NCBI GenBank assembly: GCA_025360015.1
Contig: JANYCZ010000023.1
Coordinates: 62,001 to 126,000, forward strand
Direction of reading: 5' to 3'
Origin: Verrucomicrobiota bacterium
GTDB lineage: Bacteria > Verrucomicrobiota > Verrucomicrobiia > Verrucomicrobiales > Verrucomicrobiaceae
Length of the DNA stretch: 64,000 bases
Under the pieces are notes generated by a model, which was not told the origin of the DNA, searched no databases, and saw only the letters and a program-made list of their open reading frames with translations. This document shows positions 1 through 64,000 of the stretch, one piece after another. A program made the translations under genes and the position numbers. Within the stretch, counting starts at the first letter, position 1. Each line of letters starts with the position of its first letter.

Positions 1-3000
1 AGCCGTACCAACCACTGGAGCCGTGAGTGTGGAAGGTGACAGAGTGATCACCGGGCAGACCTGCAAGGTGCGAATGAAGCTGGCCTGACAGCCGTTGGCA
101 TCCGTGACCAGGAAGGTGAGAGTGGTGCCGGAGCCGTTGCTGGCGGTGGGTGTGCCGCTGATGACACCGGCACCGCTGAGAGTCAGGCCGGCGGGCAGCG
201 TGCCACTGGAGATGGCATAGGAGTACGCGCTGGCACCCCCTGAAGCAGTGAGGGGCTGGCTGTAGGCGGCACCTTGCGTGGCGGTCGTCAGCGTGGCGGG
301 GGAGACGTTGATGACGGGGCAGACTTGGATGGAGATGACGGCCGTGCCCTGGCAGCCATAGGTGTCCGTGGCACGGAAAGTGACGTTGACGCCAGCGGCA
401 TTGGTCGTCGTGGGCGTGCCGCTGATGACGCCGCCGGTGCTCAGCGTGAGTCCTGCTGGCAGTGTGCCGCTGCTCACCGCCCAGGTGTAACTGGCCGTGC
501 CGCCGCTGGCGGTCAGCGTCTGGCTGTAGGCCGTGCCGATGAAGCTGTCAGGCACAGTCGTGGGAGTCACCGTGATGGTGGGACACACCGCCGCCAAGGT
601 GTAGGCGCGCGTGCCGGGGCAGCCGTTGGCATCTGTGGCTTTGACAGTGAAAGTGGCACTTGTGACGTTGGTCGGCGTGCCACTGATGACACCCGCGCCG
701 CTCAGAGTGAGACCTGTGGGCAAGGTGCCGCTGGCGAGGGTGTAGGCATAGGATGCCGAGCCGCCGGTCGCGGTGATTGTCTGACTGTAAGCCGTGCCCA
801 CGGTGGGTGCGGTCAAAGTGGTGGGGCTCAAGGAGACCACAGGGCAGACCTGCAGATTGAGGGTGGTTGACTGCTGGCAGCCGTATTTGTCCGTGACGGT
901 GAAGGTGACATTGGTGCCGCCGGCATTGCCCGCTGTCGGTGTGCCGCTGAGGACGCCCGCTGAGCTCAGCGCAAGTCCCGCAGGCAGCGTGCCGCTGCTC
1001 ACCGCCCAGGTGTAGGGCGTGGTCCCGCCGCTGACGCCGAAGGTCTGACTGTAAGCCGTGCCCACCGTGGCGGTCGGCAAGGATGAGGTCGTCACGGTGA
1101 TGGCCGTACAAACGGGTGTCAGAGTGTAGGCACGGGTGCCGAGGCAGCCGTTTTTGTCAGTGGCGCAGATGGTGAAGCTGGTGGCCGCATTGCTGGAGGG
1201 CGTACCGCTGAGGACGCCCGCCGTGCTCAGCGTGAGACCCGCTGGCAGCGTGCCGGTGCTCACCGTCCAGGTGTAGGGCGTGGTGCCGCCGCTGGCGGTG
1301 AAGGTTTGGGAATAAGCCGCGCCAACGGTGGCTGCGGCAATGCTGGCAGGATTGACCGTGATGGCCGGGCAGGCCAGGAAACCGAAGTCGATGGTCAGGT
1401 CGGTGTTGGAGTCTGTGTCGCCATCTGTGATGGACTCCGTGCCGCCGGCCAGAGCGATTAACGGACTCTGCACTGGGAGCCCCTGAGAGGTCTGGATGCC
1501 GTTGTCGTCATTGTCCACGCCGTTGTCCAAGGTGACCGTGGTGGTGCTGCTCAGCGGGAAAGCCGCAGGCGGCGTGGGCATGTAGATGAAGTACTGGCCG
1601 GGTGACAGATTACTGAAGGAATAGAGGCCGCCACCTGCGGTGGTGACGGTGGCTGCGGGAGCTGCCGTGAGCGGATTCTGCCCGCCGAGGAAGAGCTGCA
1701 AGGTGACGCCATCAATACCTGCTTCACTTGAATCCTTGATGCCGTTGTTGTTGACGTCATTCCACACCAGATTTCCCATCTTCATCGACGGTGCGGCACC
1801 GGGGCAGGCGGCACCGTCTGAGCTCGATACAGAAGGGCCGGTGCCCACGGCGGTGATGCTGCCATTGAGCACGTTGCTGGTGCGGTTGAAGACATAGAGC
1901 GTGTCCTGATTACCCGTGGCACCGGCGCTGCCGAAGCCGTAGGTGAGGCCGTTGGCGTCGATAATCATGGATCCCCAGGCACCAGGAACTGCGGAACTCA
2001 CGCGTGTGCCCACACCGGTGGTGAGGTTGATTTGGAAAAGGCCGAGCCAGCTCGTGTCCACGGTGGAGTAGCCATAGACATTTCCGGTGAGCGGATCCCA
2101 GACAATGTCACCAAAGTTGCCAGCGTACGTGGTGCCGGTTCCGCTATTTGTGACGGTTACAGGCGAGCCGACGAGCGAGGCTGAGGTCAGATCAATGGTG
2201 TAAAGCTGGGTCGAACCTGTGAAGTTGTACAAGTTCAAAATCATGCGCCCGTTGGTCAGCGCCGTGGCACCGGACCACTGCCCGTTGGTTCCCGGCGAAG
2301 GCAGGCCAGGAATCGCTCCCATGTCCACCAGGATGCCCTGTGAATTGATGCGGTAGAGGTGATTGTCGTTTTGATCGACGCAATAGAGATAGCCGCCATA
2401 GGCCGCGAGGCCGTTGAGCTTGTACCCGCTGAAGAAGAATGCCGGTACCAGTGAAGGTCCGGTCCCCACATAATACAGAGTCGTATCATAGACGCCGGAG
2501 CCGGGGGAGGTTTCGGCGTTTTGGATAATCCAGAAACGATTGTCGCAAACGAAGGGGGAGCCGATGTTCGCGGCGAAGCCAAAGTCAATGGTGTTGTCGA
2601 TATTGGTGCTGCCGGTGGAGCCGGGCTCCGTGCCTGGAATGAGCTGGATGACCGGACTGTAGGCCGAGGTGCCGGAGCCGCCGGGCTGGCTGCCATTGTT
2701 GTCGCCATCCTGGCCGTTGTCCGTGGTGTCCACGACGAGGCTGGTGCGTGAGAGCGGCGGTGTGGGCACCTTGACGAAGTAGTAGCCGGTGGTGAGTCCG
2801 GAGAAATTGTACAAGCCGCCGCCTGCGCTCGTCATGGAGGAGACTTTTGTATCTGCATTGGTGCCGGTGCCGCCGATGGCGTTGTCCGCGCCGGGAGTCC
2901 ACAGTTCAACCAGTACGTTGTCGATGCCGCTTTCTCCGGCATCTAACAGGCCGTTCTCATTGGCATCATTCCAGATCATGTTGCCGACGCCGAGGCTGGG

Positions 3001-4875
3001 AGCGATCACCACGGTGTAGTCTTCCACTTCGCCATTGCCACTGGCTCCCGTGGAACCTGGGCTGCTGGTGGAGGTGAGGCGTACCCGTACGCCCGTGGTG
3101 CCGAGTGTCGCTGCCGTGGGGACGGTGAAGCTGATGGTTTTGTTGGAGTTCGACGTGCCGGTGGCGATGACGGTGTTGGTGGCGATCTGTTCGCCGCTGT
3201 CAGTCAGCACGCCGTTTTGATTGTAGTCGATCCACGCGTTCAGGAAGGCGGTGGCACCGGTCGTGTTGGTGACGTTCACCGTGAGGGTGCCGGCGGAGTT
3301 GAGCATGAGCGACGCGGGAACGGTGACGCCGTCTTCGTCATCGATGCCGGTGATGTCATCGCCAGTGGCGGAGGTGTTCGTGGTGGCGGTGCTTTCGATG
3401 TCCACGGTCGCCCCAAGGCGCAAGTTGCTGTTCGTGGTGCTGGAGGCGTTGCCAAAGCCGGAGTAGTCGCTGTAATCGGTATTCGCTGCAGGAGTGAGTG
3501 TGTAGGAGCGTGAGGCCAAGCAGGCGTTGGCATCCGTGACGCCTACGGTGAATGTGGCGGACGAGGTGCTGGTGGGCGTGCCGGAAATGACACCGGCGCT
3601 GGTGTCCAAACTCAGACCCGCAGGCAGACTGCCGGTGGAGATGGCGTAGGTATAGGCACTGGCGCCGCCTGAAGCCGCGATGGTCTGGCTGTAGGCCGTG
3701 GTCACCGTGGGGGTGGACAACGTCGTGGGGCTGAGGCTGATGACCGGACAGACTTGAACGGTGTAAGTGAGGCTGCCCTGGCAACCATTGGCGTCCGTGG
3801 CGCGGATCGTGACATTGGTCCCTGCTCCGTTGCCGATGGAGGGAGTGCCGCTGAGCACACCCGACGTGCTGAGTGCGAGGCCGGATGGCAGCGTGCCGGA
3901 CGTGACCGCATAGGTGTAGGAAGAAGTGCCGCCGGAGGCGGTGATCGCCTGAGTGAAGGCGCTGCCGACGTAGGCGTCTGGAATGGCCGTGGCTGCGGGA
4001 CTGAGGCTGATCGTGGGGCAGACGGGTGTGACGGTATAAGCCTGCGAGCCGGCGCAGGTATTGGCTCCAGTCGCGGTGACCGTGAAGTTTGCCGTGGCGC
4101 TGCTGGTGGGGGTGCCGGAGATGACACCGGCGCTGCTCAGAGAAAGCCCTGAGGGAAGCGTGCCCGAAGTGACCGCATAAGTGAATGTGGTGCTGGGGCC
4201 TGAGGCGGTGATGCTTTGCGAGGTGGACGAGCCGACGGTGGGAGTGGTCAGTGTGGTGGGGCTGAACGAGACCGCAGGGCAGGTCAGCGTCATGATATTA
4301 TCTTCCACTTCGCCATTGCCGCTCAGACCGGTGGAGCCGGGGGTGCTGGTGGAGGTAAGGCGCACGCGCACACCCGCCGTGCCAACCGTGGCCGTGGCGG
4401 GCACGGTGAAGCTGACGGTTTTGTTGGAGCCCGAAGTGCCGGTGGCGATGACCGTGTTCGCGGCCACCTGCTCGCCGGCATCCGTAAGCACGCCGTTGCG
4501 GTTGAAGTCGATCCACACATTGAGATACACCGTGGCACCGCTGGTATTGGTGACATTGACCGTCATGGAACTGGCGACGCCAAGCGCCACGCTGGCCGGA
4601 AGGGTGACGCCATCTTCGTCATCGGTGCCGGTGATGTCATCACCCGTGGCGGTGGTGTTGGCGGTGATGGCGGCTTCACTGTCGGTGGTGGCACCGATCT
4701 TGATGGTGGTCAGCGTGGTGCTGCTGGCGCTGGTGAAAACAGAGTAGTCGCTGAAGTCCGTGGCGGCATGGACGGCGGTGGCGGTGACAAACAACGCGCA
4801 GCACATGGAAACGAGGAAACGTGCCGCTGTGAGGCGGCACGTCAGACTCGGTGATCGTGATGCGTTTTCCCTCAT
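1..4875 (-). CDS. Giant secreted SdrD-B / Ig-like repeat surface protein (C-terminus beyond window)
   Basis: An uninterrupted minus-strand frame runs from ATG at 4875 to the left edge (1625 codons, no stop seen), so the protein is partial. Residues 1-37 form a signal peptide ending near VHA. Then follow a GEVEDY-type beta domain (~40-195, GNGEVEDN), three He_PIG Ig-like repeats (~200-470, each with a LPAGL...GVISGTPT core), a second GEVEDY domain (~475-620), an SdrD-B-like domain (~620-770), a DUF6923-like region (~775-1030), a second SdrD-B domain (~1035-1165), and at least five more Ig-like repeats. Each Ig repeat starts with Cys-Pro/Thr and has a second Cys near its end. The start lies 9 bp after the stop of the upstream PEP-CTERM gene, which suggests one transcript. 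Likely an adhesin or matrix protein; the anchoring signal, if any, is outside the window. Confidence 0.9.
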   Translation of the reverse strand, partial: MRENASRSPSLTCRLTAARFLVSMCCALFVTATAVHAATDFSDYSVFTSASSTTLTTIKIGATTDSEAAITANTTATGDDITGTDDEDGVTLPASVALGVASSMTVNVTNTSGATVYLNVWIDFNRNGVLTDAGEQVAANTVIATGTSGSNKTVSFTVPATATVGTAGVRVRLTSTSTPGSTGLSGNGEVEDNIMTLTCPAVSFSPTTLTTPTVGSSTSQSITASGPSTTFTYAVTSGTLPSGLSLSSAGVISGTPTSSATANFTVTATGANTCAGSQAYTVTPVCPTISLSPAATAIPDAYVGSAFTQAITASGGTSSYTYAVTSGTLPSGLALSTSGVLSGTPSIGNGAGTNVTIRATDANGCQGSLTYTVQVCPVISLSPTTLSTPTVTTAYSQTIAASGGASAYTYAISTGSLPAGLSLDTSAGVISGTPTSTSSATFTVGVTDANACLASRSYTLTPAANTDYSDYSGFGNASSTTNSNLRLGATVDIESTATTNTSATGDDITGIDDEDGVTVPASLMLNSAGTLTVNVTNTTGATAFLNAWIDYNQNGVLTDSGEQIATNTVIATGTSNSNKTISFTVPTAATLGTTGVRVRLTSTSSPGSTGASGNGEVEDYTVVIAPSLGVGNMIWNDANENGLLDAGESGIDNVLVELWTPGADNAIGGTGTNADTKVSSMTSAGGGLYNFSGLTTGYYFVKVPTPPLSRTSLVVDTTDNGQDGDNNGSQPGGSGTSAYSPVIQLIPGTEPGSTGSTNIDNTIDFGFAANIGSPFVCDNRFWIIQNAETSPGSGVYDTTLYYVGTGPSLVPAFFFSGYKLNGLAAYGGYLYCVDQNDNHLYRINSQGILVDMGAIPGLPSPGTNGQWSGATALTNGRMILNLYNFTGSTQLYTIDLTSASLVGSPVTVTNSGTGTTYAGNFGDIVWDPLTGNVYGYSTVDTSWLGLFQINLTTGVGTRVSSAVPGAWGSMIIDANGLTYGFGSAGATGNQDTLYVFNRTSNVLNGSITAVGTGPSVSSSDGAACPGAAPSMKMGNLVWNDVNNNGIKDSSEAGIDGVTLQLFLGGQNPLTAAPAATVTTAGGGLYSFSNLSPGQYFIYMPTPPAAFPLSSTTTVTLDNGVDNDDNGIQTSQGLPVQSPLIALAGGTESITDGDTDSNTDLTIDFGFLACPAITVNPASIAAATVGAAYSQTFTASGGTTPYTWTVSTGTLPAGLTLSTAGVLSGTPSSNAATSFTICATDKNGCLGTRAYTLTPVCTAITVTTSSLPTATVGTAYSQTFGVSGGTTPYTWAVSSGTLPAGLALSSAGVLSGTPTAGNAGGTNVTFTVTDKYGCQQSTTLNLQVCPVVSLSPTTLTAPTVGTAYSQTITATGGSASYAYTLASGTLPTGLTLSGAGVISGTPTNVTSATFTVKATDANGCPGTRAYTLAAVCPTITVTPTTVPDSFIGTAYSQTLTASGGTASYTWAVSSGTLPAGLTLSTGGVISGTPTTTNAAGVNVTFRATDTYGCQGTAVISIQVCPVINVSPATLTTATQGAAYSQPLTASGGASAYSYAISSGTLPAGLTLSGAGVISGTPTASNGSGTTLTFLVTDANGCQASFIRTLQVCPVITLSPSTLTAPVVGTA

Positions 4876-4884
4876 GGGGGTGGC

Positions 4885-5595
4885 TCAGGGGAGGAACATG
4901 CGCGTCGTGCGGCGGAGGCGGCGGGTCAGGTGGGCTGCGGCAGCGGCGAGCAGCAGGAAGGCGGAGCCGGGCTCAGGCACGACGGCGGTTTGCAGGCTGA
5001 AAATCCCGGGAGTGGTGGAATAACCGCCGGGGCCCTGCACGCCATTGGCACCGCCAATCATAGAGGTGCTCGCATCGCTCAGGTTCCAGTTGTAGGACCC
5101 CGAGGTGTCGGCAGGATCAGGGATGATCCACGGATCACCGGTATTTCCCGCCGTGGTGCCGTCGGTGACCAGGGCCCATTCGCTGCTGGGCACGATGCTT
5201 TTGGAATTGTAAGCCCACAAATAAACCACCTGGCCCTGGGCAAAGACATCGGCGGGATTGGCATCGAGTGAATCGGAGGTACCGTCTGTTTTGAAGCCCA
5301 CCGTGCCGACAAAAAATTGCTGAGACGAATTCCAGCCGTTGGAGTCCGGATCAAAGGCGCGATCAATCACATGCCAGTTGGCCTGCCATTGATCGACATT
5401 CTGGTAGGTGGGGCTGAAACCACCAAACGTGCCGATCTCGAAGGAGTAGGTGGAATCCAGGGCGGTGCCCTTACTGTCGTAGAGATTGTCGTTGAAGTTG
5501 CTGCCCCAGAAGACCGTGCTGGCCTGGGCACCGTGGGTCCACGCCAGCGCAAGAGCGAGGCATAAGAACCGGGGGAGGTAGAAGGGCGTTTTCAT
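4885..5595 (-). CDS. PEP-CTERM sorting domain protein
   Basis: The 236-aa secreted protein begins at MKTPFYLPRF, giving a normal signal peptide ending at GAQA; an upstream in-frame ATG at 5691 would add an implausible Ile-rich stretch that is really the AT-rich promoter region. The C-terminus carries VVPEPGSAFLLL, an Ala/Leu membrane segment and an Arg-rich end (RRLRR), the classic PEP-CTERM tripartite signal processed by an exosortase. The central 180 residues are rich in Gly, Asn, Ser, Asp and Trp and belong to no enzyme family I recognise. No exosortase is present in the window. The stop is 9 bp before the start of the giant repeat protein, so the two are probably co-transcribed and act together at the cell surface. 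Confidence 0.9.
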   Translation of the reverse strand: MKTPFYLPRFLCLALALAWTHGAQASTVFWGSNFNDNLYDSKGTALDSTYSFEIGTFGGFSPTYQNVDQWQANWHVIDRAFDPDSNGWNSSQQFFVGTVGFKTDGTSDSLDANPADVFAQGQVVYLWAYNSKSIVPSSEWALVTDGTTAGNTGDPWIIPDPADTSGSYNWNLSDASTSMIGGANGVQGPGGYSTTPGIFSLQTAVVPEPGSAFLLLAAAAAHLTRRLRRTTRMFLP

Positions 5596-5639
5596 CGGGG
5601 CGTTTTTTGAGCTGCGGGAGGGGAAGCTGGGATATTCGT

Positions 5640-5700
5640 TCTGATATATCACATATATTATAATTATAATAACAACAATGCTAGCAAACAAGTCTGAATT
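5640..5700 (-). promoter_or_regulatory. AT-rich promoter region of the PEP-CTERM/giant protein operon
   Basis: This stretch is almost pure A/T in an otherwise GC-rich window and lies 45-105 bp upstream of the PEP-CTERM start. On the minus strand it contains two overlapping TATAAT-like hexamers preceded by TTGCTA/TTGTTG-like hexamers. Spacing to the best -35 candidate is not ideal (about 13 or 19 bp), so the exact promoter is uncertain. Confidence 0.45.
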
Positions 5701-5765
5701 CGGCTTTATTTGGAAGTCCTGACTGTTCAGGATTGCCGCTTTTCATCTCCAGCGCAGTGGGAGGC

Positions 5766-5820
5766 CCAACGGGCCAGCCGTAGCCCCGTTGGCTGACTGA
5801 AGGCCATGAGGGCTCATGGC
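5766..5820. repeat. Two adjacent palindromes (REP-like)
   Basis: The first palindrome pairs CCAACGGG (5766-5773) with CCCGTTGG (5785-5792) around an 11-nt loop. The second pairs GCCATGAG (5803-5810) with CTCATGGC (5813-5820). They lie between the divergent PEP-CTERM gene and the small gene at 5899. Stems like these recur between genes in this window. Confidence 0.5.
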
Positions 5821-5898
5821 AGGGGGGCTGCGACTATTCTCCGGGAAGGAGATTGCAGAATCTCGTGGCGCTGGCCGATGCGGCGGCTAATGGAGTCG

Positions 5899-6156
5899 AT
5901 GAAGTTGGAACAAGGACAGATTTGGAAGCAGGGGGAGGATTACCTCCGCATCGTGGAATGGGCGCGGCTGTCCATCGAGTACAAGGTGATGAAAGACCCC
6001 GTCTCCAAGGTGGGGACGCTGCACAGAACCACGAAGAAGGAATTTTGCCGCCTGCTCAAAGGGGCTGCGCTGGTGAAGCCGGAGGAGATGCCAAGCGCTG
6101 AAGTACCTGCGAATGATGAGGAACTCGCTCCGGGCCCTGAGACTCAAATTGAATAA
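5899..6156 (+). CDS. Conserved small hypothetical protein
   Basis: The 85-aa protein starts MKLEQGQIWKQGEDYLRIV; the start at 5899 is chosen because GGAG lies just upstream (5892-5895) and the extra 31 residues of the longer frame lie over the palindromes. The first 60 residues alternate charged and aromatic residues and could form a small beta-barrel; the C-terminus is acidic and Pro-rich (EEMPSAEVPANDEELAPG), probably disordered. I cannot assign a function. It is a lone plus-strand gene between two minus-strand operons. Confidence 0.6.
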   Translation: MKLEQGQIWKQGEDYLRIVEWARLSIEYKVMKDPVSKVGTLHRTTKKEFCRLLKGAALVKPEEMPSAEVPANDEELAPGPETQIE

Positions 6157-6388
6157 CTCCGCCGGGCAAAGCACTGGTGGCTGATTCAAATTTTAAAAAT
6201 CGACTGGCTGCTGACATTCATCAAGTTAAAGCAACGTGCCTGGTTTGGATGGCACGCGGTCAAAAGCATTGATCGTGAGTTTTGGAGCAGGCCGCACTCT
6301 CACTGCGGCGGAGCTCATTGCAGACGCTGCTGGAGGACAGGGGGTGTGGCAGAGTGGTGGGTTTGCTTCCCGCTGTGTTGCGAAGCAA

Positions 6389-6472
6389 CCCAGGGTCGCC
6401 TCGCTTAGGCTCAGCTGACCCTGGGCTGACTACACCGCCCCTTCAGGGCTGGTGTGTGGCGACGCGAAGTGA
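6389..6472. repeat. Structured intergenic repeat, copy 1
   Basis: It begins CCCAGGGTC (6389-6397), which pairs with GACCCTGGG (6417-6425); a smaller GCCT/AGGC stem sits inside. A GCCC-CTTCA-GGGC hairpin follows near 6438-6449, and the copy ends in GGTGTGTGGCGACGCGAAGT (6451-6470), which is shared exactly with copy 2. Confidence 0.65.
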
Positions 6473-6488
6473 GGGAAGAGCTGCCATA

Positions 6489-6610
6489 CCCAGAGTCGCC
6501 TCGCCAAGGCTTCCTCCTTGGCTCTGCGAGCTTCGTAGTAGGACAGGCGGCCGACCCTTGGGCTCTATTACGCCGCCCTTTCAGGGCTGGTGTGTGGCGA
6601 CGCGAAGTGA
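6489..6610. repeat. Structured intergenic repeat, copy 2
   Basis: Same order of parts as copy 1: CCCAGAGTCGCCTCGC, a longer variable middle, a CGCCC-TTTCA-GGGCTGG hairpin, and the same GGTGTGTGGCGACGCGAAGT end (6589-6608). It is about 38 bp longer in the middle. Direct orientation and close spacing point to tandem insertion or duplication. Confidence 0.65.
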
Positions 6611-6716
6611 CGAGAGAGAGATTCCTGCAAGAACATGCTGGGTTCGTGGCATCATGGAGCACACGAAAAGCTGTCTTACCGAGTGCCATCCACGCCTGGT
6701 TTAAAGGTGTGCGGGC

Positions 6717-7805
6717 TCAGCTTCGCACGGTTTCAAAGAAGAGCGTGAACTCGTGGCGGTTGTAGGTCAGGTGCGTCTGGGCAAAGAGGCGCAGGCCAGC
6801 GGCATTGGACATGGACACGATGAGGCGGAACAGCTCATTGGGCTCATCCAGCGAATCGACGCGGGGCACTTTGAGCGTGAAGACGACGAGGCCGCGCTGC
6901 TTGAGAAAGTGTGAGAGGCGGATGACCTGCTCGATGGATTCCTCCGGCGGGCCGTTCATGTCGCACAGGAGCGCGTCATAGGCGGTGCCAGGCCTGGGCT
7001 GAAAGGCGGCCACGTCCTCCAGGAAAAACTTGAGCCCGGGACGGCCATCGAGGCGTTTGTCCAGCGGTGCACGGTCGATGGCTGTCACGCGCTGGTTGCG
7101 GGCGAGCAGCTCCGAGGTCATGCCGCCGGGGCAGGCACCGAGCTCGATCCAGTGGCTGCCCTCTGGCAGGGGCGGCCGGTACAGCAATAGATAATGCAGG
7201 GCCTCGGCGATCTTGGCGCCCGCGCGGCTGATGGTGTCCGGTGAGTCTTGGTCAATGTACTTGCTGCCACCGGCATAGAGACCGTTCGAGGCACGCGGAG
7301 TCTGCATGCCGCAGAACAGGCCTTCTTTGCCCACGAGACAAAACAGGGTCTCGGCATTGGGGTCCTGCTCCTCCACGGTGGCGGCGGGCAGCTTGGGAAA
7401 GAGCTGTAGAACGCGGCCGCGCAGGTTTGACGCAAGGCCCTTGTAGTATTTGTCTGGAGAGGTGGGCTGCAGGGTGCCGATGAAAATGGCCTGAGGTTTG
7501 CGGTCGCCAAATTTCTTCAGCAGCGTCTGCGCCGCCTTTTCGATGAAGCCGTCCATCTTCTGCGCATTGCAGGGCCAGGTGTGGTCCATGGGGAGATTCC
7601 AGCGGACAAACTTGGCGGCCGCAGACTGGCGGATGGCCGCGGGTGTCGCGGTCTTGATGAGATAATAATCCTGTCCCAGCCGGGTGCTGGAAACCGCACC
7701 CAACTGCTGCAGCACGGAGTCGGCGATCCCTTCAAAAATCTCGGGGATACGGACCAGCCAGGGGCGGTGGGCTGGGGTGGATGCGTTCGTGGCACTGTCG
7801 GTCAT
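6717..7805 (-). CDS. RlmM-like FtsJ-fold SAM-dependent methyltransferase
   Basis: The 362-aa protein has a Rossmann methyltransferase domain in its C-terminal half: SAM motif I ELGACPGG (221-228), an acidic motif AIDRA (~242-246), CDMNGPPEES (281-290) and FTLKVPR (309-315). The Asp282/Lys312 pair and GACPGG match RlmM (23S rRNA C2498 2'-O-methyltransferase), which E. coli RlmM resembles in the segment following GACPGG. The N-terminal half would bind RNA (THUMP-like in RlmM), but is poorly recognisable. ATG at 7805 is preferred over 7865 because AGGAG lies just upstream. It is the last gene of a six-gene minus-strand run, 60 bp after the response regulator. The rRNA target is inferred. Confidence 0.8.
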   Translation of the reverse strand: MTDSATNASTPAHRPWLVRIPEIFEGIADSVLQQLGAVSSTRLGQDYYLIKTATPAAIRQSAAAKFVRWNLPMDHTWPCNAQKMDGFIEKAAQTLLKKFGDRKPQAIFIGTLQPTSPDKYYKGLASNLRGRVLQLFPKLPAATVEEQDPNAETLFCLVGKEGLFCGMQTPRASNGLYAGGSKYIDQDSPDTISRAGAKIAEALHYLLLYRPPLPEGSHWIELGACPGGMTSELLARNQRVTAIDRAPLDKRLDGRPGLKFFLEDVAAFQPRPGTAYDALLCDMNGPPEESIEQVIRLSHFLKQRGLVVFTLKVPRVDSLDEPNELFRLIVSMSNAAGLRLFAQTHLTYNRHEFTLFFETVRS

Positions 7806-7865
7806 GGGCTCCTGCACTCGCGCTGCATTGTGCCGTCTGCAAGCGGAGGAGTGCGGCGGGAGCAC

Positions 7866-8567
7866 TCAGCCGTTGTCCAAGGTGTGGTGGGTGACCCATT
7901 CGACGGCGGCACGCACGAGCGCCGGTGCGGTGGCGAGGCCGAGCTTGGTTTTGATGTGGGAGCGGTGGGCTTCGACGGTCTTGACGCTGAGGTGCAGATC
8001 GAGGGCGATCATGCTGGTGCCGCGGCCTTTGCCCACCTGCTCGAAAATCTCCAGCTCACGGTCGCTGAGCTTTTCCACGGAGCTTTTGCTGCTGCTGTCG
8101 CGGCCTGAAACGAAGGAGTTCAGCATGAGCAGGTGGGCGGCGGCGCTGAGATAGAGCTCGCCACGCAGGATCTGCCGGATGGCGGCGACGACCTCATCTG
8201 GCGGGGCCTGCTTCATGAGGTAGCCACGTGCTCCGGCGCGCAGGGCGCGCTCTGCGTACAGTGATTCGTCATGCATGGAGAGCACGAGCACGGGCAGCCC
8301 GGGCTTGAGCGCCTTGAGCGATTTCACCAGTTCGATGCCGTTGATGTCTTTCAAGGAGATGTCTACGATCGCGAGGGCAAACTCATGACGCTCCACCATC
8401 GTCATGGCCTGGGCTGCGTCTTCAGCTTCTCCAGAAATGCGGATGTCGTCCTCATGCTCAAGGAGCATGGCGATGCCTTGGCGAAAAATGGGATGGTCAT
8501 CCACGATGAGAATGCGTCCCTGGCCACCTGCGGGGCTGCTCTGCTTTTTGGCGGGAGCGGCTTTCAT
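7866..8567 (-). CDS. NarL/LuxR-family response regulator
   Basis: The 233-aa protein has a receiver domain (~18-135) with the acidic pair DD (23-24), phospho-acceptor Asp69 in AIVDISL and Lys119 in YLMKQ, followed by a LuxR-type HTH (~165-225; LSDRELEIF, SVKTVEAHRSHIKTKLGL). The start is fixed by a 4-bp ATGA overlap (8564-8567) with the stop of the histidine kinase, a sign of translational coupling; a longer frame from 8618 would overlap the kinase. Together they form a NarX/NarL- or DegS/DegU-like two-component system. Its target genes are not evident. Confidence 0.95.
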   Translation of the reverse strand: MKAAPAKKQSSPAGGQGRILIVDDHPIFRQGIAMLLEHEDDIRISGEAEDAAQAMTMVERHEFALAIVDISLKDINGIELVKSLKALKPGLPVLVLSMHDESLYAERALRAGARGYLMKQAPPDEVVAAIRQILRGELYLSAAAHLLMLNSFVSGRDSSSKSSVEKLSDRELEIFEQVGKGRGTSMIALDLHLSVKTVEAHRSHIKTKLGLATAPALVRAAVEWVTHHTLDNG

Positions 8568-9796
8568 GGTGAGGGCTGGGAGGGGGATGGGGGCTGAGCG
8601 AAAATGCGCAGCAGGCAAGTCATGCGGGTGCCGTGATTTTTGCGATGGCCGATGGAAAAATCCGCACCGATCACATCCGCGCGGTACTGCATCAGCCGCA
8701 GGCCCATGCCCTTGCTAGCATGAATGACCTCAGGCAGTCCGCAACCATCATCCGCGACACTCAGGGTGAGCAGATCCTGGCGGAGCTTCAGGCTCAGGGT
8801 GATGCTGCGCGCCGCCGAGTGCTTCAGCGCATTGGCCACGGCCTCCTGGGCGATGCGATACAAATGCAGCGCGACAACGTTGTCGGTGATGGGCACCCGG
8901 TGTTCGCAGCGAAGGCGGCACGCGATGCCGCCGCTGCTGCGCGAGGCGAGCTCATGCAGGGCGGAGACGAGGCCTTCGGCATCCATGACCACGGGGTGCA
9001 GACCTTTGGCGATGTCGCGTGACTGCTCCAGGGACTGGTGGATCAGAGCCGCCAGATGCGCTGCCTCGGCGGCAGGCGCGGCGAGCTGCTGCGCCTCCAG
9101 GGTTTTGGTGAGCGAGCGAGCCATGAAGGCGAGACCGGAAAGGGACTGACAGAGGCCGTCATGGAGATCCTGCCCGAGGCGGCGCTGCTCCTGCTCGGAG
9201 ACATGGAGGAGCGCATTTTCGAGCCGGCGTCGTTCCTCCATCTGTGAGGTGAGTTTTTCGTTGGCGGCGACCAGCTCTGCGGTGCGCTGGGCCACGCGCT
9301 GTTCCAGCTCCTTCTGGGCCAGGCGTTGTTCGGTGATGTCGGTTGCCACGCCGAGTACTTTGTCACAGGCGCCGTCGGCCTCGAACAGCGGGACCTTGCC
9401 GGTGCTGAACCAGCGCACCTGCCCGTCTGCCTGGGTGACTTCCTCCTCGGGAATCAGCATGGTTTTGCCGCTCGACATGACCTCGTGGTCGATGTGTTGG
9501 AAGTGGGTGATTTGATCCGGCGTGCGGTGGAAGTCGGCGTCGGTTTTGCCGGTAAGCTCCGCGACGGAGGTGCCGCAACTGTGGGCGAGAGCGGCATTGC
9601 CCAGCAGAAAGCGCCCTTCGCGATCCTTCACGAAAATCAGGCTGGGTGTCGCATCGATGACCTGGCGGAGGAAGGCGCGCTCTCGTTTCAGTTCGTCCTC
9701 GATGCCTGGGCTGCTGCGGCGGGTGTCCTTTCCCATGCTCCTGGGTTTTGCCTGAGAGCCTGACAGATGGGGCTGCCTGGAGGGAGGGCGAGGCAT
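8564..9796 (-). CDS. PAS-domain sensor histidine kinase (HisKA_3 type, cytosolic)
   Basis: A PAS domain (~40-155) is followed by a coiled coil (~156-195), the HisKA_3 dimerisation domain with phospho-acceptor His212 in QDLHDGL, and an HATPase_c domain (~290-400) with an N-box (EAVANALKHS), DDGCGLP and KGMGLRLM. No membrane segment or signal peptide is seen, so it senses an internal signal or works with a membrane partner; the two-TM protein encoded 18 bp upstream is a candidate. The start is uncertain: 9796 lacks a clear Shine-Dalgarno and MGKDTRR at 9736 has AGGAG only one base before ATG. Confidence 0.93.
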   Translation of the reverse strand: MPRPPSRQPHLSGSQAKPRSMGKDTRRSSPGIEDELKRERAFLRQVIDATPSLIFVKDREGRFLLGNAALAHSCGTSVAELTGKTDADFHRTPDQITHFQHIDHEVMSSGKTMLIPEEEVTQADGQVRWFSTGKVPLFEADGACDKVLGVATDITEQRLAQKELEQRVAQRTAELVAANEKLTSQMEERRRLENALLHVSEQEQRRLGQDLHDGLCQSLSGLAFMARSLTKTLEAQQLAAPAAEAAHLAALIHQSLEQSRDIAKGLHPVVMDAEGLVSALHELASRSSGGIACRLRCEHRVPITDNVVALHLYRIAQEAVANALKHSAARSITLSLKLRQDLLTLSVADDGCGLPEVIHASKGMGLRLMQYRADVIGADFSIGHRKNHGTRMTCLLRIFAQPPSPSQPSP

Positions 9797-9814
9797 GAGG
9801 CTGAATCTACGGAC

Positions 9815-10459
9815 TCAGGATGCGGCTTCAATCTGAATCGCAGGGAGCATGGGCCGCGCGGGGGAATTGGAGCCGAAGGGGAACTGCGCTTCCAGCAGGC
9901 TCTGCAGGCGCTCCGTTTGCGGGCCTTCCTCCATCAGCATGGTCCAGTGGCGTTCGCAGCCATGCCAGCGGCAGGAGAGTTGAAACTTCGCGCAGGGCTT
10001 GGAGCAGGCGTGGATCATGACCTTGTGCTCGATGGACCAGTACAGGATGTGATCGGCCCGCAGAGTGCCGAGGCCGGAGACGTGCAGCTTTCCCTGCGTG
10101 CAGCAGATGAAACGCGGCGCGGCTAGGCAGGTGAACAGAGCCAGCCGGATCATCGCCACGATAAACCAGCCGGACAAGGCACCGCACAGCCAGCGCTCAG
10201 GGGAGATGAATGCGCCGTATTGCGCCCGCCATCCGAGCACGAGCAGAATCACGGCCGTCAGCAGCGCTGCTGCCAGATTGAATTTCCCGTGAAGAGGGCG
10301 TGTGAGGTGCTCATAACGCGCCAGATGAAAGCGCAAGGGCTCCTCGATGCGCAGGCTGGAGCTGTCCTCAGCTTTTGCGGCGGGCATGACCGGTCCGTGG
10401 CGCACGGTGCCGGAGCGTGCCGCACCGGCAGGAAGATGAATTCCACGGATGAGTTTCAT
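9815..10459 (-). CDS. Two-TM membrane protein of unknown function
   Basis: The 214-aa protein has two predicted transmembrane helices (~61-77 and ~92-115), a polar N-terminus of about 60 residues and a ~100-residue C-terminal domain containing HVSGLGTLRADHILYWSI and several cysteines (CCTQG, CSKPCAK, CRWHGC). ATG at 10459 has GGAG 7-10 bases upstream. It lies 18 bp before the kinase gene, so it may feed that two-component system. No family is recognised. Confidence 0.7.
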   Translation of the reverse strand: MKLIRGIHLPAGAARSGTVRHGPVMPAAKAEDSSSLRIEEPLRFHLARYEHLTRPLHGKFNLAAALLTAVILLVLGWRAQYGAFISPERWLCGALSGWFIVAMIRLALFTCLAAPRFICCTQGKLHVSGLGTLRADHILYWSIEHKVMIHACSKPCAKFQLSCRWHGCERHWTMLMEEGPQTERLQSLLEAQFPFGSNSPARPMLPAIQIEAAS

Positions 10460-10483
10460 GCCAGACTCCAGTCATCAGAAGCA

Positions 10484-10708
10484 TTATTCGTTGAGGCCGC
10501 AATGATGCCAGTGCTGGCCGGAGCGGCGGGCGAGCCGCACGCTGCCAGTGAGACGCAGAACTTTCTGCGCAATGTCCGCCGCGCGAGAGATCGCACCCTG
10601 GTGCGCCTGATGCGGGGCCAATGGGCCCACGGATTCCGTCCTTGCAGAGGGGATCCACCTCGCGGACTCGACCGCCACCGTCTTTTGCATTGTGTAGATT
10701 TCGTTCAT
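10484..10708 (-). CDS. Small hypothetical protein, coupled to DUF2934-like gene
   Basis: The 74-aa product is basic and carries His/Arg clusters; no domain is recognised. Its ATG overlaps the stop of the preceding gene by 4 bp (ATGA at 10705-10708), which argues that it is translated, and it sits 24 bp before the two-TM gene. Composition is less typical than its neighbours, so confidence is modest. Confidence 0.45.
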   Translation of the reverse strand: MNEIYTMQKTVAVESARWIPSARTESVGPLAPHQAHQGAISRAADIAQKVLRLTGSVRLARRSGQHWHHCGLNE

Positions 10709-11004
10709 GACCAGCCTTTCGTTGCAAGTGAGTGTTCACTGTCCACGGCGTAGCAGGAGACGGTTTCCATCTCCTGTACCCAAAATTCTTCCAGCCGTTC
10801 CGAATCGACGGGAGCAAAAACGCTGCCCTTGGCATAGGCTGCCTTCAATTCCTTCTCCGCTGTGAGCCAGTGGTCGGGGCGCAGATGCGAGCAGCCTTCA
10901 TGCTTCCAATGCTCGAAGGCGAGCAGGGCGATCTCCTTGTCGGAGGGGTGCGAGCCGGGGCTGGATTTCGCACTTGGCATGGGGGTGTACACAGGGGCAT
11001 TCAT
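10705..11004 (-). CDS. DUF2934-like small protein
   Basis: The 99-aa protein contains the pattern DKEIALLAFEHWKHEG followed by a gap and DHWLTAEKEL (~22-53), which matches the short helical DUF2934 motif (Ala-Tyr/Phe...Trp...Gly...His-Trp...Ala-Glu-x-Glu-Leu) common in Verrucomicrobia and Acidobacteria. The remainder is acidic and Cys-poor. It appears to start the minus-strand run that continues through the two-component system. Function unknown. Confidence 0.65.
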   Translation of the reverse strand: MNAPVYTPMPSAKSSPGSHPSDKEIALLAFEHWKHEGCSHLRPDHWLTAEKELKAAYAKGSVFAPVDSERLEEFWVQEMETVSCYAVDSEHSLATKGWS

Positions 11005-11116
11005 GGCTTTTGAAGGTGGAAATCACATGTGAAATGCAAACTGCCTTTAACTCGTCCATTCTGAACGTTTCTCTTTTTCATGCAAACAGGCTGCTCCCTG
11101 CTCGTGACATCAGGGT

Positions 11117-11159
11117 TTCCCCGAAGGGGGTGTCGTGGAACCGCTTTCCCCGAGGGGGG
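11117..11159. repeat. Tandem CCCC-GA-GGGG mini-hairpins
   Basis: TTTCCCCGAAGGGGG (11116-11130) and TTTCCCCGAGGGGGG (11145-11159) are two near-identical short palindromes 29 bp apart in the divergent intergenic region between the DUF2934-like gene and the nucleoid-associated protein gene. Their position, about 80-125 bp upstream of the ATG at 11242, allows a regulatory role, but this is not shown. Confidence 0.4.
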
Positions 11160-11241
11160 TCCCTGCGACCTTTGATTCCGTGCCTGCAACTGCCTTTAAT
11201 CCTTGGCCAAACGCATTCCCTTTCTACTCTCCGCGCCCCGC

Positions 11242-12309
11242 ATGTCCGTCAAACTCCGCCTCAATACCGCCACCGCGACCAAAGTCGTTCTCGCCAAGAT
11301 CGGCAATCCTCTGCGTGAGGAGCCGCTGCAAACCTCCCGCGAGGTGTTTCAGATCGCGGAGGGCGACCAGGAAGCGCTGACCGCGCTGTTCTTGAAACCC
11401 TTCAAGGCCTGCATCGCCCACCGCTTCACGCACCACGCCTCGCTCAAGCAGCATGAGGTGAACAACTGCGCGAAGGCTGTCTTTGCGGACGAGGATCAAC
11501 TGCTCGCGAAGGGCATCGAGATCGCCCAGCGCCTCTACGCCAAATCAAACCATCCGAACATCAAGGCGGGTGATCTGTGCATCGCGCTGCTCAAGGAAAT
11601 CCACATCGAAGGCGAACTCGTCAACGGGCTCTGCATTTTGAAGAGCGACAGCGTGGTGCCCTTCCTGACCATCACGCCGCGCAACGGCGATCTCCAGCTC
11701 CACACCGAGCACGGGATCAATCCTGACAAGATCGACAAAGGGTGTCTCATCCTCAATTTCTGGGCCGAGAAAGGCTACTACGTCCTGACCTTTGATCGCA
11801 GCGGCGGCGACACCCGCTTCTGGGTGCGCGAGTTCCTCGGCGTGGAGGCGGTGCCTGACGGCGCATTCCTCACCAACGCCTACGCCAAGATGGCCGTGTC
11901 CTTCCTGGAAGAACAGCAGCCTGCCGATGACGACACGCCACCGTGGGAAACCGCCAACGCCGCCAAAGACGCGCTCGATTACTTCGAAGGCCGTGAGAAT
12001 TTTGATCTGGAGGAGTTCGGCCAGACTGTGCTCAAATCTCCTGATGCCATCGCCAAGTTCGACGAGCATCGTGCGCGCATCGAAGAAGAGCAGGGGCAGC
12101 CGTTGGAGACGAATTTTGAGATCTCAAAGAAAGACCTGACCAAGGCCAAGAAACGCATCGCCGCTGTGCTCAAACTCGACACTGGAGTGGAGATCCACAT
12201 CAAGCCCGGCAACAGTGAAGCCGACCCGCAGCTTGAACGCGGCTATGATGACAAGAAGGGGATGAAGTACGTGAAGGTGTTTTACAACAAGGACATCAGC
12301 GCGGGGTAA
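11242..12309 (+). CDS. Nucleoid-associated protein, NdpA/YejK (37-kDa) family
   Basis: The 355-aa protein matches the bacterial nucleoid-associated 37-kDa family (E. coli YejK/NdpA, about 335 aa): an N-terminal helical region, then LCIALLKE, FLTITPRNGDL, a DKIDKGCLILNFW segment and a charged C-terminal half with DLEEFGQTVLKSPDAI and a lysine-rich end. ATG at 11242 begins MSVKLRLNTATATKVV; an earlier in-frame start at 11203 would add 13 unlikely residues. Family members bind the nucleoid; the molecular role is poorly known. It is followed after 12 bp by a SUI1-type gene in the same direction. Confidence 0.85.
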   Translation: MSVKLRLNTATATKVVLAKIGNPLREEPLQTSREVFQIAEGDQEALTALFLKPFKACIAHRFTHHASLKQHEVNNCAKAVFADEDQLLAKGIEIAQRLYAKSNHPNIKAGDLCIALLKEIHIEGELVNGLCILKSDSVVPFLTITPRNGDLQLHTEHGINPDKIDKGCLILNFWAEKGYYVLTFDRSGGDTRFWVREFLGVEAVPDGAFLTNAYAKMAVSFLEEQQPADDDTPPWETANAAKDALDYFEGRENFDLEEFGQTVLKSPDAIAKFDEHRARIEEEQGQPLETNFEISKKDLTKAKKRIAAVLKLDTGVEIHIKPGNSEADPQLERGYDDKKGMKYVKVFYNKDISAG

Positions 12310-12321
12310 ACCGCTTTGTTT

Positions 12322-12609
12322 ATGGATCCGAAATCAGACCCCACCTCCCCGCAGCGACTCTGGAAAATGGGGCGTGTTGTGCTGCAGCGTGAAACGGCGC
12401 ATCGGGGTGGGAAGACGGTGATTGTGATCAAGGATTTTGCCACGCATCTGCCGCTGTCGGTGATTGAGACCATCGCCAAGCGTGTGCGTGCGGCGTGTGG
12501 TTGTGGTGGGACGGTGCGTGACAAGCGCATCGAAATTCAGGGGGATCAGGCGGCGAAGGTGCGGGCGGTGCTGGAGGCGGAAGGGTTTGAGGTGCGGGGG
12601 GTGAAGTGA
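12322..12609 (+). CDS. SUI1/YciH-type translation factor
   Basis: The 95-aa protein has the SUI1 fold signature: GGKTVIVIKDF (~29-39), a helix (VIETIAKRVRAACG), CGGTVRDKRIEIQGD (~60-74) and a C-terminal KVRAVLEAEGFEVR helix-strand. YciH proteins are bacterial eIF1 homologues thought to act on initiation fidelity. ATG at 12322 is preferred to the TTG two codons upstream. Its stop faces that of the chitinase gene only 5 bp away. Confidence 0.88.
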   Translation: MDPKSDPTSPQRLWKMGRVVLQRETAHRGGKTVIVIKDFATHLPLSVIETIAKRVRAACGCGGTVRDKRIEIQGDQAAKVRAVLEAEGFEVRGVK

Positions 12610-12614
12610 CTGGA

Positions 12615-13580
12615 TTACTTCTGCAACGCTGCATGCAAAGCGGAGAGCAGGGAGTTCTCTCCTGGTGCATCGGAGTCCAGCGACCAGATCATCACGCCGC
12701 CGAGTTTTTGGTCTAAAACGAGTTTGGCTTTGGCCTGCACGGTGGGGATGCTGTTGAACCAGATGATGTCGCCGACCTGATCGGTGCTGATGGCGGAGGG
12801 ATAGGTTTTCAGCAGATCAGCGTAGCGGTACTCGTTCTCACGGAAGGCTTTGCCAAAGCCCCAGCCGTAGAAGGGGACGCCGAGGACGAGCTTGTCTTTT
12901 GGCAGGCCGCGCTGGAGCCAGTAATCCACGTTGCTCTGGGCGAATTCGAGCGATGAGTGCTGGCCGGGTTTCTTGGGCTGCCAGGGGCCGGTGGCGTCGT
13001 AGGCCATGACGTTGATGAAATCGAACTGTGCGAGCGCGGTGGCGGGCACGTCCTTGCCGCCATAGCCTTGGGAGAGCGCGGCGGTGAGGAGTTTGTGTTT
13101 TGGTTTCAGCGCGGAGGCCAGTTCTTGGATGAACGGGCCGTAGTCTTGATTGATGGCGGGGCCTTCGAGATCGACGTCGAGGCCGTCGAGGTTATGGGTG
13201 CTGACGTAGGCGGCGAGCTGGGTGACGAAGGCTGCGCGTTTTGTGGGGCTGATGAGAGCGAAATAGCGCGCACGCATGGCCGCGTTTTCCGAGGCGGAGC
13301 CGCCGCCGATGGAGACGAGGATTTTCACGGCGTGCGCGTGGGCTTGAGTGATGAGCTGTTTGTTGTCTGCGTTGAAGGAGAGCGCGCCATTCGCATCAAG
13401 TGGGTTCTCGAAGGCGATGTTGATGTGGGTGAGCTTGGCGTAGTCGATCTGCGGTGCGAAGGCCTTGAGGTCGATCCAATTGGGCACGTAGGCGACCACC
13501 TTGGGCTGCGCCTGCAGGCTGCTTGTGAGGATGAGAGTCATGGTGGCAAGCAGGAGGCGGAAGGGGGTGGCGAAGGGCAT
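12615..13580 (-). CDS. Secreted GH18 chitinase-like glycoside hydrolase
   Basis: The 321-aa protein has a signal peptide (1-24, ending LQA) and a single GH18 TIM barrel. Visible motifs are KILVSIGGG (86-94) on strand 3 and DGLDVDLE (132-139), the DxxDxDxE catalytic motif with Glu139 as acid, then FINVMAYD (strand 6) and GGVMIWSLDSD near the C-terminus. No chitin-binding domain is attached. The compact size resembles YaaH-like or plant-type GH18 enzymes. Likely acts on chitin or a related N-acetylglucosamine polymer outside the cytoplasm. Confidence 0.93.
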   Translation of the reverse strand: MPFATPFRLLLATMTLILTSSLQAQPKVVAYVPNWIDLKAFAPQIDYAKLTHINIAFENPLDANGALSFNADNKQLITQAHAHAVKILVSIGGGSASENAAMRARYFALISPTKRAAFVTQLAAYVSTHNLDGLDVDLEGPAINQDYGPFIQELASALKPKHKLLTAALSQGYGGKDVPATALAQFDFINVMAYDATGPWQPKKPGQHSSLEFAQSNVDYWLQRGLPKDKLVLGVPFYGWGFGKAFRENEYRYADLLKTYPSAISTDQVGDIIWFNSIPTVQAKAKLVLDQKLGGVMIWSLDSDAPGENSLLSALHAALQK

Positions 13581-13621
13581 GACGATGAATCTTATTTACG
13601 CGAGCCAGCGGGCATGACACA

Positions 13622-14176
13622 ATGCCGAACGTCATGAACAGCCGCGCAAGCTTTTGGATGGTGGGAGTCACAGCCGTGGTGATGGCCGCAGGGCTGATGG
13701 TGCTGTTTCAGCAGCCCGCGGAGGTCAAGACTGCTCCGGCGCAGGCCACCCCACCCAAGGCCGTGGTGACAACGCAACCTCCCGCCACTGAACTGCCGCC
13801 GAGGTTTGACCTGCTGTCAGATCCTGGGCCACCCAGCAGCAAGCTGCCGAAGCAAAGCAAGCCACCCCTGCAAGATCCTGCCGCACGCGCTGCACTGAAG
13901 CTGGTGGGCGTGGATACGGCTGCGGAGCAAATCTGGCTGGAGGCGATCAACAATCCCAACCTGCCCAAACAGGAGCGGTCGGATTTGATCGAGGACTTGA
14001 ACGAGGAAGGATTTTCCAACCGCAAGCAGCCGACGCGTGCCGATCTGCCGATCATTGGGGCACGCCTCAAGCTCATCGAGCGGCTCATGCCCGAAGCGGT
14101 CGATGAGACGAACCTGGACGCCTTCGGTGAGGCGAGGAAAGATCTGATCAATCTGCGGGCGAAGCTGGGGCAGTGA
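13622..14176 (+). CDS. Membrane-anchored hypothetical protein
   Basis: The 184-aa protein has one N-terminal transmembrane segment (~11-29, VGVTAVVMAAGLMVLF), a Pro/Ala/Lys-rich linker (~32-85) and a helical C-terminal domain (~88-184; AAEQIWLEAINNPNLPKQERSDL). The architecture suggests a periplasm-facing domain on a flexible tether. ATG at 13622 and 13634 are both possible. It is divergent from the chitinase gene, 41 bp away. No family recognised. Confidence 0.65.
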   Translation: MPNVMNSRASFWMVGVTAVVMAAGLMVLFQQPAEVKTAPAQATPPKAVVTTQPPATELPPRFDLLSDPGPPSSKLPKQSKPPLQDPAARAALKLVGVDTAAEQIWLEAINNPNLPKQERSDLIEDLNEEGFSNRKQPTRADLPIIGARLKLIERLMPEAVDETNLDAFGEARKDLINLRAKLGQ

Positions 14177-14393
14177 TGAATTGAATGATTGCTGGGTAAA
14201 CACCGGGCAGCCCAACAATGACGCAGAGCCTGCGCAGAGTGCTGGCATGGCTCCGCCATGCGCCCTTGAGCGAGGTCGGTGGTGGGGCTGGTCCAGAGGT
14301 GCGCTCATACTCCGCTTACCCTGGCTACCCGCTGTGATCCCCTCCGGGGATCGGAGGATGCGGACACCGCAAGCCGGTGACAAGCGCGAGAGT
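14177..14393. other. Intergenic region with palindrome
   Basis: No gene is supported. The palindrome GATCCCC (14336-14342) / GGGGATC (14346-14352) lies in a stretch resembling degenerate interspersed repeat DNA (CTCCGCTTACCCTGGCTACC upstream of it). The region separates convergent genes. Confidence 0.5.
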
Positions 14394-15158
14394 TCACCGC
14401 CCCACATGCACCCGTGTGTCATACTCGAAGGAGACCTGGCCTGAGACCTGATAGGCGTCGAAGATGCGGCGCAGTTCGGCGATCATCTCGTCATGGCGGG
14501 GCTGGCCTGCGGCGGGGGCGTAGGAACTGGAGAGGAGGCGGCCTTTGAGCCCTTCGAAATCGAAGTGCTGCTCATTGGCAAAGGTGTGGATGTCATAGGC
14601 GCCGCCGAAGAAGGTGCTGAGCGCAGCGGCGTTGACGTTTTCGTGGCGGATCTGCGTGTAGTCGGTGCCGAAGGTGAGGAGGAGCTGCTCGAAGGCTTGC
14701 AGAAAGGGTGTGGAGTCGAGTTTGCGCTCGTTCCAGATGAGCACGATGTGGCCGCTGGGCTTGAGGATGCGGGTGAACTCGGCGCGGGTTTCGGGTGTGT
14801 TGAACCAGTGAAAGGCCTGCGCGGCGACGATGAAATCCATGCTGTGGTCCGGCAGCGTGGTGGCCCGGGCGGTGGCGTTGATGCTGTGGAAGTTGGGGAG
14901 GTGTACGAGCAGGCGCTCTGCTGCCACGCGCATTTCACGATTGGGTTCCACGGCATGCACGGCATTGCCTGCGCGCAGAAAGAGCTCGGCGGAAATGCCG
15001 GTGCCTGAGCCGACATCGGCGATGACTGACTGGGGTGTGAGCGCGGCTTCGCGCTGCAGCAGAGGGATGATTTCCTGCGGGTAGCTGGGGCGGTAGCGAA
15101 CGTAATTCTCCACACGGGCGGAGAAGCGTTGTTCGGGGGCGGAAGAGGGTGAGGACAT
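14394..15158 (-). CDS. Class I SAM-dependent methyltransferase
   Basis: The 254-aa protein begins with FSARVENYVRYRPSYPQEI, typical of small-molecule Methyltransf_11 enzymes, and shows SAM motif I DVGSGTGISAE (~48-58), an acidic motif (AVEPN), and the post-I segments FIVAAQAFHWF and ILKPSGHIVLIW. The substrate is unknown. It ends 3' of the intergenic palindrome region and starts directly next to the stop of the PA14-like gene (15159), so both may be one transcript. Confidence 0.88.
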   Translation of the reverse strand: MSSPSSAPEQRFSARVENYVRYRPSYPQEIIPLLQREAALTPQSVIADVGSGTGISAELFLRAGNAVHAVEPNREMRVAAERLLVHLPNFHSINATARATTLPDHSMDFIVAAQAFHWFNTPETRAEFTRILKPSGHIVLIWNERKLDSTPFLQAFEQLLLTFGTDYTQIRHENVNAAALSTFFGGAYDIHTFANEQHFDFEGLKGRLLSSSYAPAAGQPRHDEMIAELRRIFDAYQVSGQVSFEYDTRVHVGR

Positions 15159-16871
15159 TTACTGCATTACGTGGAACAGCGCCTTCTCGGTTCCATCTTC
15201 GCGGAAGCTGCTCCAGGTGTAGTCGAAAAAGTAGTCCACTTTGCGGCCGTCAGACCAGGTGATGCGGAGCTTGTTATGGGCGAGTGCCTCCCACTGCGGA
15301 AGTCCTTCGATGCCATAACCGGTGGCGGTGTGGTCGGTGTGGAATTGCAGCTCGCCTTTCTCGGAGCGCCAGCGGGTTTCAGGGAGCCATTTGGTGAGTT
15401 CTGGCGCGTCCTGCGGGCCGTAAAAGGTCTCTGCCAGCACGTGCTCGTTTTCATAGCGTCGCACTTCGTGACGAACGCCGTCTTTTACATAGGCGATCCA
15501 CAGGCTTTTGTTCCAGTAGGGGATGGGGTCGATGCCGAGCGAAGATGGGGTGACCGCGAACCAGGTTTTCTTTTGTTCAATGTACTCCTTCAGGCGGAGG
15601 GTGACGTCTGCATTTTTGTCGCCGCTGCCGTACATGCCATACAGGATCTGCACCGGCCAGCGGGTAGGGGAGAGCATGGCTTTCGGTGCGGGTGGTGGGG
15701 CGGGCGGATCCGGTGCTGGCACAGGTTTGACGGGGATAGAGATTTCAGTGACTTCTTTGACCGGGGCTGTTTCCACCACAGGCAGAACTGCGGGCTTGGG
15801 GTGATTTTTTGGCGCGACGAATTTGATCCAGGTCGAAGCGCCACCACCCCAGAGCGCTTTGCCGGAAAATCCAGCGCCGGCGTTTTGGCGCATGTGGTCG
15901 TCGCCCTCCTCCCAGGGCTTGGCGATGGGACTGGCGCGGATGTCGGTGCCTTCATCGCGACGGCGGATGAAATCGCGGACGTGGTCTGGATCATCACACA
16001 CTGACCATGCTTCGGATGCGGGATCGGAGACGAAGCCGAAGTCATTCTCTCCGAGCATGCCGGAGACGGCGAAGTATTTCGAGCCGCCCCAGCGGAGGTG
16101 ATTGTTTACCACGTGAAACACCAGCCAGTCGCCGGGGCGGACCTCCACATTCATGCGCTCCACCGTGGCACCGAAGATCTCATTCAGCAGAGTGCGCTGG
16201 CCATCCTGGATGCGCACGCCGTTCTTGTAGGCCTCGACGACGAAATCGTCTGTGACGGTGATGAGGTGTGAGGCGAGCAGGTTTGTCGGACGCGGGGCCG
16301 CTTTTTCCACGCGCTTGGGCTTCGTGCCATCTTCAGTGTGCGAGAGCAGGCGTGGCGGGATGGGGCTGAGTTCGGTCTGGCCCGGGGGCTTCCAGCGGAT
16401 GTGGATGCCGCTGGCACCGCGCCCGCCGACGAAGCCAGCCGAGAGGATGGTCACGCGGCCTCCCTTCTTGAGCGGGATCGTCGCCACGGTGTCGTCGCCA
16501 TCACGGAAAGCACAGACCACTTCGCCCTGGATCATGAGCAGATTGCGATCATAAAAGCTGCGCGTGCTGAAGCTGTAGTCGCCATCGGCTTCGATCTCCA
16601 GAAAGCCGCTGGCCACCGCATTGCGCTCGGTTTCCCAAGTCCAGGGATCGAGAGACTCGGCGATGTATTTTTCTCCGATTGGTTCGCCGAGTTTTTCCAG
16701 CGGCAGGTTGAAGTTGTCCTTTTCATTGGCCTGCGAGGCATGGCGTGGATACTCCGTGACGACGAGGCCGGGTGAGAAGGGGTGTATGCCGGCGGAGGGC
16801 GATATTTCAGCGCGGAGAGAAGCTGCAGCACTCAGGCCGAGCATGAGAGACAGGAGGAGCGTGGTTTTCAT
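15159..16871 (-). CDS. Secreted PA14-like domain protein
   Basis: The 570-aa protein has a signal peptide (MKTTLLLSLMLGLSAAASLRA). Residues ~28-180 resemble a PA14-type beta-barrel (GFLEIEADGDYSFSTRSFYD, then GGRGASGIHIRWKPPG). A second beta-rich region (~205-300, RPGDWLVFHVVNN...GGSKYFAVSG) is followed by a Pro-rich linker (~385-415, PAPDPPAPPPAPK) and a ~150-residue C-terminal domain containing SLWIAYVKDGVRHEV. The C-terminal half matches no enzyme I know. ATG at 16871 is chosen because it starts the signal peptide. It is divergent from fabV. Probably a cell-surface carbohydrate-binding protein. Confidence 0.75.
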   Translation of the reverse strand: MKTTLLLSLMLGLSAAASLRAEISPSAGIHPFSPGLVVTEYPRHASQANEKDNFNLPLEKLGEPIGEKYIAESLDPWTWETERNAVASGFLEIEADGDYSFSTRSFYDRNLLMIQGEVVCAFRDGDDTVATIPLKKGGRVTILSAGFVGGRGASGIHIRWKPPGQTELSPIPPRLLSHTEDGTKPKRVEKAAPRPTNLLASHLITVTDDFVVEAYKNGVRIQDGQRTLLNEIFGATVERMNVEVRPGDWLVFHVVNNHLRWGGSKYFAVSGMLGENDFGFVSDPASEAWSVCDDPDHVRDFIRRRDEGTDIRASPIAKPWEEGDDHMRQNAGAGFSGKALWGGGASTWIKFVAPKNHPKPAVLPVVETAPVKEVTEISIPVKPVPAPDPPAPPPAPKAMLSPTRWPVQILYGMYGSGDKNADVTLRLKEYIEQKKTWFAVTPSSLGIDPIPYWNKSLWIAYVKDGVRHEVRRYENEHVLAETFYGPQDAPELTKWLPETRWRSEKGELQFHTDHTATGYGIEGLPQWEALAHNKLRITWSDGRKVDYFFDYTWSSFREDGTEKALFHVMQ

Positions 16872-17035
16872 CGTGGCGATGGGTTGGAACGGCAATTCAG
16901 CGGGAAAATTACCATGTGGGGCCATCGGATACACGAACTCATTTCGTCCCTTCTTGGGGGGCGACGGGCGATTTCGGGCGGGGAAAACCAGTTGCCAGCC
17001 CCCTCGCGGCTGCTAACGCTCAACTTCATCCAACT

Positions 17036-18229
17036 ATGATCGTCGCCCCTAAAATTCGCGGATTCATCTGCACCACCGCACACCCGACGGGTTGTGCCAA
17101 ACACATCGCTGACCAGATCGCCGTCGTTAAGTCGCGCGGTCCCATCGCCAATGGCCCGAAGAAGGTGCTGGTCGTTGGTTCCTCGACCGGCTACGGCCTG
17201 TCCTCCCGAATTGCGGCGGCGTTTGGCTCGGGTGCCGCCACCATGGGCGTGTTTTTTGAAAAACCTGCTGAGCCCGAGCGCTGCGGCACCGCAGGCTGGT
17301 ACAACTCCGCTGCCTTTGAAAACGAAGCGAAGGGCGCTGGACTGTATGCGCGCTCCTTCAATGGCGACGCATTCTCTGATGCGATGAAGGCCACCGTGAT
17401 CGAGGCCATCAAGGCGGATCTGGGGCAGGTGGACTGCGTCATCTACAGCCTCGCCTCTCCGCGCCGCACGCATCCGAAGACTGGCGAGGTTTTCAAGTCC
17501 GTGCTCAAGCCCATCGGCTCCGAGTCCTACACTAATAAAAACCTCAACACCGGCAACGGCGTGGTGAATGAAGTGACCATCGAACCCGCGAACGAAGACG
17601 AGATCGCGCAGACGGTGGCCGTCATGGGCGGTGAAGACTGGGAAATGTGGATCGACGCGCTGCAAAGCGCCGGAGTGCTGGCTGAGGGCGTGCAGACCGT
17701 GGCCTACAGCTACATCGGGCCGGAAGTGACCTGGCCGATTTACAAGAACGGCACCATCGGCGGTGCCAAGGAAGATGTGGAGCGCGTGCAGCGTGTGCTG
17801 GACGGCAAGCTAGCTCCGCTGAAAGGCAAGGCCTGGGTTTCGGTGAACAAGGCGCTGGTAACACAGGCCAGTTCCGCGATTCCCGTGGTGCCGCTGTACA
17901 TCTCGCTGCTCTATAAGGCGATGAAAGCCGAGGGCACGCATGAGGATTGTATCGAGCAGATGGACCGCCTCTTCCGGGAGCGCCTGTACAATGGCAATCC
18001 GCAGCCGGATGAAGCCGGGCGCATCCGGGTGGACGACTGGGAAATGAAGCCTGCGCTGCAGGAGCTGCTCGGTAAACGCTGGGCCGAGGTGAATACGGAG
18101 AACCTCGCGCAACTGGGTGACTTCGAAGGCTACCAGTCCAGCTTTTTGCGTCTCTTCGGCTTCGGTCTTGAAGGCGTGGACTACAATGCCGAGGTGGATG
18201 TGGGCGTCGGCGTGCCGTCATTGGCCTAA
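17036..18229 (+). CDS. fabV: Enoyl-[ACP] / trans-2-enoyl-CoA reductase (NADH), FabV
   Basis: FabV reduces the trans-2 double bond of enoyl-ACP/CoA with NADH in fatty-acid synthesis. The 397-aa length matches the family. Visible are the dinucleotide-binding VLVVGSSTGYGLSSRIA (44-60), DCVIYSLASPRR, and the Y-x8-K catalytic motif with Tyr236 and Lys245 in PIYKNGTIGGAK. The start MIVAPKIRGFI is the family's usual beginning; the longer frame to 16916 is not coding. FabV is a triclosan-tolerant alternative to FabI. A TMEM175-type channel gene follows 9 bp downstream. Confidence 0.97.
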   Translation: MIVAPKIRGFICTTAHPTGCAKHIADQIAVVKSRGPIANGPKKVLVVGSSTGYGLSSRIAAAFGSGAATMGVFFEKPAEPERCGTAGWYNSAAFENEAKGAGLYARSFNGDAFSDAMKATVIEAIKADLGQVDCVIYSLASPRRTHPKTGEVFKSVLKPIGSESYTNKNLNTGNGVVNEVTIEPANEDEIAQTVAVMGGEDWEMWIDALQSAGVLAEGVQTVAYSYIGPEVTWPIYKNGTIGGAKEDVERVQRVLDGKLAPLKGKAWVSVNKALVTQASSAIPVVPLYISLLYKAMKAEGTHEDCIEQMDRLFRERLYNGNPQPDEAGRIRVDDWEMKPALQELLGKRWAEVNTENLAQLGDFEGYQSSFLRLFGFGLEGVDYNAEVDVGVGVPSLA

Positions 18230-18238
18230 ACGACGCCT

Positions 18239-18820
18239 ATGGAATCGAACCGGCTTGAAGCTTTCAGTGATGGCGTGCTGGCCATCATCATCACCATCAT
18301 GGTGCTGGAGCTGAAGGTGCCGCATGGCGCTGATCTGGAAGCGCTCAAGCCGCTGCTGCCGGTGTTTCTCAGCTACGTGCTGAGCTTCATCTATGTGGGC
18401 ATTTATTGGAACAATCACCACCACCTGCTGAAGGCCTGCCGCAGAGTGACGGGCACCATCATGTGGGCGAATCTCCACCTGCTGTTCTGGCTCTCGCTGC
18501 TGCCCTTTGCCACGGGGTGGATGGGGGAGAACCACATCGCCCCGCTGCCCACGGCGCTCTATGGCGTGGTGCTGCTATGCGCTGCTGTTGCTTACTATCT
18601 TCTGCAGAACTGCATCCTGAAAAATCAAGGGAGCGACTCGAAACTTGCAGTGGCCCTGGGCAGTGATTTTAAAGGCAAGCTGTCGCCGGTGTTTTATCTC
18701 GTGGCGATACCTGCGGCGTTTTATCACTCGTGGCTTTCCGCCTGCCTGTATGTGGCTGTGGCGAGCATGTGGCTGGTGCCGGACCGGCGCATTGAGCGGG
18801 TGCTGGCGGAGTGCGAGTGA
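18239..18820 (+). CDS. TMEM175-family (DUF1211) potassium channel-like membrane protein
   Basis: The 193-aa protein carries the family hallmark RLEAFSDGVLAI (5-16) on the first helix, then IIITIMVLELKVP and about five more hydrophobic helices (~40-60, 74-92, 104-122, 148-167, 169-182). Bacterial TMEM175 proteins form tetrameric K+-selective channels in which the FSD motif and a ring of hydrophobic residues on helix 1 form the gate. It starts 9 bp after fabV and is probably co-transcribed. Confidence 0.9.
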   Translation: MESNRLEAFSDGVLAIIITIMVLELKVPHGADLEALKPLLPVFLSYVLSFIYVGIYWNNHHHLLKACRRVTGTIMWANLHLLFWLSLLPFATGWMGENHIAPLPTALYGVVLLCAAVAYYLLQNCILKNQGSDSKLAVALGSDFKGKLSPVFYLVAIPAAFYHSWLSACLYVAVASMWLVPDRRIERVLAECE

Positions 18821-18898
18821 AGGGGCGCGGGGGCTGCGCAGAGATTTGTGTCACCGCTACGCGGTTCCACGGCATGGGAATCTTTATCCATGCGCCTA

Positions 18899-18918
18899 CC
18901 GTGGGTTGGCACCCACGG
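18899..18918 (-). repeat. GTAG-type REP hairpin 1
   Basis: On the plus strand CCGTGGGT (18899-18906), TGGC, ACCCACGG (18911-18918), then CTAC; on the minus strand this reads GTAG immediately followed by the 8-bp stem. It lies between the convergent TMEM175 and lactonase genes. A 15-bp direct repeat (CACCGCTACGCGGTT) flanks it at 18852-18866 and 18931-18945. Confidence 0.65.
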
Positions 18919-19009
18919 CTACGGTTATGCCACCGCTACGCGGTTAAGGGCAGAAACGCGTGAAGATGTGCGATCCTTGGATTTCGAAGCGCGCCTTTGC
19001 GGCTCAAGC

Positions 19010-20254
19010 TCATTTGCCTTTCGCCAGATCGAGGAACACGATGCTCGAAGGATTGCCGACGGGGGTGTAGTGGCCGGTGAAGGTGAGGGAGCCGGTTTTG
19101 GGATCAACGCGGAACACGGCGATGTTGTCGCCGCGCTGGTTGAGGCTGTAGAAGAAGGTGCCGGTGGGGTCGAAGTCGAAGCTGCGCGGATAGTCGCCGT
19201 GCGTCCATTCTTCGCTGATGAAGGCGAGAGTGCCGTCTGCGCCAATAGCGAAGATGCCGATGCTGTCGTGCAGGCGGTTGCCGACATACACGAAGCGGCC
19301 GTCCGCAGAGACGAGGATCGCGGAGCAGAAATTGCTGCCGGCAAATCCAGGAGGCAGACTGGAGATCGTCTGGCGGGAAGTGAGGCGGCCTTTGGCGTCA
19401 TCGTAATCAAACAGCACGATGTTGGAACCTTCTTCCTGGAGGGAGTAGAGCCAGGGGTGGGTGGGGTGAAAGGCGAAGTGGCGGGGTCCATCTCCCGCAG
19501 GCAGGGAGACAAAGGGAGGTTCATTGGGCGTGAGGAGGCCTTTTTGATCATCGAACTTCCACACGAGGATCTGGTCCAGTCCGAGATCCACCGACAAGGC
19601 ATGACTGCCATTGGGGTCAGGCTGGATCATGTGTGCATGGGTCTGGTCGTGCCCGCTGAAGGCGAAGCTGCCGGGAGGTGCGTTCGTGGCCTGTTTGGGA
19701 CCCACGGTGCCAGCGTCTTGCTTGAAGTCCGTGGCTTCACCGAGGCTGCCATCGGCCTTGAGCGGCAGCACGGAGACTGAGCCGCCAAAGTAGTTGGCCA
19801 CCAGCAGGAAGCGCCCTGAAGGATGAATGCTCACATAGGTTGGCCCTTTACCACCGGAGCTGACGGAGTTCACCAGCTTCAACTGGCCATCGGCCGGATT
19901 GATGGCAAAGGCGCTGACCGAGCCTGCTTCGTTGTTGCCTTGGTGGTCGGTTTCATTGGTGGAATACAGATGCGTTTTCGCTGCATTGATGACGAGGCAG
20001 TTGGGGCTCATGCCCGTTTTGTAGAGACCGCAGGGAGTCATGGCACCCGTGCTGCGGCTCACTTCAAAGAGGTGAATGCCCTGGCCGTTTCCTGGTGGCA
20101 GATCGACCTGGGTGGTCTTCATGTTCTGCAACGGCGAGGTGAAGGTGCCGACGTAGGCGATCAGCGGTGCTGGGTCTTTTGCCTGAACAGAGAGCGCGGC
20201 ACTGGCGGCGAGTGCGGTGATCAGAAAGGAGCGTCGTGAGATGAGGGAGGGCAT
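19010..20254 (-). CDS. Lactonase-family beta-propeller protein (Pgl-like)
   Basis: The 414-aa exported protein has an N-terminus with paired arginines (ISRRSFLITALAASAALS), a possible Tat signal. The rest is a seven-bladed propeller of the YbhE/6-phosphogluconolactonase type (PF10282): AYVGTFTS, GPTYVSIHPSGRFLLVANY, GPRHFAFHPTHPWLYSLQE, GNRLHDSIGIF and GDYPRSFDFDPTG. Bacterial paralogues with signal peptides are common in Planctomycetes/Verrucomicrobia; a strict role in the pentose-phosphate pathway is unlikely for an exported protein. It follows the CocE hydrolase gene by 13 bp, so the two are probably co-transcribed. Confidence 0.9.
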   Translation of the reverse strand: MPSLISRRSFLITALAASAALSVQAKDPAPLIAYVGTFTSPLQNMKTTQVDLPPGNGQGIHLFEVSRSTGAMTPCGLYKTGMSPNCLVINAAKTHLYSTNETDHQGNNEAGSVSAFAINPADGQLKLVNSVSSGGKGPTYVSIHPSGRFLLVANYFGGSVSVLPLKADGSLGEATDFKQDAGTVGPKQATNAPPGSFAFSGHDQTHAHMIQPDPNGSHALSVDLGLDQILVWKFDDQKGLLTPNEPPFVSLPAGDGPRHFAFHPTHPWLYSLQEEGSNIVLFDYDDAKGRLTSRQTISSLPPGFAGSNFCSAILVSADGRFVYVGNRLHDSIGIFAIGADGTLAFISEEWTHGDYPRSFDFDPTGTFFYSLNQRGDNIAVFRVDPKTGSLTFTGHYTPVGNPSSIVFLDLAKGK

Positions 20255-20267
20255 GAAGAGTTCGGAG

Positions 20268-21914
20268 TTATTTGATAACCGGGAGGATCACGCGCGAGGC
20301 ACGCGTGGCATCGTGCCAGATGGTGTTGATGGCAGGCACGCCGGGTTCGGTGATGAAGTGGCTGATGGGTGCGCCGGTCTGCGGATTCGGCTCATAATAA
20401 GGCGCGCCGGTACTGGCGATGGTGATGCGGATGCGGTGTCCCTGGTTGAAGATGATGCTGGTCCAGCCGATGTCCCACGCGAGCTTGGCCACCTGGCCGG
20501 GCACGAGCAGCTTTTGATGATCGAAGCCTTCCTGATACCGGGCACGCAGTGGGTAATCCACGAGCAGGATGGAGCGACCATCGGGGTAGACGTCCGTGAC
20601 GCGCAGGAAGAAGTCCGTGTCCTTGGCGGTGGATGAGACGAAGACTTCGGCCTTGATGCGGCCGGTGACTTCGAGCGGCTGTGTCAGCACCTCGCTTGTC
20701 CAGGTGCGCACCTCGGCCTGCTCTTCAAACGCACGCGCGTCTTTGGCTCCCGGAAAGCCAGCGTAAGGCAGGCTCATTGGATGTGCCGGATCGCTGGCAT
20801 ACGCGGTGCTGGCTGATGCAGCAGAGGGTTTCGCGGCGGCGAGTTTACCGTCGGGTTGCAGGAACCAGTCTGCAGCGGTGCTGGCGGGCGGGAAGTCTTT
20901 CGCCTCACGCCAGACATTGCCGGGAGCGCCTGCCTCACCCGTTGCGCCCATGACGTAGTATTTCACGGGTTCATGCTTCTCGACGCCGTTGTTCTCGCCT
21001 TTCAGGTAGTGATTGAACCACTTCGTCATGTGCGCATAGACGTCGAACTGCGCATTCTCAGGGAACGTGAGTTCGCCGATCTTGTTCGATTTTGGATAGC
21101 CGCCATGCAGCCAGGGGCCGATAATTAGCTGCTGCTGGCCGCGTGAGTTTGCGCCGCCGTGCTGGTTGCGGCCGATGAAACTGGCGACGCTGCCCTGGCA
21201 CATGAAATCAAACCAACTGCCGATGGTGAAGCAGGGATAGTTCATCTTGTCGAAGTGCAGGGAGGCGTCCTCGTCTTTCCAGTACGCGTCATAGTCGGGG
21301 TGCTGGTCCCATTCACGCAGCATGGCTTCGTTGTCCTTGAGGTCGCGGGCCACGGCACCGCCCTTGATGAAGCGCTGCGGTTTGGTGGTGCCGCCGATGC
21401 GGTAGCCTTCCTGATACAGGCTCAGGCCCGTGTCGGTCATGTACTGCGCTACCAGATGCGGCGGCTGGGTGACGGCGAGGTAGTTCTGCGCGTAGCCTGC
21501 CTGCGAGCCGCCATACGTGCCGATTTTTCCCGTGCACCAGGGCTGTGTAGCGAGCCATTCGCAGACGTCATAGCCATCGCGCAGAGGCCCCCATTGCAGG
21601 CCGCGATAGCCACGGTACACGCCCTCGCTCTCATGCGTGCCGCGGTAGTTTACCAGCGCGATGACGAAGCCGGCTTCAGCGAACTTGGCCGCCGCCTTGC
21701 GCGATCCGGCGCTGCTGATGTCGGCGTAACGCTGCTCGAAGATGGCGGGCCATTTGCCCTCGCCCGCAGGGAAGAACACATAGGCGGAGAGGCGCTTGCC
21801 ATCGCGCATTGGGATCATGAGGTGCTCCTCACGCACCGTGCCGAAATCGAGCTGGGCTGGAGCCGCAGCGTGCAGGGAGGCACAGGTGGCGAGGAAGAAA
21901 AGAGCGGGGCGCAT
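20268..21914 (-). CDS. CocE/NonD family serine hydrolase (X-Pro dipeptidyl-peptidase-like)
   Basis: The 548-aa protein starts with a signal peptide (MRPALFFLATCASLHA), so ATG at 21914 is preferred to 21956. The alpha/beta hydrolase domain shows MIPMRDGKRLSAYVFFP, ALVNYRGTHESEG and nucleophile elbow YGGSQAGY; the C-terminal jelly-roll domain (PepX_C) has GRIKAEVFVSSTAKDTDFFLRVTDVYPDG (written as family pattern), and GHRIRITIASTGAPYYEPNP. CocE-type enzymes cleave esters, amides or acylated beta-lactams. It leads a two-gene operon with the lactonase. Confidence 0.92.
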   Translation of the reverse strand: MRPALFFLATCASLHAAAPAQLDFGTVREEHLMIPMRDGKRLSAYVFFPAGEGKWPAIFEQRYADISSAGSRKAAAKFAEAGFVIALVNYRGTHESEGVYRGYRGLQWGPLRDGYDVCEWLATQPWCTGKIGTYGGSQAGYAQNYLAVTQPPHLVAQYMTDTGLSLYQEGYRIGGTTKPQRFIKGGAVARDLKDNEAMLREWDQHPDYDAYWKDEDASLHFDKMNYPCFTIGSWFDFMCQGSVASFIGRNQHGGANSRGQQQLIIGPWLHGGYPKSNKIGELTFPENAQFDVYAHMTKWFNHYLKGENNGVEKHEPVKYYVMGATGEAGAPGNVWREAKDFPPASTAADWFLQPDGKLAAAKPSAASASTAYASDPAHPMSLPYAGFPGAKDARAFEEQAEVRTWTSEVLTQPLEVTGRIKAEVFVSSTAKDTDFFLRVTDVYPDGRSILLVDYPLRARYQEGFDHQKLLVPGQVAKLAWDIGWTSIIFNQGHRIRITIASTGAPYYEPNPQTGAPISHFITEPGVPAINTIWHDATRASRVILPVIK

Positions 21915-21984
21915 CCATCCATTACGGGTGCTAGGGACGGCACGTTTCACCCGCATGCTGTGCGAAAGAGACGAATCCTGATAC

Positions 21985-23379
21985 TTAGCTCGCGCCGATG
22001 CCGCGAATCACTGCGGGCAGGGTCTGGGCCAGGATTTTCAGATCGAGCCAGAAGGACCAGTTGTCGATGTACTTAAGATCCAGAGCGACCCATTCCTCGA
22101 AGTTCTTGATGCCGTTGCGGCCGGTGACCTGCCAGAGGCAGGTGAGGCCGGGCTTCACGCTGAGGCGGCGGCGCTGCGCGTGTTTTTCGATGCGCTGAAT
22201 TTCATAGACGGGCAGGGGACGCGGGCCGACGAGGCTCATCTCACCACGCAGCACATTGATGAGCTGGGGCAGTTCATCGATGCTGGTGCGGCGCAGCCAG
22301 CGGCCAAAGGCGAAGATGCGCGGATCGTTGGTGATTTTGAAGACCGGGCCGTCCATCTCGTTGTGGGCTTCCAGCTCCTGACGCTGGGCTTCCGCGCCCT
22401 GATGCATGGTGCGGAACTTCCACATGGTGAAGGGCTTGCCGTAGTGCCCGGCACGCTCCTGCTTGAAGAAGGCTGAGCCGCGTGAGCCGAAACGAATGCC
22501 GATGATCGCCACGAGCCACAGCGGCAGCGAGACGAGGAGCAGAATGAGCGCGCCGACACGATCGACGATGCCTTTGAACAGGAGCTCCCACGAGGCCTGC
22601 GGCGTGGAGTGGAACACGAGCATCAGGCGGCCGCTGAGAACGTCGAAGGTGGGGCGGGCGATGGCGGTCTGGAAGAAGTCGGCAGCGATCCAGGCCTCCA
22701 CGCCTTCGGTTTCGCAGGCCTGCACGGCTTCTTCGATCTTGCTGAAATGCACATGCTGCGCGGCAAAGAGCACGCGGCGGATGGAGTGCTCATGCAGGGC
22801 GGCGACGAGATCGGTGATCGGCTGCTGCATGATGTCGATCTGCCCCACCACGTCGATTTCGGCGCGCTGCTCGGAGGTCATGCTGGCCAGAAAGGCGGCG
22901 AGATCGTTTTGCTCTCCGGCGATGAGGACGCGTTCGCGGCCCCTGCCTGAAGCCATCTGCTTGCGCAGGATTTCGCGCTGGTAGGCTTCGCGCAACAGCA
23001 GAGAGAGTGCGCCGAGAGCCACGGAGAAGACGACCACGGCACGGCTTTCGACCGACCATTTGAAGAACACCATGCAAAAGGCGATGCACATGCCGATGAT
23101 GACCAGCGCCTCCGCGAGCTGGCGCATCGAGCGCCCGGGTGTCTTGTTGTAAATATTGGAGTAAAAGCCGCGTGCCTCCAGAACGATAGGCGTGAAGGGG
23201 GCCACCACGGCGATCACCCAGTAAAACTTGTCCATCGTGGGAATTTCAACCGCCTCAGAAAAAAACATCGGCACCAGATTTGCGCGCAGGAAGTGCCCAA
23301 ACCACAGGCAGAACGCAAGGAGCGCGCTGTCGAGCAGTTCGGTGAGCTGCAAATTGATTTCTTGCTTTCTGCCAAGCAT
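21985..23379 (-). CDS. Exopolysaccharide polyprenyl-phosphate sugar-1-phosphate transferase
   Basis: The 464-aa membrane protein has about four N-terminal helices (~12-40, 52-68, 90-108, 113-131), a nucleotide-binding-like middle domain (RVLIAGEQNDLAAF) and a fifth helix (~272-296) leading into the bacterial sugar transferase domain (PF02397): FFKQERAGHYGKPFTMWKFR (305-323), RRTSIDELPQLINVLRGEMS (363-382), VGPRPLPVYE and KPGLTCLWQVTGRN. This is the WcaJ/WbaP type that starts repeat-unit assembly on undecaprenyl phosphate. No other polysaccharide genes are nearby, but PEP-CTERM systems usually accompany such genes. Confidence 0.93.
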   Translation of the reverse strand: MLGRKQEINLQLTELLDSALLAFCLWFGHFLRANLVPMFFSEAVEIPTMDKFYWVIAVVAPFTPIVLEARGFYSNIYNKTPGRSMRQLAEALVIIGMCIAFCMVFFKWSVESRAVVVFSVALGALSLLLREAYQREILRKQMASGRGRERVLIAGEQNDLAAFLASMTSEQRAEIDVVGQIDIMQQPITDLVAALHEHSIRRVLFAAQHVHFSKIEEAVQACETEGVEAWIAADFFQTAIARPTFDVLSGRLMLVFHSTPQASWELLFKGIVDRVGALILLLVSLPLWLVAIIGIRFGSRGSAFFKQERAGHYGKPFTMWKFRTMHQGAEAQRQELEAHNEMDGPVFKITNDPRIFAFGRWLRRTSIDELPQLINVLRGEMSLVGPRPLPVYEIQRIEKHAQRRRLSVKPGLTCLWQVTGRNGIKNFEEWVALDLKYIDNWSFWLDLKILAQTLPAVIRGIGAS

Positions 23380-23439
23380 AGTGACGGATAAGATGCTGAA
23401 ACTTCTTTAGATTTATTAAAATTATACTCAAACTAGCCA

Positions 23440-24150
23440 ATGGGACAACTTGTTTCCAATAAAAGCCTGCTTTTCTCTTCCCGACCCCTGGCGGTCGGAG
23501 TGGTGGCTGATTCTGCTGCCCTTGAACATTTTACGTCGCTGGATTCTGCCGCACGCGCAGCCTTGTGCGATGTGGCAGAGCTGCGGCTGGACCAGCTGAA
23601 GATGCCTGCGGCGGATCTGCGCGCCAAGCTGGCGGGCAACACCCTGCCGCTGCTCCTAACGGCGCGACACCCAGCGGAGGGCGGGCAGGGGCCTGAAGAT
23701 CCGGTGGCCCGTGCGGCGCTGATCGAGCCATTGCTGGATCTTGCCACGCTGATCGATCTGGAACTGCGCAGCGCGGCGCAGATGCAGGGCACGGTGCAGA
23801 AAGCGCGTGCCGCAGGGGTGCCGGTGGTGGGTTCGTTCCATGATTTCCAGGCCACCCCGGCGGATGAAGTGCTGCGTGGGGCGGTGAATTTCGCCCAGCA
23901 GGCGGGGCTGGACAGCGTGAAGATCGCCACGTACCTGAACACGCAGGATGATCTGGCGCGCCTGATGAAGCTGGCGGGGGAGAGCCACCGGCTGCGTCTG
24001 TCCGTGATGGGCATGGGGCCGTGGGGGCGTGTTTCGCGGCTGGTGCTGGCAAAATGTGGCAGCCTGCTGAATTACGGCTTTATTGGTAGCTCGAATGCTC
24101 CTGGCCAGTGGCCCGTCGCCCGCCTGAAAGAACTCCTCGCTGAACTTTGA
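23440..24150 (+). CDS. aroD: 3-Dehydroquinate dehydratase, type I
   Basis: AroD dehydrates 3-dehydroquinate to 3-dehydroshikimate, step three of the shikimate pathway. The 236-aa sequence contains all type I landmarks: ELRLD (47-51), TAR (74-76), SFHDF with catalytic His134, the Schiff-base Lys161 in VKIA, and MGMGPWGRVSR (190-200) with substrate-binding Arg200. The 60-bp AT-rich gap to the divergent sugar transferase gene must hold promoters for both. The stop is one base before the ATG of a D,D-carboxypeptidase gene. Confidence 0.95.
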   Translation: MGQLVSNKSLLFSSRPLAVGVVADSAALEHFTSLDSAARAALCDVAELRLDQLKMPAADLRAKLAGNTLPLLLTARHPAEGGQGPEDPVARAALIEPLLDLATLIDLELRSAAQMQGTVQKARAAGVPVVGSFHDFQATPADEVLRGAVNFAQQAGLDSVKIATYLNTQDDLARLMKLAGESHRLRLSVMGMGPWGRVSRLVLAKCGSLLNYGFIGSSNAPGQWPVARLKELLAEL

Positions 24151-24151
24151 A

Positions 24152-25219
24152 ATGATCTTCCCCCGTCAGTCCCCCCACTTCCACCGCGCCTTGCTGGCCG
24201 GACTCTTCTGCCTTTCCATCCCTGGCTGCGACGACTCCAAGCGCCAGCAGCAACTCCAATGGCGGGAGGAGGAGGTGGAGGCCAAGGCGGCAGCCATCGC
24301 CAAACGCGAGCAGGATTTTGCCGGAGAGAAGCAGATGATCCTGCAGGCGAAGGCGGACATGGTCGCACGTGAGGCGGCGGTGGAGCAGCTCAAGAAAAAG
24401 CTGCAGACTCAGCTCGCCGAGGAGATCGAGAAAACGAAGAAGGTGCGGCGGGAGATCGAGATCAAAAATCTTCGTGGGTCCATCCCGCAGATCAATGCCG
24501 GACGCTGCATCGTCATTGATGCGGAGAACGACGACGTGCTGTTTGAAAAGAGCCCGGATCTGCGGGGTGCCATCGCCAGCACGACGAAGATCATGACGGG
24601 CCTGCTTATTGTTGAAGCGGGTGACCTGGATAAAGTGGTCACCATTGAACTGGCGGACACGCAGTGCGCGCCGGTGCGCATCGGCCTGAAGGTGGGGGAG
24701 CAATACACCCGCCGCATGCTGCTCACCGCAATGCTGGTGAAAAGCTCCAATGACATCGCGCAGGCGCTGGCCCGGGACAATGCGGGCAGCTGGTCCGCCT
24801 TTGCCGAGAAGATGGACGCCCGGGCACAGGCGCTGGGGCTGAAGAACACGCACTTTATCAATCCGCACGGCCTGCCTTCCCTCACCGATGAAGACCCCTA
24901 CTCCACGGCACGCGATCTGGCGATGATCGCCAAGGCGGCAGACAAGCTGCCGGACATCCGGGCGATCGTGAAGCTGCAGAGCTTTAAGTTCATGAAGCCG
25001 GACGGTAAATTCATCGAGCTGGCGAACACGAATCGCGTGCTGCGCACCGCCAGCTACTGTGATGGTATGAAGACCGGCTACACTGAGGCCGCTGGCTATT
25101 GTTTGGTAGCCACGGGCGAGCGCAATGGCCGACGTCGGATTGTGGTGGTGCTCAATGACAGCCACGAAGGGGTGTGGCGCGATGCGCAGGCGTTGCTTGA
25201 TTGGGCGCTGAAGGCGTGA
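24152..25219 (+). CDS. Lipoprotein-like D-alanyl-D-alanine carboxypeptidase (peptidase S11) with N-terminal coiled coil
   Basis: The penicillin-binding fold shows the three catalytic motifs in order: STTK (143-146, nucleophile Ser143), SSN (198-200) and KTG (307-309). S11 enzymes trim the terminal D-Ala of peptidoglycan stem peptides. The N-terminus has a hydrophobic segment ending IPGC (Cys26), a possible lipobox with Pro at -2. A long charged coiled coil (~32-107) precedes the catalytic domain, not usual for DacA. The C-terminal PBP5 beta domain and amphipathic anchor are absent (355 aa). The ATG lies 1 bp after the aroD stop. Confidence 0.9.
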   Translation: MIFPRQSPHFHRALLAGLFCLSIPGCDDSKRQQQLQWREEEVEAKAAAIAKREQDFAGEKQMILQAKADMVAREAAVEQLKKKLQTQLAEEIEKTKKVRREIEIKNLRGSIPQINAGRCIVIDAENDDVLFEKSPDLRGAIASTTKIMTGLLIVEAGDLDKVVTIELADTQCAPVRIGLKVGEQYTRRMLLTAMLVKSSNDIAQALARDNAGSWSAFAEKMDARAQALGLKNTHFINPHGLPSLTDEDPYSTARDLAMIAKAADKLPDIRAIVKLQSFKFMKPDGKFIELANTNRVLRTASYCDGMKTGYTEAAGYCLVATGERNGRRRIVVVLNDSHEGVWRDAQALLDWALKA

Positions 25220-25460
25220 GTGCATGAGAGGCTTATTGGCATACGCGGCTGCAAATGAAGTTGTAGGCTGGACGGCGGGATAGAGGCAGAGGATGCACAA
25301 CAGCTCGCGAAAGCGGTGCCGCCGATGCAGGCTTGAGCCTTGCATCTCTGTCACCGCACTCCACGACGCTGTCGCGTTCGCGTGAGCTCCAGTCATTAGT
25401 CAATCCCTGAATCCGCTTGCGAGTTTCATGGCTTCCCGGCATCATCGCCGCCATCTGACC
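25220..25460. other. 240-bp intergenic region
   Basis: It is flanked by two plus-strand genes. The stretch around 25300-25395 (AAAGCGGTGCCGCCGATGCA, ACTCCACGACGCTGTCGCG) reads like a degenerate interspersed repeat, but no second copy is seen here. No clear terminator or promoter was found. Confidence 0.35.
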
Positions 25461-26204
25461 ATGAAACTCCACGCCCTCCTGCTCGCCTCCCTTTGTTTCG
25501 CCGCCACCAGCTTTGCTGAAACGGCGAAGAATCTCGCCATTGATCCCAAGCCGCGTGAAGGCAACTGGGTGAAGCGGCATGAGAGCTTTAACGAAATTTC
25601 CAAGAAGGGCGAGGCGCAGCTGGTGTTTCTGGGGGACTCGATCACGCAGGGCTGGGAAGGCAATGGCAAGGAAGTCTGGGCCAAGACGTGGGCACCGCTG
25701 AAGGCGGCGAACTTTGGCATCGGCGGTGACCGCACGGAGCACGTGATCTGGCGCCTGCAGAATGGGAACTTTGACGGGCTCAAGCCGAAGCTGGTGGTGC
25801 TCATGATCGGCACCAACAACACCGGGCATCAGGGCCGCCCGGCTGCTGAGCATGGCGGTGCGGTGTATGCCAGCAGCGCCGAGCAGACTGCCGAGGGCGT
25901 GAAGATGATCCTCGACATCCTGGGCAAAAAGCTGCCGGAGACGAAGGTGCTGCTGCTGGGCATCTTCCCACGCGGAGCCACGAAGGACGATGCGATGCGC
26001 AAGCAGAACGTGGCCACGAACAATCTCATCTCCGGCTTCGCTGACAACAAGCGCGTGTACTACATGGACATTGGCAACACCTTCTTGAAGCCCGACGGCA
26101 CGCTGCCGAAGGAAATCATGCCTGACCTGCTGCACCTCAATGCCACAGGCTACCAGATGTGGGCTGATGCCATCGAGGGCAAGGTCAAGGAACTCATGAA
26201 GTAA
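25461..26204 (+). CDS. Secreted SGNH/GDSL hydrolase (PAF-acetylhydrolase-like)
   Basis: The 247-aa protein has a signal peptide (MKLHALLLASLCFAATSFA; ATG 25461) and the SGNH blocks: FLGDSITQGW with nucleophile Ser, FGIGGDRTEHV (block II Gly), MIGTNNTGH (block III Asn) and DLLHLNATGY (block V Asp-x-x-His). This is the arrangement of PAF-AH Ib beta-like esterases, often used on acetylated sugars in these phyla. The haem protein gene follows 40 bp downstream on the same strand. Confidence 0.93.
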   Translation: MKLHALLLASLCFAATSFAETAKNLAIDPKPREGNWVKRHESFNEISKKGEAQLVFLGDSITQGWEGNGKEVWAKTWAPLKAANFGIGGDRTEHVIWRLQNGNFDGLKPKLVVLMIGTNNTGHQGRPAAEHGGAVYASSAEQTAEGVKMILDILGKKLPETKVLLLGIFPRGATKDDAMRKQNVATNNLISGFADNKRVYYMDIGNTFLKPDGTLPKEIMPDLLHLNATGYQMWADAIEGKVKELMK

Positions 26205-26244
26205 CCCGGGCGGGGACAACCCGCGCCGCTATTTTTTTCCAATT

Positions 26245-28743
26245 ATGAAAAACGTTCTTATCCCTCTTCTCATCGCGACGTCGTCGTTCGCGCAGCTGGC
26301 CGATCACGCGACGCCGGCGGACAAGGTCAAAATTGCCAAAGGCTTCAAAGTCGAACTGCTGTACTCAGTGCCGAAAGAGCAGGAAGGCTCCTGGGTGTCC
26401 ATGACCCAGGATGATCAAGGGCGGCTGATTTGCAGCGACCAGTATGGCGCGCTGTATCGCATCACTCCTCCGGCGCTGACGGGCAGCCCGGGTGAGACGA
26501 AGGTGGAAAAGCTCAGCATCGACTTCGGTCACTGCCAGGGGCTGCTGTTTCATGCGGGCGCGCTTTATGGCGTGGTGAATGATGATGCCTATCAGGGCCG
26601 CGGGCTTTACCGCTGCAAGGACACGAATGGCGACGATCAGTTCGACACTGTGGAGATGCTGCGCTCCTTCCCCGGCAAGGCAGGCGAGCACGGCCCACAC
26701 GGCGTGATCGCCTCTCAGGATGGCAAGAGCTTGTATGTGATGTGCGGCAATCAGACGCCGGAGCCGAGCTGCGAGACGAGCCTGGTGCCGCGACACTGGG
26801 CAGAGGATCAGCTTTACCCGATGCTGCTGGGACGTGGCTTCATGCGCGATGTGCTGGCCCCGGGCGGCTGGCTGGCGCATACCGATTTGGATGGCAAAAA
26901 GTGGGAGCTGGTGAACACCGGCACGCGCAACACCTACGACATCGCGATGAACCGCAGCGGCGACATCTTCGGCTTTGACGCGGACATGGAGTGGGACACC
27001 GGCATGCCGTGGTACCGTCCTACCCGCGTGTGCTTCATGCAGAGCGGGGGCGAGTTCGGCTGGCGCACGTGCAGCAAAAAATGGCCTGTGCGCTGGGAGG
27101 ACAGCCTGCCGCCCGTGGTGGACATTGGGCCCGGCTCGCCCACCGGCGTGGCCTTTGGCTATGGCGCGAAGTTTCCGGTGAAGTATCAGGACGCGCTGTA
27201 CATCTGCGACTGGAGCTATGGCAAGATGTATGCCGTGCACCTCTCGCCAAACGGCGGTGGTTATACGGGGGTGACTGAAGAATTTATGAGCGGTGCGCCG
27301 TTGCCGCTGACGGACATTGAAGTCTCGAAAAAAGATGGCGCGATGTATGTGAGCGTGGGTGGGCGTAAGGTGCAGTCGGGTTTGTATCGCGTGACTTATA
27401 CTGGCGGTGAGAGCACGGAAGCACCGGTGATGATGATGGGCGGTGGAGCTCTGGGAGCGGAGAGTGAAGCCTCCATCCGACAGCGCCTGGAAAAACTGCA
27501 GACCAAGGATGTGCCGCAGGCTGTGGAAACGGCCTGGCCTTACCTTGGACATGCTGACCGCAACATCCGCTTTGCCGCCCGGATTGCGCTGGAGCACCAG
27601 CCCGTCGCCGCCTGGAAAGACCAGGCTCTGAATGAGTCGAATTCACGTGCGGCTCTTACCGCGCTCATGGCGCTGGCGCGCAGCAGCGGTGGTGACAAGG
27701 CGCTGCTGCAGCCGGTGCTCGCGGCGCTGAACAAGATCGACCTCAAGGCGCTCAAGGGAATCGACCGCGTCACGCTGATCCGTGATTACATGCTGGCCTT
27801 CACGCGCATGGGAGAGCCGGATGCGGCGACGAAGGAGGCGCTGAGCAAGCACCTTGCGCCGCTGTTCCCGACGACTGATCCGGCTTTGAACCGTGATCTT
27901 TGTGAGGTGCTGGTCTATCTGGATGACTCCAGCATCGTCGCCAAAGCTGCGCCGCTGGTGAATGGCTCGCCCACCCAGGAAGAGCAGATCGACTATGCGC
28001 GCATCCTGCGCTTTGCGAAGAAGGGGTGGACGAAGGAACTGCGCGCCGACTACTTCCGCTGGTTCCTGCGAGCGGCGAATTACAAGGGGGGTGCGTCGTT
28101 TGACTTGTTCATTGGCGAGATCAAGCAGAACGCGCTTGCGACCATGACGGAGGAGGAAAAGCTGGCGATCAAGGATGTGCTGGATGCCAAGCCGGAAGCC
28201 AAGGCACCGAGCTTCACGCTGAAGCCGATGCAGTTTGTCAAAGCGTGGACACTCGCGGAGCTGAGCAAGTCGCTCGGCGTGGGGCTGGAGGGCAATCGCA
28301 ACTTTGCCAATGGCCGCAACATGTTCGGTGCGGCGACCTGCTTTGCCTGCCACCGCTTTAACAACGAAGGCGGTGCTGTGGGCCCGGACCTGACGAGCGT
28401 GGCTGGGAAGTACAGTCCGAAGGATCTGCTGGAGCATATTCTGGAGCCAAGCAAGGAAATCAGCGACCAGTATGGCAGCACGGTCTTCACGATGCAGGAC
28501 GGCAGCACGGTGAGCGGCCGTATCGCCAATATGAAGGAGAACATCATGATGGTGTGCACTAACATGATGGACCCGAATAACTTCACCAATGTGGATGCCC
28601 GCAAGGTGGTGAAAACGGAAGAAAGCAAGATCAGCATGATGCCGCCTGGACTGCTTTTCATGCTCAAGGAAGACGACATCCTGGATCTCATGGCCTACCT
28701 GCTGAGCAAGGGGAATCCGGATGATCCGATGTTTGTGAAGTAA
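26245..28743 (+). CDS. PVC-type membrane-bound dehydrogenase / CxxCH haem-binding protein
   Basis: The 832-aa exported protein has a signal peptide (residues 1-16, SSFA). Residues ~25-390 are a six-bladed propeller of the PQQ-glucose-dehydrogenase/NHL kind (TIGR02604-like; GEHGPHGVIASQDGKSLYV, FGFDADMEWDTGMPWYRP). A helical HEAT-like region (~400-640) follows, then a c-type cytochrome domain with CFACH (699-703) and an axial-ligand region ending in MMPPGLL, matching the Pirellula/Verrucomicrobium haem-binding family (TIGR02603). Such proteins are abundant in Planctomycetes and Verrucomicrobia and are thought to oxidise sugars or polyols in the periplasm. Substrate unknown. Confidence 0.93.
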   Translation: MKNVLIPLLIATSSFAQLADHATPADKVKIAKGFKVELLYSVPKEQEGSWVSMTQDDQGRLICSDQYGALYRITPPALTGSPGETKVEKLSIDFGHCQGLLFHAGALYGVVNDDAYQGRGLYRCKDTNGDDQFDTVEMLRSFPGKAGEHGPHGVIASQDGKSLYVMCGNQTPEPSCETSLVPRHWAEDQLYPMLLGRGFMRDVLAPGGWLAHTDLDGKKWELVNTGTRNTYDIAMNRSGDIFGFDADMEWDTGMPWYRPTRVCFMQSGGEFGWRTCSKKWPVRWEDSLPPVVDIGPGSPTGVAFGYGAKFPVKYQDALYICDWSYGKMYAVHLSPNGGGYTGVTEEFMSGAPLPLTDIEVSKKDGAMYVSVGGRKVQSGLYRVTYTGGESTEAPVMMMGGGALGAESEASIRQRLEKLQTKDVPQAVETAWPYLGHADRNIRFAARIALEHQPVAAWKDQALNESNSRAALTALMALARSSGGDKALLQPVLAALNKIDLKALKGIDRVTLIRDYMLAFTRMGEPDAATKEALSKHLAPLFPTTDPALNRDLCEVLVYLDDSSIVAKAAPLVNGSPTQEEQIDYARILRFAKKGWTKELRADYFRWFLRAANYKGGASFDLFIGEIKQNALATMTEEEKLAIKDVLDAKPEAKAPSFTLKPMQFVKAWTLAELSKSLGVGLEGNRNFANGRNMFGAATCFACHRFNNEGGAVGPDLTSVAGKYSPKDLLEHILEPSKEISDQYGSTVFTMQDGSTVSGRIANMKENIMMVCTNMMDPNNFTNVDARKVVKTEESKISMMPPGLLFMLKEDDILDLMAYLLSKGNPDDPMFVK

Positions 28744-28810
28744 GGCGAATCGCAAACTTCGTTTCCGGTTAGGAGGCGGGTTCTAGCTCGAGAATCGTGG
28801 GCGCCGGCGC

Positions 28811-28832
28811 GGCTGGCTGAGGACAGCCAGCC
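28811..28832 (-). repeat. GTAG-type REP hairpin 2
   Basis: GGCTGGCTG (28811-28819), AGGA, CAGCCAGCC (28824-28832), then CTAC. On the minus strand GTAG abuts a perfect 9-bp stem. It sits between convergent genes just before a terminator. Confidence 0.65.
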
Positions 28833-28854
28833 CTACCGCACACTCAAAAAACAA

Positions 28855-28882
28855 AGGCCCCAGTTCTTGTGAACTGGGGCCT
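28855..28882 (-). terminator. Rho-independent terminator, possibly bidirectional
   Basis: A perfect 12-bp stem AGGCCCCAGTTC / GAACTGGGGCCT with a TTGT loop. On the minus strand it is followed by TTTGTTTTTT, a good U tract for the basic-protein gene at 28917; on the plus strand only a weak T-rich tail follows, serving the haem protein gene. Confidence 0.88.
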
Positions 28883-28916
28883 TCCTGTTATTACGGGGGT
28901 AGCCGTAAGTTAAAAC

Positions 28917-29195
28917 TTACTTGCCTTTCTTTTCAGCTGGAGGGGCTTCGCCCTTCTGCTTGGCCCAGCGCTTGCGCTGTGCGTCGGCGATCTTCTTGCG
29001 TGCGGCGGCGGACATGACGCGCTTCTTTTTGGCGGGCTTTTCACCGACCGAAGATTCGGATGCTGCGGAGGACTTGGAGGCCTTGGAAGCTTTGGGGGAA
29101 GAGCCACCCAGGAGCTGGGCGAGTTCGTCCTGCAGACCTTCGATTTTTTCTTGAAGAGCAGCGGCGCGGTGAAGTTGGGAAGAGGACAGGGTCAT
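28917..29195 (-). CDS. Small basic Lys/Ala-rich protein
   Basis: The 92-aa protein has a helical N-terminus (SQLHRAAALQEKIEGLQDELAQLL, shown here only as a probable coiled coil at ~6-29), a Ser/Ala/Lys linker (~32-58) and a strongly basic block KKKRVMSAAARKKIADAQ, then RKRWAKQKG (~57-83). The block MSAAARKKIADAQRKRWA recurs in bacterial DNA-associated and zinc-ribbon proteins and resembles short histone-H1-like tails. It has its own terminator. Nucleic-acid binding is inferred from composition. Confidence 0.75.
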   Translation of the reverse strand: MTLSSSQLHRAAALQEKIEGLQDELAQLLGGSSPKASKASKSSAASESSVGEKPAKKKRVMSAAARKKIADAQRKRWAKQKGEAPPAEKKGK

Positions 29196-29289
29196 TTGTA
29201 TTTATATTGTTGGATTGCAATGCCTTGTTTATGAAAGACTTAGTCTAAAGTCAAGCTTTTAACTTAAGGCGGCAGGTTGGAGAGAAGCC

Positions 29290-30558
29290 TCAGAGGGGCT
29301 TGTCATAGATGCTTTGGAATACCTCGGAGGCGTTCGGATCGATGATGGTGATGCCGTCTTTGTCGAAGCGGGCGGTCACTGTGGCCCCTTTACCTTCCTG
29401 CATGTACTTCCAGTTGAGATCCCGCACACGGGCGGCGGCGTCCACGATGGCGCAGGTGATGCGGGCATCTTCAGCGGTGGGATAGAGTGCGGCCACGGCA
29501 TCCCGGGACTCTTGGGCAAACTTGACGCGGCAGACGGCCACCAGGCCGACCGTGAGACTATCGACGCCGTAACCAATGTAGCCTTTGCTGCCATCCGGTC
29601 GGATAACTTCGCGGGTAAAGTGGTTGTTGCTGGTGCGGGTGCCGCCGCCTTGGTTCCACCAGCGGAAGCCGCGATACTGCTGGTCGCTTTCGACTTTGCC
29701 GTCTGCGCCGACGATTTCGTGGCCTTGATTTACGGGCCCTTCAAAGTCTGCGGGGGTCACCCAGTTGTTGTTAAAACTGATCGACATGCCGTTGTCGAAA
29801 TCCACGCGCACCTGCACGGCGTCGAAGGCATTGATGCCATCGCGGATCAGGCGTTTCTTCTGGCCCACGGCAGTGAGGGAGACCGGCTTGCTGTGATAGT
29901 AGCTCCAGATCAGGTCGGTCCAATGCGGGCCGACGTAGCTGAAGGGGTCGCTGCTTTCCACCCACTTGAAGGTGCTGGTGCTGACTTCGAGGGGCTCTTC
30001 GAGATAGGCGGTGCCGTAGAGCGGCGCGCCGATGCGATTCTGGATGTCGTCGCGAATGCGCAGGTGGTCGGGGTCGTAGCGTTTGTGCATGTCCACGGCT
30101 ACGATGAGGTTTCTGGCCTTGGCCGCCGCGATGATTTCGTCGGATTCCTGAATGGAGAGACACATGGGCTTTTCGGTCAAGACGTGCACGCCTCGGGCCA
30201 GCGCGGCGAGGATGGGCTGCGTGTGCAGATGGTCCGGGGTCGCTACGGCCATGACATCGAGATCAGGAAAGGCGGCGAGGATGTCATCCCAAGGCGCATC
30301 GCCATGGAAGGCGCTGGGCTCATGACCGGTGAGGTCCTTGAAGGAGGCGGCGGCTTTGAGCGCGGACTTCTCACTGCGGGTGGCGACGGCGACGAGCTCA
30401 AACTTCACTCCGGCGAGTTCGCGTGAGTATTTGTCCAGGCCGACACGGGCGAGCTGGCCGGCGATGCCGAAACGCTGCAGGTCCGCGTAGGCACGCGCGT
30501 GAACATCTCCGCCGAACATGCCGGCGCCAACGAGGGCGATCTTGAGGGTGGGTTCCAT
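29290..30558 (-). CDS. Gfo/Idh/MocA-family oxidoreductase
   Basis: The 422-aa protein has an N-terminal Rossmann fold (KIALVGAGMFGGDVHARAY, 6-24), the family EKP motif in LTEKPMCLS, and the C-terminal alpha/beta domain beginning near HKRYDPDHLR. No signal peptide or Tat motif is seen, unlike many family members in these phyla, so it is probably cytoplasmic. Family members oxidise or rearrange sugars and inositols with NAD(P)(H). The substrate cannot be read from sequence. Confidence 0.9.
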   Translation of the reverse strand: MEPTLKIALVGAGMFGGDVHARAYADLQRFGIAGQLARVGLDKYSRELAGVKFELVAVATRSEKSALKAAASFKDLTGHEPSAFHGDAPWDDILAAFPDLDVMAVATPDHLHTQPILAALARGVHVLTEKPMCLSIQESDEIIAAAKARNLIVAVDMHKRYDPDHLRIRDDIQNRIGAPLYGTAYLEEPLEVSTSTFKWVESSDPFSYVGPHWTDLIWSYYHSKPVSLTAVGQKKRLIRDGINAFDAVQVRVDFDNGMSISFNNNWVTPADFEGPVNQGHEIVGADGKVESDQQYRGFRWWNQGGGTRTSNNHFTREVIRPDGSKGYIGYGVDSLTVGLVAVCRVKFAQESRDAVAALYPTAEDARITCAIVDAAARVRDLNWKYMQEGKGATVTARFDKDGITIIDPNASEVFQSIYDKPL

Positions 30559-30911
30559 GGTGCCGCACGGAACGCGAAGTCAGGCGGCATGCAACCGCTG
30601 TGGCTGATACCTGAGTGCCGGGTTCGCATGTTTTGGTGAGCCGACGGTGATTGAGGGGGGCGGGGTTCGCCGCACCCTCTGCTGCATGCAGCGGGCCTTC
30701 CTTCTCGCCGGCCTGCTGGTCGCCTCTTTCCATGGGCATGCGAGGGCTGCCTTTAGCGGCTAAGCTGCTCGATTTGCTAGGATTAGGGCGCTCACGAATC
30801 CTGATTTTTTGATTTACGAATAAGACCTGTGTTTGATAACAGCCCGCCTTGCTGCTAAACAGAGGGCTGTCCGCCAGTCTGATTCTGGAATGTCTTCCCA
30901 GCCGAACTCCC
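30559..30911. other. 353-bp divergent intergenic region
   Basis: It separates the oxidoreductase and the TPR-like gene. It contains a possible 25-codon reading frame (30686-30763) listed separately. The section 30765-30850 is AT-richer (GATTTTTTGATTTACGAAT) and could hold the promoter of the downstream gene. Nothing else is evident. Confidence 0.5.
30686..30763 (+). CDS. Possible 25-aa signal-peptide-like mini-ORF
   Basis: ATG at 30686 to TAA at 30761 encodes Met-Gln-Arg, a hydrophobic core (AFLLAGLLVASF) and an ARAA-type cleavage-like end. No Shine-Dalgarno is seen. It may be a decayed secreted gene or chance; confidence is low. Confidence 0.2.
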   Translation: MQRAFLLAGLLVASFHGHARAAFSG

Positions 30912-32654
30912 ATGCCTGAATTTCACAGCGATTCACTGGTGCCCCCGAAGCATGGGGTGATTTCACCTTTTGCGATCTTCTCGTGGTGCGCCATCGGGGC
31001 GGTGGTCGTGGGGGTCATTGCGCTTTTTGCCCTCAAGTTTGACTTTGCGCGTCTGCGTGGGACGGACCATTTTATCGGCAAGGCGCGGCAGGCGATGATG
31101 GCCAAGGACTGGCCGGCCGCCGTGGGGGCTATTCAGCACATCCCGGGGCGTGATCGTGAACGGGCGGACTTCCTCCGCCTGCTGGCCGATTTCCTCGAAG
31201 CCACCCATTCCGAGCCCGCCCTGCTGGATGCCACCCTCGATAAACTGGACGCCCAAGGCCTCATGCAGCCGCAGGATTTCATCTGGGCCAGCCGCCTGCG
31301 CGTGGCCGCCGGGCAGATCGAAGCTGCGCGCAAGGCATTTGAGAGGATTCCTGTTTCCTCGCGCCAGACGGTGGAGGGGATGAAGCTTGGGATCGACCTG
31401 CTGAGAGAGGAAGGGCATGTGCAGGAGGCGGCGGAAGTTGAAAGCCAGCTCTTTGAAAAGTTTGCCGATGATCCTGAAACAGCCGTGCGCAAGGCCGTGC
31501 GAGATTTGAACGGCACTTTCCCGGAGATTCAGGAGGCAGCGCTCAAGCGGCTCTGGGAGCTTGCCGGGCGTGACGATGAACCCGGCATCCGGGCCATACG
31601 CCTGCTGAGCCAGCGCTCTGACCTGACCCTGTCTGAGGCCACCCATCTGAGTGACATGGCTGACCGCCATCCTGGCATCGCCGCAGGGGACCGCCTGCCG
31701 GTTATTTCCATCCTCATGCGTCTTGAGCCGAAGCAGCGTGATCGCTTGCTGGCTGCCGAAATGAAGCGCTATGAGAACGGAGACTCAGTCACTCAAGCGC
31801 AACTGGCGTCATGGCTGGCGCGGGAAAAGGAATATGACAAGGTCATGGAGCTGGTGCCGGAGCAGATGCTGATGAAATCTCCTGATTTGTTTCCCCAGGT
31901 CGCCCAAGGTCTTGCGGAAAAGGGCAAGTGGGCGGAACTGATGAATCTGATCAAAAAAGGCAGAAGGCTGCCGGTGTCGAATGCACGTGCCGCCACCTGG
32001 AGAGCACTGGCCACGAAGAATCTTCAGCCGGACAATGCCAAGGGGATCAGGTCTCATGTGGAGGAAGCCATTCGCGAGGGCTATGCTGAGAAGAACGTTC
32101 TGGCGGTGCTCGGGGCCGCGCGCCTGGCTGAAGAATGGTCCATGGCCGATCTAGCGCTCAAGGCTTATGAAACCTTGGCGGTGCCGGGTTCGCCGCAGGA
32201 GGGGGACATGCTGGAGAAGTGTTGGAGAGCGGCCTCCACGCTCAAAGATTCCGCCACGCTGCTCAAGCTGGCCGACAAACGTGCCAAGCTGAAACCTGCC
32301 AACGTCCAGCTGGCCCTCCTCCGCGACTACATGCACCTGCTTTGTGGCGATCAGCTTGAAACGACACCTGCCTCTTCCTCGGTGGCAGCAGAAGTTTCTT
32401 CCGCTGCACTGGAGAGCGATGCTTCCCAGCTTCTTCGGGCTTTGAAGGCCTATCGTTTGCGTGATTCGGTCTCGCTTACCGCAGCACTTGAAAAAGTTCG
32501 CAATGGCAAGGTATTGAACACTGGCGAACGCGCTGTTTATGCCGGTCTGCAGGCCATCAATGGCCAGACTGCCAAAGCCTATCTTATGGCCGAATCTATC
32601 CGCCCAGAGTTGCTGCTGGATGAAGAAACGGTGTTCCTGCGGCAGGCGCTTTGA
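30912..32654 (+). CDS. Membrane-anchored TPR-like helical repeat protein
   Basis: The 580-aa protein starts MPEFHSDSL; the ATG at 30912 is preferred to 30849, which lies in intergenic DNA. One transmembrane helix (~20-41, IFSWCAIGAVVVGVIALFAL) is followed by more than 500 residues of helical hairpins with TPR-like spacing (KARQAMMAKDWPAAVGAI; KAYETLAVPGSPQEGDMLEK). This suggests a cell-envelope scaffold with a periplasmic or cytoplasmic superhelix. No catalytic motif is seen. It is transcribed alone. Confidence 0.8.
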   Translation: MPEFHSDSLVPPKHGVISPFAIFSWCAIGAVVVGVIALFALKFDFARLRGTDHFIGKARQAMMAKDWPAAVGAIQHIPGRDRERADFLRLLADFLEATHSEPALLDATLDKLDAQGLMQPQDFIWASRLRVAAGQIEAARKAFERIPVSSRQTVEGMKLGIDLLREEGHVQEAAEVESQLFEKFADDPETAVRKAVRDLNGTFPEIQEAALKRLWELAGRDDEPGIRAIRLLSQRSDLTLSEATHLSDMADRHPGIAAGDRLPVISILMRLEPKQRDRLLAAEMKRYENGDSVTQAQLASWLAREKEYDKVMELVPEQMLMKSPDLFPQVAQGLAEKGKWAELMNLIKKGRRLPVSNARAATWRALATKNLQPDNAKGIRSHVEEAIREGYAEKNVLAVLGAARLAEEWSMADLALKAYETLAVPGSPQEGDMLEKCWRAASTLKDSATLLKLADKRAKLKPANVQLALLRDYMHLLCGDQLETTPASSSVAAEVSSAALESDASQLLRALKAYRLRDSVSLTAALEKVRNGKVLNTGERAVYAGLQAINGQTAKAYLMAESIRPELLLDEETVFLRQAL

Positions 32655-32803
32655 AAGCAGGGTTTCTCTCCGTGCTACTTCTACCTTCAGGTGGCTGTCA
32701 GCTAGTTAATTCACGGTTCATTGCCAGTTCATCTTGTCTGGTAAATCTGGTCCCACGAGGCCGATTGATGATGCGGCAAACAAACGATGACTCCAAAAAA
32801 AGA

Positions 32804-32820
32804 CCTGCATTGGATGCAGG
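32804..32820 (-). terminator. Terminator of the PEP-CTERM gene, possibly bidirectional
   Basis: Stem CCTGCAT/ATGCAGG with a TGG loop. The plus-strand left flank is AAAAAAAG, giving a U tract on the minus strand, and the right flank is CCTTTTG. It lies in the 195-bp gap between convergent genes; a 75-codon frame here is not a credible gene. Confidence 0.7.
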
Positions 32821-32849
32821 CCTTTTGAGTGAGAAAATGAAGATCGAGT

Positions 32850-33491
32850 TTACCGACGGCGGCGGCGGCGAAGTGTGAGCAGGCCAAGACCAAGTGCGGC
32901 CAAAATGGCGCGGCTGGGTTCTGGGGCGGCACTTACTCCGATAGTTGAGCTTGCGGAGCGAATAGGATCGGCACCAGCAAAAACACTGCTGTAATTAACC
33001 ACACCAGATGATTGCAAGGTAAACGCTGCATTGGTGAAGAACCCATATTTATCACTGTTTGCTGCGGTGGATGTGGGCAACCACAGAAGGCCAAATTTAT
33101 CACCCGACACAACTCCCGAGACGCCATCGCCTGTGGTTGGAACATTGTTAGCAGTGGTGATTCCGCCATTTCCCGCTTCACTTCCGTTGAAGAATGGCCC
33201 CGTCAAAGCTTGAGTTGATGTTGCTGTTGCGAAATAATAATCGGTGGTTGCAGCTCCTCCGCTATTGAGGAAGCCCGAAACGTTTGGGTTAAAGGTATCG
33301 TAACTACCACTTGAAAAACTAGCGCTGGTGGCAATCACGACTCCCCACAACATTCCATTGGTGGCGGTGCCAGCGGCGTTCGCGAAGTTAGTTGCACCAT
33401 TGGGACTCGCAGAAAACTGCAGTGTGGTCGTGGCTTGGGCTGATGAAATAAAGGCTATTGCGAGTGTCAGCGCTAACAGTTGGTGCTTCAT
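32850..33491 (-). CDS. PEP-CTERM sorting domain protein
   Basis: The 213-aa protein has a signal peptide (MKHQLLALTLAIAFISSAQA) and a C-terminal PEP-CTERM signal: AAPEPSRAILAALGLGLL followed by a poly-Arg end (RRRRRR). The central domain is rich in Thr, Ser, Gly, Asn and Ala with few charges, typical of PEP-CTERM passengers in Verrucomicrobia. It lies 50 bp downstream of a TIGR02597-type gene and is followed by a terminator, so these two probably form a unit. Confidence 0.92.
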   Translation of the reverse strand: MKHQLLALTLAIAFISSAQATTTLQFSASPNGATNFANAAGTATNGMLWGVVIATSASFSSGSYDTFNPNVSGFLNSGGAATTDYYFATATSTQALTGPFFNGSEAGNGGITTANNVPTTGDGVSGVVSGDKFGLLWLPTSTAANSDKYGFFTNAAFTLQSSGVVNYSSVFAGADPIRSASSTIGVSAAPEPSRAILAALGLGLLTLRRRRRR

Positions 33492-33541
33492 AAAATAAGA
33501 TGTGCAGGCAGATGATTTGGTAACTTATTGATTCGCTAAGC

Positions 33542-34561
33542 CTATTGCAAATAGCCTTGCAGATTTTGCCAGACAAAGTTTTGGGGGCTCGAAGTGCCTT
33601 TTGCGCGATAGATCATGGCGTTGCCTGGCTGTAAAATGGTTGTTGAGGTCACTTCAGCAAAGGTAATGGAATTGTACCACAGACCGCCGAAGTAAACTAG
33701 CAACGTAGCAGGAGATTTGTTTTTACCGGAAGCCGAATTATCAAAAAGATACAACTCATCGTTGTCCTGTGCACCCAAGTTGACGGCGCTAAGCTTAGTA
33801 GGAACAGGGCTCATGTAGCCAATGGTTTGATCTTGTGATGTGTTTGCTGCAAGAGTGCGCAAAACAAGCCGGTTAGTTGCCATTGGTACAGAACCCGTGA
33901 TGGGGGCTGAAACGACATTTGTCGAGTTATTTCTTAGGATGAAACCAGCGCCGAACAGCATTGGCCTATTGGATTGATCCGTAAACCCCACCGTTTCATA
34001 CCAACCGAAACCCGCGAAAAATTGAAGCAATGCAGTTGGAGAAACATTTTGTCCTGCCGTACTGTTGTCAAAAGCATACAGTTCTGTGCCGTCTGGAACA
34101 GAAGTGATCAGAGTCGATGGAGTCCAGTATGGCATGATGTCTATGTGATCTCCCAGTCCCGCGCCATTGGCCGTTTCCGTTTTAACAGCGGCAAGGCTAT
34201 CACCGGACCCGAGCTGAACAGTCAGCGTATTGGTCCCGTTGGCCGTAATTTTTGCAGTCATCCCTTCATTGGTACCTGTTGCAATCAAGACAGCATACGT
34301 GTCAGTTTGCGATGGGAGGGATTGAACGAACGAATTGGCGGTCCAGCCTGGGGAAGTGCCAGCAATGGTCAATACACTGCCTGAAATGGACTGGATGACT
34401 CCTTTGAAAACCGAAGCCCGGTTGAGTGGAGCAGCAACAATAGCATCTGAATTAGCAGGTACTGTCACATTGACAAAGCCCACAGGATCAGTCGTGACTT
34501 GCGCCTGGGCGGCAGCCCCCAGCAGGGCCGAGAGGATTAGGGAAAATGTCAGCTTTTTCAT
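33542..34561 (-). CDS. TIGR02597-family secreted protein
   Basis: The 339-aa protein has a signal peptide (MKKLTFSLILSALLGAAAQA; ATG 34561) and begins QVTTDPVGFVNVTVPANSD, the typical opening of the Verrucomicrobia-restricted TIGR02597 family. Two internal segments repeat the pattern ELYAFDNSTAGQNVSP / ELYLFDNSASGKNKSP followed by FFAGFGWYE / YFGGLWYNS, suggesting an internal duplication of beta domains. No PEP-CTERM signal is present here, but the next gene carries one. GC is somewhat lower than in neighbours. The function of the family is unknown. Confidence 0.88.
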   Translation of the reverse strand: MKKLTFSLILSALLGAAAQAQVTTDPVGFVNVTVPANSDAIVAAPLNRASVFKGVIQSISGSVLTIAGTSPGWTANSFVQSLPSQTDTYAVLIATGTNEGMTAKITANGTNTLTVQLGSGDSLAAVKTETANGAGLGDHIDIMPYWTPSTLITSVPDGTELYAFDNSTAGQNVSPTALLQFFAGFGWYETVGFTDQSNRPMLFGAGFILRNNSTNVVSAPITGSVPMATNRLVLRTLAANTSQDQTIGYMSPVPTKLSAVNLGAQDNDELYLFDNSASGKNKSPATLLVYFGGLWYNSITFAEVTSTTILQPGNAMIYRAKGTSSPQNFVWQNLQGYLQ

Positions 34562-34820
34562 GGCTAGAGGGTGCATGTATAATCAAATTATGGGCGGAGG
34601 GGAAGCAAAATATCGGGGTTTCGACGATTTTACTCAGGCCTGGCCTGGAAATAGGTGAGCAATAGCTTATACCCCAAAGTGCGGATTTAGTTACACGAAA
34701 AATGTGACGAAATGAAAATCGGGGTGGGAAAGGGCTCGATGCGCCTCTCAAATGTGAGAAATTGGAGGGGATTCGGTGGGTGCTGACGCTTTGGGAGGCT
34801 GGTTTGGGGGGGCACAAAAA

Positions 34821-34848
34821 AACGCGGGAGTCTTGCGACTCCCGCGTT
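34821..34848 (-). terminator. Terminator of the rpoA-rplQ operon
   Basis: A perfect 12-bp stem AACGCGGGAGTC / GACTCCCGCGTT with a TTGC loop. On the minus strand it is followed by TTTTTGTG. It lies 28 bp downstream of the rplQ stop. Confidence 0.9.
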
Positions 34849-34876
34849 GGATGGTTTCTCGATGAGAGACGTCGGC

Positions 34877-35374
34877 TTATTCAGCGGTGACGGCTTCAGC
34901 GGCGGCCTTCTTTGGAGCGGCCTTTTTCTTGGCTGGGGCCTTTTTGGCAGGTGCTTCGCCTTCGGCGGCAGGTTCGGCTGCGGCTTCGGGTTCAGGGGCT
35001 GCGGTGGTCTTGGGCACGTAGGCGTCCACCCACTCGATGTAGGCCATCGGAGCGGAGTCGCTGCGGCGCTGGCCGAGCTTGGTGATGCGGGTGTAGCCAC
35101 CGACGCGGTCCTTGGAGGCCACGGCGATCTCTTCGAAGAGCTTCTTCACCATGTCTTTATGACGGAGTGAGGAGAGGGCGGTGCGGCGCGCATGGAGGGT
35201 GCCGCGCTTGCCGAGGGTGACGAGCTTCTCCGCGTAGGGGCGGAGGGCTTTGGCCTTGGCCAGAGTGGTGCGAATACGACGATGCTCGATGAGCGAGCAT
35301 GTGAGATTCATGAGCAGCGCGTCGCGGTGATCTTGCTTGCGCTGAAGTTTGACGATTTTTCTTCCGTGTTTCAT
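34877..35374 (-). CDS. rplQ: 50S ribosomal protein L17 with Ala/Lys/Glu C-terminal extension
   Basis: The first ~122 residues are canonical L17: MKHGRKIVKLQRKQDHRDAL, LIEHRRIRTTLAKAKALRPYAEKLVTLGK (family block at ~28-56), GGYTRITKLGQRRSDSAPMAYIE. L17 sits near the peptide exit tunnel of the large subunit. A ~43-residue tail of Ala, Glu, Pro and Lys (APAKKAPAKKKAAPKKAA) extends beyond the roughly 120-130 residues usual for the family. It is 34 bp downstream of rpoA, the standard order of the alpha operon. Confidence 0.97.
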   Translation of the reverse strand: MKHGRKIVKLQRKQDHRDALLMNLTCSLIEHRRIRTTLAKAKALRPYAEKLVTLGKRGTLHARRTALSSLRHKDMVKKLFEEIAVASKDRVGGYTRITKLGQRRSDSAPMAYIEWVDAYVPKTTAAPEPEAAAEPAAEGEAPAKKAPAKKKAAPKKAAAEAVTAE

Positions 35375-35408
35375 GTCCTAAAATTTGTCTAAATTCTTCT
35401 GTGATTGA

Positions 35409-36530
35409 TTACTCGTCTTCGTCGTCTTCGGCGGGCAGATGGCTGTCCACCAGCTTGGTGAAGTCGAGGGAGTCGGCTTCTTCATCGTCGTCGCCGATCA
35501 TGCTGCTGCGGGCGAGGAGGGAGACACCGCCAGGGGTGGCCTCAAGCAGCGCGGGATCGAACTTCATGCCGAGAGAGAGCCCAAGCTCTGCGAGCTTTTC
35601 CTTGATCTCGGTGAGGGACTTCTTGCCGAAGTTGCGGTAACGAAGCATTTCGCCTTCGGTCTTCATGGCCAGCTGGCCGACGCTGGTGATGTTGGCGTTG
35701 TTGAGGCAGTTGGCGGCGCGGACGGAGAGTTCGATCTCGTTGACGCTCATATTCAGGAGCTTGCGCAGCTCGCTGTTTTCTTCGCTCTGAGCTTCCGGTG
35801 CGGCTTCGAATTCGACGGCCTTGTCGTCATAGTTGACGAAGACGTCGAGGTGATGGCGCAGGATGGCGGCGGACTGCAGGAGGGAATCCTGAGGGGTGAT
35901 GCGGCCGTCGGTCCAGATGTCGAGGACGAGCTTGTCATAGTCGGTGTTCTGACCGACGCGGGTGCTTTCCACGGCGTACTTGACGCGGGTGACGGGGCTG
36001 TAGATGGAGTCGATCGGGATGACGCCGATGGGGGTGTCAATGCGCTTGTTTTCTTCCCAGGTGGAGAAACCACGGCCGACGCGGACTTCGAATTCGCATT
36101 CGAACTTGGTCTTGCGGTCGAGCGTGCAGATGACGAGGTCCTTGTTGATGACTTCGTAGTGGTTGTCATCCTTGATGTCACCGGCGGTGACGGCGCCTTC
36201 TTTGTCGGCGAGGATGGACAGGAGGCGGGGCTCCTTGGCGTCGCTGTGGTGCTTGAAGCGGACCTTCTTGAGATTCAGGATGATCTGAACGACGTCTTCG
36301 AGAACACCTGGAAGGGTGGTGAATTCGTGTTCCGCACCGCGAATTTTCACGGAAGTGATGGAGGCGCCTTCAAGGGAGGAGAGAAGGACACGGCGGAGGG
36401 AGTTCCCAATCGTGTGACCGTAACCTTTGTCGAAAGGTTCGGCGATGAACTGGGCGTAGGTTTCGGTTGCCGTGGCCTCGTTTTTGACAAGGCGGCTGGG
36501 CATCTCGAATCTGGCAAGACGTACTGACAT
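35409..36530 (-). CDS. rpoA: DNA-directed RNA polymerase subunit alpha
   Basis: The 373-aa protein has the alpha N-terminal dimerisation domain (AEPFDKGYGHTIGNSLRRVL; SLEGASITSVKI) and the C-terminal domain (LNMSVNEIELSVRAANCLNN; GKKSLTEIKEKLAELGLSLG) that binds UP elements and activators. The ATG at 36530 (MSVRLARFEMPSR) is chosen because the longer frame enters non-coding DNA. An acidic tail (LPAEDDEDE) of about 40 residues follows the alpha-CTD. rplQ follows, but rpsD, often directly upstream, is absent; instead there is a 355-bp leader. Confidence 0.97.
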   Translation of the reverse strand: MSVRLARFEMPSRLVKNEATATETYAQFIAEPFDKGYGHTIGNSLRRVLLSSLEGASITSVKIRGAEHEFTTLPGVLEDVVQIILNLKKVRFKHHSDAKEPRLLSILADKEGAVTAGDIKDDNHYEVINKDLVICTLDRKTKFECEFEVRVGRGFSTWEENKRIDTPIGVIPIDSIYSPVTRVKYAVESTRVGQNTDYDKLVLDIWTDGRITPQDSLLQSAAILRHHLDVFVNYDDKAVEFEAAPEAQSEENSELRKLLNMSVNEIELSVRAANCLNNANITSVGQLAMKTEGEMLRYRNFGKKSLTEIKEKLAELGLSLGMKFDPALLEATPGGVSLLARSSMIGDDDEEADSLDFTKLVDSHLPAEDDEDE

Positions 36531-36885
36531 AGGATTTGTGGATAACACTAACGGCCGGGTTACCTCCGGGCGAGATCCCTGCACATCTCGAAGAGAGGCA
36601 GGCGCGGAGACCAACGGCGAATGGATGACGACTCGCAGGGGGCGGGGAGTATGGAAGCCGGTCTTTAGAATGCAACCGGGAATTTTAGAGGGGGAAGGTG
36701 CCGGGAAGACGCATGAAGAGGCGAGGTGAGGCGTCTCGTCCAATCCGAAGGACGAAAAGGACGGAAAGACGGAAAGGAGACCTTGGTGGGAAGCGCGGAG
36801 CCGTGTTTTGCGCAGGTCCACAAGCGGAGCACAAGGCAAAACAGTCGGCGTTTGATTCAGTTTATATCAATGGTAAGCGTAGTGC
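36531..36885. other. 355-bp divergent region upstream of rpoA
   Basis: No gene is supported. It contains a purine-rich tract with GGACGAAAAGGACGGAAAGA (36750-36769) repeating the unit GGA(C)GAAA, and a GACGC...GCGTC palindrome around 36709-36733. A TATAAA-like hexamer near 36860-36870 on the minus strand could be a -10 element for rpoA. Confidence 0.5.
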
Positions 36886-37392
36886 ATGAAGAGATGGCTT
36901 TGGTTGGCAAGAATAGCCCTGGGCCTCGTTGTCGGTGGGGTGATTTCCGTGGTCACGACCTCACTCGTCCGCGTCATTTTGCGGATTGAGTATTCGGATG
37001 AGCCTGTGATTTCAGAATGGAGCATTGAGTCAAATGACCCGATGCCCGACAGCATGAAAAGCGTCGTAGGGGAAGGCGCGGGGATGAGTTTGGAGCGTGC
37101 TCTCATTGTGAAGCAGGATTTTCATCGACTGTTTGGTGATCATCCCCCGAGGCCGGAAATAATCCGGTTTACTTGTTGGAAGGTTGTCGATCCGGCCTTG
37201 CAGGAGGAAATTCTCCAAAACGTTCGAGTGCCAGACAAGCGTTACAGATGGATGGAAAATACATATCAATACAGTCGCTTTAAGCCTCAGTGGTGGCCCG
37301 CCGACTTGACGCCTTTCTTGCCTCACGAGAATAAATTTCAGACCAGACGTTCTCTATTTGTTTCTTTGAGCGATCGCACCCGCCTCTATTGA
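36886..37392 (+). CDS. Membrane-anchored hypothetical protein
   Basis: The 168-aa protein has an N-terminal membrane segment (~7-31, ARIALGLVVGGVISVVTTSLV) and a soluble domain with SLERALIVKQDFHRLFG, PRPEIIRFTCWKVVDP and aromatic-rich ENTYQYSRFKPQWWP. GC is lower than in flanking genes. No family is recognised. It stands alone on the plus strand, divergent from rpoA. Confidence 0.6.
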   Translation: MKRWLWLARIALGLVVGGVISVVTTSLVRVILRIEYSDEPVISEWSIESNDPMPDSMKSVVGEGAGMSLERALIVKQDFHRLFGDHPPRPEIIRFTCWKVVDPALQEEILQNVRVPDKRYRWMENTYQYSRFKPQWWPADLTPFLPHENKFQTRRSLFVSLSDRTRLY

Positions 37393-37497
37393 AGAGGGGG
37401 ATGTCCGACTGCCGTAAAATGTTTCACGCTGGTTTTTTGGAATGGACAGGCTTCGGTTTTCTCCGGTTAATCGTGGCAGCTCCACCCACGCGTTTTT

Positions 37498-38568
37498 ATG
37501 TCTGAAGTCACTGCCCTTTCAAAATTTGCCTGCCCGGCCTGCGGTGCTGAGGCCGTATGGACGCCTTCTAAAAAGGCGCTGGTCTGCCCTTACTGCGGCA
37601 TGGTGTCGCCTGCCGAGCTCAAAGCCGACGGCAAACTTGTGGAGGAGAATGACCTGGTGGCGATGCTGCGGGCCATTCCCGATGACCAGCGTGGCTGGGC
37701 GGCGGCGCGCAAGACGGTGAAGTGCCAGAGCTGCCAGGCCATCTCGGTGTTTGATGAAAAGCGGGTGGCGCAGAATTGTGACTTTTGCGGCTCGCCGGCC
37801 ATCATCGCCATGGATGATGTGGGCGCGCCGATCCGCCCCGGCAGCCAGCTTCCCTTCAAAATTGCCGAAAGCCAGGTGCGCGAGGACATCCGCCGCTGGT
37901 ATGCCAGCCACTTCTGGGCGCCGAATGCCCTGGGGCAGAAGGCCATGACCGACACGCTGCATGGCATGTACCTGCCGTTTTGGACCTTTGACGCGCATGC
38001 GGAGTGCCCCTGGGAGGCGGAGGCGGGGTACCACTATTATACGACGGACGACAAAGGGAACCGTACCCAGCGGACCCGGTGGGAGTATGCGTCCGGCCAC
38101 ATCAGCAGCGATTTCGACGATGTGCTGGTTCCGGCCTCGAAAGGTGTGAAATCAGCGTTGCTGGAGAAACTGCAGCCTTTTCCGACCACCACGGATCTGC
38201 TCCCTTATGATCCGGGTTATCTCTCCGGCTGGGTGGTGGAGCAGTATCAGATCGATCTCGTGCAGGCGGCGGAGAACTCACGTGGACGGATGGATGGCAT
38301 GCTGCGCAGCCAGTGCACCTCGCAGATCCCCGGAGACACCAGCCGCAATCTGAGAATCTCCCCAGACTACAGCGCGCGAACTTTCAAGCATGTGCTGCTG
38401 CCGGTGTGGCTGCTGACCTACACCTATGGCACGAAGAATTACCAGGTCACCGTCAACGGTGCCACGGGCAAGATCGGTGGCGAATACCCGCTGAGCTGGG
38501 TGAAAATCGCCATCGCTGTCGTGATCGCGCTGATCATCCTCGGCATCTTCGTGGCGTCCCAGAACTGA
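37498..38568 (+). CDS. Double zinc-ribbon protein with C-terminal membrane anchor
   Basis: The 356-aa protein opens with two zinc ribbons: Cys12/15-Cys30/33 (CPACG...CPYCG) and Cys76/79-Cys94/97 (CQSCQ...CDFCG). A ~230-residue domain follows with MTDTLHGMYLPFWTFDAHAE and FKHVLLPVWLLTYTYG, ending in a single transmembrane helix (~334-353). Similar proteins are loosely annotated as TFIIB-type zinc ribbons or as PriA-like, although no helicase part is present here. It precedes the permease by 6 bp, so the two are co-transcribed. Function unknown. Confidence 0.8.
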   Translation: MSEVTALSKFACPACGAEAVWTPSKKALVCPYCGMVSPAELKADGKLVEENDLVAMLRAIPDDQRGWAAARKTVKCQSCQAISVFDEKRVAQNCDFCGSPAIIAMDDVGAPIRPGSQLPFKIAESQVREDIRRWYASHFWAPNALGQKAMTDTLHGMYLPFWTFDAHAECPWEAEAGYHYYTTDDKGNRTQRTRWEYASGHISSDFDDVLVPASKGVKSALLEKLQPFPTTTDLLPYDPGYLSGWVVEQYQIDLVQAAENSRGRMDGMLRSQCTSQIPGDTSRNLRISPDYSARTFKHVLLPVWLLTYTYGTKNYQVTVNGATGKIGGEYPLSWVKIAIAVVIALIILGIFVASQN

Positions 38569-38574
38569 GCCCGC

Positions 38575-39699
38575 GTGAATTTTCGCTTTCGAGAACTGCC
38601 CATCGCCATCGCGCTGCTCGCGATCTGTGTGTTCTTTGCTGTGAAGGAGCCGGCGTTTCTTGGCGCGCGCAATCTGTCGATGCTCGTCACGGAGCTGTCG
38701 ATCACCGCGACGCTGGCGATGGGCATGCTGCTCATCCTGTTGCCGGGGCATATTGATTTGTCTGCGGGCAGCGGCGTCGGTTTGCTGGGCGGCATCGCGA
38801 GTGTGCTGGTGTTTCATTATCACCTGCCGGCACCTGCGGCGCTGGGGGTGGGGTTTGTCTGCGGCGTGTTGATCTGGATGGCCATGGGGGCTTTCATCGT
38901 GTGCGAGCGCATGCCCGCCTTTATTGTCACGCTCGGAGCGCTGCTGATTTTCAAGGGGCTGTTCTGGCTCGTCATCGACAACGCGACCGTGCCCGTGGCT
39001 GCTGGCGGGCAGAGCAATCTGTACTCGCTGCTCACCACCTACTACTTGCCGTTGGGGCTGGGCTGGCTGCTCGCGGCGGGACTGGTGCTTGCGCTGGTCT
39101 TTGCCACGCTCAGTGCGCGTAAGCGCCGCTTGGAACATGGCTTCGCGGTGGACAGCAAGGAGATGACGTTTTTGCGTCTGTTCATCACCGCGCAGGCCAT
39201 CGCCCTGTTTGTGCTCGTCACCGGGCAGTTTCGTGGGATACCGCTGCCGTCGCTCATTCTCGGCGGTGTGACGCTGATCGTGTATGCCGTCACGCAGCAC
39301 ACGGCGCTGGGGCGGCACTTGTATGCCATCGGTGGGAGCGCGGAGGCGGCTATGGTATCTGGGGTGCCGATGAGGCGCACCGTGATCGCCGCCTACAGCG
39401 GCATGGGAGCCATCGTGGCCATCACGGGCTTCATGCAGACCGCCTATGCCGGATCTTCTACGACGACTGTGGGAGATCTGATGGAGCTGGATGCTGTGGC
39501 CGCGTGTGTGATCGGCGGCGTCAGTCTGCGCGGCGGGCGTGGCAATGTGCTGGGCGTGCTCCTTGGGGCGCTCATCATTGCGTGCCTGCTGAATGGCATG
39601 ACGCTGATGTCCGTGCCGCCGGAGCGGAAGTTCATCGCGCGGGGAGTTGTGCTGATTCTTGCGGTGTGGATGGATATGCGGCTCTCTCGGAGGCAATAA
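38575..39699 (+). CDS. ABC sugar-transporter permease (XylH/RbsC type)
   Basis: The 374-aa permease (GTG start at 38575) has about ten hydrophobic segments and BPD_transp_2 features: GHIDLSAGSGVGLLGGIAS after TM2-3, ERMPAFIVTLGALLIFKG, and the coupling segment HLYAIGGSAEAAMVSGVPMR, followed by DAVAACVIGGVSLRGGRGN. This pattern is that of xylose/ribose-type importers, closest to XylH by the long middle insertion. No ATPase (XylG) or binding protein (XylF) gene lies nearby. The gene is 6 bp after the zinc-ribbon gene. Confidence 0.9.
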   Translation: MNFRFRELPIAIALLAICVFFAVKEPAFLGARNLSMLVTELSITATLAMGMLLILLPGHIDLSAGSGVGLLGGIASVLVFHYHLPAPAALGVGFVCGVLIWMAMGAFIVCERMPAFIVTLGALLIFKGLFWLVIDNATVPVAAGGQSNLYSLLTTYYLPLGLGWLLAAGLVLALVFATLSARKRRLEHGFAVDSKEMTFLRLFITAQAIALFVLVTGQFRGIPLPSLILGGVTLIVYAVTQHTALGRHLYAIGGSAEAAMVSGVPMRRTVIAAYSGMGAIVAITGFMQTAYAGSSTTTVGDLMELDAVAACVIGGVSLRGGRGNVLGVLLGALIIACLLNGMTLMSVPPERKFIARGVVLILAVWMDMRLSRRQ

Positions 39700-39750
39700 C
39701 GAAATCAGAATGACGAATGACTGAATCTCTGCATTCGTCCTTCTTTCTCT

Positions 39751-40632
39751 ATGTCCGCCACCAGCCTCCTCAAACAGCACCTGCAGCAGCGTCAGTTGCA
39801 GGGGAAGACGCATGTCGCGATGCGCCCGGGGACGATGGAGAAACTGAGCGGGCTGGGGCGTGAGCCTTTGGTTCGCGCCGTTGCCGAGCCTGAGCCGCTG
39901 AGGTCTTTGGGGGCGGCACCTGCACCTGCTGCGCGTATCATTCGCGACACGCCGCCTCCGCCGGAGACGAAGAAGGTGGAGTTGCTCGAAGTGGCGGGGG
40001 CGACGATCGAAGAAAAGCTCGCGGCGCTGCGTGCGATGGCGGAGACGTGGGAGCCTGCCCTTGCGATGACGGGTCTGCGCAAGACGATGGTCTTTGCCGT
40101 GGGCAGTGCGCAGGCATCGCTGATGTTTGTGGGTGAAGCACCGGGAGCGGAAGAGGAAAAACTGCGCGAGCCGTTTGTGGGTCCGGCAGGGCAGAAGCTC
40201 ACGGCCATCATCAAGGCGATGGGGCTTGACCGCCCGCAAGTGTACATCAGCAACATCTGCAAATTTCGTCCTGCGATGGACAACCAGGGAAGTGGCAACC
40301 GCAAGCCGGAGGCTGCGGAGATGCGCGCCTGCCTGCCGTTTGTGCTGACGGAGATTGATCTCATCAAGCCGAAGGTCATTGTGGCGCTCGGTGCCACGGC
40401 CGCGGAAGGGCTCGGTATTCCTGGCAGTGTGGGCGGTCTGCGCGGGCGGTTTCACAGCACCAGCGGCATTCCGACGATGGTCACTTATCATCCGTCTTAC
40501 CTGCTGCGGGAGGAGAAAACGGGGGATGGCATTCGTGCCAAACGCGCGGTGTGGGAGGACATGCTCAAGGTCATGGAGCAGCTCGGTCTGCCCATCAGTG
40601 AGAAGCAGCGTGGCTATTTTCTGGCAAAGTAA
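39751..40632 (+). CDS. Uracil-DNA glycosylase superfamily (family 4-like) protein lacking canonical Fe-S cysteines
   Basis: The 293-aa protein has motif 1 GEAPGAEEE (129-137), FVGPAGQKL (142-150) and the C-terminal motif TYHPSYLLR (245-253), all typical of family 4 uracil-DNA glycosylases, which remove uracil from DNA. The N-terminal ~95 residues are an extra Pro-rich region. In canonical family 4 enzymes a CxxC pair precedes motif 1; the aligned positions are Glu101 and Leu104. Only Cys170 and Cys194 remain, and Cys170 is shifted. It lies between the permease (51 bp) and a molybdopterin enzyme (29 bp), all on the plus strand. Confidence 0.85.
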   Translation: MSATSLLKQHLQQRQLQGKTHVAMRPGTMEKLSGLGREPLVRAVAEPEPLRSLGAAPAPAARIIRDTPPPPETKKVELLEVAGATIEEKLAALRAMAETWEPALAMTGLRKTMVFAVGSAQASLMFVGEAPGAEEEKLREPFVGPAGQKLTAIIKAMGLDRPQVYISNICKFRPAMDNQGSGNRKPEAAEMRACLPFVLTEIDLIKPKVIVALGATAAEGLGIPGSVGGLRGRFHSTSGIPTMVTYHPSYLLREEKTGDGIRAKRAVWEDMLKVMEQLGLPISEKQRGYFLAK

Positions 40633-40661
40633 GCATGGCCGCGACCGTTTGATCTGTCGCC

Positions 40662-41882
40662 ATGAAGGCCAAAGCAATCTCACGTCGTGATCTGTTCAGG
40701 CTCGGCACCGCAGGCGCTGCGGTGCTCGCGAGCACTGAACTGCAGGCGGCAGGGAAGAAGGCCGGGCCGGTGTGTGAGGACGGCGGCTGCTGCATCACGC
40801 CTTCGGGGGATTTTTACAATGTGGAGCGCGGCAATCCGCTGCCGTACAAGCTGCCTATCGAGAAGCAGCGGGAGATCGGCATGGTGCGGGAGACGTGGCA
40901 GCTTGAAGTCATCGCAGACCCGACGAGCAATGCGAAGATCGAGCATCCCATGCTGCGCAGCAATGGCACGGCGCTGACGTTTGAGAAGTTGATGGAAATC
41001 GCGAAGACGAAGGCGGTCAGCTACCTAAAGGTCATTACCTGCAACAACCTCGCCGATCCGCTGGGGCATGGGCTGTGGGAAGGTGTGCCGCTACGCGATG
41101 TGCTGTGGCTTTGCGGGCCGGTGGAAAACCTGCGACATGTCTGGTATCACGGTCATCACAACGAGGAGCCAAAGCAGATCTTCAAATGTTACCTGCCGAT
41201 GAACCGCGTCTTTGAAGATCCGCCCGGGGAACTGCCGGTGATGCTCTGCTACAAGCTCAATGGCGAATTTCTCAGCGGAGAGCGCGGTGGGCCGGTGCGC
41301 ATGATTGTGCCGGAGGCGTATGGTTTCAAATCGGTGAAGTGGCTGCAGCGCATCGGCTTCACCAATGCGCATCAGTCCGATGATACGTATGCGAACGGCA
41401 ACAACGACATCAACTCGTGGCTCAAGACCTTTGCGCGCTTCGGCGATCTGCCGGACAAGCTCAGCGCGAAGGATGAACTGACGCTGCATGGCAATGCGCA
41501 GGTGGGCATCTCAGGGCTCAAGCAGGTGCAGTACTGGCTGCGGGATGTGAACACACCGCTGCCCGCGAACGACCCCCACTTCACCCAAGCGCCGTGGCAG
41601 GAGGCGCAGATCGTGCCCTTTGATGGCGGCGGCATTGCGGGCTTTAAAGGCGCGCCGCTGCACCCGGTGCAGTTTGATCCCGTGACGCGCAGGCCGCGTG
41701 AGTGGCCCATGCGACACACATTGTGCCGCTGGATCGCCAAGCCGGTCAGGCTTGCGGCTGGCAAGTATGAGCTGCGCTGCCGCACGGTCGATGCGAATGG
41801 CCATGCGCAGCCGATGCCGCGTCCGTTTCCGAAGTCCGGGAAGAACCACATTCAGAAGGCGCTGGTGGAAGTGGTGGCGTGA
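40662..41882 (+). CDS. Sulfite oxidase-family molybdopterin oxidoreductase
   Basis: The 406-aa protein has a Tat-like signal (SRRDLFRLGTAGAAVLAS) and an oxidoreductase molybdopterin-binding domain: the Moco-ligand candidate Cys127 in VITCNNLADP, the HVWYHGHHNEEP segment, and ERGGPVRMIVPEAYGFKSVKW. A C-terminal beta domain (~300-406; YELRCRTVDANGHAQ) matches the Mo-co dimerisation domain. This is the SoxC/sulfite dehydrogenase branch. No cytochrome or haem subunit is adjacent. The product probably acts in the periplasm; the substrate is unknown. Confidence 0.88.
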   Translation: MKAKAISRRDLFRLGTAGAAVLASTELQAAGKKAGPVCEDGGCCITPSGDFYNVERGNPLPYKLPIEKQREIGMVRETWQLEVIADPTSNAKIEHPMLRSNGTALTFEKLMEIAKTKAVSYLKVITCNNLADPLGHGLWEGVPLRDVLWLCGPVENLRHVWYHGHHNEEPKQIFKCYLPMNRVFEDPPGELPVMLCYKLNGEFLSGERGGPVRMIVPEAYGFKSVKWLQRIGFTNAHQSDDTYANGNNDINSWLKTFARFGDLPDKLSAKDELTLHGNAQVGISGLKQVQYWLRDVNTPLPANDPHFTQAPWQEAQIVPFDGGGIAGFKGAPLHPVQFDPVTRRPREWPMRHTLCRWIAKPVRLAAGKYELRCRTVDANGHAQPMPRPFPKSGKNHIQKALVEVVA

Positions 41883-41909
41883 GACGTTGCACCTGAAACA
41901 CGGGGATCT

Positions 41910-44090
41910 TTATGAGGAAAGGATCAGCTGCCCCTGCAGTACGCTGTGGAGAGTCTGCAGCAGGGTTTCTGTGGTGTAGGGTTTGGGAATGAAGTGCTTG
42001 ACGCCTTCCTTGGTGGCCTTGGCCGCGTTGATGCTGGTGCTCAGGCCGCTGGCGGCAATGATGCGCACCTGCGGATTTAAACTCATCAGCACCTGGATCG
42101 TTGCCGGCCCGTCCATCAAGGGCATCATCATATCTGTGACCACCACGGCGATCTCCTCTTTTCGACTGGCGTACAAGGCCGATGCCTCCGTGCCGTCGGC
42201 TGCCAGCAGCACCCGGTAGCCGAAGGCCTCCAGGATCTGCTGGACGACCTGTCTCACATCGGCCTCATCGTCAACCACCAGCACCAGTTCGCCGTGGCCG
42301 CGTCGCAGTTCGGTTTGCACGCATGCCTCCACCCCGGTGGATGCTGCTGTATGAGCTGGGAGACACACAAGAAACTTGGTGCCTACGCCAGGTACGCTCT
42401 CCACATGGAGAAAGCCATGATGGCTTTTGATGATGCCCAGAGAGGTGGACAAACCCAAGCCGGTGCCTTTGCCGAGTTCCTTGGTGGTGAAGAAGGGTTC
42501 GAAGATGCGCTCGATCACCTCCGGGGGCATGCCGGTGCCGGTGTCCTCCACTTGAATGACTATATACGGTCCGGGCGCGCCTTCGCCGTTGGGGCCGGCG
42601 TGGTGTTCATCAATCATCAGATTGCAGGCAGAGAGCTTCAATACGCCGCCGTCGGGCATGGCATCCCGCGCATTGACGCAGAGATTGAGCAGGACCTGGT
42701 GGAGCTGGGTGGGATCTCCCTGCACGGCCCACAGGTCCGCCGGGATCTCGCTGCGGACCTGGATGGTCTTGAGGAAGGTTTCATTGGCGATTTTTTCGAT
42801 CTCTTTGATCAAATGGCCGACCTGCACAGCCAGCTGCTTCCCTTCCATTCCGCTGGCAAAGGTGAGCAACTGCCGGACCATGCCCGCGCCGCGCTTAACG
42901 CTGCTTTCCATGGTCGAGAGCACTTTCATGTCCCGCTGATCCTTCTCGCGCAATTTCAGCAGCTCGATGGACATGAGGATGGGGGTCAGCGCATTGTTGA
43001 GGTCATGGGCGATGCCGCCAGCCAGGGTGCCGATGCTGTCCATGCGCTGGGCGCGCAGCAACTGCTGCTCGAGTTTCTTCTTTTCAGTGATGTCGGTGTT
43101 GATGGCGAGGATGCCCTGCGGCTGACCGGCGGAATTGCGCAGCAGGGTCCAGCGCGCCTCAACCAACAGCTTGCCGCCCGCGCGGGTGACCTGCTGGAGC
43201 TCACCCGTCCACTCGCTGAGTCTGACGATGCCGGCGACAGCCGTCTCAAACGGGGTGACCTCCCGATAGAGCAGCTCGGAGGCGCGGCGTCCGATGACTT
43301 CCTCGGCGGCCCAGCCGTAGATCTTTTCAGCGCCTTTATTCCAGTAGGTGATGCGGTGCTCCAGGTCGCTGACCACAATGGCGTGGGTGGTTTTGTCGAG
43401 CAGGGCGGCCTGCTCGCGAAAGCATTGCTCCAGACGCCCGCGCTCCGCCATTTCATGCCGTAGGCTTTCACAAGACAGTCGTTCTTTTTCGCGGCTGCGC
43501 ACAGCTTCCTCCATGGAGGATTCCAGCTCCTGCGTGCGCAACTGCACCCGTGCTTCGAGGTCGTTCATGAGACCTTTGAATTCCTGCTGCGTCCGCCATT
43601 TTTCCGTCAGGGCGTTGGCCAGTTGCAGCACCTCGACGGTGTCGAAGGGTTTTTTGAGGATGAGCAGGCGGTCGCGCGGTTTGATCTGCTCCTGCATGTC
43701 GCTCCATGAGTAGTCGGAGTAGGCGGTGCAGATGACGATCTGCAAGTCCGGGCAGATGGCCCAGATCTGCCGGGTCGTTTCGATGCCGTCCCAGCCCGGC
43801 GGCATGCGGACATCGACGAAGGCCATGGTGTAGGGACGCTTCTCATCCAGCGCACGCTGGATGAGGTCCAGCCCTTCCTGACCTTGGGAAGCAGAATCCA
43901 CTTCGTAAACGACGCCTGCTGCGATGGCGGCGGGCGCATCGCCAAAGATGGCGGCTTCGTCCGCCTCGATGCCGCGTGCGTTCGCCGGGACATCAACCGG
44001 CACAAGGATTTTACGGAAATCCTCGTGGATTGCCGGGTTGTCATCAATGATCAACAGTCTGCGGTTTTTGATGAGATCGACGGGCTGCAT
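41910..44090 (-). CDS. Hybrid histidine kinase: REC-PAS-HisKA-HATPase-REC
   Basis: The 726-aa soluble protein begins with a receiver domain (~10-160; phospho-acceptor candidate Asp93 in FVDVRMP, with an insertion at ~30-65), a coiled coil (~165-225), a PAS domain (~232-340), HisKA with His362 in GGIAHDLNN, an HATPase domain (~465-590) and a second receiver (~605-720; Asp653 in VVTDMMMP). This layout suits a multistep phosphorelay. It is 8 bp downstream of the membrane-bound sensor gene, so the two are co-transcribed, and the first receiver may take phosphate from that kinase. Confidence 0.94.
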
Positions 44091-44098
44091 ACGGTTTA

Positions 44099-46501
44099 TT
44101 AGGATGGGAGTGCTACCGGAAGTTCGAGAGTGAAGCTGGCGCCGCGGCCGGTGCCGTCGCTGTGGACACTGAGCTGGCCGCCCATTTCCTTCGCCGCATT
44201 GGCCGCGCTATGAAGGCCGAAGCCGTGGCCATCTTTTCGAGTGGTGAAACCATGGCCAAAAATGCGCGTGAGGTTCTCCGGGGGAATGCCCACGCCATTA
44301 TCAATGATGGATATCCTGACCCGGCCGTCGCCGTTGGACGAGCGCATGATCATGCGCTTGTCGGTGCGGCCGGACTCGTCGCAGGCATACTTGGCATTGC
44401 GGATGAGATTGACCAGGATCTGCAGCACCTTGTGTTTTTCCACGGGGATGGGAGGCACCGCCGCGAACTCGCGGATGGTTTCGACGCCATGGCGATCCAG
44501 CGCGCTGGTGTTCATGCGCAGGGCGTCCTCAACCAGATCGTTGACCTGGACGGTTTCCACGAGACCAGAGACACGGGCGTAGGTCTGCTGCATGGCGATG
44601 ATCTCTTTGACGTGCTCGACGTTCTTGGAGAGAGCGGCGGATTCCTTGAGCAGCTTCTGGTTTTCGCCATCGAGAAGGTGCGCCAGTTTGACGATGAATC
44701 CAGGGACAAGGCTGCCCTGCGGATGGGTGGTGAGGAATGCAACCAGGTCCGTGCGGTGCTCCTCCAGCAGGCTGGCGGTGCGGAGGAGGCTGGTTGTTTT
44801 TGAATGGCGGAGGATGTCCTGCGTAAGCGTGGCGGAGACATTCATGCTGTTGAGCACGTTGCCCACGTTGTGAAGGACGCCGGTGGCGACTTCCGCCATG
44901 CCTGCCTGCCGGGAAGTGTCCAGCAGCAGCTTGTGCATGTTTTGCAGCTCTTCTTCCGCCCGTCTTCTCTCGGTGATGTCCTGCGAGGTGCCAAATACTT
45001 TGACCGCCCCCCTGCCATTCGCCGCCAGCACGACTTCACCGCGTTTGTGGATGACCCGCTCCGTGCCGTCAGGCCGCAAGAGCCGGTGCTCAAAACTGAA
45101 GGGCTGCCCTTCCTGCAGCGCTCGCATCATGGTCGCCTCGGCCATTGCGCGATCCTCCGGGTGGATGAACCTCATGGCGGCTTCGTGGCTCATGGCCTGT
45201 TTGCCTGGTTCCAGGCCGTGGATCCGGTAGTTTTCATCTGACCAGACTGCTTTGCCGGATGCCATGTCCCATTCCCAGCTGCCTACGCGGGCAATGATCT
45301 GAGCCGTTGCAAGCTGCACCTCGCTGCGTCTCAGTTCTTTTTCCGTCCGTTTGCGCCCCGCTATTTCGCACTGCAGGCTTTCATTGGCGGACTGGAGTTC
45401 CTCCGCCTGTCTGCGCAAGGGGCCGCTGATGCTGCGGGTGATGAAGGTAACGAAGCCGACGGCGGCAAGAAGGGCGAGGGCTGCCACCATCAGGCTTCTG
45501 GCGCGGCGCTGCTCGTAATATTCGATCCGCGTTTGCAGAAACGTGTCCAGCTCCTCGGCCGCAATGCGCCAGAGGTTAAAACTGGCTGCACGGGCCTGGC
45601 TCCCCGCAGCCACATACTCGGCCGCCGTCACGTCCATACGTTCCGACCCGACCAGATGGGTCGTCAGGCTGATGAACCGCCCGGTGGCGTCAGAGTATTC
45701 TTTGAGCGCGGGCGGCACTCTGCCTTGAAGAGTGGCGCTGCTTCCGTAAAAATTTGCGTCTTCGTTCAAGGCGGTTTGCAGGCTGCCGACGATCCGGTCC
45801 AGATCCGCTTCCTTCAGCAGCGTGGCGTAGATGGCGAGCTGCTGCCGCTCTGGATTGGAGATGGTCTGCCGGTTGAGGATGGCTGCTCCAAAGGCGAGGA
45901 CCGCCGCGAGACGATCCTGGGTTTGAGGCAGGCCCAGCAGGGTCACGTCCATCAAGTAATAGCTGTCCAGGTCGGGATCGAGGATGAGATTGGACTGATC
46001 GCCTGCGTGAGTGATCATCATGCGCACGTCCGCCACCAGGTGCTGGTGCTGCGCAGCACAGTCCTCCGGCTGAAGCCGCCCCAGCCCGGCTTTCATTTCC
46101 TCCCACTCCCTCCGGACCGTAACGGCTCGGTAATGCTCCCGATGGCGTTTGGCCAGGCCCTCATCCGTAAACTGAAGGTCGGCATTCAGCCGGGCATCCA
46201 CGGTTTCTAATGCATTGAACGCCGCGTCGATTTGAGCCTGTTTCTTCGCAAGCTGCTCGCGGATCGCCGGATCGCCGGCGCCGGCGGTTTGTGCCAGCAT
46301 GCGATGTTGAGGAATCAACTCCAGCAGGTCTTCCAGGGGCCGCTGGTACTCATTGCCCTTTTTCTCCAACTGGGCGAACTCAATGTTTGCATTGATGCCC
46401 GTGATGAAGAAATAGAGCATCAAGGAATCCGGCATTACAAAAAAGATGCTGATGAGCATCAGCTTTTGAGAGACCTTCAGACTGGCAAACCATTGTTTCA
46501 T
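44099..46501 (-). CDS. Membrane-bound PAS sensor histidine kinase
   Basis: The 800-aa protein has TM1 (~15-37, LMLISIFFVMPDSLMLYFFI), a ~300-residue helical periplasmic domain, TM2 (~344-366), a PAS domain (~400-510; SWEWDMASGKAVWSDE), and a kinase core in which the usual HisKA box is replaced by GVLHNVGNVLNS (His ~543), followed by an HATPase domain (INLIRNAKYA-like N-box, DNGVGIP, GHGFGLHSA). An ATG at 46501 is chosen over a TTG at 46579. It is the first gene of a two-gene operon with the hybrid kinase. Confidence 0.93.
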   Translation of the reverse strand: MKQWFASLKVSQKLMLISIFFVMPDSLMLYFFITGINANIEFAQLEKKGNEYQRPLEDLLELIPQHRMLAQTAGAGDPAIREQLAKKQAQIDAAFNALETVDARLNADLQFTDEGLAKRHREHYRAVTVRREWEEMKAGLGRLQPEDCAAQHQHLVADVRMMITHAGDQSNLILDPDLDSYYLMDVTLLGLPQTQDRLAAVLAFGAAILNRQTISNPERQQLAIYATLLKEADLDRIVGSLQTALNEDANFYGSSATLQGRVPPALKEYSDATGRFISLTTHLVGSERMDVTAAEYVAAGSQARAASFNLWRIAAEELDTFLQTRIEYYEQRRARSLMVAALALLAAVGFVTFITRSISGPLRRQAEELQSANESLQCEIAGRKRTEKELRRSEVQLATAQIIARVGSWEWDMASGKAVWSDENYRIHGLEPGKQAMSHEAAMRFIHPEDRAMAEATMMRALQEGQPFSFEHRLLRPDGTERVIHKRGEVVLAANGRGAVKVFGTSQDITERRRAEEELQNMHKLLLDTSRQAGMAEVATGVLHNVGNVLNSMNVSATLTQDILRHSKTTSLLRTASLLEEHRTDLVAFLTTHPQGSLVPGFIVKLAHLLDGENQKLLKESAALSKNVEHVKEIIAMQQTYARVSGLVETVQVNDLVEDALRMNTSALDRHGVETIREFAAVPPIPVEKHKVLQILVNLIRNAKYACDESGRTDKRMIMRSSNGDGRVRISIIDNGVGIPPENLTRIFGHGFTTRKDGHGFGLHSAANAAKEMGGQLSVHSDGTGRGASFTLELPVALPS

Positions 46502-46723
46502 TTCAGGAATGGAAAAGTGTTTTCCGACAGGAATGGCAGCAGAGCCGCCGCCGACCTTTTGCAAAGCCGGACACTTCAACTTCGCTAAGTTAAGCCGCAG
46601 CGGCGAAAGGAGACGATAAGTAAAGGCTTAAAAAGAAGGTTGTACTTTCGCAGGGGTGCGCCGGAGAAAACTTGCCGTCAAAAAGAGGCCAGCTCGTGAC
46701 AAGAAAGGGCGTGACCGGCCCGG

Positions 46724-47074
46724 ATGCTGCTGTATGGCAGACTCATGTATGCGTCTTCTGTCCCCTGGAAAGTCTTGTCGTCCAACGTCTCTGTCAACGT
46801 CCTCACCGAGGGCTGGAATCTCGCCAGCCCGGAAGCCGGGGATGAGGAGGAAACCCGCAAATTCATTGTGGACGTGATCTTTGACACGGCCTTTTTCGCA
46901 GTACCGGTGGTACAGCTCGGGCTCAGTGGGTTTGACATCGATCAGCGGGACAGCTCACGCCTCATCCTCAAAGCTGAATACATCAGCGAGTATGGTTTCC
47001 AGGCCACCCTCACCACCTGGTCGGGAAGCCGCGTGTATGCCGCCGAGTTCAATTGGCTGGCCATCGGCCCGTAA
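46724..47074 (+). CDS. Small H-type lectin-like protein
   Basis: The C-terminal half of this 116-aa protein (~60-116) fits the H-type lectin pattern (PF09458): VVQLGLSGFDIDQRDSSRL, LKAEYISEYGFQATLTTWS and VYAAEFNWLAIG. H-type lectins are six-stranded beta sandwiches that trimerise and bind GalNAc-type sugars (Helix pomatia agglutinin, discoidin). There is no signal peptide, as is common in bacterial members. The start could be 46724 or the ATG at 46745. Its stop adjoins that of the convergent methyltransferase gene. Confidence 0.75.
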   Translation: MLLYGRLMYASSVPWKVLSSNVSVNVLTEGWNLASPEAGDEEETRKFIVDVIFDTAFFAVPVVQLGLSGFDIDQRDSSRLILKAEYISEYGFQATLTTWSGSRVYAAEFNWLAIGP

Positions 47075-47075
47075 G

Positions 47076-47873
47076 TCACTTTTTGCGGAAGCACCAGGAG
47101 CGGTAGGACAGCTCGCCTGACTTCAGTGCCTCATACACACGTGCTCCAGGCAGTCCGGCGAAGTCGCGGCCCAGGGAGTGGAGAAACTTGGGCAGGCGCT
47201 GGCAAATGAGAGCCTCGCTGCGCGCGGCATTGCAGTCCATGCCACGCAGTACTTCAGCGCTGATGTCGCGGGTTTGCACGATCTCCAGCGGCGCGTCGGC
47301 GATGGCCTGCTCCCACTCGGCCCACTGATCGCGGAAGCGAAAGTCGGCATAGAGGAAATGACCGCCCGTTTTCAGCACGCGTGCGACTTTGGTCAGGAAG
47401 CCGGGGAAATCAGGATAGCAGTGCGAAGCCTCGACATTGATCACCGCATCGAACGATTGAGGCGGGAAGCGGAGAGACTGGGCATCGCCCGGCGTAAAGC
47501 GGAGGCCGCTGACCTGATGGCGCTTCTGACAGAAGGCAATGCCGGTGGGGTTGAGATCGAGGCCGGTGAAGCTCGCAGGATGCAGCGTGCGGGTGAGCCA
47601 TGAGGCACCGCCGCCATGGCCGCAGCTCACCTCCAGCACATCCTTGCCATGCAGATCCACCTGGGTGGCCACGTGATGATAGAGCTGGATGCAGGCGCGG
47701 TTGGGTTCGTCAGCGGGTTCGAGCGGCAAGCCCACGGGCGGGGCGGTCTCAAAGGCGTAGTTCAAAAACAGCACTTCTTCGCCGCGCAGCCGCTGCGTGA
47801 GAAAGGGATACCACATCTGCCAGATAGCCTTGCGAATGGCACCGATGGAAAAGAGGCGTTCGAGGAGGGACAT
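47076..47873 (-). CDS. Class I SAM-dependent methyltransferase (sterol/phthiotriolone type)
   Basis: The 265-aa protein (ATG 47873, MSLLERLFSIGAIRKAIW) has a hydrophobic N-terminus and SAM motif I DVLEVSCGHGGGASWL, motif II FTGLDLNP, and SFDAVINVEASHCYPD with LKTGGHFLYADFR. It resembles the mycobacterial phthiotriolone/phenolphthiotriolone methyltransferase group and sterol C-methyltransferases, which act on lipids. Substrate unknown. It is divergent from msrP, 117 bp away. Confidence 0.88.
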   Translation of the reverse strand: MSLLERLFSIGAIRKAIWQMWYPFLTQRLRGEEVLFLNYAFETAPPVGLPLEPADEPNRACIQLYHHVATQVDLHGKDVLEVSCGHGGGASWLTRTLHPASFTGLDLNPTGIAFCQKRHQVSGLRFTPGDAQSLRFPPQSFDAVINVEASHCYPDFPGFLTKVARVLKTGGHFLYADFRFRDQWAEWEQAIADAPLEIVQTRDISAEVLRGMDCNAARSEALICQRLPKFLHSLGRDFAGLPGARVYEALKSGELSYRSWCFRKK

Positions 47874-47990
47874 GGTGTGGCAAAGCCTGAGGGGTGATGC
47901 TGGCGGATGCAACTTGCCAGTTGGCATTCGTTGTGCGGGAATATTCCTGCTGCCTGGGCTTCACACCTGGAACCGCATGCCTTGCCCCTC

Positions 47991-48956
<966 letters not shown>

Positions 48957-48961
48957 CCTGT

Positions 48962-49579
48962 ATGACCTTCAACTCAGACACACGTTTTCACCGGCAGCTC
49001 TTTGTCTTTAACGGCCTGCTGCCCGCAGTGCTCATTCTGATCGACTACTGGCGCGGGAAACTGGGGGCGAATCCTGTGGAGTTCGTCACGCGTGCCACGG
49101 GCGTGCTGACGCTGGTTTTTCTCATCCTCACGCTGCTGGTCACACCGCTGCGCAAAATCTATGGCTGGAACTGGCTGCTCAAACAGCGCCGCCTGCTGGG
49201 CCTGTATGCGTTCTTTTATGGCCTCGCGCACCTGCTGACCTACCTGGCGTATGACCGTGACTGGCAACTGCAGACCGTGGTGGGAGATGTGCGCCAGCGG
49301 CCCTTCATCGCCATCGGCATGTTTAGCTTTCTGCTGATGGTGCCGCTCGCGGTGACCTCCACGAATGCCATGATCAAAAAGCTCGGTGGTCCGCGCTGGG
49401 CGCAGCTGCACCGGCTGACGTACTACATCGCCATCGGCGGTGTGCTGCATTACTGGGCCATCGTGAAGTCGGATGTGAGGTATCCGTTCTTCTTCGCCGT
49501 GGTTCTGGCGCTGCTGCTCGGCTACCGCGTGGTGATGAGCATTAAAAAAGCGCGAGGTGCAGCACCGCGCGCTTCGTAA
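48962..49579 (+). CDS. msrQ: Heme-binding membrane subunit MsrQ
   Basis: The 205-aa inner-membrane protein passes electrons from the quinone/flavin side to MsrP. It has about six hydrophobic helices and the haem-ligand regions YGLAHLLTYLAYD, and LHRLTYYIAIGGVLHYWA, with conserved histidines. ATG at 48962 is preferred to the TTG at 48953. The 3' end carries a hairpin that serves as terminator for the convergent gene. The msrPQ pair is usually induced by hypochlorite or related oxidants. Confidence 0.95.
   Translation: MTFNSDTRFHRQLFVFNGLLPAVLILIDYWRGKLGANPVEFVTRATGVLTLVFLILTLLVTPLRKIYGWNWLLKQRRLLGLYAFFYGLAHLLTYLAYDRDWQLQTVVGDVRQRPFIAIGMFSFLLMVPLAVTSTNAMIKKLGGPRWAQLHRLTYYIAIGGVLHYWAIVKSDVRYPFFFAVVLALLLGYRVVMSIKKARGAAPRAS
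49548..49574 (-). terminator. Minus-strand terminator embedded in the 3' end of msrQ
   Basis: AAGCGCGAGGT (49548-49558), loop GCAGC, ACCGCGCGCTT (49564-49574), one mismatch. On the minus strand it is followed by TTTTAAT. It lies 20 bp after the stop of the minus-strand gene at 49595 and within the last codons of msrQ. Confidence 0.7.
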
Positions 49580-49594
49580 GATTTTGCGGCCTGC

Positions 49595-50341
49595 TTATTT
49601 CGCAGGGGTGGCGTTCCAGACCTTGATGTCGTCAAACCAGCCGCTTTCGCCGGCCACGCCGAGTTCGATCTTCGATTTGGTTTCGTGGCCAATGCCGGCG
49701 GACTTGAGGAAGGCGACGGGCTTGTCATCGATGCTGACGCGCATTTCGTCACCCACGGTCTCGACCACGAGCTTGTAGTTTTTGTTCGCTTCGAGCTTCA
49801 CCGGAAAGGTGGCGCTTTTGCCGGCCATCATCTTGTTTGCTTCGTCCTTCTTGGCAGGATCCAGGCGCATGGCCTTGATGATTTCGTTCTGGCTGCCTTC
49901 GCGCTCATCCACGATGGTCACCTTGTCGAGGCGCACCTGGGCGCGGCAGAGATGGCCGTAATGGGAGCCGGTGTATTTGCGGTCGTCGAACTCGACATCC
50001 ATCATTGTGCAGCCTTCGAAGCGGATGTTCACCTCGACCACGCTGTCCTTGGTGGGCACTTCCAGGCCATACACGGCGGCGTGCGCCTTGACGATGGACT
50101 TGCCGTCTTTCGAGGGCGTGTCCACCACCTGGGTCTGGGTGCCCTTGAGCGCGTCTTTTTCAAAAGCAAATGTGTTCACCACTTTGTGCCAGCGCTTGTC
50201 ATGCTCGGTGCCGGTCATTTCATCGGAGAAGAGCAGTTCTCCTTTTTTGGCGATGGGTTCGGCAGGAATCTTGGGCTGGTCTGCGGCGAAGGCGGCTGCG
50301 CTGATGAGGAGGCACGGGGCAAGGAAGAGGCGGATGTTCAT
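49595..50341 (-). CDS. Secreted concanavalin-like (DUF1080-related) beta-sandwich protein
   Basis: The 248-aa protein has a signal peptide (MNIRLFLAPCLLISAAAFA; ATG 50341) and a beta-rich domain with GELLFSDEMTG, VVEVNIRFEGCTMMDVEFDD, NYKLVVETVGDEMRVSIDD and ESGWFDDIKVW. This is the layout of the DUF1080/3-keto-disaccharide hydrolase-type jelly rolls abundant in Planctomycetes and Verrucomicrobia, though catalytic residues cannot be confirmed. Its terminator overlaps the end of msrQ. Confidence 0.8.
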   Translation of the reverse strand: MNIRLFLAPCLLISAAAFAADQPKIPAEPIAKKGELLFSDEMTGTEHDKRWHKVVNTFAFEKDALKGTQTQVVDTPSKDGKSIVKAHAAVYGLEVPTKDSVVEVNIRFEGCTMMDVEFDDRKYTGSHYGHLCRAQVRLDKVTIVDEREGSQNEIIKAMRLDPAKKDEANKMMAGKSATFPVKLEANKNYKLVVETVGDEMRVSIDDKPVAFLKSAGIGHETKSKIELGVAGESGWFDDIKVWNATPAK

Positions 50342-50442
50342 GGACGCAATCAAACGAGTCCATCCTGCGCGTTCATGCGCTGAAATTGCTGAAATTGAGC
50401 CAGTCCTTGTGTTTCATGCTTCCGGCGTGTCTGCTTCATTCT

Positions 50443-50784
50443 ATGAGCCAACCTGCCTGCCCGATGTGTGAAATGAATGATGTGCTGGACCACGCCGACC
50501 GCTTTGAATGCATGACCTGCGGTCACGAGTGGCCGAAGGAGGCTGCCGCCGATGCGCCGGATGTGGAGAGGGTGGTGAAAGACGCCTACGGTGCTGTGCT
50601 CGCGGATGGCGACATCGTGGCGATGATCAAGGACCTGAAGCTCAAAGGTGCGAATGAAGTACTCAAGGTGGGCACCAAATCCAAACCCATTCGTCTGGTG
50701 GAAGGCGACCACGAAATCTCCTGCAAGATGGACGGGATCGCGATTGGCCTGAAGGCCTGCTTTGTGAAAAAAATCGTCGGTTGA
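50443..50784 (+). CDS. yjdM: YjdM/PhnA-family zinc-ribbon protein
   Basis: The 113-aa protein has an N-terminal zinc ribbon (CPMC, 6-9 / CMTCGHEWP, 23-31) and a C-terminal beta-barrel PhnA domain with DAYGAVLADGDIV, MIKDLKLKGANEVLKVGTK and IGLKACFVKKI. This is the full signature of E. coli YjdM, historically called PhnA, whose function is unsettled and need not involve phosphonates. ATG at 50443 is chosen because it begins the ribbon. Confidence 0.92.
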   Translation: MSQPACPMCEMNDVLDHADRFECMTCGHEWPKEAAADAPDVERVVKDAYGAVLADGDIVAMIKDLKLKGANEVLKVGTKSKPIRLVEGDHEISCKMDGIAIGLKACFVKKIVG

Positions 50785-50818
50785 TCGGGCGATTTATTCG
50801 CTTCAAAATGGGGTCACT

Positions 50819-51835
50819 ATGACCGCCCCTGACAACGCCCCCTCTCCCCAGCTCTTCTTTGAAACGATCAATGCCTTTCAGAAATCTGCCGCGCTGAAGG
50901 CTGCGATTGACCTGGGTTTGTTCACCGCGATTAGCGGCAAACCGGCCACTGCTGCCGAGATTGCCACGCTCTGCCAGTGTCCGGAGCGTGGCATCCGCAT
51001 CCTCGCCGACAACCTCACCATCCTGGGCTTTCTCACGAAGGATGGTGCGTGCTACGCGCTCACGCCATCGTCGGCGGCTTTCCTGGACCAGAAGTCTCCG
51101 GCGTATTTTGGGGCGGCGGTGAAGTTCCTGCTCGCCCCCGGTCTGACGGAGGCCTTCACGGATCTTGCCTCCACCATTCGCCGTGGGCGTTTGCACAGTT
51201 CGGAGCAGGGCACCACCGCGCCGGATCATCCGGCCTGGGTCGAATTTGCGCGCGCCATGGGGCCGATGATGATGCCGACTTCGCAGGCGGCAGCGGAACT
51301 TGTGCCGCTGGATGCTTCACGTGACACGCGGGTGCTCGACATCTCCGCAAGCCATGGGGCCTATGGCATTGCCGTGGCGAAAAAGAATCCGCGCGCGCAT
51401 CTCGTCGCGCTGGACTGGGAAGCGGTGCTCGCGGTGACGACGGAAAACGCAGGCGCGGCGGGCCTTGCGGATCGCTTCAGCATGATCGTGGGTGACGCCT
51501 TCACGGTGGATCTCGGGAATGATTACGACATCGTGCTGGTGCCGAATTTCCTGCATCACTTCAATGCGGAGGAGTGCACGCGTTTCCTGAAGCGTGTGCA
51601 TGCCGCGCTGCGCCCCGGGGGCAAGGTGGTGATCGTGGAATTCGTGCCAAACGAAGACCGCGTTACGCCGCCACCGGCTGCCAGCTTCAGCCTCGTCATG
51701 CTCGGCACCACGCCGGAGGGCGATGCCTACACGTTTGCGGAGTATGAGAAGATGCTTGCGGAGGCAGGCTTCCGGGATGCTTCGCTGCATCCGCTGCCGC
51801 CCACCGCGCAGAGTGCGGTACTTGCGGTGGCGTAA
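50819..51835 (+). CDS. O-methyltransferase (dimerisation domain + Methyltransf_2)
   Basis: The 338-aa protein has a winged-helix dimerisation domain (~12-80; FQKSAALKAAIDLGLFTAI, CPERGIRILADNLTILGFL) and a SAM domain with RVLDISASHGAYGIAVAK, DWEAVL, the FLHHFNAEECTRFL segment and LRPGGKVVIVEFVPNEDR. This is the plant COMT/hydroxyneurosporene/acetylserotonin-type architecture. Motif I is degenerate (DISASHG for DxGGGxG). The substrate is unknown. Confidence 0.88.
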   Translation: MTAPDNAPSPQLFFETINAFQKSAALKAAIDLGLFTAISGKPATAAEIATLCQCPERGIRILADNLTILGFLTKDGACYALTPSSAAFLDQKSPAYFGAAVKFLLAPGLTEAFTDLASTIRRGRLHSSEQGTTAPDHPAWVEFARAMGPMMMPTSQAAAELVPLDASRDTRVLDISASHGAYGIAVAKKNPRAHLVALDWEAVLAVTTENAGAAGLADRFSMIVGDAFTVDLGNDYDIVLVPNFLHHFNAEECTRFLKRVHAALRPGGKVVIVEFVPNEDRVTPPPAASFSLVMLGTTPEGDAYTFAEYEKMLAEAGFRDASLHPLPPTAQSAVLAVA

Positions 51836-52073
51836 GGCAGTCGAAATTCCCCTCGTTTTTATACTGCGGGGTGAATCACGCCTGCGCTCCAGTTCCATAG
51901 GGTATTTTGTCCTGGCCGAAATGCGTGGCCGCGCATGGACCAGGGGACGTGGGGCGCAATCCGGAGCTGGAATTCCCATGGTGCGAGGAGTCCACAAGCG
52001 CTCTGCAAACCGTAGAGAAGGGACAGTACGAAGCTAAGCGGCGCCGCCATTGGCAAATGAACCTCCCTGATCT
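51836..52073. other. 238-bp intergenic region
   Basis: No gene, clear terminator or repeat is evident. It must contain the promoter of the efflux operon starting at 52074. Confidence 0.4.
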
Positions 52074-53546
52074 ATGAAAAATGAATTGCCGCCACCGGCT
52101 GGTGAAACCCCCGCTGCCGGTAAACCGGTGGAAACTCCAGAGCAGGCCCTGGTGCCAAAGCCTCCGGGCGAACATCGCAGACTTTTCATCGTGCTGGGGA
52201 TTGTGGGCGCATGCATCGCGGTCATTCTGCTCATTCCCTGGATCCTCCACAGCATGCATACGGTTTCGACTGATGACGCCTATGTGAACAGCTACGTCAC
52301 ATTTGTGGCACCGCGCGTCTCGGGGCAGGTGGCACGCGTGCTGGTGGAAGACAACAACCGCGTGAAAAAGGGAGATGTGCTGGTGCAGCTCGACACCGAG
52401 CCCTACCGCATCAAAGTGGCGGTGGCTGAGGCTGCACTGGAGGCCTCTCGTGCAGATCTGGCGGCTGCTAGGGCGAACACCCTTGGACTGTTGGCGCAAA
52501 GCCGTGGCGCGCGCTTCAAGCTGGAACACGCCATCGAGGAAGTGGACAACCAGGTGGCCGCCTTAAGGCAGCGCGTGGCGCAAATCGAAGAGAGCAAGGC
52601 GAACCTCAAACTCGCGCAGGTGGAGGCAGGGCGTGCTGAGACTCTGATCACACAAAAGGCAGTGAGTGCCCAGGAGGTGGATGAAAAGCACGCCACTCTG
52701 GACGTGGCAAAGGCCAAGGTGAATGAAATGCTGGAGAGCATTCGTCAGGCCCGAGTGGCTCTGGGGCTGCCTTCCGAACCCGGCGAAGGGAAGAAGCTGG
52801 ATGATGTGCCTGCGGATCTGGATCAGAACTTTTCTTCCGTGCGCGAAGCTCTCGCCAATCTCATTTATCAGGGGGCGCAGCTCGGCGTCAGTCCCTCGTC
52901 TTTGAATCTGACCCCACGGCAGACCTTGGAGGAATTCTACAAGCGTGATCCTGCCGGAGACATCGACCGCATCTATGCCGAAATCCTGTCGAAAGCGCCC
53001 TCATTGAAGCAGGCGGAAGCGCGCTCCGTGCAGGCCGAGCGGGATGCCGAGCAGGCGCGGCTGGATCTCAGCTACTGCGCCGTCAAGTCGGAGATTGATG
53101 GCGTCGTCACGCGGCGGAATGTGAATCCTGGTAACGGCGTGCAGGTGGGGCAGAGCCTCATGGCCGTGAGGTCCATCACCGAGGTGTGGATCGACGCGAA
53201 CTTCAAGGAGACGCAGTTGCAGAATCTGCGCATCGGCCAGCGGGTGGAGATGAAGACCGACATGTATGGCGGCCGCCAGATTTTCAAGGGACGCATCTCC
53301 GGCTTTACGATGGGCACGGGCTCCACGCTGGCCCTGCTGCCCGCGCAGAATGCCACGGGCAACTTTGTGAAGGTGGTGCAGCGCCTGCCCGTGCGCATTG
53401 AACTGGTGGATTATGACCCCGTGCGCACGCCCTTGTTTGTCGGCCTTTCTGTGGAGCCTGAGGTGGACCTCGTCAGCGCGCCTACCGGACCGAATGCGGG
53501 TCAGTTGCTTCAGGCGTCCCCCCCTTCATCCTCGGAGGCCCGGTGA
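52074..53546 (+). CDS. HlyD/EmrA-family membrane fusion protein
   Basis: The 490-aa protein has one N-terminal helix (~41-60, FIVLGIVGACIAVILLIPW), a biotinyl-lipoyl segment (STDDAYVNSYVTFVAPRVSG, KKGDVLVQLDTEPY), a long alpha-helical hairpin (~110-330) and a beta-barrel end (SEIDGVVTRRNVNPGNGVQ; EVWIDANFKETQL). It is the periplasmic adaptor of an EmrAB-type tripartite efflux pump. The hairpin contains an inserted segment (~230-310) longer than usual. The MFS pump gene overlaps its stop. Confidence 0.93.
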   Translation: MKNELPPPAGETPAAGKPVETPEQALVPKPPGEHRRLFIVLGIVGACIAVILLIPWILHSMHTVSTDDAYVNSYVTFVAPRVSGQVARVLVEDNNRVKKGDVLVQLDTEPYRIKVAVAEAALEASRADLAAARANTLGLLAQSRGARFKLEHAIEEVDNQVAALRQRVAQIEESKANLKLAQVEAGRAETLITQKAVSAQEVDEKHATLDVAKAKVNEMLESIRQARVALGLPSEPGEGKKLDDVPADLDQNFSSVREALANLIYQGAQLGVSPSSLNLTPRQTLEEFYKRDPAGDIDRIYAEILSKAPSLKQAEARSVQAERDAEQARLDLSYCAVKSEIDGVVTRRNVNPGNGVQVGQSLMAVRSITEVWIDANFKETQLQNLRIGQRVEMKTDMYGGRQIFKGRISGFTMGTGSTLALLPAQNATGNFVKVVQRLPVRIELVDYDPVRTPLFVGLSVEPEVDLVSAPTGPNAGQLLQASPPSSSEAR

Positions 53547-55132
53547 TGAACGCGCCGTCCCGAGTCATCAATCCCTGGCTGGTGGCGCTGGCGGTGGTCG
53601 TGCCCACATTCATGGAGGTGCTGGACACCACGATCGCCAACGTGGCGCTGCATCACATCGCAGGCGGTCTCTCGGCCGCGCAGAGTGACAGCGAGTGGGT
53701 CATCACCAGCTACTTGGCCGCCAATGCGATTGTTCTGCCCCTCACGGGCTGGATTGCCTCGCACCTCGGCCGGCGGCGCTACTTTCTGCTCTCGATCATG
53801 GTCTTTACCCTGGCCTCCATGCTGTGCGGGATGGCGTCCAACCTGAACATGCTGATCGCATGCCGTGTGTTGCAGGGGCTGGCGGGTGGTGGGCTGCAGC
53901 CTTGCAGCCAGGGCATCCTGCTCGATACTTTTCCGAAGGAAAAGCAGGGCGCGGCGCAGACATTCTTTGGCATCGCGGCGGTCATCGCGCCTGTGGTGGG
54001 CCCAACGCTGGGAGGCTGGATCACCGATCAGTATTCATGGCGCTGGATCTTTTACATCAACCTGCCCGTGGGCATGCTAGCATGGTATCTCTGCTCCAAG
54101 TGGGTATGGGATCCTGAGTACATCACCAAGGAGCAGGAGGAGCTGAAGAAGCAGCCGCTGCGCTTTGATTTTCCCGGCCTGAGCCTGCTCGTTCTCGTCA
54201 TCGTCGCATGGGAAATTCTGCTGAGCAAAGGGCAGGAGTGGGACTGGTTTGGCGATCCTTTTGGACGCATCCAGGTGCTGGTGATCCTGTTCGTGGTGGG
54301 GCTTGCCACGCTCATCTGGTGGGAAGGGCGGAAGGCGCACCCGATTGTCAGTTTCAAGCCGCTGCGTGATCGCAACTTTGCCGTCTCCAGCCTCATCGTC
54401 TTCTGTGCTTTTGCGGTCCTCTATGGTTCAAGCACGCTGCTGCCCGGCATGCTGGAGACGCTCTTTGGATATGATGCGCTGCATGCCGGACTGGTGCTCT
54501 CGCCGTCCGGGTTTTTCACGCTGATCACGGTGATCATCGTGGGGCGCTTGCTTGGCCTGGGGACGGATGCACGCTGGTTGATCGCCACTGGGCTATGCCT
54601 GCTGGCCTGCGGCAGTTACTGGATGTCGCTCATGAATCTGGAGATTTCGCCCGGGCAGGTGATCTGGCCGCGTGTGGTGCTCGTCATTGGTCTCGGGTGC
54701 ATCTTTGCTCCGCTGAACGTGGCCGCTTATCTGTACATCCCGCAAAAGATGCGCGGCGCTGCCGTGGGCTTGTTCGCGCTGCTGCGGAATGAGGGCGGCA
54801 GCTTCGGCACCTCTTTGGGGCAGACTCTCACCGTACGCCGTGCGCAGTTTCATGCGCTGCGCTTAAATGAATCGCTCGACCCATTTAATCCAGCGGTGGC
54901 CTCCTTTCTCGATCAGTCCAAGGCGCAGATGCTCCAGCAGACGGGAGACCCTGTGGCGGCCTCCCAGATGTCAATGCAGGCGCTGTCCAATGCCCTCAAT
55001 GTGCAGGCTCAGGCACTTTCCTATTTTGACTGTTTCCTGATCTTTGCCGTGGCCGGGGCCGTGCTCTCATTCTTCGTGCTGGGCATGCGGCCGTCCGTGG
55101 CTAAAAAGGGCGCGCATGTTGCGGCAGAATGA
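53546..55132 (+). CDS. DHA2-family MFS drug efflux transporter (EmrB-like)
   Basis: The 528-aa protein has about 14 hydrophobic helices and DHA2 motifs: motif D1-like LDTTIANVALHHIAG, motif A GWIASHLGRRRYF, and motif C GPTLGGWITD. It exports hydrophobic drugs by proton antiport with the adaptor encoded upstream. ATG at 53546 shares its first base with the stop of the adaptor gene and has GGAGG 7 bp before it, so it is preferred over GTG at 53543. A GTGTGCC/GGCACAC hairpin just after the stop (55140-55159) may end transcription. Confidence 0.94.
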   Translation: MNAPSRVINPWLVALAVVVPTFMEVLDTTIANVALHHIAGGLSAAQSDSEWVITSYLAANAIVLPLTGWIASHLGRRRYFLLSIMVFTLASMLCGMASNLNMLIACRVLQGLAGGGLQPCSQGILLDTFPKEKQGAAQTFFGIAAVIAPVVGPTLGGWITDQYSWRWIFYINLPVGMLAWYLCSKWVWDPEYITKEQEELKKQPLRFDFPGLSLLVLVIVAWEILLSKGQEWDWFGDPFGRIQVLVILFVVGLATLIWWEGRKAHPIVSFKPLRDRNFAVSSLIVFCAFAVLYGSSTLLPGMLETLFGYDALHAGLVLSPSGFFTLITVIIVGRLLGLGTDARWLIATGLCLLACGSYWMSLMNLEISPGQVIWPRVVLVIGLGCIFAPLNVAAYLYIPQKMRGAAVGLFALLRNEGGSFGTSLGQTLTVRRAQFHALRLNESLDPFNPAVASFLDQSKAQMLQQTGDPVAASQMSMQALSNALNVQAQALSYFDCFLIFAVAGAVLSFFVLGMRPSVAKKGAHVAAE

Positions 55133-55145
55133 ATGGAGCGTGTGC

Positions 55146-55601
55146 CTATGAAGGCACACTGAGCCTGCCTTCGTCGATGTCGATGTACTCAAACATGGTC
55201 TGCACCGTCCCGGCGGGCAGGCCGATCTCCTCCAGGCGTTCGTTGAGGCGCTGGGTGCCGGCATCGCGCCAGCCGCGCTTGAGCATGAAGCTGTTCCAGA
55301 TTTCGATCTCCTGTTCGGTGGGCTGGCGGCCGTTCGCATAGGCCCAGGCCAGCAGGCTTTCATCGCTGCCGCCTTTGGCCGTTTCGGCTTCAAGCGCCGC
55401 GTAGTCGAGGTGGAGGAATTCGCAGCAGCGCCAGTCAAAGCTGCCCTTGGCGTTCCCGCGCATGGGCTGCCAGCCGTCGGGCAGAGTTCCTGCTGCGTTC
55501 AGACGAATCTTGTCCACCATGCGGCCGAAATAGACCAGGCCGTTCAGGGTGGCGGAAGGGCTGCGAAGTCCGGGGATGATCGTGGGGTAGGAGAGGGCCA
55601 T
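55146..55601 (-). CDS. DUF5069 domain protein
   Basis: The 151-aa protein (ATG 55601) has the DUF5069 pattern: GLRSPSATLNGLVYFGRMVD, KIRLNAAGTLPDGW and GSFDWRCCEFLHLDYAAL, ending with a helical segment on ERLEEIGLPAGTVQTMFEYI. DUF5069 is common in Verrucomicrobia and has no known function. It is convergent with the efflux operon, and its stop lies inside the hairpin shared by both transcripts. Confidence 0.9.
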   Translation of the reverse strand: MALSYPTIIPGLRSPSATLNGLVYFGRMVDKIRLNAAGTLPDGWQPMRGNAKGSFDWRCCEFLHLDYAALEAETAKGGSDESLLAWAYANGRQPTEQEIEIWNSFMLKRGWRDAGTQRLNERLEEIGLPAGTVQTMFEYIDIDEGRLSVPS

Positions 55602-55704
55602 GCGGGAGCAAAGCACGGTCCGCACACGCCTTCAAGAGACGTCAGCGGGAGCAAAGGTGTGAAGCACCCTTTGCAAAGCGGGCTTTTTAAAAGTATTGGA
55701 GGGC

Positions 55705-55881
55705 ATGCGCAGTCAAAAAGTAAGCAATCGCTCCCCCCGCCCCTTCAAGATCCAGACAGACCAGTGGTCGGGCATCCGTGCTCCCAAGGTTTTGTTTACA
55801 GCTCCTAAGCCCGCCGCGCCTGCTGCCAAAGCAGACGCTGGTGCCGCCAAGCCTACGGAGAAGAAAGCCGACAAGGAATAA
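55705..55881 (+). CDS. Small basic protein
   Basis: The 58-aa product is MRSQKVSNRSPRPFK followed by a core (IQTDQWSGIRAPKVLFTAPK) and an Ala/Lys tail (PAAKADAGAAKPTEKKADK). GGAGGG lies only one base before the ATG, so initiation could also be at the TTG at 55696. It precedes the redoxin gene by 39 bp. The length and composition suggest a small nucleic-acid- or ribosome-associated protein, but this is a guess. Confidence 0.45.
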   Translation: MRSQKVSNRSPRPFKIQTDQWSGIRAPKVLFTAPKPAAPAAKADAGAAKPTEKKADKE

Positions 55882-55920
55882 AGGACTGGGGAAGCCAGCG
55901 CGAACCTCCGAGCATCCACT

Positions 55921-56454
55921 ATGCGCGCTTCTCCTGCCTCCGCCGAACTGCTGGACCACACGCCGACCAGCACGGGGGAAACGCTCGCGGCGCTGTCAGA
56001 GAAGTCTCCGGTGCTGCTGGTGCTGCTGCGGCATGAAGGCTGCACCTTCTGCCGCAATGCGATGTCTGATATCGCGCGGCTGCGGCGGCAGATCGAAGAG
56101 GTCGGCACACGCATCGTGCTGGGGCACATGGGTGCTGCTGAAGATTTTGACGCTTTTGCCGAACGCTACGGCTTAGCGGACATCGCCGCTGTGGCAGATC
56201 CGCAGCGCACGCTTTACAGAGGTCTGGGACTGGGGCGTGGCCGCATGCTGCAGCTGATAGGGCCGCGCGTGCTGTGTGCCTGGATCAAGTCCACCGTGGC
56301 AGGCCATCTGCCCGGCAAGATCAAAGGCGATCCGCTCCAGCTCCCCGGAGCGTTTTTGCTGCATCATGGCCAGGTGATCAAAGGACACACGTATCGTGAT
56401 GCGTCTGACCGGCCTGATTATGTGACGCTGGCGACGCCGTTACAGGCGGCATGA
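55921..56454 (+). CDS. PRXL2/AhpC-TSA_2-like thioredoxin-fold protein
   Basis: The 177-aa protein has a thioredoxin fold with LVLLRHEGCTFCRNAMSDI (~32-50), a CxxC redox pair, and RIVLGHMGAAEDFDAFAERYGL, VADPQRTLYRGLGLGRG, as in the PRXL2A/B (SelL-related) peroxiredoxin-like group. A late segment LQLPGAFLLHHGQV is the usual AhpC-type strand-turn-strand. It probably uses the two cysteines for disulfide reduction or peroxide handling. A tiny membrane protein gene follows. Confidence 0.85.
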   Translation: MRASPASAELLDHTPTSTGETLAALSEKSPVLLVLLRHEGCTFCRNAMSDIARLRRQIEEVGTRIVLGHMGAAEDFDAFAERYGLADIAAVADPQRTLYRGLGLGRGRMLQLIGPRVLCAWIKSTVAGHLPGKIKGDPLQLPGAFLLHHGQVIKGHTYRDASDRPDYVTLATPLQAA

Positions 56455-56511
56455 TCTGTATTCACCCCTTTTTCGGTTGCCAGTCCCGGGAGGCTGCGGT
56501 GATCGTACTTG

Positions 56512-56724
56512 ATGGCAAATCCTGAGAACGTACAACTGGCCGCGAATTTCGGCATATTTATGCTCGCCGTCGGCGCGCTGGGATTGTTCTGCGGCACGAC
56601 TTTGGGACGAGGTGGCATGCTGCGGCGTGCGGATGCACCGGGTGCGTTTTACAGCACCTGCTGCTGCCACCTGGCCGTGGGAGCCTTCTGTTATTTCGGG
56701 CCGTATTTTGCGCGGACGGTGTAA
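56512..56724 (+). CDS. Small two-TM membrane protein
   Basis: The 70-aa protein (ATG 56512; the track frame begins with a TTG one codon earlier) has two hydrophobic helices (~9-30 and ~46-66) separated by a short basic loop (GRGGMLRRADAPG). The second helix starts with Thr-Cys-Cys-Cys-His, an unusual cysteine cluster. It lies 57 bp after the redoxin gene. No function is recognised. Confidence 0.5.
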   Translation: MANPENVQLAANFGIFMLAVGALGLFCGTTLGRGGMLRRADAPGAFYSTCCCHLAVGAFCYFGPYFARTV

Positions 56725-56736
56725 ATTGAAAACTGC

Positions 56737-57384
56737 ATGCCACGTGTTCTCATCCTCCTCTTTGCCCTGAGCCTGGGCGTCTTCGCACAAAGCCCCGCTC
56801 CGCGCACGGTGATCGTGTTTGGGGATTCCATCACGGCTGGCGGAGCTTTGCCGCAGGCGCAGCGGGGCCAGATCTGGGTGACGCAGGTTCAGCAGGAGTC
56901 GGTGGGAGCGCTCAAGCTGATGAATGAAGGCAAAGGCGGGCGTCCAACGAACTCGCTTGCGGATTTTGAGGCGATGCTGTCACGCCATGCGAAGGCGGAC
57001 GCGCTCGTGATCGCGCTAGGCATGAATGATTCACGCGACCTCACGGCGCAGTGCATCCCCAAGGCGGCGGCGAATGTGCGGGCGATGATCGAGAAAGCGC
57101 GCGCGGCTTATGGCGCGAAGCTTCCCGTGCTGCTCGTCGGGCCCTCGAACATCAACAAAGCCGCGCTGGGTCCGACGAAGCCCATCGGCAAGGAGCGCGA
57201 GGCGAAGCTGCGTGAAATCGGTGCTGCGTTTGAGAAGCTTGCCGGTGAGACGAAAAGCGAGTTCGTCAGCCTCTTCGGAGTCGTGCCGGATGCCTCGCTG
57301 CTCAAAGACGGGGTGCATCCCGACGGTGCGGGGAATGACGCCATCGCGAAGGTGATGGGGGCAAGATTGAAGGCGCTGCGTTAG
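56737..57384 (+). CDS. Secreted GDSL esterase (TesA/arylesterase-like)
   Basis: The 215-aa protein has a signal peptide (MPRVLILLFALSLGVFA) and SGNH blocks: IVFGDSITAG with nucleophile Ser, NEGKGGRPT, ALGMNDSRDL and DGVHPDGAGN with the catalytic Asp/His. The size and motifs fit TesA-type lysophospholipase/arylesterases. Its TAG stop overlaps the TAA stop of the convergent methyltransferase gene in the four bases TTAG (57381-57384). Confidence 0.93.
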   Translation: MPRVLILLFALSLGVFAQSPAPRTVIVFGDSITAGGALPQAQRGQIWVTQVQQESVGALKLMNEGKGGRPTNSLADFEAMLSRHAKADALVIALGMNDSRDLTAQCIPKAAANVRAMIEKARAAYGAKLPVLLVGPSNINKAALGPTKPIGKEREAKLREIGAAFEKLAGETKSEFVSLFGVVPDASLLKDGVHPDGAGNDAIAKVMGARLKALR

Positions 57385-58277
57385 CGGAGCATCATCCACA
57401 GCGTGCTGGAGCCGTGGCCGGGTGGGAAGTCCACCGGCGTGCCGAGCTTGTGATAGTCAGCGGTGCGGCGTTTGCCCTTCGCGCACCAGCGGGCGCTGCG
57501 TTCCAGGGTGGCGGGATCGAGCTTGGTGCAGTTGGTGGAAAGCAGAATAGCGCATTTCTGCGCAGCCACTTCCAGCGCGGCATTGAGGAGGTCTTCGAAA
57601 TGATTCTCCACCTGCCAGCGGCGGCCGCTCTTGCTGCGGGAGAAAGTGGGCGGATCGAGGATGATGGCGTCAAAGCGCTCGCCACGCACGCAGAGCTGAG
57701 GCAGCAACTCGGAGGCGTCGTCCACCACAAAGCGGTGCTTCGTTTCCGCGATGCCGTTGAGCGTGAGATTTTCCCTGCCGCGATCGAGTGACTTGCGGGA
57801 CAGATCCACGCTGACCGTCTCCGCACCCGTGAGCGCGGCCACCAGCGAGAAGCTGCAGGTGTAGGCAAAGGTGTTCAGAACGCGCTTCGGCTTCAGCGCG
57901 TGCAGCTTGGCGCGGTTCAGGCGCTGGTCCAGAAACAGGCCGTGGCTGTAGCTCGCGCCGATGTCGATCCCATATTTAATTCCAGCTTCCGTCACCACCG
58001 TGGTGAGGGGCAGCGTGGCATCGCCACTGTGCAGCACGGGCGAGACGCGGTCGGCGTTCTTGATGGGCATGAAGCGGTGGAAGACGCGCGCAGGCTGCCA
58101 GCCGGAATTCGTGCACCATGTGGTCAGTCCTGCGGAGAGTTCATCGCGTGCGGCGTCGTTCTTGTAGGAAAGAATGACGTCATCTCCCAGCCGCTCCACC
58201 CAGCCATCGGGGCCTGAGGCGAGGCGGTGTGCATTGGTGCCTGCGGCTGCAATCGTTTTGCACTGGGCAGGGGTCAT
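57381..58277 (-). CDS. Class I SAM-dependent RNA methyltransferase (RlmI/RlmK-like)
   Basis: The 298-aa protein has RlmI-like motifs: SYSHGLFLDQRLNR, LNTFAYTCSFSLVAAL (motif I region), VDLSRKSLDRGRENLTLNG and DAIILDPPTFSRSKSGR, where DPPTF is the catalytic-site signature of this group, then LLSTNCTKL. The N-terminal PUA domain of RlmI is missing. ATG at 58277 is preferred; longer frames overlap the start of the divergent gene. It probably methylates 23S rRNA or a related RNA; the site is not clear. Confidence 0.85.
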   Translation of the reverse strand: MTPAQCKTIAAAGTNAHRLASGPDGWVERLGDDVILSYKNDAARDELSAGLTTWCTNSGWQPARVFHRFMPIKNADRVSPVLHSGDATLPLTTVVTEAGIKYGIDIGASYSHGLFLDQRLNRAKLHALKPKRVLNTFAYTCSFSLVAALTGAETVSVDLSRKSLDRGRENLTLNGIAETKHRFVVDDASELLPQLCVRGERFDAIILDPPTFSRSKSGRRWQVENHFEDLLNAALEVAAQKCAILLSTNCTKLDPATLERSARWCAKGKRRTADYHKLGTPVDFPPGHGSSTLWMMLR

Positions 58278-58440
58278 CCAGATCACGGGTGGAGGGGCTG
58301 GGCGTGGGTCGGGGGGAGGGTTCACTGCCTCACTCCTGCCGCAGGATGGACGGGCAAGCAATCGAGGTTCGTGGGGTCCGGGCCATCTTCGCGTGAATTC
58401 TCTTTTTCCGTGCCGGTTCATTGCGCTAAGCATCGCTTGT

Positions 58441-58905
58441 ATGCCCCATCTCTTCCGCACCACTGACGGCAAAACCTGGAAAGCCAGCCAGCCCTTGGAC
58501 CTGACTCTTGCCGATGGCTCAAAGATTGAGGCCGTGTGGGGTGGATCTGCGCAGGAGGAAAAGCTTTCCTGGTGGCTGGCCAAACCCGGCCACCTGCTGG
58601 CCCAGACTCAGGAGGTGGTCGAGGTGGCGGTGCGGGATGACGAGACGCAGGATATCGCCTGGGGGGCGGCACCTGCGGGGGCGCGGTTGTTCTTTGTGTT
58701 GGAGGCACCGGTGCAGGGGAAGAACGGCACGCCGTATCGCATCGCCAAGATGGTGACCACGGCGGTGACGGAGGCGCAGCTTGCTTACTTTCGTGACACG
58801 CGCTTCTCGCTTTTTGGCACGCTGCAGCCGGATGGCGGCATTCGCAGGATTCCTGCGCTGACTCCGCCGCCGCCGAAGCGGCCGGTGCAGGGTGAGTTGT
58901 TTTGA
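58441..58905 (+). CDS. Conserved hypothetical protein
   Basis: The 154-aa protein (ATG 58441, MPHLFRTTDGKTWKA) is predicted to be beta-rich with no signal peptide: DLTLADGSKIEAVWGGSAQE, LSWWLAKPGHLLAQTQEVVE, and DTRFSLFGTLQPDGGIRRI, ending in a short Pro-rich tail (ALTPPPPKRPVQGELF). No family is recognised. Its start separates it from the divergent methyltransferase gene by 163 bp. Confidence 0.75.
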   Translation: MPHLFRTTDGKTWKASQPLDLTLADGSKIEAVWGGSAQEEKLSWWLAKPGHLLAQTQEVVEVAVRDDETQDIAWGAAPAGARLFFVLEAPVQGKNGTPYRIAKMVTTAVTEAQLAYFRDTRFSLFGTLQPDGGIRRIPALTPPPPKRPVQGELF

Positions 58906-58925
58906 GGGGTAGATTTCGCTGGACC

Positions 58926-58941
58926 GCGTTCTGGCGAACGC
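58926..58941 (-). repeat. GTAG-type REP hairpin 3
   Basis: GCGTTC (58926-58931), TGGC, GAACGC (58936-58941), then AGCTAC. On the minus strand this reads GTAG, two bases, stem. It forms a same-orientation doublet with the element at 59069 between convergent genes. Confidence 0.65.
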
Positions 58942-59068
58942 AGCTACGAGGAGCCTTACATCAAAACGAGCAGAGGGCGGGAAACGAGAGCCATGGGAGG
59001 GTGAGCAGAGATTAGATAACTGCGGAGTGTACGTCAGTTCCTGTTATGGCAGGGTGCGGCGAGCAGCC

Positions 59069-59084
59069 ACGTTCGGGTGAACGT
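59069..59084 (-). repeat. GTAG-type REP hairpin 4
   Basis: ACGTTC (59069-59074), GGGT, GAACGT (59079-59084), then AGCTAC. It matches the element at 58926, but the outer base pair is A-T instead of G-C, a compensated change that keeps the stem. Confidence 0.65.
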
Positions 59085-59094
59085 AGCTACATGC

Positions 59095-59556
59095 TCAGCT
59101 TTTTGGCGGCCAGTTGACGCCTGCGAGTTCCTTCGGCAGTTGCGTGGGATCGGTCGGATAAATGAGGGACATGTCGGGCTTGGTCGTGGCACCGGGGAGA
59201 AACTCGGTTTCCTCCGGTGCGCCGATGATGAGCCAGAGCACTTCTTCGGCGGTGTCGTTGAACACCTGCCGCAGTTGATCCGGCCCGACGTGGACGCCGC
59301 CGTGCTTGGGCACGGTGAGTGTTTCATCGCCCACGCGCAGGCGGCCGGTGCCTTCGAGCACGAAATAAAACTCTTCTGCGCGGATGTGTTTATGCAGAGT
59401 GTTCGCGCTCATGGGCGGCATGCGCCAGAGCCGTGCGCCCATGTTTTCGCTGCCGGTGCGCTCCAGAAAATCTGCGTTCGGGATGCGCATGAGATTCGAC
59501 AGACGCCAGGTGAGATCGCCGGGCGTGATGAGGTGGTAGCCTTGCACGGGGTTCAT
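59095..59556 (-). CDS. Cupin-domain protein
   Basis: The 153-aa protein has the two cupin motifs: HKHIRAEEFYFVLEGTGRLRV (motif 1; His55, His57, Glu61/62) and PKHGGVHVGPDQLRQVFND (motif 2 with a His). Conserved metal-ligand positions are present, so it may bind Fe, Mn or Zn. It follows rlmN by 12 bp and is likely co-transcribed with it. The substrate is unknown. Confidence 0.85.
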   Translation of the reverse strand: MNPVQGYHLITPGDLTWRLSNLMRIPNADFLERTGSENMGARLWRMPPMSANTLHKHIRAEEFYFVLEGTGRLRVGDETLTVPKHGGVHVGPDQLRQVFNDTAEEVLWLIIGAPEETEFLPGATTKPDMSLIYPTDPTQLPKELAGVNWPPKS

Positions 59557-59568
59557 GGAATTTGCAAA

Positions 59569-60660
59569 TCAATGCGCCGATGAAACAGCCGCTTCGCGTT
59601 TGCGCAACTGTCCGCAGGCGGCATCGATGTCCGGTCCCCGCGCACGACGCAGATGGGACACGGTGCCATGGGCGCGGAGCTCGGCGAGAAAGGCTTCCGT
59701 TTGCCCAATGCTGCTGGGAGCGTAGTTGCGGCCCCGCAGGCTGAGGCCGGTGGCGTTGTAGCGCAGCAGATTCACATGCATGCGCCGGCCTGCAAGCAGG
59801 CGTGACAAATCGCGGGCTTGGGCGAGAGAATCATTCACGCCAGCGAGCAGGCAGTACTGGATGGTGGTGATGCGGCCGCTGCTGGCTTGATAACGGTCCA
59901 CCGCAGCGAGCACGTCCTGCACATCGAAGCGTTTGCCCATGGGTAGCAGATCCGCGCGGGTCGCATCATCCGGTGCATGTAGAGACAAAGCGAGATGCAC
60001 ACCGAGACCGGCCTCACGCAGTTCATCAATGCCGGGCACGATTCCCACGGTGGAGATGGTGATCTGCCGCCAGCCGAAGGCGCCGAGCCTGGGCGCGGCG
60101 ATGCGCTGCACAGCGGCAAGCACGTTCTTGAGATTTAGCATCGGTTCGCCCATGCCCATGAAGACTATGGTGCGCAGCGTGCGCCCGGCGGCGCGTGCCT
60201 CGCGGCGCAGGTGGATGAACTGCTCCACGATCTCGCCGGAGGTGAGGTTGCGCTCAAAGCCGGTCTGCGTGGTGGCGCAGAAATCACAGCCCATGGCGCA
60301 GCCCACCTGGCTGGAAATGCAGCCCGCTGCGCGGTCTGGGTGGAAGTCCGGCATCAGCACGGACTCCACGGTGCGGCCGTCATGCAGACGCAGGAGCAGC
60401 TTCGCTGTGCCATCCTCGGAAACCTGCCGCATCGCGAGGGTGGCGGCGGCGGTGGGAAAGGCGCTGTGCAGTTGCTGTGTGAGCTCTGCGGGCAAAAGCA
60501 TGCCGGGGTGCTCTCTGTTTTCTTCTCCATGAACTTCGAGGAGATTGCGCAGCACGCGGGGCGCGTGGGAGGCTTTGAATCCTTGTGCTGCGAGCCATGT
60601 GCCCAGCTCCTCGGCGGAGAGGTCGGGCAAGGAGCGCGGTGGACGGGTGGTGGGGGGCAT
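59569..60660 (-). CDS. rlmN: Dual-specificity RNA methyltransferase RlmN (radical SAM)
   Basis: RlmN methylates C2 of A2503 in 23S rRNA (and A37 in some tRNAs) using a radical SAM [4Fe-4S] cluster. The 363-aa protein has the cluster motif CAMGCDFC (Cys121/125/128), the catalytic Cys114 in GCISSQVG, Cys349 in DIDAACGQL that carries the methyl group in the E. coli enzyme, FMGMGEPMLN, and STVGIVPGIDEL. All essential cysteines are present. It precedes a cupin gene. Confidence 0.97.
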   Translation of the reverse strand: MPPTTRPPRSLPDLSAEELGTWLAAQGFKASHAPRVLRNLLEVHGEENREHPGMLLPAELTQQLHSAFPTAAATLAMRQVSEDGTAKLLLRLHDGRTVESVLMPDFHPDRAAGCISSQVGCAMGCDFCATTQTGFERNLTSGEIVEQFIHLRREARAAGRTLRTIVFMGMGEPMLNLKNVLAAVQRIAAPRLGAFGWRQITISTVGIVPGIDELREAGLGVHLALSLHAPDDATRADLLPMGKRFDVQDVLAAVDRYQASSGRITTIQYCLLAGVNDSLAQARDLSRLLAGRRMHVNLLRYNATGLSLRGRNYAPSSIGQTEAFLAELRAHGTVSHLRRARGPDIDAACGQLRKREAAVSSAH

Positions 60661-60685
60661 GGGGCGAGTGCAGACATAAAGTTGC

Positions 60686-60748
60686 CCAGTTGCGCCGCAA
60701 CTGGAGTTCTATCGCTGGCCCGTTCTTCCAGACCCGTTGCGGCGCAAC
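60686..60748. repeat. Pair of GTTGCG-CGCAAC palindromes
   Basis: CCAGTTGC-GCC-GCAACTGG (60686-60703) and CGTTGCGGCGCAACG (60735-60749 region) are near-identical palindromes about 47 bp apart in the gap between rlmN and the FKBP gene. They lack the GTAG tag of the other hairpins. Confidence 0.5.
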
Positions 60749-60757
60749 GGATCAACT

Positions 60758-61249
60758 TTACTGCGCGCCATTCACCTGCAGCAGATGAACCTGGAAAATG
60801 AGGTCGCTGTTGGCCGGGATGCCGCCCGTGCCCATGGCGCCGTAACCGAGATTGGCGGGGACGAAGATGACCCACTGGTCGCCGGGTTTCATGAGCTGTA
60901 GTGCTTCCGTCCAGCCGGGGATCACCTGGCTGACGCCGAAGGTGGCGGGAGCTCCGCGGTCATAGGAGCTGTCAAACTGGGTGCCATTGGTCAGCGTGCC
61001 CTTGTAATGCACGGTGACGGAGTCACTGGGGGTGGGGGATTTCCCGCTCGCAGGACCGGAGGCCAGCACCTTGTAGCGCAGCCCGCTGGGCGTTGTGATG
61101 ACTGTGCCTGCCTTGCTGGGGTCCGCCGGGGTGGTGCTGGCGACAGCGGCTTTTTGGGAGGATGTGGATTTGCCGCTCTCGCAGGCCGGGATCAGGAGCA
61201 GCAGCGCGGCGGACAGGGAAAGGGACAAGGACAAAGAGCGGAGTTTCAT
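60758..61249 (-). CDS. FKBP-type peptidyl-prolyl isomerase, probable lipoprotein
   Basis: The 163-aa protein starts at ATG 61249 with a hydrophobic segment ending LIPAC (Cys ~23), a possible lipobox. After a Ser/Thr-rich linker (~24-50) comes an FKBP domain: VTVHYKGTLTNGTQFDSSYD, TFGVSQVIPGWTEALQLM, GDQWVIFVPANLGYG and ANSDLIFQVHLL, with the aromatic and Asp residues of the active site. It speeds proline isomerisation of exported proteins. The 57 extra upstream residues of the open frame lie in Pro-rich non-coding DNA. Confidence 0.93.
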   Translation of the reverse strand: MKLRSLSLSLSLSAALLLLIPACESGKSTSSQKAAVASTTPADPSKAGTVITTPSGLRYKVLASGPASGKSPTPSDSVTVHYKGTLTNGTQFDSSYDRGAPATFGVSQVIPGWTEALQLMKPGDQWVIFVPANLGYGAMGTGGIPANSDLIFQVHLLQVNGAQ

Positions 61250-61261
61250 GGTGGCGGCGGA

Positions 61262-61324
61262 GGGTTGGGTTGGCGGGGGGCTTGGTAGTGGATTGGGGGG
61301 GTGGTGTGGGGAGATGTGGGCGGG
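61262..61324 (+). promoter_or_regulatory. G-rich tract (possible G-quadruplex) upstream of the FKBP gene
   Basis: Within 63 bases the plus strand has seven runs of three or more G (e.g. GGGTTGGG, GGGGGG, GGGGGGG, GGGG, GGGCGGG). It lies 13-75 bp upstream of the FKBP ATG, so it is C-rich on the mRNA strand. A structural role is possible but not shown. Confidence 0.4.
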
Positions 61325-61407
61325 AATGCGCAGACGTGCAACTGGATGCGTGGGGGTGCAGGAGGAGGCAAACTTTGAGCCGGGCTTCAAGGGTGAAGAG
61401 TTCGCGC

Positions 61408-62184
61408 TTATCCCATCCACTCGCGGGGATCGAGGTGGTAGTATCTCTTTAGTTCGGCGTACATTTCTGGACGCTCATTGAACAACTGCGTTGGTTTCTC
61501 GAAGAAGATTTCGGTGGCGACGGCGAAGAATTCGGCGGGGTTTGTTGCGCCGTAGGGGTCGAGGACTTTTTCGGTGCCTGCTTCGGTGCGCTGGAGGAAG
61601 TCGGCGTAGTTGGCCTGGAAGACTCGGGACCAGGTGCGGTAGGCGGCACCACTGGAGAGGGCAGGGGCACCGTCGGTGCGGCCGTCTTCGTGGTCGAGCT
61701 GATGGGCGAACTCATGGAAGGTCACGTTGTCGCCGTCGGCCATGTGGCGTGCGCCTTGAGTCACGGAGTCCCAGGCCAGGACCACGGTGCCCCAGCCGGA
61801 GGATTCGCCCAAGCGGCGGACATCGCCCTCGGTGACGATGCCGTGGGCATCCATGCGCTTGCTCACGGAGCTGAAGGTGGTGGGGTAGAGGTAGACGGCG
61901 CTCAGCTTGGGGTAGGGTTTGCCTTCGCGATGCACCACCAGCAGGCAGGCCTGCGCCGCCACGGTGAGGATCATGGCTTCCGTGAGCTCCAGGCCGCCGC
62001 AGCCTTCAAAGCGGATGGTGGCGATGAACTGGGCGATCCGCTCGTGAAGCCGCAGCCGCAGTTCCTCTGGCAGCTGCGCATACAGAGGCACATTTTTCTT
62101 CAGGAGCGTGATCCATTCTTCTTGGAAGACTTCCGTGATGTGTGTCTCGCCGCCAAACAATGCCTTCAGTTTCTGCCAGATCAT
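61408..62184 (-). CDS. mtfA: Zinc metallopeptidase MtfA (M90)
   Basis: The 258-aa protein has HEFAHQLDHEDG (157-168), the HExxH zinc motif of family M90, with GQ/W-box features around it: LAWDSVTQGARHMADGDNV and AEFFAVATEIFFEKP (a downstream Glu as third ligand). E. coli MtfA binds the Mlc repressor and so regulates glucose PTS genes. It starts 117 bp after the stop of the SDR gene and precedes the FKBP gene by 158 bp. Confidence 0.9.
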   Translation of the reverse strand: MIWQKLKALFGGETHITEVFQEEWITLLKKNVPLYAQLPEELRLRLHERIAQFIATIRFEGCGGLELTEAMILTVAAQACLLVVHREGKPYPKLSAVYLYPTTFSSVSKRMDAHGIVTEGDVRRLGESSGWGTVVLAWDSVTQGARHMADGDNVTFHEFAHQLDHEDGRTDGAPALSSGAAYRTWSRVFQANYADFLQRTEAGTEKVLDPYGATNPAEFFAVATEIFFEKPTQLFNERPEMYAELKRYYHLDPREWMG

Positions 62185-62262
62185 GGGGCGGAGGTTAGAC
62201 GCTGGTGGGGAGGCTGCCAGAGTATTCCCAAGGCAGCCCGGTTCCTGTGGAACAGACCGCTT

Positions 62263-62283
62263 CCTTGTTCCGCAGGAACAAGG
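62263..62283 (-). repeat. GTAG-type REP hairpin 5
   Basis: CCTTGTTCC (62263-62271), GCA, GGAACAAGG (62275-62283), then CTAC; the minus strand reads GTAG plus a perfect 9-bp stem. A smaller GTTCC-TGT-GGAAC palindrome precedes it (62241-62253). It lies between mtfA and the SDR gene. Confidence 0.65.
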
Positions 62284-62301
62284 CTACTTTATGGGAGGCC
62301 A

Positions 62302-63066
62302 TTATTCCATCATGGCGTTCAGGTTGTTGAACACGGTGGCGTAGTTTTCTGCGCTGCCGGCAGCGGCGTTGCGGAGGGGCTGGACACGGTTCACGAGAAT
62401 TTCTGTGGCGGAGGGCTGGGTTTTGAGGATCTGCATGACTTCCGCGATGAACTCTGCCAGGGGCATGGCGCGTGGGTCTTCTGCCTGATGCTCGCCCATC
62501 AAGTGGGTGGCCACGTAGGGCGGGGCGAGTTCGAGTACTTCCACCTTGGACTTCCGCAGCTGATGGCGCAGAGACTCGGTGTAGGAATGCATGGCGGCCT
62601 TGGTGGCGCAGTAGGTGGGCGTGAAGGCAAGCGGGATGAAGGCGAGGCCGGAGGTGACGTTCATCACTGTGGCGTGGGCCTGCTTCTGGAGATGGGGCAG
62701 GAGCGCGTTGATGAGGCGGATGGGGCCGAGGAGATTGGTCTGCACGATGGCCTCGGCATCGGCGGTGCCGGTTTCTGCGGCGAGCAGATTCTCAGGGCGC
62801 ATGATGCCGGCGTTGTTGATGAGGACATTGAGAAAAGGGAAGTCCTGCTGCAATTTGGCGGCGAAGGCTTGGATGCTGGCCGCGTCTGTCATGTCCACCG
62901 TGAGGGATGTCATGCCGGGGTTGGCGGCTGTGGTTTCATCCAGCGTTTTTGCGTTGCGTCCGGAGATGATGACCTGGTTGCCGAGGGCGTGAAAGGCTTC
63001 GGCGAGGCCGCGGCCGATGCCGGAGCCGCCGCCGGTGATGAGGATGGTGTTGCCGGTGGTTTTCAT
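62302..63066 (-). CDS. Short-chain dehydrogenase/reductase (DltE-like)
   Basis: The 254-aa protein begins MKTTGNTILITGGGSGIGRG with the TGxxxGIG cofactor motif (11-18), NNAG in VLINNAGIM, catalytic Ser in MNVTSGLAF, and YCATK (YxxxK). The N-terminus and the LAPPYVATHL segment match the classical SDRs annotated as DltE-like. ATG at 63066 is chosen; the longer frame is Pro-rich. Substrate unknown. Confidence 0.92.
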   Translation of the reverse strand: MKTTGNTILITGGGSGIGRGLAEAFHALGNQVIISGRNAKTLDETTAANPGMTSLTVDMTDAASIQAFAAKLQQDFPFLNVLINNAGIMRPENLLAAETGTADAEAIVQTNLLGPIRLINALLPHLQKQAHATVMNVTSGLAFIPLAFTPTYCATKAAMHSYTESLRHQLRKSKVEVLELAPPYVATHLMGEHQAEDPRAMPLAEFIAEVMQILKTQPSATEILVNRVQPLRNAAAGSAENYATVFNNLNAMME

Positions 63067-63567
63067 GGAGAGAGAGAGTGGTGTTTGAGGGAGAGAGGGA
63101 AGGGTGACTGGCGGAGTCAATACGGCTGCCATTGTGCGTGGGATGGCATCGTTCCTATCTCAGCACTCAGGCGGCCTGGATGCTGGGCAGCGCATTTCGT
63201 CCTCATGCTGCACTCCTGCCGGATAGGTGAGAAAAAACAGGTTCCCGCCGAAAGCGAACTGACATGAAATGCTTCGATATGTGATTGGGTGAGTGGTGAA
63301 ACTCGGCTGCTGAACCACTTTCCCAGAAGGGTTAACCACTGACTGACACTCACCTCACACTGACACAATCCGAATGAGGAAGGTTTCACTTTTTCCGGCG
63401 ATTAGCGTCAACTGAGTGTCCCGTTAGTGGCTCACGACTTCCTAGAAGGGCTAACCACTCATCGAACACTACGGGCACACTCATAAAACCTGAATTCAGA
63501 GGGGTTTATTTTCTGAATGTTGGTGTTTTATTAGGGTCCGATGAGCGGTTCAAAATCTGGCCTGCGC
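63067..63567. other. 501-bp intergenic region with imperfect direct repeats
   Basis: No gene is supported. Two imperfect copies of TTYCCYAGAAGGGYTAACCACT occur at ~63319-63340 and ~63439-63459, about 120 bp apart, each followed by CACT/ACAC-rich sequence. Nothing else is evident in the 63067-63300 part. Confidence 0.5.
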
Positions 63568-63999
63568 TCAAGCTTCAGGGCTGGAATGACGCCATGCTTT
63601 GATCGTGTTTTCGCGGGCCTGTTTGGCTACGGAGAGATCGATGCTGGCATCGTCTTTCGCGAGTTCTTCCAGCACGACATCGGGGATGATTTCCGTCATG
63701 GACATGATCAGCGGGGTGATCTCGGTGAGGTGGTGGAGGGCGGTGTCTGCGAGGCCTTTCTGGTGCAGGGCCAGGGCGGTGGTGTGGAGCATCTCGTAGG
63801 CCACGCAGGCGAGGGAGAGGGCGGTGTAGTTGTCGCGCAGGATGCGGGAGAGCGGGTGCTTGCGTACTTTGCCATAGAGGCCTGCCAGCGCGCCGGTGAG
63901 GGTGGTCACGGCTTCCTTCAGCGTCGCGCCCACGCCGCTGCCTGCTTCTTCGGCATATTTCTCCATCGTCACACGCTGGGTGGCGAGGATGCTGTGCAT
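63568..63999 (-). CDS. Hypothetical helical protein (start at or beyond the window edge)
   Basis: The 143-aa frame begins with an ATG one base from the right edge, so the true start may lie outside. It is mostly helical (EKYAEEAGSGVGATLKEA, GKVRKHPLSRILRDNYTAL, ITPLIMSMTEIIPDVVLEELA) with a Ferritin/DUF892-like overall feel but no metal-ligand pattern that I can confirm. No function is assigned. Confidence 0.55.
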   Translation of the reverse strand: MHSILATQRVTMEKYAEEAGSGVGATLKEAVTTLTGALAGLYGKVRKHPLSRILRDNYTALSLACVAYEMLHTTALALHQKGLADTALHHLTEITPLIMSMTEIIPDVVLEELAKDDASIDLSVAKQARENTIKAWRHSSPEA

Positions 64000-64000
64000 G

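Follow-up and report, generated by a model that had tools for sequence, protein, structure and literature searches.

The locus and the protein it encodes

The window, by which we mean the whole stretch of 64,000 nucleotides that was analysed, carries on its forward strand a gene for a uracil-DNA glycosylase (UDG) of the family 4 type, the closest named relatives of which (identity no higher than 88%) belong to Prosthecobacter and other Verrucomicrobia MAGs. The source of the gene is a Prosthecobacter-like verrucomicrobium. The features are as follows, with residues numbered along the window protein:

39751-40632, + strand: family-4-type UDG gene, 293 amino acids plus stop, without the [4Fe-4S] ligand set
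39751-40011, + strand: N-terminal extension, approximately residues 1-87 (AlphaFold2)
40048-40059, + strand: W100-E-P-A103, site of the family 4 CxxC (alignments)
40132-40146, + strand: motif A, GEAPG, residues 128-132 (alignment)
40252-40254, + strand: N168, aligned with the conserved uracil-pocket Asn (alignment)
40258-40260, + strand: C170, a Cys outside the ligand columns (alignment)
40264-40266, + strand: F172, site of the third Cys ligand (alignments)
40297-40299, + strand: N183, aligned with the Asn of the NR.P loop (alignment)
40330-40332, + strand: C194, the sole ligand position that remains Cys (alignments)
40489-40509, + strand: motif B, HPSYLLR, residues 247-253 (alignment)
40662-41882, + strand: molybdopterin oxidoreductase-domain protein, directly downstream of the UDG
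41910-46579, - strand: two adjacent PAS-containing histidine-kinase genes, one with two receiver-domain stretches

A repair operon was considered and rejected, the flanking genes being those of an ABC permease, the oxidoreductase-domain protein and the two kinases. Of 67 loci, 14 have the permease near the UDG and 11 the oxidoreductase, and all of these belong to close relatives.

The protein matches the UDG superfamily (PF03167 in Pfam, E 2.6e-34) and scores 142.6 bits against the NCBIfam model of family 4 UDGs (TIGR00758), above its cut-off of 125.3; against the UdgX model (TIGR03914) it reaches 132.3 bits, below the cut-off of 189.95. By phmmer its top solved relatives are the family 4 enzymes of Thermus and Thermotoga, with the Thermus structure 1ui0 matched at E 6.2e-32. 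In the part of PMC10359453 available to us, family 4 is marked by the motifs GE(A/G)PG and HPAAVL, family 5 by GLAPA and HPSPLN, and SMUG1 (family 3) by GMNPG and HPSPRN. The window protein has the family 4 pair, with GEAPG as its GE(A/G)PG and HPSYLLR as its HP..L; it has neither the SMUG1 nor the family 5 motifs, and UdgX is set aside on both its unreached cut-off and its differing motifs. The four cysteines that hold a [4Fe-4S] cluster, another hallmark of family 4, are lacking, and a ‘family 4’ annotation need not mean that a cluster is present.

The AlphaFold2 model of the protein has a mean pLDDT of 88.2, and its best Foldseek matches are 1l9g, 1ui1, UdgX entries, 1vk2 and 4zby; the match to 1ui1, at a TM-score of 0.89 by target length, places it within the UDG fold. 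Across residues 91-110, the region of the missing cluster loop, pLDDT is 96-97, and in the four-Cys relative L071 it is 89-91 at residues 111-130, a weak comparison of a single pair. The N-terminal extension, put at some 95 residues in the original prediction, is indeed present at about 87-95 residues, with predicted helices at 3-16 and 28-36 and a low-confidence linker at 36-58, and it evolves faster than the UDG domain. It is, however, general in the class: relatives with all four cysteines carry one too, so that the extension is unconnected with cluster loss and was rejected as its companion. A stretch near the N-terminus of the family-A DNA polymerase of phage phiLo (PDB 9qhs) also matches the window UDG, at E 2.9e-5 by sequence and 1.7e-7 by fold.

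Ligand positions and active site

The ligands Cys13, Cys16, Cys84 and Cys100 of the Thermus UDG (1ui0 chain numbering) align with W100, A103, F172 and C194 of the window protein, on which a phmmer pairwise alignment and MAFFT alignments of 78 and of 182 rows all agree. Since C170 and C194 are the only cysteines in the protein, no alignment whatever could yield four Cys ligands, and a misalignment that conceals them is ruled out. The original prediction that the usual Fe-S ligands are absent thus stands, as does its view of C170 as shifted away from the ligand columns and of C194 as the one that fits. Its placement of the CxxC sites at Glu101 and Leu104 was one residue off, the true positions being W100 and A103, a correction that leaves the conclusion on the missing ligands unaffected.

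The catalytic motifs had been called intact, and they are: GEAPG (128-132), F142, N168, N183 and HPSYLLR (247-253), with its H247, are all in place. N168 occupies the position of the conserved uracil-pocket Asn and is presumably the reader of uracil. The Asn of the NR.P loop, with which N183 aligns, is the catalytic N89 of Tth UDG in the accessible part of PMC10359453. Conservation extends across the one-Cys rows, where F142 is kept in 64/64, N168 in 62/64 (the exceptions being Ser in L030, of the same genus, and His in L091), E129 in 62/64 (Asp in the other two), H247 in 62/64 (one of the two exceptions being a gap) and N183 in 56/64, with eight rows departing from it; Cys4 is likewise kept in 56 of the 64.

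Distribution and order of ligand loss

Ligand sets are given below as four-letter codes, the residues at ligand positions 1-4 in order, so that the window protein reads WAFC and a complete set CCCC. Among 30 loci of the same genus there are 19 WAFC, 8 SAFC and one each of AAFC, SIFF and SIQF, and Cys1, Cys2 and Cys3 are all absent in 30/30; the single locus from a genome of the same family reads NVYC. The same-order tally, which covers part of the second copies per genome, holds 41 rows at 40 places (L032 and L137 being one place): 16 WAFC, 8 WLYS, 3 WLFS, 2 GAFC, 2 CCHC of the UdgX type, and one each of CVFC, -AYC, SAFC, CCFS, APFC, GAYC, SIFS, DCFC, DTYS and --AC, with CCCC in none of the 41. 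Ligand loss is lineage-wide. The window gene is under purifying selection, with a dN/dS of 0.10-0.17 in 15/15 comparisons with genus relatives (Nei-Gojobori), lower in the domain and higher in the N-terminal extension. Sequencing error and a pseudogene were both dismissed on this low dN/dS and on the recurrence of the same losses in every same-genus locus.

Close relatives that keep the cluster ligands, to which the original prediction had pointed as evidence against itself, exist in part. Those with four cysteines are found, but in other orders and classes; nearer by, CCYC is read in L053 (a Phragmitibacter of the Verrucomicrobiaceae, 65-66% identical where matched) and CCFC in L058 and L062 (Verrucomicrobiales), and therefore three-Cys forms are still found among near relatives. 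The CxxC is kept by none of the same-genus relatives read.

Elsewhere in the class, 38 loci outside the order comprise 14 DCWC, 10 CCCC, 6 CCWC, 4 CCHC (UdgX-type copies), 2 HCWC, 1 NCWC and 1 CCWS; a further locus, G151, reads CTWN. In 17 relatives from these other orders (L145, L148, L153, L157, L159, L161-L165, L168, L170, L172, L174-L176 and L179), Cys2 and Cys4 are kept, Trp stands at position 3 and Asp, His or Asn at position 1, an arrangement that could serve a different metal site. UdgX-type copies (L097, L146, L149, L166, L177, L183 and L190) read CCHC in 7/7 cases.

Beyond the class, the full set is the rule. A survey of the phylum found a family 4 match in 148 of 154 genomes, 96 of them in other classes, where the best match per genome was read; CCCC is present in 93 of these 96. 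The first 86 loci gave 85 CCCC, with G175 ending at a contig end before the CxxC, and the other ten genomes gave eight (seven of family f25, plus G095), together with G178, whose match is split over two contigs that show CCC and C, and G135, which reads CCAL, two ligands being lost, and has degraded active-site motifs as well. The proteins of the seven f25 genomes (L274-L280) have all four cysteines but are without motif A and the pocket Asn, a decoupling in the reverse direction, with ligands retained and the catalytic motif gone. Outside the phylum, a family 4 UDG from Patescibacteria (L098) reads WCYC, apparently by independent loss.

The order of events was read from a quick tree of 127 of the 182 rows, built with the four ligand columns blanked and supported by SH-aLRT only. 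It does without four rows that are incomplete or odd (L026, L054, L055 and L184), and also omits the majority of the near-duplicates at genus level, part of the outgroup and another 13 rows that are near-duplicates or UdgX copies. Of its 124 inner branches 44 are drawn open (SH-aLRT below 80), a single row keeps the chosen outgroup from forming one full side of a branch, and L096 and the UdgX rows are a meeting point of long branches. The family 4 UDGs of the class form one clade of 104 rows (SH-aLRT 99), and its 11 CCCC rows all fall outside a clade of 93 rows without Cys3 (support 82). One branch of the latter, whose named rows are from Opitutales, Puniceicoccales and the like, has Trp at position 3 in 42/42 rows; the other, of 51 rows (Verrucomicrobiales and the like), has Phe in 41, Tyr in 8 and Leu and Gln in one each. 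At a minimum, and with rows from related genomes being non-independent, changes between Cys and non-Cys number 12 at position 1, 9 at position 2, 3 at position 3 and 7 at position 4; the three at position 3 fall on the UdgX branch (His), on one Patescibacteria row and on the stem of the 93-row clade. From these counts and the division of the clades, loss within the class was stepwise on this quick tree with its not quite clean outgroup: Cys3 went first and once, and Cys1, Cys2 and Cys4 followed repeatedly.

At the far end of this range lie 17 rows with no ligand Cys at all, in which the site of N168 is His in 14 (many of them closely related), Tyr in one and Asn in two. His is found there in 0/101 four-Cys rows of that alignment. 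The pattern has an exception in L276, a four-Cys f25 protein with His, whose motif A is gone. On the tree His arises at least three times, and any change from Asn at least four times. The His and Tyr rows comprise 11 second copies in same-order genomes of 2.2-3.3 Mb and four genus-level orthologues. The second copies (L132, L134, L136, L138, L142, L258, L260, L263, L265, L267 and L270) have exchanged the pocket Asn for His, once for Tyr, and several read TDAPG or GDAPN at motif A and NPSYLLR at motif B; they possibly have a new base specificity. In the orthologues (L056, L057, L059 and L061) all four ligands are lost and the Asn is His; they lie beside surE and yraN, as SAFC-type members do, and nothing else in G003 and G024, the genomes of two of them, matches the window protein. 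Such zero-Cys, Asn-to-His relatives are better candidates for a new activity than the window protein, and concrete ones for new glycosylase specificities.

A probable cluster-free glycosylase, and its place among known systems

In our estimate there is a probability of about 0.85, judged from sequence, that the window gene encodes an active family-4-type UDG that works without an iron-sulfur cluster. The cluster-free glycosylase of the original prediction is well supported at this level by the absent ligands, the conservation of their loss throughout the genus, the conserved active site, purifying selection and a genome in which nothing else matches family 4 and nothing matches Ung. The gene is present in 50 of 56 genomes searched and in 43 of the 44 good ones (own genome included), and the Ung model TIGR00628 matches 0/56 of them, the same model matching 6 of 14 control genomes. 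A single other PF03167 match lies in the own genome, SMUG1-like by its GMNPG motif, with no NCBIfam family name and with relatives in 55/56 genomes; the window enzyme could be weak and this protein the main uracil enzyme. Clusters have not been given up in general, because a protein of the own genome that we take to be MutY-like keeps C-x6-C-x2-C-x5-C, presumably its cluster motif, and genome-wide cluster loss was rejected on that ground. The usual motif of endonuclease-III-like proteins is this same C-x6-C-x2-C-x5-C; the Nth-like (endonuclease-III-like) protein of the own genome (L210) has a Cys-rich C-terminus with a different spacing.

In such an enzyme, uracil would be flipped from the DNA as in other family 4 members, stacked on F142 and read by N168, and the glycosidic bond would be cleaved with the aid of motif A (E129), N183 and H247. 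The loop that the cluster pins in other members would here be held by ordinary packing. On the quick tree, the third Cys gave way once to an aromatic residue, and repeated losses of the remaining ligands came after. F172 at the third-ligand site and W100 at the first probably fill the place of the cluster, although the Ser or Ala that replaces W100 in same-genus relatives counts against its part in this. We infer, then, an active protein that has no metal of any kind and in which packing stands in for the cluster. Against it, a 2012 paper by Engstrom et al. reportedly credits, in its title, the cluster loop with efficient recognition of uracil; the eight one-Cys rows that depart from N183 and the Ser of L030 at the site of N168 count on that side too. 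In the part of PMC5295032 available to us, Cys-to-Ser changes in the family 4 UDGs of Pfu (Pyrococcus) and Afu (Archaeoglobus) cost 40% of activity and leave about 60%, the cysteines of SacUDGV (family 5) are not completely essential, and the cluster is held mainly to stabilise the enzyme; ‘clusterless’ MutYs exist as well, as the accessible part of PMC11078426 has it. A cluster-free enzyme is believable because these mutants keep activity, the cluster is read as stabilising and MutY offers a precedent. No prior description of a cluster-free family 4 UDG, and no report of such a form among Verrucomicrobia or Akkermansia UDGs, was found in a literature search that took in few subscription papers and is weak evidence that none exists.

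The conservation of Cys4 in the one-Cys rows could also speak for another metal centre, either a mononuclear metal or an inter-subunit cluster, held through C194, C170 and non-Cys ligands, and the other-order relatives in which Cys2 and Cys4 stand beside a position 1 of Asp, His or Asn (the 14 DCWC, 2 HCWC and 1 NCWC among the 38 loci) may point the same way. C170 is not kept, however, several same-order relatives reading NIVK for NICK; W100, A103 and F172 would be unusual ligands, and other relatives have lost Cys4 as well, all of which makes such a centre improbable. The loss of a cofactor can accompany the loss of function, and a second uracil enzyme, the SMUG1-like protein, is at hand, so that the protein might have become a DNA-binding or structural factor. 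We think this very improbable given the high conservation of active-site residues in the one-Cys group, the purifying selection and the f25 proteins, which are without motif A and keep four cysteines, and in which active-site decay and ligand loss are thus uncoupled.

A new activity, the other suggestion of the original prediction, finds no support for the window protein itself. Most zero-Cys relatives do have His for the pocket Asn, but N168, F142 and motifs A and B, the recognition and catalytic residues, are those of four-Cys family 4 enzymes, and a changed base specificity is hardly to be expected here. The reading of an active, cluster-free uracil glycosylase remains the preferred one.

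A wider and tentative reading, which we consider possible but rather doubtful as a whole, is that a single class holds an ordered natural series of cofactor loss from four cysteines to none. It would run from four-Cys enzymes to forms with an aromatic plug at the third ligand, whose three cysteines may hold an open cluster; to Asp/His-Cys-Cys forms that may hold another metal; to cluster-free uracil glycosylases like that of the window; and to zero-Cys orthologues and paralogues, their pocket Asn now His, that would excise something other than uracil. If this were true, it would have been the plug at position three that rendered the cluster dispensable and opened the way to new specificities. 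As to whether the [4Fe-4S] cluster of family 4 UDGs serves stability, DNA search or redox signalling, relatives that shed it in a traceable order, with the cluster motif retained in the MutY-like protein of the genome, would give a direct test.

Among known systems, the family 4 UDGs (Thermus thermophilus UDGA, 1ui0/1ui1; Thermotoga maritima, 1l9g/1vk2; Sulfolobus tokodaii, 4zby) are the top PDB matches when compared by sequence and rank among the leading ones when compared by fold. They share with the window protein the fold, motif A as GE(A/G)PG, motif B as HP..LLR, the catalytic Asn and the stacking Phe; unlike them, it is without three of the four cluster ligands, has a long N-terminal extension and bears a loop after KFRP that is six residues longer, a trait that class relatives with four cysteines have too. 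UdgX (Mycobacterium smegmatis, 6ail and mutants) is similar in its fold and in a longer loop at the equivalent place in the chain, but has GEQPG where the window protein has GEAPG, and a KRRIH loop with a nucleophilic His where the loop of the window protein, KFRPAMDNQGSGNRKP, has no His. BdiUng (Bradyrhizobium diazoefficiens, 5gn2) is a UDG-superfamily enzyme of family-4-like fold with GQDPA as its motif A; at Foldseek rank 40 and TM 0.36-0.39 it is no close relative of the window protein, whose GEAPG excludes it from that class. The ‘clusterless’ MutYs, as far as the available part of PMC11078426 describes them, are like the window protein in belonging to a kind of base-excision glycosylase of which some members lack the cluster ligands, and differ from it in the unrelated HhH fold of MutY.
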